From NCBI RefSeq assembly GCF_001761325.1, contig NZ_CP017478.1, forward strand, positions 2,749,501 through 2,813,500: DNA of 64,000 nt, written 5' to 3'. Positions 1-64,000 of the stretch are shown here, piece by piece. Under the pieces are notes generated by a model that saw only the letters and a list, made by a program, of their open reading frames with translations, made no database searches and was not told where the DNA came from. Within the stretch, counting starts at the first letter, position 1; the number at the start of each line of letters is the position of its first letter. Position numbers and translations under genes: made by a program. The DNA is from Urechidicola croceus. Lineage in GTDB: Bacteria; Bacteroidota; Bacteroidia; Flavobacteriales; Flavobacteriaceae.

Positions 1-3000
1 ACGATATTGTCTTTGGTTTTATATTCATAAAATAAATCTAAGGACTTATTTTGATTATATATATAAGACAATTTTGGATTAATAGATTTATTGTTTAATT
101 CATAGTTCCTAGTGCTATAATTTTCTGAAGAATTTGTGTTTTTTGAACTGCTACCTTTTAAATCAAGTAACCAAAAATCACCCATTTTATGGATAAATTG
201 TAATTGATGAGTATTTAATTTATTTTCTAAATTGTCAATAACTAAACTTGTTTTGTTTTTAGAATTGATATAATTATAAGTTGTAGAATAACGTTGTTTT
301 CCTCTATTAAAAAAGAGGCTGTTTTTTAAATTATAATTTAACCCTAAAAGATCGTCGCTTTCAACATTAAATGGATTTAAATTAAACTTGTCGTTATCTC
401 TTTTTTGTTTGTTGTCAATCAAAATAAATGATTGATTTTGAAAGAATGAAAGAATTTTTTTAACTCCACTTTTATTACTCCATTGTTGTGGATTTAAATT
501 AAGTGATTGGCTGAATTTTGTTTGATGTGTTTGTATATAATTTAAACTAGGTAATGCAACTCTTAAATAGGAGGCTTCATCTTGAAATTGTGCAATTTCA
601 AATTCGTTTAAATCTTGAATATTGTCGTTGTTATAATCAATCCAAGTATAAAAACCTTGGCCTTGTTCAACTTCTATATAGGTGAATTCTTGTTGTGGTA
701 AATTTCCAGAAACCGTTTCATAAACAGTATTTAAACTTATAATTCTGTTGAATAATTGCTTGTTGAATATAATTCTTGAATTTAGAGATTTCGTGTCTTC
801 AAAGTCAACGTTGTCAACAGTTCTGTAATTGGCATATAAGGATAATTTGGTGTCTTTATTTTGAATTAATTGTGAGTTGATGTAATATGTTTTTGAATTG
901 CTAACTCGTTCTAAAGAATTAGACTTTGTACTATCGTTTAAACGGTAATTATAACCAATTTCAGAAAAAACCTTAGTTGTATCTCCAATTCCAAAGAATG
1001 CTTCATATTCATTAAATCGTTGACTCAAAGGAGATAAATTTTGAGTACTTTTTTCTATACGTTTATTATTTTCAGAATTGATTTTAGTGCCTATCCAACT
1101 TTTTTTAAAATTATATTTTGCATTTGCATTAAGTCGATTGAAGTTATTTTCTTCTAAAGTTGAAATGCTTTTTAATAGACTACTTATTAAGTTAATTTTT
1201 AAATTGTCAAAATGAAGGTTTGCAAAAACATTATGACGATTTCCATCGAAAGAATCACTAAATTTTAATTGTTCAAAATTATAGGATATAATTCCATTTT
1301 CATCATTTGAATAGCCTAAAGTTGCATTTAGTAATTGTTGATCTCCTAAAGGGTTTAGAATGTTCCAATCACGGTTAAATTCTACATTTCTGAAACGTTG
1401 AATACTTTCGAAATTATCGGTAATTGATTCAAAGTTAATGGAAGTTTTTAAATCCCAATTTTTATCAATAAGAGTTTGTTTTAATCCAATTTTGGCAGCA
1501 ATACCATCGTTTAAATCATCATCAATAGATGAAAATAGATTTTGGTCATTTTGACTTAGTCCAATTTCAGCATTTACATTTGTTTTCTCAGTAGGATTGT
1601 AAGAAGCGTGAACAATTGCTAATTGTAATTTGTTTGGTGCTATTAATTGGATGACTGGAGCATAATTACCAGAATTTACACCTACATATTCATAAACTCT
1701 ACCATTAGCAATCGTACTACTTAATTCATAATCACCTTGATTAGTTCCGACATTTGAAAATCGAACATTAAATAATTCATCATCAGGATTGTTGGAAAAA
1801 ACAAAAATTTCTTCGGATCCAACAAATTCTTTTCGATATAAAATTTTGCCTTCGGTATAACTATCGGCTACAGCACTTGGAGCAACCATTAATGACGTGT
1901 CGTTTCCTGCATTTGATAATAATTGTTTTTGGTCATCAGATAAATCTTGTTGTAAAGGTTGATTTTTAGCATCATTCTCTGAATAGAATGATCCGCCGAT
2001 TGAAAACTTTTCACTTTCATAAGTTGCACCATCATGAGTTATGAATCGGGTGTAATTTCTATCAGAAAATTGAAAGTCTACAGATATACGCATGTTAGCA
2101 TTTATAGGGTAAGTAGGTGTAAATGTAATTTCGGCAGTATTATAATCAATAATATAGTCATTGTTTTCGCCTCGCTCTAAAGGAAGACCATTTACATAAA
2201 CTGTTTCACTACCAGAAATAATAATAATATATTGTTCGTTATTTGGCCCGAACAATCTATATGGACCTTGATTGTTTTCTTGTCCTGTAAAAGTATAATT
2301 AGTGAATTTTCCTCTTACAAGTGCTCCAGAAGCAAAAACTGTTGTTTTAGAATCAGAATGATTAATAACTCCTCCTAGTGAAATTCCGGCAACTTTTTTT
2401 GTGAAATTTCCAAAATAAGTATTGCTTGTTTCAAGGTTTACATCTCCTGCTTTAATGCTCCAATTATCACTGAATAATTCTATAAAAACCCTATCAAATT
2501 CATTTAATTGTTGTGTGTAGCCATTTTCTTGGATAGGGATGTTTGTATCTGTAATTGAGGCTCTTAATGTAACTTTATCGGACAATTTTCCTGCAATTTG
2601 TAAATCTAAAGTTGAGTTTAGAACTGCATCTTGATTATTTCCTACCGTCAATCCTCGACTGATGCTTCCAGAAGTATTTAAACCGTCAAATGGTTTGAAA
2701 AAATTGTTTTCACGATTGGTTGTTAAAGAATATAAATTTGAATTATTTGTTGCATTCGGAACAATTAATTTTTTGTCAAATTTGAAATATGTTTTTGTTA
2801 AAAATTCAGGGTATGCATAGTATTCTACCTCTATAATTGGATATTTTTCTTTGTCAATAATTAAAAGAGATTTTGCGAAATCAATAGTATATTCTGTAGA
2901 GTCAATTTCAATTTGAGTATCAGTCAACACTTTAAAATGGAAAGGATTGATACTTACAGAATCTATAAACACAGAATCTTTTTCTACAGTAATTTTTTTG

Positions 3001-3080
3001 AATCGGAAGTTGTTTGATTCCTTTTGACCAAAGGAAAAGATACTTGAAAATAGTAAGAATATGAGTAAACCTTTCTTCAT
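1..3080 (-). CDS. Large outer-membrane protein, partial at window edge
   Basis: The frame is open from an ATG at 3080 to the left edge, about 1026 codons without a stop, so the C-terminus lies outside. It starts with a signal peptide (residues 1-19, ending FSFGQ). At about residues 140-165 is a segment with GSISRGLTVGNNQD followed by LNSTLDLQ, then a stretch rich in beta-strand patterns with alternating aromatic and polar residues. This resembles the N-terminal repeats of Bacteroidota surface/translocon proteins such as SprA, but I cannot confirm homology. At residues 815-828 is DYNNDNIQDLNEFE, a calcium-loop-like pattern. A TATTTTTG -7 box lies 22 nt upstream. Likely a very large outer-membrane barrel or surface protein; specific function unknown. 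Confidence 0.8.
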   Translation of the reverse strand, partial: MKKGLLIFLLFSSIFSFGQKESNNFRFKKITVEKDSVFIDSVSINPFHFKVLTDTQIEIDSTEYTIDFAKSLLIIDKEKYPIIEVEYYAYPEFLTKTYFKFDKKLIVPNATNNSNLYSLTTNRENNFFKPFDGLNTSGSISRGLTVGNNQDAVLNSTLDLQIAGKLSDKVTLRASITDTNIPIQENGYTQQLNEFDRVFIELFSDNWSIKAGDVNLETSNTYFGNFTKKVAGISLGGVINHSDSKTTVFASGALVRGKFTNYTFTGQENNQGPYRLFGPNNEQYIIIISGSETVYVNGLPLERGENNDYIIDYNTAEITFTPTYPINANMRISVDFQFSDRNYTRFITHDGATYESEKFSIGGSFYSENDAKNQPLQQDLSDDQKQLLSNAGNDTSLMVAPSAVADSYTEGKILYRKEFVGSEEIFVFSNNPDDELFNVRFSNVGTNQGDYELSSTIANGRVYEYVGVNSGNYAPVIQLIAPNKLQLAIVHASYNPTEKTNVNAEIGLSQNDQNLFSSIDDDLNDGIAAKIGLKQTLIDKNWDLKTSINFESITDNFESIQRFRNVEFNRDWNILNPLGDQQLLNATLGYSNDENGIISYNFEQLKFSDSFDGNRHNVFANLHFDNLKINLISSLLKSISTLEENNFNRLNANAKYNFKKSWIGTKINSENNKRIEKSTQNLSPLSQRFNEYEAFFGIGDTTKVFSEIGYNYRLNDSTKSNSLERVSNSKTYYINSQLIQNKDTKLSLYANYRTVDNVDFEDTKSLNSRIIFNKQLFNRIISLNTVYETVSGNLPQQEFTYIEVEQGQGFYTWIDYNNDNIQDLNEFEIAQFQDEASYLRVALPSLNYIQTHQTKFSQSLNLNPQQWSNKSGVKKILSFFQNQSFILIDNKQKRDNDKFNLNPFNVESDDLLGLNYNLKNSLFFNRGKQRYSTTYNYINSKNKTSLVIDNLENKLNTHQLQFIHKMGDFWLLDLKGSSSKNTNSSENYSTRNYELNNKSINPKLSYIYNQNKSLDLFYEYKTKDNI

Positions 3081-3102
3081 TTGTTTAACAACGCTTGAAA
3101 AA

Positions 3103-3110
3103 CAAAAATA
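3103..3110 (-). promoter_or_regulatory. -7 box of the large outer-membrane protein gene
   Basis: The minus strand reads TATTTTTG, a perfect TAnnTTTG Bacteroidota -7 box. Predicted start of transcription is about 3099, giving a leader of about 19 nt. I see no good -33 box. It lies between the MGMT stop codon and the ATG at 3080. Confidence 0.45.
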
Positions 3111-3112
3111 GT

Positions 3113-3607
3113 TTAAAATAATGATTGTTGTTTAAAGTCACTTTCGTGTTCTAGCAACCATTTTTTTCGCCATATTCCTCCAGCATATCCAGTTAGTGAA
3201 CCATCAGAACCTACAACTCTATGGCAAGGAATCACAATCCAAATAGGGTTTTTACCATTTGCTGAGGCTACTGCTCTTATTGCTTTTGGATCGCCCAATT
3301 TTTTGGTTTGCTCCATATAGGTTTTCCTTTTTCCAAACGGAATATTTAATAGTTCTTTCCAAACCGATTTTTGAAAATCTGTTCCTATCGGATTTAATTT
3401 TAAACTGAATTCTTTTCGAGAGCCATTGAAATATTCATCTAACTGATGAATACATTCTTGTAAGCATTCAGGAATATCAAATATGTTTTGATCGGCTATA
3501 GAATTCAAAGTCTCATCCAAAACAGTTATGGAAACAATTCCATTTTCATCTCCTTCAATTTTGGCAGTTCCAATAGGTGTTTTGTAGTATGTGAATTTAT
3601 AGTCCAA
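3113..3607 (-). CDS. ogt: Methylated-DNA--protein-cysteine methyltransferase
   Basis: Suicide repair protein that moves the alkyl group from O6-alkylguanine in DNA to its own cysteine. The active site PCHRV is present with Cys at about residue 128, preceded by VIPCHR context and followed by GYAGG and WLLEHE, all typical of the DNA-binding domain. The N-terminal half (about residues 1-70) is the ribonuclease-like domain seen in Ogt-type enzymes. There is no ATG: a longer frame begins at a TTG at 3643, but the TTG at 3607 gives a 164-aa protein of normal family length beginning MDYKFTYY. It overlaps the end of tatD by 11 bp, so the two are probably cotranscribed. Confidence 0.9.
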   Translation of the reverse strand: MDYKFTYYKTPIGTAKIEGDENGIVSITVLDETLNSIADQNIFDIPECLQECIHQLDEYFNGSRKEFSLKLNPIGTDFQKSVWKELLNIPFGKRKTYMEQTKKLGDPKAIRAVASANGKNPIWIVIPCHRVVGSDGSLTGYAGGIWRKKWLLEHESDFKQQSLF

Positions 3608-4364
3608 AAAGATCTTTAGAATTTTGAGTTGTAATATCAGCAATTTCCTGAAAAGTTAATCCGTAAATATCTACTAATTTATCAATTACATTAGTCAAAT
3701 AACTACTTTCATTTCTTTTGCCTCGAAATGGAGTAGGAGCCAAGTATGGAGCATCTGTTTCTAAAACAATATTTTCTAACGGAATTTCATTTAGAAATTT
3801 ATCAATTTTTCCATTTTTAAAAGTAACAACACCACCAATACCTAATTTCATATTCAATGAAATTGCACGTTTTGCCTGTTCTAAATCTCCAGTAAAACAA
3901 TGAAAAATTCCAGATAAATTATCCCCTTTTTCAGATTCTAGGACCTCAAAAGTTTCATCAAAAGCATCTCTACAATGAATGTTTATTGGTAATTGCTTCT
4001 CTTTTGCCCAGTGAATTTGAGTTTTAAATGCCTCTTGTTGCTCTTTTACAAATGTTTTGTCCCAATAGAGATCCATACCAATTTCACCAATTGCATAAAA
4101 TTTACGTTTATCAATCATTTCTCTTACAAAGGCTAATTCTTCTTTGTAATTTTCTTTGACATACGCAGGGTGTAAACCCATCATTAAAAATATATTTTTA
4201 GGATAGTTTTTCTCCAATTCAAGCATAGCATTCATATATGAAGAATCAATTGCAGGAATAAAAAATCGTGATACACCAGCATTCAAAGCTCGTTGCATCA
4301 TTTCGTTTCTATCATTATCAAATTGTGAACTATATAAATGTGCGTGTGTGTCGGTAATATTCAT
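3597..4364 (-). CDS. tatD: TatD family metal-dependent hydrolase
   Basis: A 255-aa TIM-barrel metallohydrolase of the TatD DNase family. The metal ligands are visible: DTHAHL at residues 5-10, EIGMD near residue 95, IHCRDAF near 130, HCFTGD near 155 and ETDAPYLAP near 203. Family members are cytosolic 3'-5' DNases implicated in DNA repair and degradation. The length is normal. It overlaps the start of the downstream methyltransferase gene and is divergent from the aspartyl-protease gene, whose start is only 34 bp away, so both promoters must lie within this gap or inside coding sequence. Confidence 0.92.
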   Translation of the reverse strand: MNITDTHAHLYSSQFDNDRNEMMQRALNAGVSRFFIPAIDSSYMNAMLELEKNYPKNIFLMMGLHPAYVKENYKEELAFVREMIDKRKFYAIGEIGMDLYWDKTFVKEQQEAFKTQIHWAKEKQLPINIHCRDAFDETFEVLESEKGDNLSGIFHCFTGDLEQAKRAISLNMKLGIGGVVTFKNGKIDKFLNEIPLENIVLETDAPYLAPTPFRGKRNESSYLTNVIDKLVDIYGLTFQEIADITTQNSKDLFGL

Positions 4365-4398
4365 TGAGTTTAATTACTTTTGGTAAAAATACTACTTA

Positions 4399-4854
4399 AT
4401 GCTAAGTCTCAAAACTATCTTATCTAAAAAAGGATTTGTATCTGTAAAATTAACAAAAACTAGTACCAACCATTTCGAAGTAAAGGCCAAAATTAACGGA
4501 GTTAAAGGACGCTTTATAGTTGATACTGGAGCGTCAAATTCGTGTGTAGGTCTAGATATGATTAAGCATTTTAAATTAGAAGCAACAGATTCTAAAGTGA
4601 AGGCTGCAGGTGCAGGTTCTTCAGAAATGGACACGCAACTTTCATCAAAAAATATTATTGAAATTGGTGATTGGCAATATAAAAACTTTGATTTGGTTTT
4701 ATTTGATTTATCGCATGTAAACACAGCGTTAAAAAATCATGGAGCCAAAACTGTTGAAGGTATTATTGGCGCTGATATTTTGGAAAAAGGTGAAGCTATA
4801 ATCGATTATAAAAAGAAACGATTGTATCTCAAAAAATTGATATTTAAATTTTAA
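4399..4854 (+). CDS. Retropepsin-like aspartic protease family protein
   Basis: A 151-aa single-domain protein of the clan AA aspartic-protease fold. The catalytic motif FIVDTGASNS is at about residues 39-48, followed by the hydrophobic second motif GIIGADIL near residue 122, as in bacterial retropepsin-like proteases that work as homodimers. There is no signal peptide or membrane segment, so it is probably cytosolic; some relatives are membrane-anchored. Its substrate cannot be inferred. The ECF sigma gene starts 71 bp downstream on the same strand; the protease could be linked to that sigma module but this is only positional. Confidence 0.8.
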   Translation: MLSLKTILSKKGFVSVKLTKTSTNHFEVKAKINGVKGRFIVDTGASNSCVGLDMIKHFKLEATDSKVKAAGAGSSEMDTQLSSKNIIEIGDWQYKNFDLVLFDLSHVNTALKNHGAKTVEGIIGADILEKGEAIIDYKKKRLYLKKLIFKF

Positions 4855-4925
4855 TTTTTTTCTTCAGGCAACCTTTTGCATAAAATTTGCGTCTTAATAA
4901 TTAGAAGGCACAAAATAGATTTCAT

Positions 4926-5495
4926 TTGAAAATTATTCAACTTTATAAAAACGAAGAACGTCTTATAAAAAAGGCTATTGGGAACAACCGTGAAGCGCAA
5001 AATGTGCTTTTTGAGTTGCATTCGCCTAAGATGTTAAGCGTTTGTAGATATTACGTCAAGGATATTCAAAAGGCTGAAGATGTAATGCTAAACGGTTTTT
5101 TTAAAGTGTTTTCAAATTTGAATAAGTTTCAGAATAATGGAAGTTTTGAAGGTTGGATTCGAAAAATAATGATTAGAGAATCTATTTCTTTTTTAAGAAC
5201 TCAAAAATGTATTGAATTTTCAATAGAAGAAATTAAAGTAGAAGAAACTCCATCAAATAATATAAATTTTGAAATGGGAGTTGCGGAGATTCAACAGTTA
5301 ATAGATGAACTTCCTGAGGGATATAGAATTGTTTTTGTGATGTATGCAATTGAGGGATATAAACATCAAGAAATTGCCCAGTTATTAAACATAACTCAAG
5401 GAACATCAAAATCACAATTGTTTAAAGCACGAAAAATGCTTCAGAAAAAAATTAATCAATTAAATAAATCAAGCAATGGCGCCATTGAAATATGA
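4926..5495 (+). CDS. RNA polymerase ECF-type sigma-70 factor
   Basis: A 189-aa sigma factor with region 2 (about residues 20-95, ending GWIRKIMIRESISFLR) and region 4 (about residues 125-180, with LPEGYRIVFVMYAIEGYKH and a helix-turn-helix ending GTSKSQLFKARKML). It recruits core polymerase to a specific promoter set. The start is a TTG at 4926 (encoding MKIIQLYKN); no earlier ATG fits. Its 3' end overlaps the next gene by 20 bp, the classic arrangement of an ECF sigma gene with a membrane partner. The regulon and signal are unknown. Confidence 0.9.
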   Translation: MKIIQLYKNEERLIKKAIGNNREAQNVLFELHSPKMLSVCRYYVKDIQKAEDVMLNGFFKVFSNLNKFQNNGSFEGWIRKIMIRESISFLRTQKCIEFSIEEIKVEETPSNNINFEMGVAEIQQLIDELPEGYRIVFVMYAIEGYKHQEIAQLLNITQGTSKSQLFKARKMLQKKINQLNKSSNGAIEI

Positions 5496-6261
5496 AGAAA
5501 ATATGAGGGATAAATTAGAGAAGCGTACGATACAACCTTCTGCTAATGCTTGGGAAAAATTGTCTAAAAGACTAGATGATTCTGAAGATAAAAAATCAAA
5601 AAAGAGTATTTTTTGGTTTGTAGGAATTGCAGCGAGTATAATTGGTGTTTTGTGGATATCGGCTAGTTTATTGTTCTCTGAAAAATTTGTTCCGATTGAA
5701 CCGCAAATAGTTGACACGCCTAAAATTGAAGTAAAAGAGGAGAATAAAGAAGATATTATAATTGAAAGTTCACAAGAATATATTACAGAAATACAAAAAG
5801 AACCTCAAGAAACAACCGAGCCAATTATTGCTGAAAATTCAATTATTGAACAAAAGAGTACCACTATTAATAAGGAAGATATTTTAATAGATAATACAAT
5901 TATAGAGCAGAGTTTTGTTGCTGAGGTAATAGATGAAGTTGAAAATCAAAAGGTTTCAGAATCATTTAATTTAAAGGCTGTTGAGGAAGAAAATGTAGAT
6001 GCTATAGTTGCTCAAATTGTTGAGTTGAAAGAGCAAAACCAAGAAATTACTGATGCTGAAATTGATGAGTTATTAAATGAGGCACAAGATAAAATTAGAT
6101 TAAAAAAATTGTATAAAAATAATTCTAAAACTATCGATGCTATGGCATTACTTCAAGACGTTGAAGCCGACATTGATCGATCGTTTAGAATGAAAGTTTT
6201 TGAAGCTTTAAAAATAAATTACAACAGCGTAAAAACTGCAGTTGCGCAAAGAAATGATTAG
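5476..6261 (+). CDS. Single-pass membrane protein, putative anti-sigma-like regulator
   Basis: A 261-aa protein with a short cytoplasmic N-terminus (residues 1-43, containing RTIQPSANAWEKLSKRLD), one membrane segment (about residues 44-67), and a long acidic periplasmic domain rich in Glu, Ile and Val with predicted helices. It shows no zinc-binding anti-sigma motif. The start overlaps the sigma gene by 20 bp, so the two are translationally coupled. Position and topology suggest a sensor or anti-sigma partner for the ECF factor, but no known anti-sigma domain is recognised, so this is inference. Confidence 0.7.
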   Translation: MAPLKYEENMRDKLEKRTIQPSANAWEKLSKRLDDSEDKKSKKSIFWFVGIAASIIGVLWISASLLFSEKFVPIEPQIVDTPKIEVKEENKEDIIIESSQEYITEIQKEPQETTEPIIAENSIIEQKSTTINKEDILIDNTIIEQSFVAEVIDEVENQKVSESFNLKAVEEENVDAIVAQIVELKEQNQEITDAEIDELLNEAQDKIRLKKLYKNNSKTIDAMALLQDVEADIDRSFRMKVFEALKINYNSVKTAVAQRND

Positions 6262-6289
6262 TTAATTTCATAAAAAATCACATCAAATT

Positions 6290-7351
6290 ATGAGAACAAT
6301 TACAAGATATATAGTACTAATAGTACTAAGCCTAAGTGTGCAATTTATTAATGCACAAAATATAAAGAATAGTGAAAGAATTAGAGTGTTAGAAGAAGAA
6401 CGGGAACTAATTGTAACACAAGAACGTGAATTTTTAAAAGATGAAGTAGAGTATATAAATAAGCAATTAGAAGATGGAAAAATTACACAAGAAGAATCAG
6501 TTCAACTAAAGAAAGAAGCGGCTGAAAGAAGAGCATTGAACATTGAAAACAGAACTGCTATTATTGATAATAAAATTGAATTATTAAAGCGAAATGAAGA
6601 AGGTTATATTGACAATGATGGTGATACTTCAGTAACGGGTATAAGTATTAGCGATAGAGGTTCGATAATAGGAATTAAAGTCAAAGGCAAAAATAAGCCA
6701 AGAAAATACGATAGAAGAACCTCAAGCGATCTAGTTCTTGCGGTAGGTTTTAATAATGCAATAGTAGATGGTGAGAAATTAGATGATTCACCTTATAAAT
6801 TTGGAGGGTCTCGTTTTTTAGAATTAGGAATTGCTTGGAAAACAAGAGTTTTTAAAGAGTCAAATTTCTTACGTTTTAAATATGGTTTTTCATTTCAAAT
6901 GAATGGTTTAAAGCCAACAAATAATCAATATTTTGTAATGAATGGAAATGAAACTTCACTTGAAGAATTTCCAAGTGAGTTAACAAAGTCAAAATTACTG
7001 GTTACAAATTTGGTTTTTCCTATGCATTTTGAGTTTGGCCCTTCAAAGAAGATTGAACATGATAAATATTTTAGATATACAACTCACAATCAATTTAAAA
7101 TAGGAATTGGTGGTTATGCTGGATTTAATATAGGAACTCGACAAAAATTGAAGTATTCAATTAACGGAGATAAAGTAAAAGACAGAATTAAACGTGATTA
7201 TAACACTAGTAATTTGGTTTACGGATTGAGTGGTTATATTGCTTTTGATGACGTAGCAGTGTATGCCAAATATGATTTGTCACCACTATTTAAAGATCAG
7301 GTTATAGATCAAAATAATATATCAATAGGAGTACGATTTGATATGGATTAG
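6290..7351 (+). CDS. Outer-membrane beta-barrel protein with N-terminal coiled coil
   Basis: A 353-aa exported protein: signal peptide at residues 1-22 (ending QFINAQ), then a charged coiled coil at about residues 27-105 rich in Glu, Arg and Lys, then a C-terminal half (about residues 140-353) with alternating strand patterns (for example FLRFKYGFSFQMNG and IGIGGYAGFNIG) and an aromatic end typical of Bacteroidota barrels. It follows the sigma/membrane-protein pair by 28 bp and is followed by a strong terminator, so the three genes form one operon. Function unknown; it could be the envelope target or sensor of the sigma module. Confidence 0.75.
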   Translation: MRTITRYIVLIVLSLSVQFINAQNIKNSERIRVLEEERELIVTQEREFLKDEVEYINKQLEDGKITQEESVQLKKEAAERRALNIENRTAIIDNKIELLKRNEEGYIDNDGDTSVTGISISDRGSIIGIKVKGKNKPRKYDRRTSSDLVLAVGFNNAIVDGEKLDDSPYKFGGSRFLELGIAWKTRVFKESNFLRFKYGFSFQMNGLKPTNNQYFVMNGNETSLEEFPSELTKSKLLVTNLVFPMHFEFGPSKKIEHDKYFRYTTHNQFKIGIGGYAGFNIGTRQKLKYSINGDKVKDRIKRDYNTSNLVYGLSGYIAFDDVAVYAKYDLSPLFKDQVIDQNNISIGVRFDMD

Positions 7352-7383
7352 TCTTTGTGAGAGTGTCAAAAAAGATTTAAATG

Positions 7384-7419
7384 AAAACACCTAAATAATT
7401 TAATTGTTTAGGTGTTTTT
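7384..7419 (+). terminator. Rho-independent terminator after the sigma-module operon
   Basis: Perfect 12-bp stem AAAACACCTAAA (7384-7395) pairing with 7407-7418, 11-nt loop, ending in a run of T. It lies 33 bp after the barrel gene stop codon. Confidence 0.85.
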
Positions 7420-7481
7420 ATATCTAAAATATTCTATTGGCGCTAATATTTTTGAAAATGACAGTCACGCTTATCGGTCTC

Positions 7482-7603
7482 GGCTATGAGTAGTTGCGTG
7501 GTTTAGCACTTAACTTTGCAAGTACACACCAAGCTGAAAATCCGCAAGGATTTTCAGAAGTAGGCGAGAACAAGCAATTACTTATAGCCATTGTTGTGTG
7601 CTG
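7482..7603. repeat. Folded intergenic repeat-like element
   Basis: About 120 bp with nested symmetry. The outer arms are GGCTATGAGTAGTTGC (7482-7497) and GCAATTACTTATAGCC (7574-7589), complementary at 14 of 16 positions. The inner hairpin is CTGAAAATCC (7534-7543), a GCAA tetraloop, then its exact complement (7548-7557). It is followed by GTTGTGTGC at 7593-7601. It has no coding potential and its base composition is more GC-rich than the surroundings. It looks like a dispersed flavobacterial intergenic element or recombination site, but with one copy in view its repetition cannot be shown. Confidence 0.55.
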
Positions 7604-7608
7604 TTTTT

Positions 7609-7911
7609 TTATTTCAATCGTTTTTTAATATCCATTCTCTGATGTAAAATTCTAACGATTTCAACAATTTCATTTTCGACTTTTCTGTAAAAAATCAGAT
7701 GCGATTTGATTTTCGTTACTCGATAGTTTTTTCGAGTTTGTTCAGCGGATTTTCCAATCAGATAGTTGTCCGCTATAAACTCAATCTCTCCGATTATTAA
7801 GTCATAATATCTGTCGGCTTGTTCTTTAGACCATTTGTGAAAAGTATATACCCAAATATCATTTAAATCATTAATCGCTTGTTTACTTATTCGATATTTG
7901 TTTTTACTCAT
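7609..7911 (-). CDS. parE: RelE/ParE family toxin
   Basis: A 100-aa protein of the RelE/ParE fold: YRISKQAINDLNDIWVYT at the start, a central DRYYDLIIGEIEF helix, then KNYRVTKIKSHLIFYRK and a C-terminal EIVRILHQRMD strand, the usual order for ParE. ParE toxins poison DNA gyrase, whereas RelE toxins cut mRNA on the ribosome. The ParD-type partner favours gyrase. It overlaps the antitoxin gene by 4 bp, so it is translated after it. It lies inside a segment bounded by inverted repeats, consistent with recent acquisition. Confidence 0.9.
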   Translation of the reverse strand: MSKNKYRISKQAINDLNDIWVYTFHKWSKEQADRYYDLIIGEIEFIADNYLIGKSAEQTRKNYRVTKIKSHLIFYRKVENEIVEIVRILHQRMDIKKRLK

Positions 7912-8150
7912 AAGTGTTGGCGATGTAATTCAGACAGGTTTTGTTTTGGGTCAAAATTTTCAACAAATCCACTATTTTCTCCAACTTCGAGAGCTTTAAT
8001 CAGTTCTCTTTCCTTTTTTTCTTCACGTTCTAACAAACGTAATGCTGAACGAATTACTTCGCTAACAGAACCATATCTACCAGAACTTACTTCCTCTCTG
8101 ATAAAATCCTCAAAATGATTTCCGAGTGATATTGATGTGTTTTTTCCCAT
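7908..8150 (-). CDS. parD: ParD family ribbon-helix-helix antitoxin
   Basis: An 80-aa antitoxin. The N-terminal ribbon-helix-helix DNA-binding domain (about residues 4-45: SISLGNHFEDFIREEVSSG then GSVSEVIRSALRLLE) is followed by a C-terminal tail that would wrap the toxin. It would neutralise ParE and repress its own promoter as a dimer. A well-formed promoter and an inverted repeat between its boxes lie just upstream (8168-8199). It precedes and overlaps parE. Confidence 0.9.
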   Translation of the reverse strand: MGKNTSISLGNHFEDFIREEVSSGRYGSVSEVIRSALRLLEREEKKERELIKALEVGENSGFVENFDPKQNLSELHRQHL

Positions 8151-8167
8151 TTTGACTAAAATTTATT

Positions 8168-8199
8168 CAAATATACCAAATCTTGGTAACGTAGCCAAA
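8168..8199 (-). promoter_or_regulatory. parDE promoter with internal operator-like repeat
   Basis: On the minus strand TTTG (8199-8196) is followed after 20 nt by TATATTTG (8175-8168), a perfect Bacteroidota promoter. Predicted transcription start is about 8164, 14 nt before the antitoxin ATG. TACCAAATCTTGGTA (8174-8188), with 6-bp arms, sits between the boxes and is a probable ParD binding site. Confidence 0.7.
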
Positions 8200-8302
8200 T
8201 TGCACACAACGCCATGATATGAATCGTTTTAATTATTTATATGAGACGCTAAGCGAAGTTATTATTTTATAAATCAAGAAACAAACTAAATAAAAGCCAA
8301 AC

Positions 8303-8332
8303 AAAAACCTCAAGAAAATTTCTTGAGGTTTT
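8303..8332 (-). terminator. Terminator after the sucAB genes
   Basis: Stem AAAACCTCAAGAA (8304-8316) pairs with 8320-8332; on the minus strand it is followed by a T run. It lies about 57 nt past the sucB stop codon. Confidence 0.75.
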
Positions 8333-8349
8333 AAAATACAAGTTATGTG

Positions 8350-8370
8350 ATTCTGAATCGAGTTCAGAAT
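8350..8370. repeat. Short extragenic palindrome
   Basis: ATTCTGAA and TTCAGAAT with a 5-nt TCGAG spacer, followed by a further TTCAGAATC at 8380-8388 abutting the sucB stop. It resembles small dispersed extragenic palindromes of Bacteroidota, but no second copy was found in the window. Confidence 0.35.
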
Positions 8371-8388
8371 GACGATTCTTTCAGAATC

Positions 8389-9597
8389 TTACATTTCCAA
8401 TGCTTTCTTAGGATTGTTGTCCATCAAAATTTCTACTGGATTTTCTAATGCTTCTTTAACAGCAACTAAAAACCCAACAGATTCTTTACCATCAATAATT
8501 CTATGATCATAAGACAATGCAACATACATCATTGGTGCAATTACTACTTGTCCATCAACTGCAATAGGTCTTTGAATTATGTTGTGCATTCCTAAAATTC
8601 CACTTTGAGGAGGATTTATAATAGGAGTTGACAACATTGAACCAAATACACCACCATTGGTAATAGTAAATGTTCCTCCAGTCATTTCATCAACTGTAAT
8701 TTGACCATCACGAGCACGAATTGCTAAACGTTTTACTTCACTTTCAACACCTCTAAAACTTAAGTTTTCAGCATTTCTAATTACAGGAACCATTAATCCT
8801 TTTGGACCAGATACAGCAATTGAAATATCTTGAAAATCATGAGATATTTTATAATCACCATCCATCATTGAATTTACCTCAGGATACATTTGTAATGCTC
8901 TAACAACAGCAAGTGTAAAGAAACTCATGAATCCTAAACTAACGCCATGTTTTGCTTTAAAATCTTCTTTGTATTCTTTACGTAGGTCAAAAATTGGTTG
9001 CATGTTCACTTCGTTAAAAGTAGTTAACATGGCAGTTTCATTTTTAACAGTTACCAATCTTTGTGCTACTTTACGGCGTAGCATTGATAATTTTTTACGT
9101 TCAGTTCCTCTTGAACCTCCAGTAGTGTTTGTTCCCATAGAAGGAACTGCATTTATAGCATCTTCTTTGGTTACTCTTCCGTCTTTTCCACTTCCTTTTA
9201 TATCTGAAGCAGGAATTCCTTTTTCAGCTAATACTTTTTTAGCAGCAGGAGATGCTGAACCAGTTGCATATGAAGTTTTTGCTTCAACAGTTTTAGGTGC
9301 TTCTTTTTTTTCTTCTTTTGCAGGTGCTTTTTTTTCTTCAGATGATCCTTCTGGTTTTGCAGCATCAGTGTCAATTAAACATACAACTGCTCCAACAGCA
9401 ACAGCATCACCTTCTTCTGCTTTCAAAGTGATAATACCACTTTCTTCAGCAGGTAATTCAAGTGTAGCTTTGTCAGAATCTACTTCGGCAATTGCTTGGT
9501 CTTTTTCAACATAATCTCCATCTTCAACTAACCAAGATGCAATTTCTACTTCTGTAATCGACTCTCCAGGAGAGGGAACTTTCATTTCTAAAATCAT
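8389..9597 (-). CDS. sucB: 2-oxoglutarate dehydrogenase E2, dihydrolipoyl succinyltransferase
   Basis: A 402-aa E2 core of the 2-oxoglutarate dehydrogenase complex; it transfers succinyl from lipoate to CoA in the TCA cycle. Domains in order: lipoyl domain (residues 1-75, DSDKA with lipoyl Lys43), Lys/Glu/Ala-rich linker, E3/E1-binding domain (about 112-148, [20 protein letters not shown]), and catalytic domain (about 165-402) with HRIIDG, catalytic His365 and Asp369. One lipoyl domain and the sucA neighbour point to succinyl rather than acetyl transfer. It is 21 bp downstream of sucA, in one operon. No E3 gene is in the window. Confidence 0.95.
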
Positions 9598-9618
9598 TAT
9601 CCTATAATTTTAATTTTT

Positions 9619-12357
9619 TTATTTACTTGTGGTGTCAAATACACTATCAATAACTTGTCTTTGTCTCTTTTTATCTCTTGTGCTTGAGCCTGGTGCAGGA
9701 ACAGAAGCATAAGGTCTTGAGGCAACTTCTAATTTTACTAATTCAAAACGCTGCAACATATAACTCCAAGCACCCATATTTTTAGGTTCTTCTTGTGCCC
9801 AAACATATTTTTCAACATTTTTATATCGATCTATTACTTTTTGTATTTTTTCTTCGTGTAATGGGAATAATTGTTCAATCCTTACCAAAGCAACATCATC
9901 TCTTTTTAAACTTTCTCTTTCCGTTAATAAATCATAATAGAATTTACCGGTACAGAAAACTAATTTTTTTACTTTGTCAGGATTGATTGTATCATCAATC
10001 ACTTCTTGAAATTGTCCGTTTTCTAATTCACCAATCGATGAAACAGCTTTAGGATGACGCAATAAACTTTTTGGAGTTAATACTATTAATGGTTTTCTAA
10101 AATCACGCTTCATTTGTCGACGAAGCAAGTGAAAAAAGTTTGCCGGAGTTGTACAATCAGCAACAATCATATTGTCAACACCACACATTTGTAAGTATCG
10201 TTCCATTCTTGCTGATGAATGCTCTGAACCTTGACTTTCATAACCGTGAGGTAATAAAACTACGATTCCGTTTTGCATTTTCCATTTGTCCTCAGCAGCA
10301 GATAAGTATTGGTCAAATATGATTTGAGCACCATTACTAAAATCTCCAAACTGTGCTTCCCAAATAGTTAATGTATTTGGATTGGCCATTGCATAGCCAT
10401 AATCAAATCCTAAAACTCCATATTCTGATAATAAAGAATTGTAAATATACATTTCACCTTTATTAAAAGGATTTGTGTTTAGTAAGTTAATACGTTCTTC
10501 TGAAATTTCATCACGTAAAATTGCATGTCGATGTGAGAATGTTCCTCTTTCAACATCTTGTCCAGAAATACGAACATCAAAACCCTCTTCTAATAAACTA
10601 CCATAAGCCAATGTTTCTGCCATTCCCCAATCAAGAGTATCGGTTTTAAAAACCATATCTGCTCTTCCTGCTAAAATTCTTTCAGCTTTACGAACAAATT
10701 TTACACCTTTAGGAACAGTTGAAACAACTTTAGCTATATTTTTAAGATTTTCAGAAGGGTATGTACTATCAACAGATTTTAACATACCGTCTAATTTTTG
10801 ACGGTTAAAATCTGTCCAGCGTTCTTCCATAAATTCACGAACTTTGGAAGAATCTGATTCTTTAGAAATTGTATATTCTTCTTCTAGTTTTTCTTTGAAG
10901 TCAGCAACTATTTTTTTAGAATATGCTTCATCGATAGTTCCTTCTGCAATAAGTTTATCTGTATAAATTTTTAAAGGATTACTGTGTTTAGAAATCGCTT
11001 TGTATAATTTTGGCTGTGTGAAACGAGGTTCATCACCTTCATTATGTCCATATTTTCTGTAACCTAGCAAATCAATGAAAATATCTCTTTTGAATTTCAT
11101 TCTATAATCTACTGCCAATTCTACAGCATGTACAACTGCTTCTGCGTCATCAGCATTTACATGAAGTACTGGAGATAAGGTTACTTTACCAACATCAGTA
11201 CAATAAGTGCTTGAACGGGCGTCTAAATAATTTGTAGTAAATCCAATTTGATTATTAACAACAATGTGAATTGTTCCTCCAGTCTTATAACCATTTAATT
11301 GGCTCATTTGAATTACTTCATACGCAATACCTTGTCCAGCAATTGCAGCATCACCATGTACAATAATTGGGAGTATTTTAGAGTCATCACCGTTATAATC
11401 TTTATCAATTTTAGCACGAGTAATACCTTCGGCAACAGGAGCAACAGTTTCCAGATGAGAAGGATTAGGTACTAAATTCATTTTTAAAGTTTTTCCATTT
11501 TGATATGTTTTATCTAATGTTAAACCTAAGTGATATTTTACATCACCATCAATATCTTCATCTTCAAAATCTTTTCCTTCGAATTCGCTAAAAAGTTCAT
11601 TGAATGGTTTTCTAAAAATATTAACTAATGTACTTAAACGACCACGATGTGCCATTCCTAAAACACATTCTTTAACATCATAATCAAGAACTGCGTTGAA
11701 AAGAACTACACTTATAGCAGGAATAAGTGATTCACCTCCTTCAAGTGAGAAACGTTTTTGACCTACATATTTTGTTTGAAGAAAATTTTCAAATGTTACA
11801 GCTTGATTAAGTTTTGAAAGGATATATTTTTTGGATTCAACAGAATATTTTGGGTGATTGTTATTTTCATTTAATTTATCCTGCCACCATTTAATAATTT
11901 CTGGTTTACGAATGTACATATATTCAACACCAATAGAATCGCAATAAACTTCTTCAAGTTTATAAATTATGTTTTTTAATGATGTATTTCCCAAACCAAT
12001 GACTTCACCAGCATCAAATTGAGTTTCTAGGTCATCTTTTGATAATCCAAAATTTTCTATATCTAGAGTTGGTTCATAAGTTCGTCGGTTTCGAACAGGA
12101 TTGGTTTTAGTGAATAAATGACCTCTTGTTTTGTAGCCATTTATTAAATCTAGAACTTGAAATTCTTTATTTAGGTGTTCAGGTATTTCAACTGAAACCT
12201 CTTCTCCATCAATACTGTAGTTTTCATTAGCTAAATCGTAACCTTGAAAAAAACTTCTCCAACTAGGTTCTACACTATCTGGATTGACTAAATATTGATC
12301 ATACAAATCAGCAATAAAGCTTGTATGAGTTGCATTTAAAAACGAAAATTTATCCAT
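9619..12357 (-). CDS. sucA: 2-oxoglutarate dehydrogenase E1
   Basis: A 912-aa thiamine-diphosphate-dependent decarboxylase, the first component of the 2-oxoglutarate dehydrogenase complex. The N-terminal FLNATHTSFIADLYDQYLVNP segment matches OdhA/SucA. Cofactor and substrate motifs are visible: GMAHRGRLSTLVNIF near residue 235, HGDAAIAGQGIAYE near 335, NNQIGFTT near 370, and SHRHAIL near 605. The length is normal for the family. It is the first gene of the sucAB operon, with a -7 box at 12397-12404 and a tRNA-Asn gene beyond that. Confidence 0.96.
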   Translation of the reverse strand: MDKFSFLNATHTSFIADLYDQYLVNPDSVEPSWRSFFQGYDLANENYSIDGEEVSVEIPEHLNKEFQVLDLINGYKTRGHLFTKTNPVRNRRTYEPTLDIENFGLSKDDLETQFDAGEVIGLGNTSLKNIIYKLEEVYCDSIGVEYMYIRKPEIIKWWQDKLNENNNHPKYSVESKKYILSKLNQAVTFENFLQTKYVGQKRFSLEGGESLIPAISVVLFNAVLDYDVKECVLGMAHRGRLSTLVNIFRKPFNELFSEFEGKDFEDEDIDGDVKYHLGLTLDKTYQNGKTLKMNLVPNPSHLETVAPVAEGITRAKIDKDYNGDDSKILPIIVHGDAAIAGQGIAYEVIQMSQLNGYKTGGTIHIVVNNQIGFTTNYLDARSSTYCTDVGKVTLSPVLHVNADDAEAVVHAVELAVDYRMKFKRDIFIDLLGYRKYGHNEGDEPRFTQPKLYKAISKHSNPLKIYTDKLIAEGTIDEAYSKKIVADFKEKLEEEYTISKESDSSKVREFMEERWTDFNRQKLDGMLKSVDSTYPSENLKNIAKVVSTVPKGVKFVRKAERILAGRADMVFKTDTLDWGMAETLAYGSLLEEGFDVRISGQDVERGTFSHRHAILRDEISEERINLLNTNPFNKGEMYIYNSLLSEYGVLGFDYGYAMANPNTLTIWEAQFGDFSNGAQIIFDQYLSAAEDKWKMQNGIVVLLPHGYESQGSEHSSARMERYLQMCGVDNMIVADCTTPANFFHLLRRQMKRDFRKPLIVLTPKSLLRHPKAVSSIGELENGQFQEVIDDTINPDKVKKLVFCTGKFYYDLLTERESLKRDDVALVRIEQLFPLHEEKIQKVIDRYKNVEKYVWAQEEPKNMGAWSYMLQRFELVKLEVASRPYASVPAPGSSTRDKKRQRQVIDSVFDTTSK

Positions 12358-12396
12358 ATATTCTCTTGTAATGAGATATTGTAATTAAAACAGGAA

Positions 12397-12404
12397 CAAA
12401 AATA
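12397..12404 (-). promoter_or_regulatory. -7 box of the sucAB operon
   Basis: The minus strand reads TATTTTTG, a perfect TAnnTTTG box; predicted start near 12393 and a leader of about 36 nt. The -33 box is not clear. Confidence 0.45.
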
Positions 12405-12529
12405 CAACTTTTAAGAAAATTAGCATTTATTTATAGAGTATTTATAAGATTATTTTTGGTAATAATTAATAAGAAACGGTTTAGATTCTTAAATAAAAAT
12501 ATAAGATTTAATTTTTTTTTATTTTTTTG

Positions 12530-12560
12530 TTTGGCAGAAGTAATATTTCTTATATATTTG
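12530..12560 (+). promoter_or_regulatory. Promoter of tRNA-Asn
   Basis: TTTG (12530-12533), 19-nt spacer, TATATTTG (12553-12560): a complete Bacteroidota-type promoter. Predicted start about 12564, 22 nt before the mature tRNA. Confidence 0.75.
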
Positions 12561-12585
12561 CACACCGAAAATAAAAATCGGAAAC

Positions 12586-12659
12586 TCCTCCTTAGCTCAG
12601 TTGGTTAGAGCATCTGACTGTTAATCAGAGGGTCCTTGGTTCGAGCCCAAGAGGGGGAG
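12586..12659 (+). tRNA. tRNA-Asn (anticodon GTT)
   Basis: A 74-nt cloverleaf. The acceptor TCCTCCT pairs with AGGGGGA at 12652-12658, with discriminator G at 12659. D arm AGCTCAGTTGGTTAGAGC; anticodon stem TCTGA/TCAGA with loop CTGTTAA, anticodon GTT; T arm with GGTTCGAGCCC. The 3' CCA is not encoded. It has its own promoter and terminator, so it is a single-gene unit. Confidence 0.96.
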
Positions 12660-12671
12660 CTACTAAAACAG

Positions 12672-12703
12672 AAAGACTTACATGAAAATGTAGGTCTTTT
12701 TTT
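12672..12703 (+). terminator. Terminator of tRNA-Asn
   Basis: Stem AGACTTACAT (12674-12683), GAAA tetraloop, complementary arm 12688-12697 with one G-T pair, then a run of T. Starts 13 nt after the tRNA. Confidence 0.85.
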
Positions 12704-12835
12704 AGTTTTAAAAGTATTGAAAGAATTTTGAAAGTTGATTTTTTTCATTTTGTTAAATGAAGTATGTGATAATCGTTTAGAATTCAATTATTTAAAATTT
12801 TCACGATTTATATTTAGATTATTTTTAATTTTTTA

Positions 12836-12866
12836 TTGTGTAATATGAAATGTAGTTGTACATTTG
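12836..12866 (+). promoter_or_regulatory. Promoter of the candidate small RNA
   Basis: TTG (12836-12838), 20-nt spacer, TACATTTG (12859-12866). Predicted start about 12870. No open reading frame follows before the terminator. Confidence 0.6.
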
Positions 12867-12869
12867 TAC

Positions 12870-12936
12870 TGTAGGATTTATCCTACTTTCTTTTTCATAG
12901 CAATTTTCCCACTTAAGCAATTAAGTGGGTTTTTTT
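12870..12936 (+). ncRNA. Candidate small RNA
   Basis: The segment between a good promoter and a strong terminator is about 67 nt and non-coding. It would fold into a 5' hairpin GTAGGA/TCCTAC with a TTTA loop (12871-12886), a U-rich and A-rich linker, and a 3' terminator hairpin CCCACTTAA/TTAAGTGGG with a GCAA loop (12908-12929) ending in seven T. It could also be an attenuated fragment of a longer transcript. No known RNA family was recognised. Confidence 0.5.
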
Positions 12937-12965
12937 ATGCAATAATTTTATAATTTAGATGAAAT

Positions 12966-12993
12966 AAAAAAAACCTTATCAATTGATAAGGTT
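12966..12993 (-). terminator. Terminator after the DinB-fold lipoprotein gene
   Basis: Stem AACCTTATC (12972-12980), AATT loop, GATAAGGTT (12985-12993); on the minus strand it is followed by eight T. Confidence 0.8.
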
Positions 12994-13014
12994 CTAATAT
13001 GTTATTTGGTAAGT

Positions 13015-13599
13015 TTAAAATGCTCTGTATAAAGGAGCTTTATGTCCTTTATCTCTAAGGTATATAATTGCTTGACCTCTATGGTGTGTTATGTGATCTC
13101 TTAAAAATGCAAAACCTTCTTTTTTTGTGTATTTTGGTTTTTCTGGGACAAAGTCTAAAATAAATGTTTCGCTTAAATCATCTGAATTCATTTTTTTTAA
13201 AGTAGATATTGTTTCATCAAAAGAATCTGTAAGTAATTGAATTACTTCATCCTTGGATGTGCTTATTTCTTCTTCAGTTTTGACTGATTTAGGAGGGGTT
13301 TCACCTTTTATAAATTGACTCAAAATAAACTGAGTTGATGTACCTATATGAGTTAATTGTTCACCAAATGTTCTTACTGAATCGCTAGTTTTATAATTGT
13401 AGTCCTCAGCAGGCATTGCTTCAGCAACTTCAAGTGTGTAAGCTTTTGCATTTTCCAATACTTTTACAAATGAAGTGCTAAACTCATTATTAGTTTCTGC
13501 AACAGTTTTGCTAGAATTGTTTTCTTTAGTAACATTTTTACAAGATGAAGCGCTAACAAATAAAATAATTATAGCAAAACAATTAATTAATTTTCTCAT
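13015..13599 (-). CDS. DinB-family four-helix protein, predicted lipoprotein
   Basis: A 194-aa protein with a lipoprotein signal (residues 1-20, lipobox ending SASSC) and then a DinB/YfiT-like four-helix bundle. Likely metal-binding histidines are in FGEQLTHIG (near residue 88) and in RDHITHHRGQ (near residue 170), the family triad. Most DinB-family proteins are cytosolic thiol-dependent transferases or hydrolases; export to the envelope is less usual. It stands alone between a small RNA candidate and the glycogen cluster, with its own terminator. The substrate is unknown. Confidence 0.82.
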   Translation of the reverse strand: MRKLINCFAIIILFVSASSCKNVTKENNSSKTVAETNNEFSTSFVKVLENAKAYTLEVAEAMPAEDYNYKTSDSVRTFGEQLTHIGTSTQFILSQFIKGETPPKSVKTEEEISTSKDEVIQLLTDSFDETISTLKKMNSDDLSETFILDFVPEKPKYTKKEGFAFLRDHITHHRGQAIIYLRDKGHKAPLYRAF

Positions 13600-13638
13600 T
13601 ATTATGGGTTTATAATTTAATAACGATAAAGATATTAA

Positions 13639-16044
13639 CTATTTTCCAATAATATGAATTTCAGTAAAATCTTTAGGAACAATTAAAATATTATCTCCAT
13701 TTGAGCCTAATTTTTTAATATCTACCTTTTCATTATCAACTTCGACGCTATCTATTTTAAATGGAAGTCCATGTAATTTTAACTCAAAAGTTTTATATGG
13801 TGTTGTATATTTTCCGAATTTAAATTGTTGAATTGTTAAAGAACTTTCTTTTCCTACTAAAGTGAAATTTCTTAAACTGTACCTGCCTTTTATATAATCA
13901 TAACCATCATGAGCATCTTCGTAAACTTCAGATTTTTCTTTACCTATTTTAAAATAAGTATCAAGTACTAATTCTTCAATTTTCTTTTCTCCAACATATT
14001 GTTGTATCGGGTATTTAGGTATAACTGCACCTTCTTTAATAAATATAGGCATACTATCTAAATCAGCATCTACCCATAGTTCTTGTCCGCCAGTTACTAT
14101 TTCATTTGTCCAGAAATTATACCATTTTCCTCTTGGAATAAACATTCTTCTTCCCTTAGCATTTGGTTCTGCAATTGGACAGGCTAGGATTTTTTCACCA
14201 AAAATAAATTCATCATTTCTATAATGAGTGTGTTGGTCATCTTGATCAAATATAACTAAAGATTTTAAAATTGGAATACCTTCATTAGCGTACCTCCAAA
14301 AAGCAGTATATAAGTATGGTAATAATTGATATCTTATTTCAATAAATTTTCTAACTATATTAGTTATATTACTGTCAAAAGCCCATGGTTCTTGATCTCC
14401 ATGATCTCCTGATGAGTGAGTTCTACAAAAAGGATGAAATATACCTAATTGAATCCAACGTGCGTATAATTCTCCGTTTGGTTGTTCGGCAAATCCACCA
14501 ATATCAGATCCTATAAATGAAAAACCAGACATACACATACGTTGTGCTTGAATATTTGCGATATTTAAATGATCCCAAGTGGCTACATTGTCTCCAGTCC
14601 AAGATGATGTGTAACGTTGAGTTCCGGAATATGCAGCTCTAGTTATTGCAAATGGTCTTTTTGGGTATGAGAACTTTTTTAATCCTTGATATGTTGCTCG
14701 TGCCATTTGCATTCCATAAATATTATGTGCTTTTCTATGACTGCAATGATTTCCATCGTAATTGTGCCTTACGTCATTTGGGAATGTTTTTCCTGGTACA
14801 TCCATAACTGCAGGTTCATTCATATCATTCCAAACTCCAGCTACACCAACTTCTTCAACTAATTCTTTGAATAAATCAGACCACCATTCTCTAACTTCAG
14901 GATTGGTAAAATCAGGGAAATAGCATTCTCCTGGCCAAACTTTACCTTTCATATAAGGTCCATCTGCACGTTTACAGAAGTAATCTTTTTCAAGACCTTC
15001 TTTGAAAACATCATATTCCATATCTATTTTAATACCTGGATCAATGATAACAATAGTTTTAAAACCATCATCTGCTAGTTCTTTTACCATTCTTTTTGGA
15101 TCTGGAAAATACTCTTTATTCCAAGTAAAGCATCTAAAACCTTCCATATAATCAATATCTAAATAGATTGCATCACATGGAATTTGTAATTCTCTAAATT
15201 TATTGGCAATTTCTTTTACATTGGATTCAGGATAATAACTCCATTTACATTGGTGATATCCTAATGCCCAAAGTGGAGGGAGTTGATGAGGTTTTCCTGT
15301 TAAATCTGTATAATTGGCAACTACGTCAGACATTTCTGGTCCATAGATGAAATAATAATTCATTTCTCCCCCTTGTGCCCAAAAACTAGTTATGTTTCTT
15401 CGTTCATTGCAAAAATCAAAATATGAACGGAATGTATTGTCAAAAAATATCCCATAGGCTTTTTTATGGTGTAAGCCTATATAGAATGGAATTGCTTTGT
15501 AAATAGGGTCTGTATCTCGTCCGTATGCATAAGAGTCTGTCACCCAATTTTCGAATCGCTTACCTTTTAAATTAATATCAACTGGTTTGTCACCTAGACC
15601 ATAATAACTTTCGCCAATCTGAGAAGTTTTAGTCATTTTAACAATTTCACCACCATATTCGTAACTTTCTTCCCAATGAAAGCCTAATTCATCTTCACAA
15701 ATAAGTTCTTTAGTTTTTGAATCAAACATTTTGGTACGCATATCTTTTTTATCGATATAGCATATAAGTTTAGCAGTTTCAATTATATATTTTTGATCAT
15801 CTTCCGTAATCTCTAATTTATTGTAACCTCGACTAGCATATTTGGTTATTGCGTAAGAAAAATCATTGGTAAATATTGATGTTGTTGTGTATCTAAAGCG
15901 TATAACACTATCTCTTTGGATAGTAACTTGTAGTACTACATTGTTTTGGCTAGTAAAAAATAAAGTATCTCCTTCTTTTTTGTAAGAGATTATGTTAGAA
16001 GGAAAAAGGTTTCCTTTGTATTCTAATTCTGTATTTAAAATCAT
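13639..16044 (-). CDS. Glycoside hydrolase family 31 alpha-glucosidase
   Basis: An 801-aa GH31 enzyme without a signal peptide, so cytosolic. Order: N-terminal beta-sandwich (about residues 1-240), (beta/alpha)8 barrel (about 250-600) with nucleophile Asp in GVWNDMNEPA near residue 410 and acid/base Asp in SSWTGDN near 485, and C-terminal beta domains. HPFCRTHSSGDHG near residue 535 is also typical. It would release glucose from alpha-glucans or maltodextrins. It follows glgB by 140 bp on the same strand, so it is likely part of glycogen turnover; cotranscription is uncertain because of the gap. Confidence 0.9.
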   Translation of the reverse strand: MILNTELEYKGNLFPSNIISYKKEGDTLFFTSQNNVVLQVTIQRDSVIRFRYTTTSIFTNDFSYAITKYASRGYNKLEITEDDQKYIIETAKLICYIDKKDMRTKMFDSKTKELICEDELGFHWEESYEYGGEIVKMTKTSQIGESYYGLGDKPVDINLKGKRFENWVTDSYAYGRDTDPIYKAIPFYIGLHHKKAYGIFFDNTFRSYFDFCNERRNITSFWAQGGEMNYYFIYGPEMSDVVANYTDLTGKPHQLPPLWALGYHQCKWSYYPESNVKEIANKFRELQIPCDAIYLDIDYMEGFRCFTWNKEYFPDPKRMVKELADDGFKTIVIIDPGIKIDMEYDVFKEGLEKDYFCKRADGPYMKGKVWPGECYFPDFTNPEVREWWSDLFKELVEEVGVAGVWNDMNEPAVMDVPGKTFPNDVRHNYDGNHCSHRKAHNIYGMQMARATYQGLKKFSYPKRPFAITRAAYSGTQRYTSSWTGDNVATWDHLNIANIQAQRMCMSGFSFIGSDIGGFAEQPNGELYARWIQLGIFHPFCRTHSSGDHGDQEPWAFDSNITNIVRKFIEIRYQLLPYLYTAFWRYANEGIPILKSLVIFDQDDQHTHYRNDEFIFGEKILACPIAEPNAKGRRMFIPRGKWYNFWTNEIVTGGQELWVDADLDSMPIFIKEGAVIPKYPIQQYVGEKKIEELVLDTYFKIGKEKSEVYEDAHDGYDYIKGRYSLRNFTLVGKESSLTIQQFKFGKYTTPYKTFELKLHGLPFKIDSVEVDNEKVDIKKLGSNGDNILIVPKDFTEIHIIGK

Positions 16045-16184
16045 ATATCAATACTTTTAAATTATGGTATAAACCTACTAAATTAAAAGCATTTTTTTAG
16101 GTTCTTTTTGGTAAAAAATAATGTGATAAAAACAATGTTTGTTAAAAATCACCTTGTTTTATTGATTTATATTCAATGATATTT

Positions 16185-34122: not shown

Positions 34123-36207
34123 ATGAAAACAAAATATTCAAAAACTGGATTGTTGGCAATAGCAATTGCAGTAGGTGTATCATTAAATTCTTGTAAAAAA
34201 GAAATGGAAACACCCAAAGTTCCAGGAATTGATCTGGCTAAAATGGATCAAAATGTGAGTCCTAAAGAAGACTTTTTTAAACATGTTAATGGTAGTTGGC
34301 TAGAAAATACAGAAATACCTTCTGATAGAACGCGTTGGGGGAGTTTCGATGAATTACGTAAGAAAACAGACGAAGATGCTTTAGCGGTATTAAAAGAAGC
34401 TATAGCAAGTGGTGATTCAACATTAAAGGACGCTCAAAATGTAAATGTGTCTGATCAGATGAAAGCCGTGAATTATTTTCAAACAATTATGGACACTGTT
34501 TCTAGAGATGCTCAAGGTATTGAACCATTAAAACCTTATTTAAAAAAGATTGATGAGCTGCAAAGCATGGCTGATTTACAGAAGTTATTAATTGAGTTTG
34601 AACCTTACGGAGGAGCAGGGTTTTTTGGTTTTGGTGTAGGAGCAGATTTAAAAAATAGTAATATCAATGCGGCTTATGTTGGAGCAGGAACTTTAGGTTT
34701 AAATAGAGATTATTATGTAGATCAAGATGATGACACTAAAGCAAAAAGAGAGAAGTATAGAAAACATATTGCAAAAATGATGCAATATTTGGGCGAGTCT
34801 GAAGAGTTGGCAGCAAAGAATGCAGATAATATTTTGGCTTTTGAAACTAGAATGGCTGAACCAAGAATGACTAAAGAGGCTCGTAGAGATGCTCGTAATT
34901 TATATAACCCTAAATCAGTTGACGATATGGGTAAACTAATGCCTTCTATTGACTGGAATGTTTATTTTGAAGGAATTGGAGCAAAAAATGTAGATACAGT
35001 TATTGTAACTGATCCAAATTACTTTACTGCGTTAGAATCAATTTTTAAAGAAAATAATTTGAATGATTGGAAAAACTATTTACGTTGGTCATTAATTGAT
35101 GGTTCTGCAGGAGAGTTAAGTACTGAGATTGATAGAGTAAACTGGGAGTTTTACAGTAGAGATTTAAGAGGCTCAAAAGCACAAAGAGCAAGAGAAGAAA
35201 GAGCATTGAACACATTGAATGGTAGAATAGGTGAGGCTTTAGGAAAATTATATGTAGACAAACATTTTCCACCTGAAGCAAAGGAAAAAGCAGAAAAAAT
35301 GATTGCTAATGTGATGAAAGCATTTGAAAATAGAATCAATAATTTGGAATGGATGTCTGCTGAAACTAAAGAAAAAGCCCAAGAGAAGTTGGATAAAATG
35401 ACAGTTAAAATAGCATATCCAGATAAGTGGAAAGATTACTCTGATCTTGACACAAAAAATGTTGCTCAAGGCGGATCATATTTTCAAAATAATATCAATA
35501 TCTCTAAATGGAATTTTTATCAAGATATTGAAAAAATTGGAAAAGAAGTTGATAAATCAGAATGGGGAATGGCACCACAAGTTGTGAATGCTTATTTCAA
35601 CCCACAAAACAATGAAATTGTATTTCCAGCAGCAATTTTACAACCACCTTTCTATAATTATCAAGCAGATGAAGCTGTGAATTATGGAGGTATAGGAGCT
35701 GTAATTGGTCATGAAATCTCACATTGTTTTGATGATTCTGGAGCGCGTTTTGATGCAGATGGAAATCTTAATAATTGGTGGACTGAACAAGATTTAGAAA
35801 AATTTACTGCAGAAGGAAAGAAGTTGGCTGAACAATATGATGCTGCAGAAGTACTTCCAGATGTTCATATCAATGGAGCATTTACTTTAGGTGAAAATAT
35901 TGGAGATTTAGGTGGTATTAATGCTGCTTATGATGGTTTACAATTATTCCTAGCCGAAAATGGAAGACCAGATAATATTGATGGATTTACACCTGAACAA
36001 CGTCTATTCTTGTCTTGGGGAACTATTTGGAGAACTAAATATAGAGATGATGCGTTAAGAAATCAAATTAAAACTGATCCTCATTCACCAGGTACTCATA
36101 GAGCATTTATGCCACTTCAAAATGTTGATGCTTTCTATGAAGCATTTGATATTAAAGAAGGAGATAAAATGTATTTAAAACCAGAAGATAGAGTAAAAAT
36201 CTGGTAG
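34123..36207 (+). CDS. M13 family metallopeptidase (neprilysin-like), lipoprotein
   Basis: A 694-aa zinc endopeptidase with a lipoprotein signal (residues 1-24, ending GVSLNSC). The peptidase domain has the zinc motif VIGHEISHCFDD near residue 530 and the third ligand in ENIGDLGGINA near 590, with FFKHVNGSWLENTEIPSDR near the N-terminus, all typical of M13. Predicted to act in the envelope on peptides. The length is normal. A terminator follows at 36229. No neighbour clarifies its substrate. Confidence 0.93.
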   Translation: MKTKYSKTGLLAIAIAVGVSLNSCKKEMETPKVPGIDLAKMDQNVSPKEDFFKHVNGSWLENTEIPSDRTRWGSFDELRKKTDEDALAVLKEAIASGDSTLKDAQNVNVSDQMKAVNYFQTIMDTVSRDAQGIEPLKPYLKKIDELQSMADLQKLLIEFEPYGGAGFFGFGVGADLKNSNINAAYVGAGTLGLNRDYYVDQDDDTKAKREKYRKHIAKMMQYLGESEELAAKNADNILAFETRMAEPRMTKEARRDARNLYNPKSVDDMGKLMPSIDWNVYFEGIGAKNVDTVIVTDPNYFTALESIFKENNLNDWKNYLRWSLIDGSAGELSTEIDRVNWEFYSRDLRGSKAQRAREERALNTLNGRIGEALGKLYVDKHFPPEAKEKAEKMIANVMKAFENRINNLEWMSAETKEKAQEKLDKMTVKIAYPDKWKDYSDLDTKNVAQGGSYFQNNINISKWNFYQDIEKIGKEVDKSEWGMAPQVVNAYFNPQNNEIVFPAAILQPPFYNYQADEAVNYGGIGAVIGHEISHCFDDSGARFDADGNLNNWWTEQDLEKFTAEGKKLAEQYDAAEVLPDVHINGAFTLGENIGDLGGINAAYDGLQLFLAENGRPDNIDGFTPEQRLFLSWGTIWRTKYRDDALRNQIKTDPHSPGTHRAFMPLQNVDAFYEAFDIKEGDKMYLKPEDRVKIW

Positions 36208-36228
36208 TACTAAAATTATATATATATT

Positions 36229-36258
36229 AAAAGCACTCATAATTATGAGTGCTTTTTT
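36229..36258 (+). terminator. Terminator after the M13 peptidase gene
   Basis: Perfect stem AAAAGCACTCAT (36229-36240), AATT loop, ATGAGTGC plus T run (36245-36258). Confidence 0.9.
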
Positions 36259-36311
36259 ATGCGTTTAATAATAGTTTGATAATTAATTCTTACTTTTAAT
36301 TTTATTTAAAT

Positions 36312-37175
36312 ATGAAATTACAAGAAATAGAGCGAGTAAAGAAGATTACAAAAAAAGACTTTGTTAATAATTACTTTAAACCTCAAAAACCTGTAGTTAT
36401 TGAGGGTTTAATTGAAGATTGGCCGGCATTTGACAAGTGGAATTTAGATTATATGAAGCAAGTTGCAAATGATAAAGTTGTGCCTTTATATGATGATAGA
36501 CCAGTTGATTATAAAGATGGCTTTAATGAGCCACATGCAACAATGAGGATGAGTGAGTATGTTGATTTATTGCAATCAGAACCGACAAAATATCGAATTT
36601 TCTTATGGAATATTTTAAAAGAAATTCCACAACTACAAAACGATTTTTATTTCCCAGATATTGGATTGAAATTGATGAAAAAATTACCTATGCTGTTTTT
36701 TGGAGGAAGAGATTCATATACTTTTATGCACTATGATATTGATTTAGCAAATATTTTACATTTTCATTTTGAAGGTAAAAAACAATGTATTTTATTTGAT
36801 CAAAATCAAAATGATTTTTTGTATAAAATTCCACATTCATTGATAACAAGAGAAGATATTGATTTTTCTAACCCTGATTTTGAAAAATGGCCTGCACTTA
36901 AAAAAGCTCAAGGTTTTATTACTGAACTTGAACATGGAAATATGCTGTATATGCCAGAAGGATATTGGCATTATATGAAATACCTTAGTCCTGGATTTTC
37001 AATGAGTTTAAGAGCGATTGCTCGTAAACCTAAAAACTTTACTCGTGCAATTTATAATATTTTCATAATGCGTCATTATGATAATATGATGCGTCGATTT
37101 AAAGGGCAAAAATGGATTGATTGGAAAAATGAACAAGCAATAATTAGAACGAATAAAACGAATGGTATTATTTAA
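36312..37175 (+). CDS. Cupin-8/JmjC-like iron(II) oxygenase domain protein
   Basis: A 287-aa protein of the cupin-8/JmjC fold. PVVIEGLIEDWPAFDKWN near residue 32 is the entry motif, the HxD metal pair is in TFMHYDID near residue 140, and the distal His is in YMPEGYWHYMKYLSPG near 220. Relatives are 2-oxoglutarate/Fe(II)-dependent hydroxylases. The substrate is unknown; the presence of sucAB in the window is not informative. It has a terminator upstream and ends 8 bp inside the convergent recX gene. Confidence 0.82.
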   Translation: MKLQEIERVKKITKKDFVNNYFKPQKPVVIEGLIEDWPAFDKWNLDYMKQVANDKVVPLYDDRPVDYKDGFNEPHATMRMSEYVDLLQSEPTKYRIFLWNILKEIPQLQNDFYFPDIGLKLMKKLPMLFFGGRDSYTFMHYDIDLANILHFHFEGKKQCILFDQNQNDFLYKIPHSLITREDIDFSNPDFEKWPALKKAQGFITELEHGNMLYMPEGYWHYMKYLSPGFSMSLRAIARKPKNFTRAIYNIFIMRHYDNMMRRFKGQKWIDWKNEQAIIRTNKTNGII

Positions 37176-37638
37176 CTAACTCATTTACTTTTTGATATAC
37201 TAAATTAGATTCCCAACCGCGATATAGTAAATAATCCATTAATTTTTTCTTTTTCTTAAAAATATTAGATTCTTTGATGGACTCAAAACGTTTTTGAGCA
37301 AGTTCATTGAATGTATTGATATAATCATCTTCACTAATTTCTTTTAGTGCAACTTTAATTAAATATTCTGAAATATCTCTGAATTTTAATTCACGAACGA
37401 TTCGTTGTTTTCCCCATTTTTTAATTCTAAATTTTCCTCTAGCAAAACTTTTCGCAAATCGCTCTTCATTTAAAAAATTGTGTTCTATAAGATGTGGTAT
37501 TATTACTTCTTGAGCTTGAGCAATCATATTATAGTCTCTTAATTTTTGTTCAATTTCTTTATGACATCTATCTTGATAGGCACAATATTTTTCAAGTGCT
37601 CGTTTTGCCTCTTCAACGGTATATGTTTTTTGTTGCAT
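37168..37638 (-). CDS. recX: Regulatory protein RecX
   Basis: A 156-aa modulator of RecA filaments built from three-helix repeats: YTVEEAKRALEKYCAYQDRCHKEIE at the start, then FLNEERFAKSFARGKFRIKKWGKQRI and the last repeat KKKKKLMDYLLYRGWESNLV. Length is normal. No recA is nearby. A TAAGTTTG -7 box (37643-37650) predicts a transcription start about 1 nt before the ATG, suggesting a leaderless message. It overlaps the convergent cupin gene by 8 bp. Confidence 0.92.
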   Translation of the reverse strand: MQQKTYTVEEAKRALEKYCAYQDRCHKEIEQKLRDYNMIAQAQEVIIPHLIEHNFLNEERFAKSFARGKFRIKKWGKQRIVRELKFRDISEYLIKVALKEISEDDYINTFNELAQKRFESIKESNIFKKKKKLMDYLLYRGWESNLVYQKVNELVK

Positions 37639-37642
37639 ATCG

Positions 37643-37650
37643 CAAACTTA
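37643..37650 (-). promoter_or_regulatory. -7 box of recX
   Basis: The minus strand reads TAAGTTTG, a perfect TAnnTTTG. Predicted start about 37639, directly before the ATG at 37638. No clear -33 box. Confidence 0.45.
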
Positions 37651-37677
37651 CTGATTTTTTTTGATGCTATAACGAAA

Positions 37678-37704
37678 GAAACCGATACTAAAAGCATCGG
37701 TTTC
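37678..37704. repeat. Hairpin upstream of recX
   Basis: Stem GAAACCGAT (37678-37686) and ATCGGTTTC (37696-37704), 9-nt loop. It is in the divergent recX/kinase gap; no clean T run follows on either strand, so it is not a convincing terminator. Confidence 0.4.
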
Positions 37705-37797
37705 ATTTCGGATTTTTTTGAGGTGATAACTAAAATAATCTTATGTAAAAGTATGCGTTTTTACAATGCAAACAACTTATTGTTAATGATTTGAACT

Positions 37798-37821
37798 AAT
37801 ATAAGGGAAGTCCCTTATATT
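37798..37821. promoter_or_regulatory. Palindromic operator candidate before the kinase gene
   Basis: Perfect arms AATATAAGGGA (37798-37808) and TCCCTTATATT (37811-37821) with a 2-nt AG spacer. It overlaps the -33 box of the promoter that follows. A near copy is at 40682-40699. Likely binding site for a dimeric regulator, perhaps the response regulator of this locus. Confidence 0.65.
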
Positions 37822-37847
37822 GATTATTTAATTTAGATTTACTTTTG
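37819..37847 (+). promoter_or_regulatory. Promoter of the second two-component operon
   Basis: ATTG (37819-37822), 17-nt spacer, TACTTTTG (37840-37847). Predicted start about 37851, 27 nt before the kinase ATG. The palindrome directly upstream would place a regulator against the polymerase. Confidence 0.6.
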
Positions 37848-37877
37848 ATACACCTATATTTGAATAAAATTAATTAT

Positions 37878-39902
37878 ATGAATAATTCGACTAAAATAAA
37901 TATTGTTTTTACTTTGTTTTTTGCCATATCTCTAAACTGTATTTCTCAAAAACCAGTAGATGATTTTATGACTATTTTAAATTCAACTCAAGATGAATAT
38001 TTAAAATTAAATACTTTAGATTCAATTACTCACATTTTAAGTAAAACAGATGAATTAAGTAGTATTCCTTATGAAGTGCAGTTTATTGATTTGGCGCTAG
38101 AACTTAAAGAATATGATAAAGCAGCAATGTCGGCTATAAGAGTTTTTTACCCTTATAAATATTTAAAAAATGATTCAGAAAAATCATTGGCACAACTAAA
38201 CAAAGTATTACCTTATATTGATTCAATATCTATTACTAAATATAAAGGAGGATTATATGTAAAAAAAGCAGGAGCGTATTTTGATTCTGATACAAAAAAG
38301 GCAATCAAAAATTATGACTTAGCCGTAAAAAATTACTCTGATAAAGATTCGATAGATATTGCTGATGCTATTTATTTTAAAGCACAAGCTCATACAATGC
38401 TAGGAAGTTATGTTGATGCTATAAAATCATATAAAGAGTCATATACATATTATGAAAACCTTAATGATACAAGTTATATGTTGAATGTTAAAAACAATAT
38501 GGCTAGTTTGTATAACGAATTAAACTTAACAAATGAGGCTCAAAAAACATTAAATTCAGTTAAAGAAATTTTAAAAACTACAGATGATTCTAATGCTTTA
38601 ATTAATTCAATGTTTGAAGAGGCAAATATCTTTAGAATAAAGAAAGATTTTTCAAAAGAAGAAAAGAAAATACTTCAAATAGATTCTATACTTAATACAT
38701 TAGATGTAAAATCTCAAAAATATAATTTTTTAAAGACGAATGTCATTTTAACTAAACTTTATGCTGATAGAGGAGATGTTAAAAATGCTACATACTATTT
38801 TAACAATTTAGAAAAAGATATAGAATATATTACAAATTCAGAGTATACACATTTGATATATTTAAACGCAAAAATAAAATATTTAAATCTTATTGGAAAG
38901 CATCAACAAGCGTTAGAGTCTGCTAAGTTTATGCTAAAAATGGCAAATAAAATTAATAATTTCCACGAAATTCAATTTGCAGAAGGACATTTAGTTGATA
39001 CATATCAAAAATTGAATCAACAAGCAAAAGCTTTTCCTCATTTATTAAAAATGAAGGAGTTAAAAGACTCAATATTTAATGCGCAAAGTACCAATAGTTT
39101 GTTGTATTTTCAATCGTTATTTCAAACAGAAGAAAATGAAAAAAATCTGTTAGTGAAGCAAAATGAAATAGAACTTTTAGAGCAAAGTGAAAAATATACC
39201 AAGCGTATTTCAATATTTGGATTTGTTGGTTTGGGTTTACTTTCGCTAGCCTTATTTTTATGGGTAAAAAGAAAATCATTATTAAAAGAAAAGAAGTTGC
39301 AAGAAGACTTTACTTCGGAATTATTAAATTTTCAAGAACAAGAAAAAAAGAGAGTATCTGAAAACCTGCATGATGGATTAGGGCAAAGTTTATTATTAAT
39401 TAAAAATAAAATTGTACTTAATAATGATATTGAAACCCAAAAAATATTAGACTCCGTTATAAATGAAGTCCATACAATTTCTCATGGATTGCACCCTTTT
39501 CAATTAGAAGAATTAGGTTTAACTGAAGCAATAAAAAGTATTATTGAACAAGTAAGTGACAATTCGGAAACATTTATTTCTTCTGATATTGAGGATATTA
39601 ATGGTATATTTACCAAAAAACAAGAGTTAAATATATACCGAACAGTTCAGGAAAGTTTGAATAATATGATGAAACATTCTAAAGCCGAAGCCTGTAGAGT
39701 AGAAATTGAAAAACAAAAAAGTAAGGTTAAAATATCTATTATTGATAATGGAGTAGGATTTGATTTTACTGAAGAATATAGTAAAATAGGTAGTTTAGGC
39801 TTGAAAACATTAAAAGAGCGAGTTCGATTTCTGGATGGTATTATGAGTTTTAATTCTGAAAAAAATAAAGGAACTGAAATGTTTATTACAATCCCTATAT
39901 GA
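37878..39902 (+). CDS. Sensor histidine kinase with TPR sensor domain
   Basis: A 674-aa kinase using the ATG at 37878 (a longer frame starts at a TTG at 37845, before the predicted transcription start). Signal peptide at residues 1-24, a periplasmic tetratricopeptide-repeat region (about 30-420), a membrane segment (about 443-463), a HisKA_3 domain with His498 in ENLHDGLGQSLLL, and a HATPase domain with LNNMMKHSKA and DNGVGFD. The TPR part probably binds a protein or peptide signal. It overlaps the regulator gene by 4 bp (ATGA). Confidence 0.93.
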   Translation: MNNSTKINIVFTLFFAISLNCISQKPVDDFMTILNSTQDEYLKLNTLDSITHILSKTDELSSIPYEVQFIDLALELKEYDKAAMSAIRVFYPYKYLKNDSEKSLAQLNKVLPYIDSISITKYKGGLYVKKAGAYFDSDTKKAIKNYDLAVKNYSDKDSIDIADAIYFKAQAHTMLGSYVDAIKSYKESYTYYENLNDTSYMLNVKNNMASLYNELNLTNEAQKTLNSVKEILKTTDDSNALINSMFEEANIFRIKKDFSKEEKKILQIDSILNTLDVKSQKYNFLKTNVILTKLYADRGDVKNATYYFNNLEKDIEYITNSEYTHLIYLNAKIKYLNLIGKHQQALESAKFMLKMANKINNFHEIQFAEGHLVDTYQKLNQQAKAFPHLLKMKELKDSIFNAQSTNSLLYFQSLFQTEENEKNLLVKQNEIELLEQSEKYTKRISIFGFVGLGLLSLALFLWVKRKSLLKEKKLQEDFTSELLNFQEQEKKRVSENLHDGLGQSLLLIKNKIVLNNDIETQKILDSVINEVHTISHGLHPFQLEELGLTEAIKSIIEQVSDNSETFISSDIEDINGIFTKKQELNIYRTVQESLNNMMKHSKAEACRVEIEKQKSKVKISIIDNGVGFDFTEEYSKIGSLGLKTLKERVRFLDGIMSFNSEKNKGTEMFITIPI

Positions 39903-40528
39903 TAAAACCCACAATTGTAATTGCTGATGATCATCCATTATTATTGGCTGGTTTAAAATCATTTTTATTAAACAAAAATTATAATATTGTTGCCGAGGCT
40001 GAAGATGGTATAACCGCTTATAATAATATAGTAAAATACAATCCTGATATTGCAATTTTAGATATTAAAATGCCTAAAATGTCTGGAATTGAAATTGCAC
40101 GTATGTGTAAAAAAAACAATATTTCTACCAAAATTATTATCATCACTTTATATAAAGAAAAATCGTTGTATACTGAAGCACAAAAGTTAAATATTTCTGG
40201 ATATATATTTAAGGAATTTGCTTTGTCAGAAATTGAAGATTGTATAAAACATATAATTACCAATGGGCATTATTTTAGTCCAAAAATTGCTGAGTATTTA
40301 AAAATAGATGTAGATAGTGATAATAAGATTGAAAAATTAACAAAGTCAGAACGTAAAATCTTGCAACTAATTTCTGAAAGTTATACAACTAATGAAATAT
40401 CTGAAAGGTTATTTATTTCTTCAAAAACAGTTGAAAAACATAGAACTAATATTTCTAAAAAACTTGAGTTAAACGGAAAAACAAATAGTTTATTAATTTG
40501 GGCAAAAGAGAATAAAAAATTAATTTAA
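39899..40528 (+). CDS. LuxR/NarL-family response regulator
   Basis: A 209-aa regulator with receiver domain (residues 1-120, acidic pair DD10-11, phospho-acceptor Asp55 in IAILDIKMPKMSG) and a LuxR-type helix-turn-helix (about 142-205, ERKILQLISESYTTNEISER then SSKTVEKHRTNI). It should be phosphorylated by the TPR kinase. Palindromes near both ends of the locus are candidate binding sites, consistent with dimeric NarL-family binding. Confidence 0.94.
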   Translation: MIKPTIVIADDHPLLLAGLKSFLLNKNYNIVAEAEDGITAYNNIVKYNPDIAILDIKMPKMSGIEIARMCKKNNISTKIIIITLYKEKSLYTEAQKLNISGYIFKEFALSEIEDCIKHIITNGHYFSPKIAEYLKIDVDSDNKIEKLTKSERKILQLISESYTTNEISERLFISSKTVEKHRTNISKKLELNGKTNSLLIWAKENKKLI

Positions 40529-40529
40529 A

Positions 40530-40569
40530 ATAAAAGTCGCAATACAATTGATACACGACTTTTATTTTT
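40530..40569. terminator. Shared terminator of the regulator gene and a convergent RNA
   Basis: Stem ATAAAAGTCG (40530-40539) and CGACTTTTAT (40556-40565) with a 16-nt loop; T-rich on both strands, so it can act in both directions. Confidence 0.7.
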
Positions 40570-40648
40570 CATAACAATTCACTCTTAACTCCCCACAAAT
40601 TAAAAATAAATTGTTTTTTAATGTTATAAAATATCCCAACATTTATTT
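40530..40648 (-). ncRNA. Candidate small RNA convergent with the response regulator
   Basis: The minus strand carries a promoter at 40652-40682 and the bidirectional terminator at 40530-40569, giving an RNA of about 119 nt with no gene of note (only a 15-codon frame inside the terminator region). It would have a 5' hairpin AATGTT/AACATT (plus coordinates 40620-40643), an AU-rich middle and a G-rich single-stranded stretch GTGGGGAG before the terminator stem. Inferred only from signals. Confidence 0.5.
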
Positions 40649-40651
40649 TTA

Positions 40652-40682
40652 CAAATATGAGGTATAAATTAAAGTAAGTCAA
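40652..40682 (-). promoter_or_regulatory. Minus-strand promoter of the candidate small RNA
   Basis: On the minus strand TTG (40682-40680), 20-nt spacer, CATATTTG (40659-40652; one mismatch to TAnnTTTG). Predicted start about 40648. A palindrome lies directly upstream at 40682-40699. Confidence 0.5.
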
Positions 40683-40699
40683 TAAGGGTAGTCCCTTAT
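40682..40699. promoter_or_regulatory. Second copy of the ATAAGGG palindrome
   Basis: Arms ATAAGGG (40682-40688) and CCCTTAT (40693-40699) with spacer TAGT; the first copy has spacer AAGT. Read on the minus strand, its distance to the -7 box is 22 nt, against 21 nt at the kinase promoter. Confidence 0.65.
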
Positions 40700-40714
40700 A
40701 AGTGTTGCTTAAAT

Positions 40715-40750
40715 AAAAAAAAGCGTTCATCATTGATGAACGCTTTTTTT
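40715..40750. terminator. Terminator after the RND efflux operon
   Basis: Stem GCGTTCATC (40723-40731) and GATGAACGC (40735-40743), ATT loop, flanked by A and T runs, so active on both strands; it ends the minus-strand RND gene 22 nt earlier. Confidence 0.85.
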
Positions 40751-40771
40751 ATTTAGTATTAATTTTTATAA

Positions 40772-43700
40772 TTAAGAAATTTGTTTTCTTAAGAATATTC
40801 TTCTTTTTAGTTTGTTAACAAGATAAAAGAGAACAGGAACAATAATAAGAGTTAGGAATGTTGCAAAAAACAATCCATAAATAACTGTCCAAGCCAATGG
40901 TCCCCAGAAAATAACATTATCTCCACCCATATAAATGTGTGGGTTAAATTCACTAAACAATGTAAAGAAGTTAATGTTAAGTCCAATTGCCAATGGTATA
41001 AGACCTAATATTGTAGTGATTGCCGTTAATAATACAGGTCTTAAACGCGCTTTTCCTCCAGTAATAATTGCTTTAGCTATGTCATCATTACTTAGTCTTT
41101 CTTTTTCATCAATATTTAATTCAACTCTTTTTCTATCCATTAACAGTTGAGTATAATCAAGAAGAACTACACCATTATTAACAACAATACCTGCGAGTGA
41201 AATTATTCCCATCATTGTCATCATAATTACAAATGAACTTCCGGTAATAACAATTCCGCCAAATACACCAATTAAACTCAAAAATATTGCAAGCATAATA
41301 ATTGCAGGTTTTGATATAGAATTGAATTGAAAAATTAAAATTAAAAAGATCAATCCAAGACCTGTAAAAAATGCGCCCATTAAAAATTTCATTTGTTTTT
41401 CTTGCTCTTCAATCTGACCAGTATAATCAACTTTAATATCATTAGATAGTCCACTAAAATCAGTCATTTCATTTTGGATTTGTGAAACAATTGCAGCAGC
41501 ATCGGTAAATCCGGGTGCTAAGGCAGAATAAACAGTAACTACTCTTTTAGCAGATTTGTGCTTAATTGCACTAAAACCAGAATTATTTTTTTGTTTAGCT
41601 ACTGCTGAAACAGGGATTTCTTTGATTTGACCAGAAGCCATATCTCTAAAAGTTATCTTTTGATTAAATAGTGCGCTTGTATTATATTTATTATCTTCAT
41701 TAAATCGAACATAAATATCGTAGTCTTCGCCATTTTCTTTATAAACTCCAGCTTTTGCGCCAAAAATAGAATTTCTTAATTGTTGTCCAACTTGTCCTGA
41801 ACTTATTCCTAAAGTTCCGGCTTTTTTTCTGTCAATTTCTACTAGCATTGATGGTTTAGATTTATTGACATCAATTTTAAGTTCGTCAATTCCAGGAATG
41901 TTTTTTGAATTGATAAAATCACGCATTTTTTCAGCAGTAACAATTAACTCAGAATAATCCTCACCTTCAATTTCAATATTGATTGGAGCACCAGCTGGTG
42001 GTCCGTTAGCATCTTTTTCTACAGAAATCAATACTCCAGGATAAATACCAACTAAAGCCTCTTGAACTTTTTGACGTAGTAATTCACTATCTCTTCCGCG
42101 TCTATATTTATACTCTCTCATTGAAGCAGTAATTTTTCCACGATGCGGCATTTCGGCAGTAGATCCACCATCTGTTTGTGGATTTCCTGCTCCTTCACCA
42201 ACTTGAGATACTGCTGATTCAACTAAATAATTATAGCCATTATCTAAATTTTCTTCTGCATTTATTATCTCAAATACTTTTTTTTCAATTTCTTTAGTGA
42301 TAGTATTTGTTTTTTCTATATCTGTACCTTGAGGGTATTCTATATATACAATAATTTGATTTGGTTTATTATCTGGAAAAAACTCTACTTTGGTACGTTG
42401 GGAGGCAACTGATGCAATAAAACCACCAATAGCAACAAATAGTAATATAAAAGTAGCGATTGAAATCACTTGAGGTCTCCACCCTTTTAAGACAGTAGTT
42501 AATGTTTTTTCATATATTCTTTCCCAACGAGGAAGAATCTTGTCTTGAAAGTAATTTGCCATTTTTCTAAGCAATAACCTATACACCCATAGCATAATTG
42601 CTGTGAATACCATAACGCTACCGAGTGCTCTGTATTCGCCACCAAAAATTAAAATTAAACCTCCGATAACAATTAAAATACCTGAGATGTAAATAATTCT
42701 TTTTAAAGGCATTTCACTATCTTCGGTAGTCATGAATTGTGAAACCATTACAGAATTAAAAAAGATTGCAACAAATAAAGAAGAACCTAAAACTACTGAA
42801 AGTGTTATTGGAAAATAAATCATAAATTGACCCATTACTCCAGGCCATAATCCTAATGGAATAAATGCTGCTACTGTTGTTAACGTCGAAATAATAATAG
42901 GAAAAGCAATTTCGCTAATTCCTTTTTTAGCTGCCTCAATTCGATTCATTCCTTCTTCATCCATCAATCGGTATATGTTTTCAACAACAACAATTCCGTT
43001 GTCAACAAGCATTCCAAGTCCCATAATTAATCCAAAAAGAATCATTGTGTTCATAGTATATCCCAACATATTTAAAATCATCAAAGACATAAACATCGAC
43101 ATTGGAATTGCAAAACCAACAAATAGTGCATTTTTAAATCCTAAGAAAAACATTAGCACTCCAACAACTAAGATAATTCCAAATATGATATTGTTTACCA
43201 AATCATCAACTTGACCTATTGTTTTTGACGATAAATCATTTGAAATAGTAACTTTCAGATCAGGAGGAAAAATATTGGCAACAGCATCATCTTTTATTTC
43301 TTTTATTTTTTCAGCTGCAGCAACCATATTTTTTCCTGCACGTTTTTTTACATCAAGCATTACAACGCGATCACCAAATTCTCTAGCGTAAGTTGTTCTT
43401 TCTTTTTCTTTAAAAGTTACGCTTGCAACATCTTTTAAGTAAATTGGATTGTCGTTTTCTGATTTTACAACAAAATTTTCTAGATTAGTTGGGTTTTCAA
43501 TTTCTCCAATTACCCTTATGGTTCTTCTTTGTCCACTTGCTATTAAGTTTCCTGCGGACATTGTTACATTTCCATTTTGAATTGCACCTGTAATATCGCT
43601 AAAACTTACTTGAGCTGCCATCATTTTATAGATATCTACAGCTACTTCAACTTCTTTTTCTTGGGCACCACGAATATCTACTTGTTTTATTTCGGTCAAT

Positions 43701-44245
43701 CCTTCAATTTCGTCTTCAAGATATTCTCCAAATTCTTTTAATTTATCAACAGGATAATCACCTGAAATATTAATATTAAGAATTGGCATTTCTTCTGATA
43801 GGTTTAAATCAAAGATATTAGGCTCAACTTTGGCATTATTAAAAGTTGGCCAATCTTCTCCAGAAGTTTCTCCTTCAACTTTGTCTTTTACTTTTACTTT
43901 TGCATCGTCAACTGAAATATTTTCATCAAACTCTACAATAATCATTGAATAATCTTCCTGTGATGTTGAGGTAATGTCAACTACATTACTCACTGTTTTT
44001 AAAACATCCTCAAGAGGATCGGTAATCAATTTTTCAATATCTTCTGCTGTATTTCCAGGGTAAATAGAACTGATATAAATTTTAGTTTCTTTAATCTCTG
44101 GGAAATCTTCTCGAGGCATTGTAAGGTATGCAGATATCCCAAGAAATAAAATCATTGCCATCATTACATATATGACAGTTTTGTTTTTTATAGCCCAAGA
44201 TGATAACCCGAATTCTTTATCTAGGTTTTTTTGTTCGTTAGTCAT
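40772..44245 (-). CDS. Efflux RND transporter permease subunit
   Basis: An 1157-aa inner-membrane RND pump, the energy-coupled part of a three-component efflux system. The start SWAIKNKTVIYVMMAMILFLG is the first membrane segment; the periplasmic porter loops and twelve segments follow. The fourth-segment proton-relay motif reads GMLVDNGIVVVENIY, that is Asp-Asn where AcrB has Asp-Asp, as in many non-proteobacterial pumps. Likely substrates are hydrophobic drugs, bile-like compounds or lipids; nothing points to metals. It follows the adaptor gene by 10 bp. Confidence 0.95.
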   Translation of the reverse strand: MTNEQKNLDKEFGLSSWAIKNKTVIYVMMAMILFLGISAYLTMPREDFPEIKETKIYISSIYPGNTAEDIEKLITDPLEDVLKTVSNVVDITSTSQEDYSMIIVEFDENISVDDAKVKVKDKVEGETSGEDWPTFNNAKVEPNIFDLNLSEEMPILNINISGDYPVDKLKEFGEYLEDEIEGLTEIKQVDIRGAQEKEVEVAVDIYKMMAAQVSFSDITGAIQNGNVTMSAGNLIASGQRRTIRVIGEIENPTNLENFVVKSENDNPIYLKDVASVTFKEKERTTYAREFGDRVVMLDVKKRAGKNMVAAAEKIKEIKDDAVANIFPPDLKVTISNDLSSKTIGQVDDLVNNIIFGIILVVGVLMFFLGFKNALFVGFAIPMSMFMSLMILNMLGYTMNTMILFGLIMGLGMLVDNGIVVVENIYRLMDEEGMNRIEAAKKGISEIAFPIIISTLTTVAAFIPLGLWPGVMGQFMIYFPITLSVVLGSSLFVAIFFNSVMVSQFMTTEDSEMPLKRIIYISGILIVIGGLILIFGGEYRALGSVMVFTAIMLWVYRLLLRKMANYFQDKILPRWERIYEKTLTTVLKGWRPQVISIATFILLFVAIGGFIASVASQRTKVEFFPDNKPNQIIVYIEYPQGTDIEKTNTITKEIEKKVFEIINAEENLDNGYNYLVESAVSQVGEGAGNPQTDGGSTAEMPHRGKITASMREYKYRRGRDSELLRQKVQEALVGIYPGVLISVEKDANGPPAGAPINIEIEGEDYSELIVTAEKMRDFINSKNIPGIDELKIDVNKSKPSMLVEIDRKKAGTLGISSGQVGQQLRNSIFGAKAGVYKENGEDYDIYVRFNEDNKYNTSALFNQKITFRDMASGQIKEIPVSAVAKQKNNSGFSAIKHKSAKRVVTVYSALAPGFTDAAAIVSQIQNEMTDFSGLSNDIKVDYTGQIEEQEKQMKFLMGAFFTGLGLIFLILIFQFNSISKPAIIMLAIFLSLIGVFGGIVITGSSFVIMMTMMGIISLAGIVVNNGVVLLDYTQLLMDRKRVELNIDEKERLSNDDIAKAIITGGKARLRPVLLTAITTILGLIPLAIGLNINFFTLFSEFNPHIYMGGDNVIFWGPLAWTVIYGLFFATFLTLIIVPVLFYLVNKLKRRIFLRKQIS

Positions 44246-44255
44246 AATTGGCAGC

Positions 44256-45425
44256 TTAGATATTTAAAATTTTTACGCTTTGACCTTCTTTTACACTTCT
44301 TGCACCTTCATTTATTATTTCAGCACCATTAGGTAGTCCTTGTAATACTTCTATTACGTCACCTTGTGTTTTTCCAGTTTCGATTATTACTTTTTCAGCA
44401 ATAGCTTCATTACTATCGTTTTTATCTTTAATTACATATACATATTGTTGCCCTTCAGAATTTTCAGAAATAATACTTTGTGGAACTAAAATTGCCTTTG
44501 GATTTGTGTAATCGTTGATTTTTAACTTTGCAGTTAGATTTGGTTTGATGCTTAAATCTTTGTTCGGTACAGCAATTTCAACTTTAAATGTTCTATTTGC
44601 AGGATTGATAAAATTACCAGCTTGGCGAACCTTTGCATTCATCGTTTTACCAAGTATTGGAAAATCAACTTCAACTGTTTTGTTTTTAGTTATTGTACTG
44701 ATGTAATTTTCAGGTACATCAGTTTCAATATACATATCATTTAAATTAACAATTCTCATTAGAGGAGATTGTCCAGGTATTACAACACTTCCTTGCTCTG
44801 TGATTATATCATCAATAGTTCCTGAAAAAGGTGCTTTAACATATGTTTTAGCCAATTGACTTTGTAATTGGTTTACAGCTTTATTTTGAGCTTCGTAATT
44901 TGATTTTGCTTGTAAATATTGAATTTCAGATCCGATTTTTTGATTCCAAAGGCGTTCTTGACGTTCAAATGTTGTCTTAGCCAAATCAACTTGAATTTGT
45001 AGTTGTGCCAACTGTTGACCTAAACCTCCATCATCAATTTTAGCTAAAGTTTGCCCTTTACTTACCCTTTGACCTTCTTTGACATATACCTGTGTTAAAA
45101 TTCCAGAAAATTGAGGGTATATTACTAGTAAATTTTTTGTACTTACATTACCTTGAAGTTCTAAATAATGATTGAAAACTGACTCTTCTACAATAAAAGT
45201 TGTAATTAAAGGCAACTTTTTGTTTGTGTCAAGCTTATTAATTGCTTCTTCTATTTGTGCAAGGTCTTTAGTAATTTCATGTTCCTTTAATTTTATTTCT
45301 TCTCTCATTGCTTGAAGAGATTCAAGATTTCCGTCAGAAATAAGTTCATCAATTGATTGTTCTTTTGTATTTCCACAAGAGGTAATCAATAATAATACTG
45401 TTAATAATGATAGAATGTTTTTCAT
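44256..45425 (-). CDS. Efflux RND periplasmic adaptor subunit, lipoprotein
   Basis: A 389-aa membrane-fusion protein linking pump and outer-membrane channel. Lipoprotein signal at residues 1-17 (ending LLITSC), an alpha-hairpin (about 105-205), a lipoyl domain (GQRVSKGQTLAKIDDGGLGQ and KAPFSGTIDDIITEQGSVV), a beta-barrel and a membrane-proximal domain. A coiled coil precedes the lipoyl half at about 30-65. It lies between tolC (16 bp) and the RND pump (10 bp). Confidence 0.94.
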   Translation of the reverse strand: MKNILSLLTVLLLITSCGNTKEQSIDELISDGNLESLQAMREEIKLKEHEITKDLAQIEEAINKLDTNKKLPLITTFIVEESVFNHYLELQGNVSTKNLLVIYPQFSGILTQVYVKEGQRVSKGQTLAKIDDGGLGQQLAQLQIQVDLAKTTFERQERLWNQKIGSEIQYLQAKSNYEAQNKAVNQLQSQLAKTYVKAPFSGTIDDIITEQGSVVIPGQSPLMRIVNLNDMYIETDVPENYISTITKNKTVEVDFPILGKTMNAKVRQAGNFINPANRTFKVEIAVPNKDLSIKPNLTAKLKINDYTNPKAILVPQSIISENSEGQQYVYVIKDKNDSNEAIAEKVIIETGKTQGDVIEVLQGLPNGAEIINEGARSVKEGQSVKILNI

Positions 45426-45441
45426 TACTTATTTGTTTAGT

Positions 45442-46839
45442 TTATTTTATGTTTAATGCGTTTTCTAATACTGATTTTGTTGTAATCAAATCATAAATTG
45501 ATTGTAGGTATTCTTGTTGTTGTGTGTACAATTGATTTTGTGCGTTGCTTAAATCAAAACTTGATGAAATACCTTCAAAAAACTTTATATTTTCTTTTTT
45601 TTCAATACGTTCAGCTAACGCTAAATTTTCTTTAGAAGTCTGATAACTATCTATAGAATATTGATAATTATTTTGGGCGTCTAAAAATGCAACTTTCAAT
45701 TGTTGCTCTGTTTCTGTTAGTTGTCTTTCAGCTTTTTCTAATTCAATTTTTGCTTGTTGAGTTCTTGAATCTCTCTTTAAACTGCTAAAAATTGGTACGT
45801 TTAAACTAACACCAAGAATTGATGAGTCAAACCATTTTTGATCATTTTTAAAAAATTTAAAATCATCATTATTGGCAGTTGTACCATAATTTACAAAAGC
45901 GCTTAAAGTAGGTAAAGCCTTACTTTTTTCATATTTCATAACCAATTCTTGTGACTTTCTACTTGTTTCAGCTATTTTATAATCAATATGATTTTCAACT
46001 GTAAAATTTGTTTTTGTAAGTTCTAAATTTAGGTTTGAAAGTAATAACTCTTCCAAAGTTTCAGTTAATGTCACTTCACTATCAACATCTATTCCTAACG
46101 CAACATTAAACATTTTATAAGCAGTAGATTTATATCTATTTACTCTATTTAGTTCATTGTTTATTGCAGATAATGTTAATTGTAATTGTTCGCCGTCTTG
46201 CTCTTCTGCAAAACCATTTTCAATAATTTTTAAAGTTTCATTTAAATTTTTTTCTAAAACAGTCTTATTTTTTTCTAAAATATTAATGTTTTCTTCAACT
46301 AGTAAAACATTGGCATAAGCATTAATTACAGATTGTTTAACTGAAAATTCTGTTTTCTCTTTAGCGCTTTCACTAATTTGTAAATATGTTTTAGCAGATT
46401 GCAATCCAATAAGGTAAGAGCCGTCAAATAGTAATTGAGTTAATGTTACAGTTGCATTAATATTTTGTTTTGTTCCAAAAGCCAATGGAATAAAGCCATC
46501 AGGTGATTCAACATCAAAGTTCGTTTGATTTGCATCAAAATAGTCATTAACAACATCAATAACACTTTCAGTGTTGTCAAAAGCAGCAGCTGGAAGTAAT
46601 GAAACAGGTTGTTTTAAATAGTTTTGATAATCAAAACTGGCATTAATTTGAGGAAGACCAATTGTAGTTGTTTCCCAAACTTTTTTTTCTGCAGAACTGA
46701 TATCATTAGTTGCATTTTTAATTGCATATGCATTTTCAAGTGCATAGTCAATTGCTTGATCTAATGTGTACGATTTTTTTTCTTGTGCGCTCAATACAAT
46801 CGAACTAAGAAAAGTTAGAATTAATAATTTAATTTTCAT
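45442..46839 (-). CDS. TolC-family outer-membrane channel
   Basis: A 465-aa outer-membrane efflux protein. Signal peptide at residues 1-18 (ending SIVLSAQ). Two tandem OEP-type repeats, each with long helices: YTLDQAIDYALENAYAIKNA near residue 24, and STRKSQELVMKYEKSKALPTLSAFVNYG in the second half. Length is typical. It overlaps the upstream tetR gene by 11 bp, so expression is tied to it, and it precedes the adaptor and pump genes. Confidence 0.93.
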   Translation of the reverse strand: MKIKLLILTFLSSIVLSAQEKKSYTLDQAIDYALENAYAIKNATNDISSAEKKVWETTTIGLPQINASFDYQNYLKQPVSLLPAAAFDNTESVIDVVNDYFDANQTNFDVESPDGFIPLAFGTKQNINATVTLTQLLFDGSYLIGLQSAKTYLQISESAKEKTEFSVKQSVINAYANVLLVEENINILEKNKTVLEKNLNETLKIIENGFAEEQDGEQLQLTLSAINNELNRVNRYKSTAYKMFNVALGIDVDSEVTLTETLEELLLSNLNLELTKTNFTVENHIDYKIAETSRKSQELVMKYEKSKALPTLSAFVNYGTTANNDDFKFFKNDQKWFDSSILGVSLNVPIFSSLKRDSRTQQAKIELEKAERQLTETEQQLKVAFLDAQNNYQYSIDSYQTSKENLALAERIEKKENIKFFEGISSSFDLSNAQNQLYTQQQEYLQSIYDLITTKSVLENALNIK

Positions 46840-47434
46840 TGTTTGATAATAGATTTTGTAATGTTTGAAGTCCTTTTTCAGTTGCGATAGCTCTAATGTG
46901 ATACTCTAGGTAACTTTCCATTAAGTATTTTGGTTCGTATTCAGATGATGGAAAAGTTTCAACATCTTTAATTCCAATCATACCATTAAAATATACACGT
47001 GAAATAAAGTTTACATCTAATTCATTACGATAATATTCTTGGATAATTCCTTTATTTAAATTTTCTACCACACACTCTCTCATAACTTCTAACTGTTTCT
47101 TTTTTAAAGAAGAAAAAAGTTTTGGGTAGTATTTTTGTAATTGATATTGCGGTGAAGATTTTTCATTTTTTAAATGCTCCAAAACAAAAGTTTTGATGGC
47201 AAATAATTCTTCAATTGGATTTTTTTCTAATTTACATATACAATCAATTCCGTAAGAAATACTTTCAAATACTGCCAAAGTTGCTTCTTGAACAAGTTTT
47301 GTCTTATTTTCAAAATGTGCATAAATTGTTTTTTTAGAAATCCCTAATTGCTCAGCGATGTCATCCATAGTAACACTCTTAAATCCATAGTTTAAGAACA
47401 TTTCAGCCGATTTTTCTAAAATTTTTTCTTTCAT
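46829..47434 (-). CDS. TetR/AcrR-family regulator of the efflux operon
   Basis: A 201-aa repressor. The N-terminal helix-turn-helix spans about residues 10-50 (KSVTMDDIAEQLGISKKTIYAHFENK); the C-terminal ligand-binding domain is helical. It is the first gene of the tetR-tolC-adaptor-RND operon, overlapping tolC by 11 bp, and its promoter has an inverted repeat between -33 and -7. Autorepression relieved by a pump substrate is the expected mechanism. Confidence 0.92.
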   Translation of the reverse strand: MKEKILEKSAEMFLNYGFKSVTMDDIAEQLGISKKTIYAHFENKTKLVQEATLAVFESISYGIDCICKLEKNPIEELFAIKTFVLEHLKNEKSSPQYQLQKYYPKLFSSLKKKQLEVMRECVVENLNKGIIQEYYRNELDVNFISRVYFNGMIGIKDVETFPSSEYEPKYLMESYLEYHIRAIATEKGLQTLQNLLSNNEN

Positions 47435-47453
47435 TCTCTAATTTATTCGAGTG

Positions 47454-47493
47454 CAAATATATATCGGAAACTTTAAACACACAAAAAGTTTCC
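47454..47493 (-). promoter_or_regulatory. Promoter and TetR operator candidate
   Basis: On the minus strand TTTG (47485-47482), 20-nt spacer, TATATTTG (47461-47454). The inverted repeat GGAAACTTT (47466-47474) and AAAGTTTCC (47485-47493) with a 10-nt spacer covers the -33 box and most of the spacer. Predicted start about 47450, 16 nt before the tetR ATG. Confidence 0.7.
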
Positions 47494-47559
47494 AAAGTTT
47501 TTACATTTTTTTAACAATTTATTTACCACATCAAATTATTTTTACGAAAAAATAATATT

Positions 47560-48528
<969 letters not shown>

Positions 48529-48775
48529 TTTTTTTAAATTTATGTGACTTATTAAAAATAATAGTGTCAAAAAGTAGATGGTTTTTATTAAAAACTATTA
48601 AAAAAAATGTGTTTAAATAATATTACATTAAAATAAATTATTAACTAGTTCGTTCTATATAATTGTAGATAATTGATGTAAGTAATTAAAATTCAAGTAT
48701 TTAAAATATCTTCTTTGTAGATTATTTTTTTATGAAAAGTAGGATTTTAATTTTTTAGATGCGGAAAAATAAATA

Positions 48776-48806
48776 GTACAATATTTTAATTTAAAAAATA
48801 TTGTAC
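48776..48806. repeat. Perfect inverted repeat overlapping the tRNA promoter
   Basis: Arms GTACAATATTTT (48776-48787) and AAAATATTGTAC (48795-48806), 12 bp perfect, loop AATTTAA. The right arm contains the TTG -33 box at 48801-48803. No T run follows, so it is more like an operator than a terminator. Confidence 0.55.
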
Positions 48807-48831
48807 ATAAAAGAAATAAGTATTAATATTG
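48801..48831 (+). promoter_or_regulatory. Promoter of tRNA(CAT)
   Basis: TTG (48801-48803), 20-nt spacer, TAATATTG (48824-48831; one mismatch). Predicted start about 48835, 9 nt before the tRNA. Confidence 0.55.
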
Positions 48832-48843
48832 CAGCCTGTTTCA

Positions 48844-48917
48844 GGACCCATAGCTCAGCTGGTTAGAGCACCTGACTCATAATCAGGGGGTCGAAGGTTC
48901 GAGCCCTTCTGGGTCCA
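48844..48917 (+). tRNA. tRNA with CAT anticodon (Met elongator or Ile2)
   Basis: A 74-nt cloverleaf: acceptor GGACCCA/TGGGTCC, discriminator A, D arm AGCTCAGCTGGTTAGAGC, anticodon stem CCTGA/TCAGG with loop CTCATAA, T arm with GGTTCGAGCCC. Not an initiator, since the first pair is G-C and the anticodon stem lacks three consecutive G-C pairs. Whether it is Met or lysidine-modified Ile cannot be settled here. No encoded CCA. Confidence 0.93.
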
Positions 48918-48943
48918 CAAAAATGGAAAAAGGTGTAAATTAG

Positions 48944-48973
48944 TTGGTTATGTTAAAAAATATACTATATTTG
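48944..48973 (+). promoter_or_regulatory. Promoter of the PID-CTERM protein gene
   Basis: TTG (48944-48946), 19-nt spacer, TATATTTG (48966-48973). Predicted start about 48977, 22 nt before the ATG at 48999. A complete, strong promoter. Confidence 0.7.
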
Positions 48974-48998
48974 TTTAATTGCTTAACCCCAATTGAAA

Positions 48999-49208
48999 AT
49001 GAAATTTAGACCCCTCTTGATTTTAGCGATGTATTTCGTTATGACAACTAGTGTTTTTTCTCAGTTAGGACCTCCTGGAGGAGGGCCTGGTGGAGGTAGT
49101 GGTCCAAACCCTTCTGGTCCAGGACTCCCAATAGATGGTGGAATTGTTTTATTATTGGCTTCAGGTATTGTTTATGGCGCTAATAAGTTAAGAGACAAAG
49201 AAGAGTAA
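48999..49208 (+). CDS. PID-CTERM sorting-signal small protein
   Basis: A 69-aa protein from the ATG at 48999 (an in-frame TTG lies 6 bp upstream). Signal peptide at residues 1-21 (ending SVFSQ), a 24-residue Gly/Pro-rich linker (PGGGPGGGSGPNPSGPG), then LPIDGGIVLLLASGIVYGANK and a basic end. This matches the PID-CTERM layout: signature Pro-Ile-Asp, one hydrophobic helix, positive tail, which in other CTERM families marks proteins for a sorting enzyme. There is almost no mature domain besides the linker. It has its own strong promoter. Function unknown. Confidence 0.75.
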   Translation: MKFRPLLILAMYFVMTTSVFSQLGPPGGGPGGGSGPNPSGPGLPIDGGIVLLLASGIVYGANKLRDKEE

Positions 49209-49210
49209 AA

Positions 49211-49795
49211 TTAAACACTCATCAATCTTGCCACATACTTCCCTATTACATCAAACTCTAAATTGACAGTATTTCCAATGTCTATATTTTTAAAGTTTGT
49301 ATGATTTAAAGTGTAAGGTATAATTGCAACACTAAAACTGTTTTTCTTTGAATTAACAACAGTAAGACTTACCCCATTTACTGTTATAGAGCCTTTTTCA
49401 ATAGTTATATTGTTCAATTTTTTATCATATGAAAAGGTATAGATCCAACTTCCATCTTGAGATTCAATATCGGTACAAGTTGCAATTTGGTCAACATGTC
49501 CTTGTACTATATGTCCATCCAATCTACTACCTAATTTCATAGCTCGTTCTAAATTCAATTCATCATTGATTTTAAGGCTGTTTAAATTTGTTTTGTCCAA
49601 TGTTTCTTTAATTGCAGTTACAGTATAAATGTTGTTTTTGATAGCAACTACAGTTAAACAGACTCCGTTGTGCGCAACACTTTGGTCAATTTTTAATTCT
49701 GAAGTAATATCACTTTGTACAGATATATGAAAATTTTCATTTTCTTGTTCAATATTTTTTACAACTCCTATTGTTTCAATAATTCCGGTAAACAT
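49211..49795 (-). CDS. ribE: Riboflavin synthase
   Basis: A 194-aa enzyme that dismutates two 6,7-dimethyl-8-ribityllumazine molecules to riboflavin. The N-terminal MFTGIIETIG is diagnostic. Two tandem lumazine-binding domains are seen, each with a Gly-Val-Cys/Ser-Leu-Thr-Val motif (NGVCLTVV near residue 44 and NGVSLTVV near 140) and the GHIVQGHVD segment. Length is normal. It is divergent from pdxA; its TATTTTTG box (49830-49837) lies just before the pdxA ATG. Confidence 0.95.
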   Translation of the reverse strand: MFTGIIETIGVVKNIEQENENFHISVQSDITSELKIDQSVAHNGVCLTVVAIKNNIYTVTAIKETLDKTNLNSLKINDELNLERAMKLGSRLDGHIVQGHVDQIATCTDIESQDGSWIYTFSYDKKLNNITIEKGSITVNGVSLTVVNSKKNSFSVAIIPYTLNHTNFKNIDIGNTVNLEFDVIGKYVARLMSV

Positions 49796-49815
49796 AATGT
49801 ATCAATTTTATTGAT

Positions 49816-49837
49816 TACTTTTGAAGATTCAAAAATA
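49816..49837. promoter_or_regulatory. Crossed -7 boxes of ribE and pdxA
   Basis: Plus strand TACTTTTG (49816-49823) for pdxA (start about 49827, leader about 29 nt); minus strand TATTTTTG (49837-49830) for ribE (start about 49826, leader about 31 nt). The two predicted starts are 1 nt apart on opposite strands. Confidence 0.45.
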
Positions 49838-49855
49838 AGAATAATAAAGTACTGA

Positions 49856-50899
49856 ATGAGCAAAGAGAATAAAATAAAAGTAGGAATTTCAATTGGAGAT
49901 TTAAATGGAATTGGAATTGAAGTTATTCTAAAAACATTTTCTGATAAAAGAATGCTAGACTTTTGCACACCAATTATTTTTGGTTCAACTAAAGTAATTT
50001 CGTTTTATAAAAAAGATAAATTTCCAAATATTCAAATTCAAAGTATTTCAAATTGTAAGCAAGCAGTTGAAGAGAAATTTAATGTCTTAAATGTGTGGAA
50101 AGACGACGTTGATATTTCAGTTGGAGAATCTAATGAAACCGGAGGTAAATATGCCTTTTTGTCACTTAAAGAATGTGTGAATGCGCTTAAAAAAGGATTC
50201 GTTGATTTTATTGTCACAGCACCAATAAATAAGGAGAATATTCAATCAGAAGAATTTAAATTTGCTGGTCACACAGAGTATTTAGAAAATGAATTAGAGG
50301 GTGAAAGCTTGATGATTTTAATGGCAAATAACCTTAGGGTAGGTTTAATTACTGGACATATCCCTATTTCAGAAGTAGCCAAATCAATTACTCCAAAACT
50401 TATTAAAAATAAAGTAGAATTAATGTATAATACTTTAATTCGCGATTTTGAAATCTCAAAACCTAAGATAGCGATACTGGGATTAAACCCACACTGTGGT
50501 GATAATGGTGTTATTGGCAGTGAAGATGATACTATTATCAGGCCTACCATTCAAGAAATTCAAGAAGAGGGAAAGTTGGTATATGGACCTTATGCTGCAG
50601 ATGGTTTTTTTGGGTCTGAGACATATAAACAATATGATGCAATTTTGGCGATGTATCATGATCAAGGTTTAGCACCGTTTAAAACATTATCATTTGGTAA
50701 AGGAGTAAATTATACAGCAGGATTGAATAAAGTTAGAACTTCTCCTGACCATGGAACTGCTTACGAAATTGCAGGTAAGAATATTGCCGATGAAAATTCG
50801 TTTAAAGAAGCTCTTTTTAAAGGAATAGAAATTTATAAAAAACGAACTAATTACGAGTTGCTTACCGAAAATTCGTTAAAAAAAACAAAACAACAATAA
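49856..50899 (+). CDS. pdxA: 4-hydroxythreonine-4-phosphate dehydrogenase
   Basis: A 347-aa NAD-dependent metal enzyme of the pyridoxal-phosphate (DXP-dependent) route. Motifs: GISIGDLNGIGIEV at residues 9-22, TAPINKENIQ near 120, FAGHTEYLENEL near 135 with a metal His, ILGLNPHCGDNG near 205, and AMYHDQGLAPFK near 265 with the other metal ligands. Length is normal. It begins 60 bp from the divergent ribE. Confidence 0.95.
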   Translation: MSKENKIKVGISIGDLNGIGIEVILKTFSDKRMLDFCTPIIFGSTKVISFYKKDKFPNIQIQSISNCKQAVEEKFNVLNVWKDDVDISVGESNETGGKYAFLSLKECVNALKKGFVDFIVTAPINKENIQSEEFKFAGHTEYLENELEGESLMILMANNLRVGLITGHIPISEVAKSITPKLIKNKVELMYNTLIRDFEISKPKIAILGLNPHCGDNGVIGSEDDTIIRPTIQEIQEEGKLVYGPYAADGFFGSETYKQYDAILAMYHDQGLAPFKTLSFGKGVNYTAGLNKVRTSPDHGTAYEIAGKNIADENSFKEALFKGIEIYKKRTNYELLTENSLKKTKQQ

Positions 50900-50935
50900 A
50901 AAAGAAAAAACATTTAGTTATTTCTATAATTTTTA

Positions 50936-50943
50936 TATCTTTG
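50936..50943 (+). promoter_or_regulatory. -7 box of the yceD-rpmF operon
   Basis: TATCTTTG, a perfect TAnnTTTG; predicted start about 50947, 19 nt before the yceD ATG. The -33 region is unclear. Confidence 0.5.
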
Positions 50944-50965
50944 CACGCTCAAATTGATGATAGGA

Positions 50966-51493
50966 ATGAAAGACTTAAAAGAATTTAATATCTCTTTTGT
51001 AGGTTTAAAACAAGGAAACCATCAATTTCATTATCAAATTGATAATACGTTCTTTGAATATTTTCAATATTATGAGTTTGAAGATGTTGATATTAAAGTT
51101 GAATTACAATTCGAGAAAAAACATAATATGTTTAACCTTTTGTTTAACTCAAAAGGAGTCGTTACTGTAACTTGTGATATAAGTAATGAGCCATTTGAAT
51201 TACCAATTGAAGGAACATTACCTTTAATTGTAAAATTTGGTGAGGAATATAATGATGATAATGAAATTTTAATTATCCCTCATAATGATTATCAACTCAA
51301 CGTATCTCAATTCATATATGAAATGATTGTATTGTCGATTCCTATTAAAAAGGTACATCCTGGAGTTATAGATGGCACACTACAATCTGATATTTTGAAA
51401 AAATTAGAAGAATTAAAAGTAAAAAAGAAAAAAGATATAATTGACCCGCGTTGGGAAAAATTAAAAGATTTAAAAACGAATAAAAAAGCATAA
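50966..51493 (+). CDS. YceD/DUF177 family protein
   Basis: A 175-aa protein using the ATG at 50966 ([15 protein letters not shown]); an upstream TTG and an ATG at 50957 give slightly longer frames. YceD proteins are encoded just before rpmF in most bacteria and have been linked to 23S rRNA processing or large-subunit assembly. The central [20 protein letters not shown] and the basic C-terminus ([19 protein letters not shown]) match the family. It lies 2 bp before rpmF. Confidence 0.88.
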
Positions 51494-51495
51494 TA

Positions 51496-51693
51496 ATGGC
51501 ACATCCTAAAAGAAAAATCTCGAAAACTAGAAGAGACAAGAGAAGAACTCATTATAAGGCATCAGTTCCTCAAATTGCTGTAGATCCAACAACAGGAGAA
51601 GCACATTTATATCATAGAGCACACTGGCATGAAGGTAAATTATATTACCGTGGTCAGATTGTTATTGATGCATCAGCAGGAGCCGAAGCATAA
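51496..51693 (+). CDS. rpmF: 50S ribosomal protein L32
   Basis: A 65-aa ribosomal protein: [20 protein letters not shown] then [17 protein letters not shown]. It lacks the CxxC zinc motifs, so it is the C-minus, zinc-independent form. The gene lies 2 bp after yceD and is followed by a terminator-like hairpin, then fabH. Confidence 0.97.
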
Positions 51694-51715
51694 ATTATCA
51701 ATTACATAAAAATTT

Positions 51716-51744
51716 AAAAAACTCTCATTATTGAGGGTTTTTTT
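51716..51744 (+). terminator. Terminator or attenuator between rpmF and fabH
   Basis: Stem ACTCTCA/TGAGGGT with flanking A/T pairs, TTAT loop, then seven T. Since fabH, accB and accC follow in the same direction, it may be partly leaky. Confidence 0.8.
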
Positions 51745-51838
51745 GTGTTTTTTATTCAATAGTGAGTTAAAAACGACTTTTTTTGCCTTTTTTATGAAAT
51801 AATTTTCATTACTTTGAGCTACTTTTAAAAGTATAAAT

Positions 51839-52837
51839 ATGGCTAAAATAACTGCAGCAATTACTGCCGTTGGAAAATACCTTCCCGAATATGTTTTAAC
51901 TAATGAAATTCTGGAATCTATGGTGGAAACAAATGACGAATGGATTGTTTCCAGAACAGGAATAAAAGAAAGAAGAATTCTTAAGGAAGAAGGAAAAGGA
52001 ACATCATTTATGGCTATTAAAGCTGCTGAAGATTTACTTTCTAAAAATCAACTTGACCCTAAAGAAATAGACTTGGTAATAATTGCTTCTGCAACACCAG
52101 ATATGCAAGCAGCAAATACTGGTGCTTATGTAGCTTCAGAGATTGGAGCCACTAATGCATTTGCATTTGATATGGATTCTGCATGTTCAAGTTTCTTATT
52201 TGGAATGTCTGTTGTATCAAGTTTTATTGAATCTGGAAAATATAAAAAAGTATTATTGATTGGGGCTGATAAGAATTCGTCAATGATTGATTATAGCGAT
52301 AGAGCTACTTGTATAATTTTTGGTGATGGTGCTGGAGCAGTATTGTTTGAACCAAATGAAGAAGGTTATGGATTACAAGATGAATATTTAAGAACAGACG
52401 GCGAAGGAAGACAATATTTAAATGTTTTAAAAGGTGGATCTGCATATCCTATAAAAAAAGGTGACATACCTGATGAAGATTTTTTTGTTCATCAAGATGG
52501 AAGAACTGTTTTTAAGAATGCAGTTTTTAATATGGCAGATGTAAGTGAAAAGATACTAGAAAGAAATAATTTAACTAAGAATGATATTTCTTGGTTAGCA
52601 GCACACCAAGCAAATAAAAGAATAATTGACGCCACTGCCAATAGAGTAGGTTTAGAGGAATCAAAAGTGATGATGAATATTGAAAAATATGGGAACACAA
52701 CTTCTGCAACTCTTCCTTTATTATTAGCAGATTACGAATCAAAATTAAAAAAAGGTGATAAAATAATTTTTGCAGCATTTGGAGGTGGGTTCTCTTGGGG
52801 ATCTATCTATTATAAATGGGCATATAATTCAAAATAA
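51839..52837 (+). CDS. fabH: 3-oxoacyl-ACP synthase III (KASIII)
   Basis: A 332-aa enzyme that starts fatty-acid synthesis by condensing acyl-CoA with malonyl-ACP. Catalytic Cys116 is in DMDSACSSFLFG, His in LAAHQANKRI near 255 and Asn in EKYGNTTSATLPL near 285. Length is normal. It is followed by accB after 25 bp, a common flavobacterial order. Confidence 0.96.
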   Translation: MAKITAAITAVGKYLPEYVLTNEILESMVETNDEWIVSRTGIKERRILKEEGKGTSFMAIKAAEDLLSKNQLDPKEIDLVIIASATPDMQAANTGAYVASEIGATNAFAFDMDSACSSFLFGMSVVSSFIESGKYKKVLLIGADKNSSMIDYSDRATCIIFGDGAGAVLFEPNEEGYGLQDEYLRTDGEGRQYLNVLKGGSAYPIKKGDIPDEDFFVHQDGRTVFKNAVFNMADVSEKILERNNLTKNDISWLAAHQANKRIIDATANRVGLEESKVMMNIEKYGNTTSATLPLLLADYESKLKKGDKIIFAAFGGGFSWGSIYYKWAYNSK

Positions 52838-52862
52838 AAATTAACAACTAAAAATATTACTT

Positions 52863-53336
52863 ATGGATTTAAAAGAAATTCAAAGTCTCATAAAATTTGT
52901 CTCAAAAAGTGGGGTAAATGAAGTGAAATTAGAGGTAGAAGACTTTAAAATCACAATTAAAACAGGAGCAGGAGTACCTGAAACAACAATAGTTCACCAA
53001 GCAGCACCTGTTGGTATACCACAAACGCCTGTGGCTGTAACTCCTTCTGTAGATGCAGTTCCCACTGAAGTAAAGGTAGAGGATGAAGAGTCTAAATATG
53101 TAACTATTACTTCACCAATAATAGGTACATTCTATAGAAAACCTTCACCTGATAAACCAAATTTTGTAGAAGTAGGAGATACAATTCAAGCAGATTCTGT
53201 AGTTTGTATAGTAGAAGCAATGAAGTTATTTAATGAAATAGAAGCAGAAGTTTCAGGAAAAATAGTTAAAGTCTTAGTAGACGAAGCTTCACCAGTAGAA
53301 TTTGGTCAACCTTTATATTTAGTTGACCCATCTTAA
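52863..53336 (+). CDS. accB: Biotin carboxyl carrier protein of acetyl-CoA carboxylase
   Basis: A 157-aa protein: an N-terminal region (MDLKEIQSLIKFVSKSGVNE), a Pro/Ala/Val-rich linker (about residues 42-75), and a biotinyl domain with biotin Lys121 in VEAMKLFNEIEAE. It carries carboxybiotin between the AccC and carboxyltransferase sites. It lies 41 bp before accC. Confidence 0.96.
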   Translation: MDLKEIQSLIKFVSKSGVNEVKLEVEDFKITIKTGAGVPETTIVHQAAPVGIPQTPVAVTPSVDAVPTEVKVEDEESKYVTITSPIIGTFYRKPSPDKPNFVEVGDTIQADSVVCIVEAMKLFNEIEAEVSGKIVKVLVDEASPVEFGQPLYLVDPS

Positions 53337-53377
53337 TTTCAGAATTCTGATTTCAGAATTCATAATTTCTATAAGTT

Positions 53378-54730
53378 ATGTTTAAAAAAATATTAATAGC
53401 AAATAGAGGTGAAATAGCATTACGTATTATTAGAACATGTAAGGAAATGGGTATTAAAACAGTAGCTGTATATTCAACTGCTGATGCTGAAAGTCTACAT
53501 GTTAAATTTGCTGATGAAGCAGTATGTATTGGACCTCCTCCAAGTAATGAATCTTACTTAAAAATATCAAATATAATTTCAGCAGCTGAAATTACTAATG
53601 CAGACGCAATACACCCTGGATATGGTTTTTTATCTGAAAACGCTAAGTTTTCCAAAATATGTGAAGAACATGATATTAAATTCATTGGTGCTACCGATGA
53701 AATGATAAACAAAATGGGAGATAAAGCATCTGCAAAGGCTACTATGAAAAAAGCAGGTGTACCTTGTGTCCCAGGTTCTGACGGAATTATAGAACTATAT
53801 GAAGATGCTGAAAAATTAGCTGATGATATGGGTTATCCTGTTATGTTAAAAGCAACTGCAGGTGGCGGAGGTAGAGGTATGCGTGCTGTTTGGAAAAAAG
53901 AAGATTTAAGACCATCTTGGGATAGTGCACGTCAAGAGTCAAAAGCCGCTTTTGGAAATGATGATATGTATATGGAGAAACTTATTGAAGAGCCGCGTCA
54001 TATTGAAATTCAAATAGTAGGTGATGCTTATGGAAAAGCATGTCATTTGTCAGAAAGGGACTGCTCCGTACAACGTAGACACCAAAAATTAACAGAAGAA
54101 GTTCCTTCACCATTTATGACTACCAAGTTAAGAAAACAGATGGGTGAAGCAGCTGTAAAGGCAGCTGAATTTATTAAATATGAAGGTGCTGGAACAGTAG
54201 AATTTTTAGTTGATAAACATCGTAATTTCTATTTTATGGAAATGAATACACGTATTCAAGTTGAACATCCAATTACTGAGCAAGTAATTGATTTTGATTT
54301 GATTCGTGAACAAATTTTGGTAGCAGCAGGAGTGCCAATTTCTGGAAAAAATTATTTACCAAAAATGCATTCAATAGAATGTAGAATTAATGCCGAAGAT
54401 CCATATAATGATTTTCGCCCCTCACCAGGAAAAATAGTAACATTACATGCTCCAGGAGGTCATGGAGTTAGATTGGATACACATGTATATGCAGGATACA
54501 GTATTCCGCCAAATTATGACTCAATGATTGCAAAATTAATTACGACTGCACAAACTCGTGAAGAAGCAATTAATAAAATGAAAAGAGCATTAGATGAATT
54601 CGTAATTGAAGGAATTAAAACAACCATTCCGTTTCACCGTCAATTGATGGATGATCCAGATTATGTTGCTGGAAATTACACCACTAAATTCATGGAACTT
54701 TTTAAAATGAAACCTCAAGAGGAAATTTAA
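53378..54730 (+). CDS. accC: Acetyl-CoA carboxylase biotin carboxylase subunit
   Basis: A 450-aa ATP-grasp enzyme that carboxylates biotin on Acc[21 protein letters not shown] is the start; ATP-binding [12 protein letters not shown] is near residue 160, and [14 protein letters not shown] near 288 is the active-site signature. Length is normal. A terminator follows at 54732. The carboxyltransferase genes are not in the window. Confidence 0.97.
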
Positions 54731-54731
54731 A

Positions 54732-54767
54732 ACAAAAAAAAGACTACTTCAAAGTAGTCTTTTTTTT
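54732..54767 (+). terminator. Terminator after accC
   Basis: Stem AAGACTACT (54740-54748) and AGTAGTCTT (54753-54761), short loop, with A run before and T run after. Confidence 0.85.
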
Positions 54768-54780
54768 GTTTTATTAATTT

Positions 54781-55455
54781 TTAATCTCTTCCTAAATAAA
54801 TCATTACATAATAAAATAGTGTAGCTAATGCACCAATAGCAGCGACTACATAAGTTCTAGCAGCCCAACTTAAAGCATCTTTTGCACCAGCTTGTTCTTC
54901 AGGAGTAAGCATATTTTTATTTTCAAGCCAAGCAAGAGCTCTATTACTTGCATCATATTCTACGGGTAAAGTAATAAAACTAAATACAACTGTAGCAGCA
55001 AATAGTATGATGCCAAGTGGAAGTAAAGCCGGAAATGATTGAATGAATAGTCCTGCCATAATAATCCACATAGATAATTTACTCGCGATATTTACCATAG
55101 GAACCATATTTGATCTAAATTGTAACCAAGAATATGCAGTTGCATGTTGAACAGCATGTCCAACTTCGTGTGCCGCAACTGCAGCAGAAGCAGCATTCCT
55201 TTCATTGTAAACAGATTCACTTAAATTTACGGTTTTATCCTTAGGATTATAGTGATCCGTCAATCTACCAGGAGTAGAAATAACTTTTACGTCGAAAATC
55301 CCATTATCGTGTAACATTTTTTCCGCAATTTCTCTTCCGGAAAGACCATTTTGTAAAGATAATTTTGAGTATTGTTTAAATTTACTTTTCAGTTTTGATT
55401 GAACTAGCCAACCAAATAAGGCAATTAAGCCAAATATTATATATCCAAATGCCAT
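54781..55455 (-). CDS. Neutral zinc metallopeptidase (Zn-peptidase_2 family)
   Basis: A 224-aa integral membrane peptidase. An N-terminal membrane segment (residues 1-20), then the zinc motif AAHEVGHAVQHA near residue 95, and several membrane segments (about 120-215) such as MWIIMAGLFIQSF and IILFAATVVFSF. Family members (YugP-like) are widely conserved but of unknown substrate. It is convergent with accC, with a terminator between. Confidence 0.88.
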   Translation of the reverse strand: MAFGYIIFGLIALFGWLVQSKLKSKFKQYSKLSLQNGLSGREIAEKMLHDNGIFDVKVISTPGRLTDHYNPKDKTVNLSESVYNERNAASAAVAAHEVGHAVQHATAYSWLQFRSNMVPMVNIASKLSMWIIMAGLFIQSFPALLPLGIILFAATVVFSFITLPVEYDASNRALAWLENKNMLTPEEQAGAKDALSWAARTYVVAAIGALATLFYYVMIYLGRD

Positions 55456-55557
55456 AATTTTTAATTTAAGTTTTTAATAAAGATAGTTAAATTTTGTATT
55501 CATATTTATTTGATAAATTTATAGCATAAATTATTCCAAAAAAAGTTTTAAGACAAA

Positions 55558-56589
55558 ATGACAAAAAAACCACACATTTTATTGATTTATACAGGAGGAA
55601 CTATTGGAATGGCTAGAGATTATGACACGGGAGTATTAAAAGCATTTAATTTTAATGACTTATTGAGTCATATTCCCGAGTTAAAACGGTTGAATTGCAC
55701 AATTGAAAACACTTCTTTTGAGGTGCCAATTGATTCATCAAATATGAATCCTAAATATTGGGTGCAAATTGTTGAGATGATTGAGCGTAATTATAATCAA
55801 TATGATGGTTTTGTAGTGCTTCATGGTTCGGATACAATGTCCTTTACTGCATCTGCTGTAAGTTTTATGTTGGAAGATTTAAATAAACCAATAATTTTTA
55901 CTGGATCACAATTACCTATAGGTGATTTTAGAACAGATGCTAAAGAAAATTTAATAACAGCTATTGAAATCGCTTCTTCACATGAGAGTGGAGTTCCAAT
56001 AATAAAAGAGGTATGTCTTTATTTTGAATATAAATTATATAGAGGTAATAGAACAACAAAAGTAAACTCTGAGCATTTTAAGGCTTTTTCTTCACCTAAT
56101 TTACCTCCACTTGCCGAAAGTGGAGTTCATATGAAGTTCAATAAAGCATTAATTAAAGACAATGGTAGTAAAAATAAAGTCAAGTTTAGAAAACAGATGG
56201 ATACAAATGTGGTGCTTTTGAAGTTGTTTCCAGGGATAAGTGAGCGAATTATAAAAAGTATATTTGAAATTGATGGTTTAAAAGGTATAATAATTGAGAC
56301 TTATGGGTCTGGAAATGCTCCAACAGATGATTGGTTTATTACTTTATTGAAAAAAGCGCTTGAAAACGGTATTAAGATTATTGATGTTACTCAATGTGTT
56401 TCAGGAGAAGTATTATTCGGACATTACGAAACAAGTGCTCAGTTAGAAAAATTAGGATTAATAAACGGAAAAGATATTACAACTGAATCAGCTATTGCTA
56501 AATTGATGTACTTATTAGGTGAGAATGTAGAAGATAATGAGTTCAAAAGACTTTTTGAGGCTCCTTTAAGAGGAGAAATGAAAGAGTAA
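55558..56589 (+). CDS. ansA: Type I L-asparaginase
   Basis: A 343-aa amidohydrolase without a signal peptide, so cytosolic. The first catalytic Thr is in LLIYTGGTIGM (near residue 14) and the second in VVLHGSDTMSFTASAV (near 92); FTGSQLPIGDFRTDAKENL follows. It converts asparagine to aspartate and ammonia. It is divergent from the zinc peptidase gene. Confidence 0.93.
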   Translation: MTKKPHILLIYTGGTIGMARDYDTGVLKAFNFNDLLSHIPELKRLNCTIENTSFEVPIDSSNMNPKYWVQIVEMIERNYNQYDGFVVLHGSDTMSFTASAVSFMLEDLNKPIIFTGSQLPIGDFRTDAKENLITAIEIASSHESGVPIIKEVCLYFEYKLYRGNRTTKVNSEHFKAFSSPNLPPLAESGVHMKFNKALIKDNGSKNKVKFRKQMDTNVVLLKLFPGISERIIKSIFEIDGLKGIIIETYGSGNAPTDDWFITLLKKALENGIKIIDVTQCVSGEVLFGHYETSAQLEKLGLINGKDITTESAIAKLMYLLGENVEDNEFKRLFEAPLRGEMKE

Positions 56590-56768
56590 TTGCAGTATTT
56601 TAGAAAAAAACACTAAAAATTCGAGATTTTTGTTGCGAAAACCATAATAAAACCTTTGATTATCAGAATATAATGCGAATTAATGATTTCTTTACTTAGA
56701 TGTTGATAATAAAGTTTTTTCAAACCAACATTTTTTTGTTACTTGGCATACGCAAAAAAAACATTTTA

Positions 56769-56855
56769 GGAGAGGTGGCCGAGTGGTTTAAGGCGCACGC
56801 TTGGAAAGCGTGTATATGGGAAACTATATCAAGGGTTCGAATCCCTTTCTCTCCG
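56769..56855 (+). tRNA. tRNA-Ser (anticodon GGA)
   Basis: An 87-nt class II tRNA. Acceptor GGAGAGG pairs with TCTCTCC (one G-T pair), discriminator G. Anticodon stem CACGC/GCGTG with loop TTGGAAA, anticodon GGA. The long variable arm and a T arm with GGTTCGAATCC are typical of Ser. No encoded CCA. An apparent 64-codon frame across it is not a gene. Confidence 0.96.
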
Positions 56856-56865
56856 CCGGATATTG

Positions 56866-56893
56866 TTGATTTGCAAAAAATGTTATATCTTTA
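56866..56893 (+). promoter_or_regulatory. Promoter of the exbB operon
   Basis: TTG (56866-56868), 17-nt spacer, TATCTTTA (56886-56893; one mismatch). Predicted start about 56897, about 30 nt before the exbB ATG. Confidence 0.45.
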
Positions 56894-56926
56894 ACCCGTA
56901 AACTATTAATAATTAACTATTACACA

Positions 56927-57658
56927 ATGAAAAAATTATTTACTATCCTTGCAATCACAGGATTATTGTTTTTAGGAACTACTCAAAACACGTATGCACA
57001 GGAAGAAGCACAGACAGAACAAGTTGAAAAAACTTTTCACCAAGAATTAAAACAGCGTTTTATTGAAGGTGGGCCATTCTTCATGGGAATTGTACTAATT
57101 GCATTGATTTTAGGTCTTGCAATAGCAATTGAAAGAATTATTTACCTTAACATGGCAACAACTAACACTAAGAAGTTAGTTAGTAGTGTTGAAGATGCAT
57201 TAGCATCTGGAGGTGTTGAAGCTGCTAAAGAAGTATGTAGAAACACAAAAGGACCTGTTGCTTCTATTTTTTACCAAGGTTTAGACCGTTCTGGTGAAGG
57301 AATTGATGCTGCTGAAAAAGCAATCGTTGGATACGGTGGTGTTCAAATGGGGTTATTAGAAAAAAATATCTCTTGGTTGACATTATTTATTGCTCTAGCT
57401 CCAATGCTTGGTTTCATGGGAACAGTTATTGGTATGATTCAAGCTTTTGATAATATTGCTGCATCAAATCAAATGACTCCTGGTACAGTTGCAGGTGGTA
57501 TTAAAGTAGCCTTATTAACAACAGTATTTGGTTTAATTGTTGCGATTATTTTACAAATTTTTTATAACTACATCATTGCAAAAGTTGATAGCATCGTAAA
57601 CAACATGGAAGATGCATCTATATCATTAGTAGATTTATTAGTTAAGCACAAAAAATAA
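56927..57658 (+). CDS. exbB: MotA/TolQ/ExbB proton channel protein
   Basis: A 243-aa inner-membrane protein, the stator partner of ExbD. It carries an unusual N-terminal extension with a signal-like segment (residues 1-25, ending NTYAQ), then the core with segments at about 45-66, 145-170 and 190-215. ISWLTLFIALAPMLGFMGTVIGM and GTVAGGIKVALLTTVFGL are family signatures. With ExbD it would use the proton gradient to energise outer-membrane receptors. First gene of a four-gene unit. Confidence 0.93.
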   Translation: MKKLFTILAITGLLFLGTTQNTYAQEEAQTEQVEKTFHQELKQRFIEGGPFFMGIVLIALILGLAIAIERIIYLNMATTNTKKLVSSVEDALASGGVEAAKEVCRNTKGPVASIFYQGLDRSGEGIDAAEKAIVGYGGVQMGLLEKNISWLTLFIALAPMLGFMGTVIGMIQAFDNIAASNQMTPGTVAGGIKVALLTTVFGLIVAIILQIFYNYIIAKVDSIVNNMEDASISLVDLLVKHKK

Positions 57659-57666
57659 TATATATT

Positions 57667-58134
57667 ATGAATAAGAATTTATATAATATAGTAAAAATTG
57701 TTGCTGCAGTAATTGGTGTAATTGGTATTATAATGCTAGTTAGAGTTGTAATGGCAGGTGACGATGTAATAAAGTCGGACGAGGCTGTTCAGACTAGTGT
57801 CGTAGATCCGTTTGTAACTTTTACAAGAATAGTATTGATATTAACAACTATTCTAGCTGTAGTATTTTCAATTTGGAATCTAATTAAAAACCCAGCTTTA
57901 CTTAAAAGAGCATTGTTGAGTTTGGCTGTATTGGGTGGTTTACTTGCCATTGCATACTTTTGGTCAAATGGTGATGCTGTTACAGATAAGTTTGGTGCTA
58001 TCATTAAAGATGGTGAAGCAGGACCAATTTCAAGAAGAGTAGGTACGTTAATTAAATACACTTATATTTTAGGATTGATAGGTTTGGTATGTGTTTTGTG
58101 GGGTTCTTTTAAAGGACTATTTTCTAACAAGTAA
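57667..58134 (+). CDS. Membrane protein between exbB and exbD
   Basis: A 155-aa protein with four predicted membrane segments (about residues 8-30, 55-75, 85-103, 127-148). No domain was recognised; it contains VVMAGDDVIKSDEAVQ in the first loop. It starts 8 bp after exbB and ends 13 bp before exbD, so it is part of the same complex or operon. It may be an accessory part of the motor; function unknown. Confidence 0.75.
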   Translation: MNKNLYNIVKIVAAVIGVIGIIMLVRVVMAGDDVIKSDEAVQTSVVDPFVTFTRIVLILTTILAVVFSIWNLIKNPALLKRALLSLAVLGGLLAIAYFWSNGDAVTDKFGAIIKDGEAGPISRRVGTLIKYTYILGLIGLVCVLWGSFKGLFSNK

Positions 58135-58147
58135 AAACTAATTTATT

Positions 58148-58771
58148 ATGGCAAGAAGAGACACACCCGAAATTAATGCAGGTTCAATGGCGGACATTGC
58201 GTTTTTACTATTGATATTTTTCTTAGTAACAACGACAATGGATGTTGATGCAGGTATTTCGAGAAGATTACCAGAAAAACAACCAATTGATGCACCACCA
58301 CCACCAGTTATTAAGATGAAAAACGTTTTTGAAGTTATTATCAACAGAAACGATGAATTATTAATAGAAGGTGAATACCATGAAATCAAAGACATTAAAC
58401 AAATGGCAATTGATTTTATAGACAACGGAGGTGGAAAAGGAAATCCAATGCCAAATGAAGTAGATGGTAAGGAATGTACATGGTGTAAAGGAGCAAAAGA
58501 TGAAGCGTCTTCAGATCACCCTAATAAAGCTGTTATTTCATTAAAGAGTGATAGAAGTACTAGTTATGGAACATTTATAAAAGTTCAAAACGAATTAGGT
58601 AAGGCTTATACTACTCTTAGAAATAGATTGGCTAAAGAGTTATACGGTACCACATATACTGAAATGGTAGATGATTTGAGTAAAGATAAAGGGAATGCTA
58701 CTTTAAAAGATAAAATCGATAAGATAAAATCAATGTATCCTGAAATTATCTCAGAAGCAGAAACTAATTAA
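58148..58771 (+). CDS. exbD: ExbD/TolR-family biopolymer transport protein
   Basis: A 207-aa protein with one N-terminal membrane segment (about residues 14-34) containing the conserved proton-carrying Asp in AGSMADIAFLLLIFFLVT, then a periplasmic ExbD domain. It is longer than usual (about 140 aa) because of an insertion with GGGKGNPMPNEVDGKECTWCKG near residues 97-118, including Cys-x-x-Cys (CTWC). First of two tandem exbD genes. Confidence 0.92.
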   Translation: MARRDTPEINAGSMADIAFLLLIFFLVTTTMDVDAGISRRLPEKQPIDAPPPPVIKMKNVFEVIINRNDELLIEGEYHEIKDIKQMAIDFIDNGGGKGNPMPNEVDGKECTWCKGAKDEASSDHPNKAVISLKSDRSTSYGTFIKVQNELGKAYTTLRNRLAKELYGTTYTEMVDDLSKDKGNATLKDKIDKIKSMYPEIISEAETN

Positions 58772-58786
58772 TTAAAATCATAGAAT

Positions 58787-59248
58787 ATGTCTAAATTTAG
58801 TAAAAAGAAAAAAGGAATGCCCGCTATTAATACAGCATCCTTACCTGACATTGTATTTATGCTTTTATTCTTTTTTATGGTTGCTACAACTATGAGAGAA
58901 ACTTCTGTAATGGTTAAACAACAATTACCAACAGCTACAGAGGTTAAGAAGTTGGAAGATAAACGTTTGATTAGTACAATTTATGTTGGTGAAGCTGAAG
59001 ATCAAAAAAAATATGGTGAAGGAGATAAAATCCAATTAAATGATAAGATTGCTGACGTAAGTCAGGTAAGAAATTTCATTTTCTCACAAAGGGAGCCAAT
59101 TCCTGAAGATGAACGTGATTATATGACTACTTTGATTAAAGCAGATATTAAATCAAATGTTGGAACAATCAATGATATAAAGAAAGAATTAAGAGAAATT
59201 AATGCTTTAAAAGTTACTTATTCTACCAATATAGGTGTAGAAAAGTAG
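58787..59248 (+). CDS. exbD: ExbD/TolR-family biopolymer transport protein, second copy
   Basis: A 153-aa ExbD with membrane segment at about residues 17-37 and the conserved Asp in TASLPDIVFMLLFFFMVATT. The periplasmic domain has no CxxC insertion. It lies 15 bp after the first exbD; two different ExbD subunits in one operon is common in Bacteroidota. A terminator follows at 59269. No tonB gene follows. Confidence 0.93.
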   Translation: MSKFSKKKKGMPAINTASLPDIVFMLLFFFMVATTMRETSVMVKQQLPTATEVKKLEDKRLISTIYVGEAEDQKKYGEGDKIQLNDKIADVSQVRNFIFSQREPIPEDERDYMTTLIKADIKSNVGTINDIKKELREINALKVTYSTNIGVEK

Positions 59249-59268
59249 ATTTATCATTAAATAAATAA

Positions 59269-59301
59269 GAAAACGGCAACCAATTTTGGTTGCCGTTTTT
59301 C
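59269..59301 (+). terminator. Terminator after the exb operon
   Basis: Stem AAAACGGCAACCA (59270-59282), 4-nt loop, exact complementary arm 59287-59299, then T run. Confidence 0.9.
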
Positions 59302-59303
59302 GT

Positions 59304-59311
59304 TATATTTG
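59304..59311 (+). promoter_or_regulatory. -7 box 5 nt before the barrel-protein ATG
   Basis: TATATTTG, a perfect TAnnTTTG, with G at 59311 and the ATG at 59316. Predicted transcription start at about 59315, so the message would be leaderless. It abuts the preceding terminator. Confidence 0.5.
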
Positions 59312-59315
59312 TTAT

Positions 59316-59999
59316 ATGAGAAAAGACCATATTATTTTTTGCCTCCTTTCATTTTTAATGATTTGCTCATATGCTCAAATAGATACTACATTTGTCGATA
59401 ATAAATATTTAGAAGATCAAATTTACATTGGATTGACTTATAATATTTTAGTTGATAAGCCTAATGAATTTAATCAGAATGGATTGTCTGGTGGTGTATC
59501 TATTGGATTTATCAAAGATATTCCATTAAATGAACAACGAAATTTAGGTTTTGGGATTGGATTAGGGTATTCATTCAATGCAAATATTCAAAATTTGAAA
59601 ATTGATGAATTAAATGGTACAACTAGATTTGAGACAATTGCAAGTGAAGATTATAATAGTAATAGTTTGACAATACATTCTATCGAAGTTCCATTAGAAT
59701 TTAGATGGAGAACTTCTACTGCAAAAAATTACAACTTTTGGAGGATTTATACTGGGTTAAAATTCAGTTATGTATTTTCTAATAGTTCTAAATATTCTGA
59801 CAGTAATGAAAAGGTTCTTATAAAGAATATTAATGAATTAGATAATTTTCAATATGGTTTGCTTTTCTCTGCAGGTTATTCAACTTTAAATTTGAGATTG
59901 TATTACGGTTTAAAACCTATTTTTAAGAATGCAACTGTTAGTGATGAAAACATTGATTTAAGACAGTTCAATGTAGGAGTAGTATTCTATCTATTATAG
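59316..59999 (+). CDS. Exported outer-membrane beta-barrel protein
   Basis: A 227-aa protein from the ATG at 59316. A longer frame from 59286 starts inside the terminator and is unlikely. Signal peptide at residues 1-20 (ending ICSYAQ), then strand-rich sequence (GGVSIGFIKDIPLNEQRN, FGIGLGYSFNANIQN) ending VGVVFYLL, typical of small flavobacterial barrels (PorT/OmpW-like). It follows the exb operon but has its own promoter. Function unknown. Its end overlaps the convergent gene by 13 bp. Confidence 0.75.
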   Translation: MRKDHIIFCLLSFLMICSYAQIDTTFVDNKYLEDQIYIGLTYNILVDKPNEFNQNGLSGGVSIGFIKDIPLNEQRNLGFGIGLGYSFNANIQNLKIDELNGTTRFETIASEDYNSNSLTIHSIEVPLEFRWRTSTAKNYNFWRIYTGLKFSYVFSNSSKYSDSNEKVLIKNINELDNFQYGLLFSAGYSTLNLRLYYGLKPIFKNATVSDENIDLRQFNVGVVFYLL

Positions 60000-60592
60000 A
60001 TTAAAAAGGCGATTATTTGAGTACTTAAACCAATTAAGAAGCCAATATAGATTTCTTTGCCTAAATGAGCATTTAATTTTAGTCTTGATGTGCCAATAAT
60101 ACCAGCAAGAATAAAAAATGTGACTAATATTAAAATTAAATTTAGTTGGTAAGTATAACTTAAAATTCCAATAAAACCAATTAATCCCCCAATAGCCAGT
60201 GTATGTAAACTAGTTTTAAAATTTATATATAAAAGTAAATAGGCAGAAAAAATAGCTAAAGTCATTCCAAAAAAGAAAAGTGATAATTCTTTTACTACAA
60301 GAGCTCTAAAGAACATAATTCCAAGGATATATGATAAAGCTACGAAAAATAAAAGCGGATATTTTCTTTCTTTAATTGTAAAAAGTTGAAAACTATCTAT
60401 AATGTTCATTTTTTTCAAAATACTCATAAAAAGTAAAGGTAAAATGTATGTACCAACAAATACTGTTAGGATAATTAATCTTTCTACTTGTTTATCTACA
60501 TGTCTTGGTAATAAAATAAAATACAATAGTGTACCAACAATTGGAAATATAATTGGATGAATAATGAATGATATAAATTTATTGAATTTCAA
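59987..60592 (-). CDS. PAP2-like integral membrane protein
   Basis: A 201-aa protein with about six membrane segments, using the TTG at 60592 one base after the rpoN stop; a longer frame from 60619 would overlap rpoN. The motifs ERKYPLLF, TSLHTLAIGG and SRLKLNAHLGKE resemble the three PAP2 phosphatase motifs (K...RP, PSGH, SR-5-H-3-D) in a degraded form, so catalytic activity is uncertain. Substrate unknown; coupled to rpoN translation. Confidence 0.65.
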   Translation of the reverse strand: MKFNKFISFIIHPIIFPIVGTLLYFILLPRHVDKQVERLIILTVFVGTYILPLLFMSILKKMNIIDSFQLFTIKERKYPLLFFVALSYILGIMFFRALVVKELSLFFFGMTLAIFSAYLLLYINFKTSLHTLAIGGLIGFIGILSYTYQLNLILILVTFFILAGIIGTSRLKLNAHLGKEIYIGFLIGLSTQIIAFLIYNR

Positions 60593-60593
60593 A

Positions 60594-62057
60594 CTATAAT
60601 TTTTTGCGTAGACGTGCAACAGGTATATCTAGTTGTTCACGGTATTTAGCTACTGTTCTTCTTGCAATAGGATATCCTTTTTCTTTTAGCAATTCAGATA
60701 ATTTGTCATCTGTAAGTGGTTTTTTCTTATTTTCATTTTTGATAACTGTTTCTAAAATTTTCTTTATTTCACGAGTTGAAACATCTTCACCTTGATCATT
60801 TTTCATAGACTCAGAAAAGAAAACTTTTATTAATTTAGTACCATATGGAGTAGAAACATACTTACTATTTGCAACACGTGAAACTGTAGATACATCCATA
60901 TTGATTTTATCAGCAACATCTTTTAAAATCATAGGTTTTAACTTACGTTCATCACCTGATAAGAAATAATCTTGTTGAATGTGCATAATTGCATTCATAG
61001 TAAGTAACAAGGTTTGTTGGCGTTGTTTTATAGCATCAATAAACCACTTAGCAGCATCCAACTTTTGCTTAATAAAAATTACAGCATCTTTTTGTGATTT
61101 GGACTTTATAGTACTATCCTTATAACTTTTCAGCATATTATTATATTCTGCAGAAACATGTAATTCGGGTGCGTTTCGAGAGTTTAAAGTAAGTTGTAAC
61201 TCACCATCAGTAATTTGAATTGTAAAATCTGGAACTATCTGTTCTGCAATTTTATTGTTTCCTACATATGAACCACCTGGTTTTGGATTTAATTTTTCTA
61301 TTTCAGCAATTGCTTCACGTAATTCAACTTCAGAAATATTAAATTTTTGAATCAGTTTTTTATAGTGTTTTTTAGCAAATGGTTCAAATGCTTTATCTAG
61401 AATTTCAAGAGCAAGAATTCTACTTGGTTTTTCACTTTTTCTTTTTAATTGAATTAGTAAACATTCTTTTAAATTTCTTGAGCCAACACCTGCAGGGTCT
61501 AATTCTTGAACAATATTTAGGAGTTTTTTTACCTCTGTTTCATCTGTGTAAATATTTTGAGTAAAAGCCAAATCATCAATAATATCATCCATTTCTCTAC
61601 GGATGTATCCACTTTCATCAATACTTCCAATTAAAAATTCAGCAATAATTTCTTCCTGTTCTGAAAAACGGTAGGTGTGTAATTGATTTAATAAATGTTG
61701 ATTGAAAGTTGTACCTCCAGCATATGGAATACTTTTATCATCATCATCTGCTGAATAATTATTTGTTTGTGTTTTATAGTTCGGAATTTCATCGTCACTC
61801 AAATAATCATCAATATTTATATCTTGGGTATCAATAGTATCACTGTCAGATGAATCATCATTGTATTCATTTTGATTTAAATTGTCATCAAATTCATCTG
61901 ATTCATCTTTTCCACTGTCTAAAGCTGGATTTTCTTCAATCTCTTGTTTTAACCTTTGTTCAAATGCTTGTGTTGGCAACTGAATCAATTTCATTAATTG
62001 AATCTGTTGCGGTGATAATTTTTGCTGTAATTTATATTGTAAATGTTGTTTGAGCAT
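60594..62057 (-). CDS. rpoN: RNA polymerase sigma-54 factor
   Basis: A 487-aa alternative sigma factor. The Gln-rich activator-interacting region (residues 1-50, KQHLQYKLQQKLSPQQIQ) is followed by an acidic linker (about 50-100), the core-binding domain and the DNA-binding domain with RpoN box ARRTVAKYREQL near residue 465. It transcribes genes only with an enhancer-bound ATPase. No such activator is in the window. Its stop is 1 bp before the membrane protein start. Confidence 0.96.
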   Translation of the reverse strand: MLKQHLQYKLQQKLSPQQIQLMKLIQLPTQAFEQRLKQEIEENPALDSGKDESDEFDDNLNQNEYNDDSSDSDTIDTQDINIDDYLSDDEIPNYKTQTNNYSADDDDKSIPYAGGTTFNQHLLNQLHTYRFSEQEEIIAEFLIGSIDESGYIRREMDDIIDDLAFTQNIYTDETEVKKLLNIVQELDPAGVGSRNLKECLLIQLKRKSEKPSRILALEILDKAFEPFAKKHYKKLIQKFNISEVELREAIAEIEKLNPKPGGSYVGNNKIAEQIVPDFTIQITDGELQLTLNSRNAPELHVSAEYNNMLKSYKDSTIKSKSQKDAVIFIKQKLDAAKWFIDAIKQRQQTLLLTMNAIMHIQQDYFLSGDERKLKPMILKDVADKINMDVSTVSRVANSKYVSTPYGTKLIKVFFSESMKNDQGEDVSTREIKKILETVIKNENKKKPLTDDKLSELLKEKGYPIARRTVAKYREQLDIPVARLRKKL

Positions 62058-62100
62058 AAAGTAAATTTACAAAAATGAATTCAATGTACGTACACTAATT

Positions 62101-63534
62101 TTAAAACTCTGCATTTTGTGGAGTTCTTGGATAAGGTATTACATCACGTATATTTCCCATACCTGTAACAAATTGAACCAATCTTTCAAAACCTAAGCCA
62201 AATCCACTATGAACAGCTGTTCCGAATTTACGAGTGTCAAGATACCACCAAAGTTCCTTTTCGTCAATGCCTAACGCATCAATTTTGTCTTTAAGTACAT
62301 CTAATCTCTCTTCTCTTTGACTTCCACCAACTATTTCTCCAATTCCAGGAAATAGTATATCCATTGCTCTTACTGTTTTTCCATCTTCATTTAAACGCAT
62401 ATAAAATGCTTTAATATTAGCTGGATAATCAAATAATATGACTGGGCATTTGAAGTGTTTTTCTACCAAAAAACGTTCATGTTCACTTTGTAAGTCCGCT
62501 CCCCATTCATTAATTGGGAACTGAAATTTTTTCTTTTTATTTGGTTTAGAGTTACGCAAAATATCAATAGCCTCTGTATAACTCACACGCTTGAAATTAT
62601 TATCAATAACGAAGTTTAATTTTTCAATTAAAGCCATCTCGCTTCGTTCTATTTGCGGTTTAGATTTTTCTTCTTGTAATAATCTATTTTCCAAAAATTC
62701 AATATCATCTTTACAATTAGTCAACACATCTTTAATTACTGATTTTATGAAATCTTCTCCTAAATCCATATTGGCATCTAAATCATTAAATGCAACTTCA
62801 GGTTCAATCATCCAAAACTCAGCTAAATGACGTGTGGTGTTAGAATTTTCGGCTCTAAAAGTTGGACCAAAAGTATATACTTTACCTAATGCCATAGCAT
62901 AAGTTTCTGCTTCTAATTGACCAGATACTGTTAGATTTGTTTCTTTTCCGAAGAAATCTTTTGAGTAATCAACTTCACCATTTTCATTAGTTGGAACGTT
63001 TTTGGGGTCAAAAGTTGAAACGTGAAACATTTCACCTGCACCTTCGGCATCTGAACCTGTTATTATTGGTGCATGAAAGTTATAAAATCCGTTTTCGGTA
63101 AAGTATTTATGAACTGCAAACGACAAGGCAGAACGCACACGCATTACAGAACTAAATGTATTTGTTCTTATACGTAAATGAGCGTTTTCACGTAAAAATT
63201 CTAAACTATGTCGTTTAGGTTGAATAGGATATTCTTCAGGATTTGATTCTCCTAAAACTTCTAATTTGGTAACTTGTATTTCAACTTTTTGTCCTTTACC
63301 TTGACTTTCAACTAAAGTTCCCGTAACTGAAATTGCAGCTCCTGTTGCAATTTTTTTTAAAGTTGATTCGTTCATGTTTTCAAAGTCAACAACACATTGA
63401 ATGTTATGAATTGTTGAACCATCATTTAAAGCAATAAAACGATTACTTCTAAAGGTTCTAACCCATCCTTTTACATGTACTTCTTGTAATATTTTATCTG
63501 AATTTAATAATTCAGCTACTGTGCCTTTTATCAT
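62101..63534 (-). CDS. asnS: Asparaginyl-tRNA synthetase
   Basis: A 477-aa class II synthetase. N-terminal OB-fold anticodon-binding domain (residues 1-110, [21 protein letters not shown]), then the catalytic core with motif 2 [19 protein letters not shown] near residue 228 and motif 3 [15 protein letters not shown] near 447. It charges tRNA-Asn, which is also encoded in this window at 12586. A -7 box lies at 63554-63561. Confidence 0.96.
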
Positions 63535-63553
63535 CTCTTAAAAATTTGATTTA

Positions 63554-63561
63554 CAAAGATA
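63554..63561 (-). promoter_or_regulatory. -7 box of asnS
   Basis: The minus strand reads TATCTTTG, a perfect TAnnTTTG; predicted start about 63550, 16 nt before the asnS ATG. No clear -33 box. Confidence 0.5.
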
Positions 63562-63597
63562 CTTAATGAATTTATATATAAGAAAATGGTGTAAAAT

Positions 63598-64000
63598 TTA
63601 TTCTATTCCATTTTCATCTTCTATTGGAAGAACCGGTAGCGTTGGTTCTTTCAATGTTTGTTTATTTGCAATTTTAGACTCTAGAGTTAACAATAATGAA
63701 GGTAACAAGAGCAAGTTAGAAAGCATAGCAAATAAAAGTGTAATTGACACCAAGCCTCCTAACGCCTTTGTACCTCCAAAACTTGAAATAGTAAATACTA
63801 AAAAACCAAAGAACAATACTATGGACGTATAGAACATACTAACTCCTGTTTCTCTCAATGCTGCATAAACAGATTTTTTAACGCGCCATTTATTTGCTTG
63901 TAATTCTTGGCGATATTTAGCCAAAAAGTGAATTGTATCATCTACTGAAATTCCAAATGCAATACTAAATACTAATATAGTTGAAGGTTTTAAAGGAATA
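63598..64000 (-). CDS. RND-superfamily exporter (MMPL/HAE3-like), C-terminal part
   Basis: The frame is open at the right edge, so only the last 134 codons are seen. The sequence has FSIAFGISVDDTIHFLAKYR, with the paired Asp of the proton-relay helix, then the basic loop and further membrane segments (FYTSIVLFFGFLVFTISSFGG, SITLLFAMLSNLLLLPSLLLT). This matches the end of MMPL/HAE3-type RND exporters, often linked to lipid or hopanoid transport. The C-terminal tail is acidic. Start and substrate are outside the window. Confidence 0.85.
   Translation of the reverse strand, partial: IPLKPSTILVFSIAFGISVDDTIHFLAKYRQELQANKWRVKKSVYAALRETGVSMFYTSIVLFFGFLVFTISSFGGTKALGGLVSITLLFAMLSNLLLLPSLLLTLESKIANKQTLKEPTLPVLPIEDENGIE

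Follow-up and report, generated by a model that had tools for sequence, protein, structure and literature searches.

Two putative operators of a LuxR/NarL-type regulator and a predicted small RNA at a two-component locus of Urechidicola croceus

The LuxR/NarL-type response regulator encoded in a two-component locus of Urechidicola croceus is well supported as the putative binder of two palindromes, one at each end of the locus, as the preliminary description had proposed and as comparison with relatives suggests. The window is the whole stretch of 64,000 nucleotides that was analysed (contig NZ_CP017478.1, positions 2,749,501 to 2,813,500); positions are counted from its first letter. The best explanation of the whole, which we consider probable, is a self-activating two-component system together with a small RNA at site 2. 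The TPR kinase would phosphorylate the NarL/FixJ-type regulator, a dimer of which would bind a single 18-bp palindrome, its centre 42-44 bp ahead of the transcription start, and would activate, rather than repress, transcription from a sigma-A promoter whose -7 box resembles TAnnTTTG. At site 1 this would activate the regulator's own kinase-regulator operon (autoregulation), and at site 2 it would start leftward transcription of a 121-nt RNA with three stem-loops, which would terminate at an inverted repeat common to RNA and operon and would act as such. The features are listed in Table 1.

Table 1. Features of the two-component locus and its surroundings in the window.
Feature	Position	Strand	Remarks
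Site 1	37798..37821	+	11-2-11 palindrome, core ATAAGGGAAGTCCCTTAT at 37801-37818; putative operator of the encoded regulator
Promoter 1 (predicted)	37820..37852	+	TTG 37820-37822; -7 box TACTTTTG 37840-37847; predicted start 37852
TPR sensor histidine kinase, 674 aa	37878..39902	+	TPR_12, HATPase_c
LuxR/NarL-type response regulator, 209 aa	39899..40528	+	Response_reg and GerE; proposed binder of both sites
Lys176 codon	40424..40426	+	Position 2 of the helix predicted at 175-188; relatives with the TACGT operator have Arg
Inverted repeat	40527..40568	both	Perfect outer stem of 13 bp; proposed as terminator in both directions
Predicted small RNA, 121 nt	40527..40647	-	Three stem-loops; ends in the inverted repeat
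26-aa ORF	40642..40562	-	Inside the predicted small RNA; alternative product
Promoter 2 (predicted)	40647..40682	-	TTG 40682-40680; -7 box CATATTTG 40659-40652; predicted start 40647
Site 2	40682..40699	-	ATAAGGGACTACCCTTAT as read on the minus strand; putative operator
Terminator-like hairpin, 16 pairs	40716..40750		Probably belongs to the RND pump gene, which is convergent
RND pump gene	40772..44245	-	Convergent

Both 18-bp palindromes (37801-37818 and 40682-40699) were found with the sequences first described, differing at one core base, and site 1 has the perfect arms of 11 bp claimed for it (37798-37808 and 37811-37821, with 2 bases between them). With up to three mismatches allowed, 4 strand-matches were obtained in the window, all of them at sites 1 and 2 (100 shuffles: mean 0.10, largest 2). 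A genome scan, suggested earlier as a check, found ATAAGGGN4CCCTTAT in exact form only at these two ends of the locus in the 3.43-Mb genome, the next best match having 2 mismatches. The 83 matches with up to three mismatches, compared with 126 for the reversed control pattern, represent no enrichment, and a large loose regulon is thus not visible in this genome. The shorter motif TAAGGGN4CCCTTA was present in 15 of 198 genomes including that of U. croceus, with two copies only here and in genome G011. Its promoter register was checked at one fetched place per genome; none of 13 foreign places was in exact register on either strand, one of them, L050, being 1 base off and adjoining the Lys-type regulator L106. 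Regarding G011, one place was in register on both strands and the second was out of register.

The distance from the CCCTTAT arm to the -7 box (21 nt at site 1, 22 nt at site 2) is as originally given, with boxes TACTTTTG and CATATTTG. The published flavobacterial sigma-A promoter has its -7 box, TAnnTTTG, at -12 to -5 (PMC9723704), and the predicted start at 37852 follows from this placement; of the six fixed positions, the box of the predicted promoter matches six at site 1 and five at site 2. Counted from the start predicted for the kinase-regulator transcript, site 1 would be centred at about -42.5, which departs by one base from the register seen in relatives; site 2, with a predicted centre at about -43.5, has exactly that register. 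The earlier claim of a promoter beside each palindrome holds for spacing and strands, but site 2 has no normal-size gene downstream: on its firing strand no reading frame of normal size follows, and the promoter points at the regulator gene from its 3' side.

The regulator combines a receiver (PF00072, E 6e-25) with a GerE domain (PF00196, E 4e-14), the combination by which NarL/FixJ (LuxR-type) regulators are recognised, and its phospho-acceptor D55 is invariant across 28 aligned sequences. The closest regulator found among relatives is 68% identical. The C-terminal part of the kinase resembles MctS, UhpB, LiaS and NarQ, each with a score under its cut-off.

Regulators of relatives were compared in a set of 126. 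It comprises the window, 60 regions that were best matches or chosen paralogues (the own genome supplied two of these), 20 loci taken from the kinase matches, the 7 loci that ranked best among 80, and all 38 foreign matches to the Lys-type regulator of locus L154 as query; it includes near-copies (L070/L251 and L345/L346). A similar palindrome, centred at about -43.5 and at a fixed distance from a TAnnTTTG-like box, adjoins the operon of many of these regulators. Among regulators with Arg at residue 176, the box stands at the common offset in 52 palindromes, and any one of 40 other offsets accounts for 0-9; in the Lys group the figures are 7 (five AGGG-type, two of L094) and 0-4. Some AGGG sites are off the exact register: site 1 and that of L106 by one base, and that of L340, with no box within 3 bases. 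In genome G285, the site by the kinase keeps the register with respect to the divergent gene rather than the kinase.

The half-site goes with residue 176. Regarding the 82 regulators with Arg, a non-coding TACGTN6ACGTA (as in the TACGT site TACGTGTTAACACGTA) lies by the operon in 61 and a non-coding AGGGN4CCCT in none, whereas the 39 regulators with Lys yielded 0 and 7, respectively (Fisher 1e-9, uncorrected for kinship among the 126 regulators). Five rows (N, Q, and L337, which is really Arg) belong to neither group. After addition of sites from a register scan, which was confined to loci lacking a strict TACGT site and skipped the stretch from -2300 to -700, 70 TACGT-type and 11 AGGG-type regulators were labelled. 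Residue 176 was the sole fully separating column of 209, with the receiver columns 38 and 21 nearly as separating (0.986 and 0.979 vs 1.0) and kinship not removed. (Note that this table is not blind: its labels take in nine Arg loci as well as L341 and L353, variants with AGGGG/CCCC, that were added after the scan, and also L234 and L106, both of which the frame mask had removed, the L106 site overlapping the end of the regulator gene.) AGGG together with Lys occurs in two separate tree clades, one with the window, L234, L154 and L076 and the other with L155, L339, L340 and L342, and also in the deeper rows L106 and L353. G285 and a Lacinutrix genome each have an Arg-type paralogue by TACGT sites and a Lys-type locus by AGGG sites.

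Lys alone does not predict the site, since 32 of the 39 Lys regulators (28 after the additions), mostly distant paralogues, have no non-coding AGGG site. Arg regulators without a TACGT site even after the additions number 12 of 82 (13 of 83 with L337). The change in L094 is small, as its sisters already have one TACGC half-site. Apart from the window, 37 kinase-regulator loci were found, 34 of them Arg-type, of which 31 have a different palindrome and three have none. The proposed footprinting upstream of orthologous kinases accordingly gave a divided result: literal ATAAGGG is absent from nearly all, but the half-site follows residue 176 and the spacing is kept. Literal conservation was discarded as a criterion, and its seeming refutation of the motif was overturned once the downstream TACGT palindromes were found. 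A half-site that tracks a residue of the recognition helix at constant spacing is a stronger argument for operators than plain conservation would be.

Site 2 is predicted to drive a short structured RNA and no second gene. The three stem-loops of the 121-nt stretch fold on the minus strand only (folding z -6.8); without the last hairpin, z is -6.0 on the minus strand and -0.9 on the plus strand. The inverted repeat is proposed to terminate both the regulator operon (plus strand) and the small RNA (minus strand); it is missing from a simple terminator scan because its loop exceeds the limit of that scan, and it is the only predicted terminator of the RNA. The RNA has one G-rich loop, GUGGG. In G285, the nearest relative, a site and box in register precede a short unit that resembles the site 2 unit and shows, by eye, a hairpin followed by a run of T; the 5' stem-loop of the L154 RNA is likewise similar. 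Many Arg-type relatives appear to drive, at the corresponding place, RNAs of about 70 nt or small proteins with one helix. A model of the RNA family of these relatives (R1: 5' end CTATTAAT, AGGGAG segment, GCTCT-type hairpin) yielded no match to 40527-40647 up to E 1 and none in the own genome up to E 0.001. Rfam gave six weak matches in 36000-42000, none at gathering score, and only tRNAs at 13 relatives' loci. Membership of the window RNA in Rfam families or in R1 was rejected on these results.

Site 2 might instead drive a 26-aa protein, MLGYFITLKNNLFLICGELRVNCYEK, which would leave the operator reading unchanged. Its ATG at 40642 lies 5 nt past the predicted start, and in 29 of the 31 Arg-type kinase loci with a site the same position encodes a protein of 30-49 aa with a hydrophobic stretch. 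A membrane helix is, however, not evident by eye in the product, Pfam gave no match, the frame sits in a long stem formed only on the minus strand, and a frame of 26 codons is probably not rare by chance at 30% G+C; we regard this as unlikely. That the palindromes serve another, unlinked regulator and lie here incidentally is quite improbable, given that the half-site goes with the helix residue of the linked regulator even where a genome has two paralogues, and that this operon lies between the two perfect sites, the genome having no others.

Operators of the encoded regulator are also preferred over a reading in which the palindromes belong to a mobile cassette carrying the locus, as its ends or as sites of recombination. 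Read in one orientation, the palindromes agree at 17 of 18 positions, and in 8 of 13 congeners recX and the pump homologue are 91-131 bp apart and the two-component block is absent; yet site 1 lies about 160 bp from recX, a target duplication was not found (by eye), and similar palindromes of relatives occur at other places, in promoter register. The junctions gave the cassette no support, and it is very improbable. Hardly credible is a role as RNA hairpins (terminator or leader): site 1 is terminator-like in the simple scan, but both sites lie upstream of the -7 box, hence outside the transcript served, and an RNA element offers no reason for fixed spacing to the box.

NarL/FixJ regulators such as VraR, EvgA and NarL bind palindromic operators beside promoters and are autoregulated. 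The regulator of the window shares their receiver and GerE domains, but its predicted promoters are of the flavobacterial TAnnTTTG type. Rsm/Csr RNAs sequester CsrA/RsmA via repeated GGA motifs. In the GacA/UvrY(SirA)-Rsm/Csr systems of gammaproteobacteria, the strongest targets of a LuxR/NarL-type regulator are small RNAs, and the operator is an 18-bp palindrome, TGTAAGN6CTTACA, centred near -182 at csrB (PMC4682653). The locus in the window would be similar in joining a palindrome and a structured RNA unit, here predicted from sequence, with such a regulator; it differs in promoter-proximal operators (predicted centres about -42.5 and -43.5) and in that the RNA unit lies right beside the operon of the regulator, and this operon is provided with its own site. 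Flavobacterium psychrophilum has the short RNAs Rfp1-89, including Rfp18, some of which have strong structure and are also conserved outside that species (PMC9723704). The predicted RNA would likewise be a short, structured flavobacterial RNA; in the accessible text of that paper the Rfp RNAs are not tied to a response regulator or a palindrome ('LuxR' and 'palindrom' have 0 occurrences). Among the titles and abstract openings listed, none concerned the motif, the two-component system or the RNA. No described regulator with half-sites TAAGGG or TACGT was found in the literature searched, and we know of none.

We give even chances to a broader proposal, an undescribed LuxR-type family of Flavobacteriaceae and other Bacteroidota whose core output is adjacent small RNAs, often in tandem arrays, or tiny membrane proteins, and whose paralogues are insulated by the Arg/Lys helix change with a swap from TACGT to AGGG, the window being Lys-type with a new RNA family. 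It would parallel Gac/Rsm. If correct, the reading of the locus would provide a natural specificity switch, perhaps of one residue, within a regulator family of very large size, and this switch could be tested in cells that contain the operators, promoters and paralogues together. It would also provide a compact circuit of Bacteroidota that leads from a two-component system to a small RNA, and a simple rule (helix residue, half-site, spacing about -43) predicting targets of the phylum's other LuxR-type regulators.

Secreted proteins adjoin AGGG sites in G285 and G011; two homologues of these in the own genome had no in-register site with up to three mismatches in the stretches fetched. WAGGGN4CCCTW occurs at six places in the own genome, namely sites 1 and 2 and four others, and a wider regulon was rejected because three of the four fall inside reading frames and the fourth adjoins a gene at its 3' end. 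This last place, with a box one base off register, may be a third, weak site.

The kinase-regulator locus occupies positions 37639-40771 of the window, and the most fitting interpretation is a two-component system that would feed two local outputs, its own operon and a small RNA. By its domain content, the regulator is assigned to the NarL/FixJ family. The paired palindromes of the preliminary description are present at both ends of the locus as described, and these are the only perfect copies of ATAAGGGN4CCCTTAT in the whole genome (3.43 Mb, one contig).

Coordinates of the features of the kinase-regulator locus and its flanks
Feature	Position	Strand	Remark
recX	37168-37638	-	flanks the locus
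Site 1 (palindrome)	37801-37818	+	before the kinase
TPR histidine kinase	37878-39902	+	
LuxR/NarL-type response regulator	39899-40528	+	
Site 2 (palindrome)	40682-40699	-	
RND pump gene	40772-44245	-	flanks the locus on the other side

According to PMC9723704, the -7 box of flavobacterial promoters (TAnnTTTG) spans -12 to -5, and start positions in the window were predicted from this box position. Relative to the predicted starts near 37852 (leaving a 26-nt leader ahead of the kinase) and near 40647 on the minus strand, the centers of site 1 and site 2 lie at about -42.5 and -43.5, respectively. In other bacteria, activators that contact the polymerase in the -35 region bind roughly this far from the start, and because of this match activation appears likelier than repression at both sites.

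On the minus strand, the segment from 40647 to 40527 is predicted to form three stem-loops (-33.8 kcal/mol, z -6.8); once the final hairpin is removed, the z values are -6.0 for the minus strand and -0.9 for the plus strand, a strand specificity that stems from G-U pairs in the middle stem. The inverted repeat proposed as the terminator of this RNA is not among the results of a simple terminator scan. The unit could instead encode a 26-aa peptide, which is less likely than an RNA product. If an RNA is made, it may also act antisense to the regulator mRNA through read-through. In its logic the proposed system would resemble GacA/UvrY-Rsm/Csr, but it is not filed there because its proposed operators lack the distant position that is characteristic of those systems. 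A literature search found no report of the palindrome motif or of the regulatory system.

In eight of 13 congeners, recX and the pump homologue (a distant one in G003) lie on one contig, separated by 91-131 bp without the kinase-regulator block, so that gene order points either to a gain in the window lineage or to a loss in others. In G001 and G002 the two genes are 4.3-4.4 kb apart with other content between them, and G004, G005 and G013 are uninformative by their coordinates. The best regulator match across the 13 congeners has 44% identity (G012), and a kinase match is absent from both congeners among the matches listed. The compared genomes contain no close orthologue: their closest regulator (68% identity) and kinase (42%) are both from G285, the nearest-relative genome.

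Among 37 other kinase-regulator loci, the exact motif is seldom seen, but palindromes of similar size are common beside the operon. Where the regulator has Arg at residue 176 (Lys in the window), 31 of 34 kinase-regulator loci carry a downstream site of the type TACGTN6ACGTA (TACGT site), mostly within ~40 nt of the stop codon and further away in two. All three Lys-type kinase loci have sites of the type AGGGN4CCCT (AGGG sites), upstream in L076 and L234 (in the latter before the kinase) and two of them downstream in L154, from an uncultured Lacinutrix. With 32 Arg-type sites aligned on their centers, +32 is A in 97%, and +35, +36 and +37 are T in 100, 100 and 94%, respectively. Window site 2, both L154 sites and the L076 site show exactly this register; the spacing of window site 1 is one base shorter, and at the L234 site the box is absent on the kinase side and present on the divergent side. 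Placed in the common register, TACGT[GA] and TAAGGG half-sites share G at -5 from the center and differ at -6 and -4, as well as at -3 where TACGT[GA] ends in A.

Pooling 38 class-wide regulators with the other selected loci gave 126 regulators. By strict non-coding counts, TACGTN6ACGTA occurs with 61 of 82 Arg regulators and none of 39 Lys regulators, and AGGGN4CCCT with none and seven, respectively (Fisher 1e-9, uncorrected for kinship); at two Arg loci an AGGG match lies within a reading frame. A motif-free scan for any near-palindrome with a box in register added nine Arg loci with TACGT sites and two Lys loci with AGGGG variants (L341 and L353), along with some unrelated single matches. 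Regarding the offset control, the Arg group has 52 palindromes at the common offset vs 0-9 at each of 40 others, and the Lys group seven vs 0-4 elsewhere, the seven being five AGGG-type sites (window, L154, L234, L342, L353) and two TACGC sites of L094. L155 and L339 have the box in register on one strand each, the L106 site is one base off register, and L340 is without a box within 3 bases. Of 209 columns, 176 alone divides the 70 TACGT regulators completely from the 11 AGGG regulators, and columns 38 and 21 nearly do so, as expected from kinship. Residue 176 is the second in a predicted helix (175-188; structure model, mean pLDDT 89) whose place in the GerE domain suggests the recognition helix. 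In the tree, AGGG/Lys regulators fall into two clades plus the deeper rows L106 and L353, and on well-supported branches the Arg label must change at least five times. L094, a lone Lys in an Arg clade, has TACGC in both halves of its two palindromes; its sisters have TACGT in one half-site and TACGC in the other. Both G285 and the Lacinutrix genome have both regulator types, each adjoining its own operator type. In L348 and L356, Asn occupies the switch position and the palindromes, in promoter register, resemble TAGGGG/TAGTGG, which may represent a third specificity.

Where no TPR kinase is adjacent, most TACGT promoters lead into ~70-nt segments with a 5' CTATTAAT, an AGGGAG segment and a GCTCT-type hairpin (61 segments listed, a few of another type). 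They are often in tandem, each preceded by its own TACGT palindrome and promoter, and to judge from sequence are probably small RNAs. Downstream of the regulator, tandem segments were seen at many of the loci L078-L103 and L116-L123; L375 and L376 have them too. The hairpin has at least one compensatory change in 11 of 13 pairs (31 chosen segments), and an Rfam search of 13 relatives' loci gave tRNA matches only, none to these segments. At the same place in kinase loci, a predicted 30-49-aa protein with an uncharged stretch is found in 29 of 31; L236 has both an RNA segment and a small protein. L064-L073, L075, L084 and most of L236-L253 have predicted proteins of 32-47 aa that contain a single hydrophobic stretch. 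They lie ~35-125 nt past the palindrome, many end in NYFVS or NYFVSYK, and the Arg-type regulators probably target them; they may also be feedback partners of the kinase. At 51695-51748 (+) the window weakly matches the RNA model of the relatives (E 0.036), probably by chance.

A second AGGG site of G285 lies 6 kb from the operon and has the box in register; a short unit follows in a convergent gap, with a hairpin and T-run recognized by eye. The first of the two Lacinutrix sites precedes a predicted RNA with a 5' stem-loop similar to that of the window RNA. In G109, a neighboring gene has two more AGGG sites ahead of it, one in register toward it. In G011, of the same genus (genome 69% complete), both strands carry the box in register at TAAGGGAAAACCCTTA (L062/L384), which stands before a 306-aa secreted-looking protein; regulator C51, one of two regulator matches there, has Arg.
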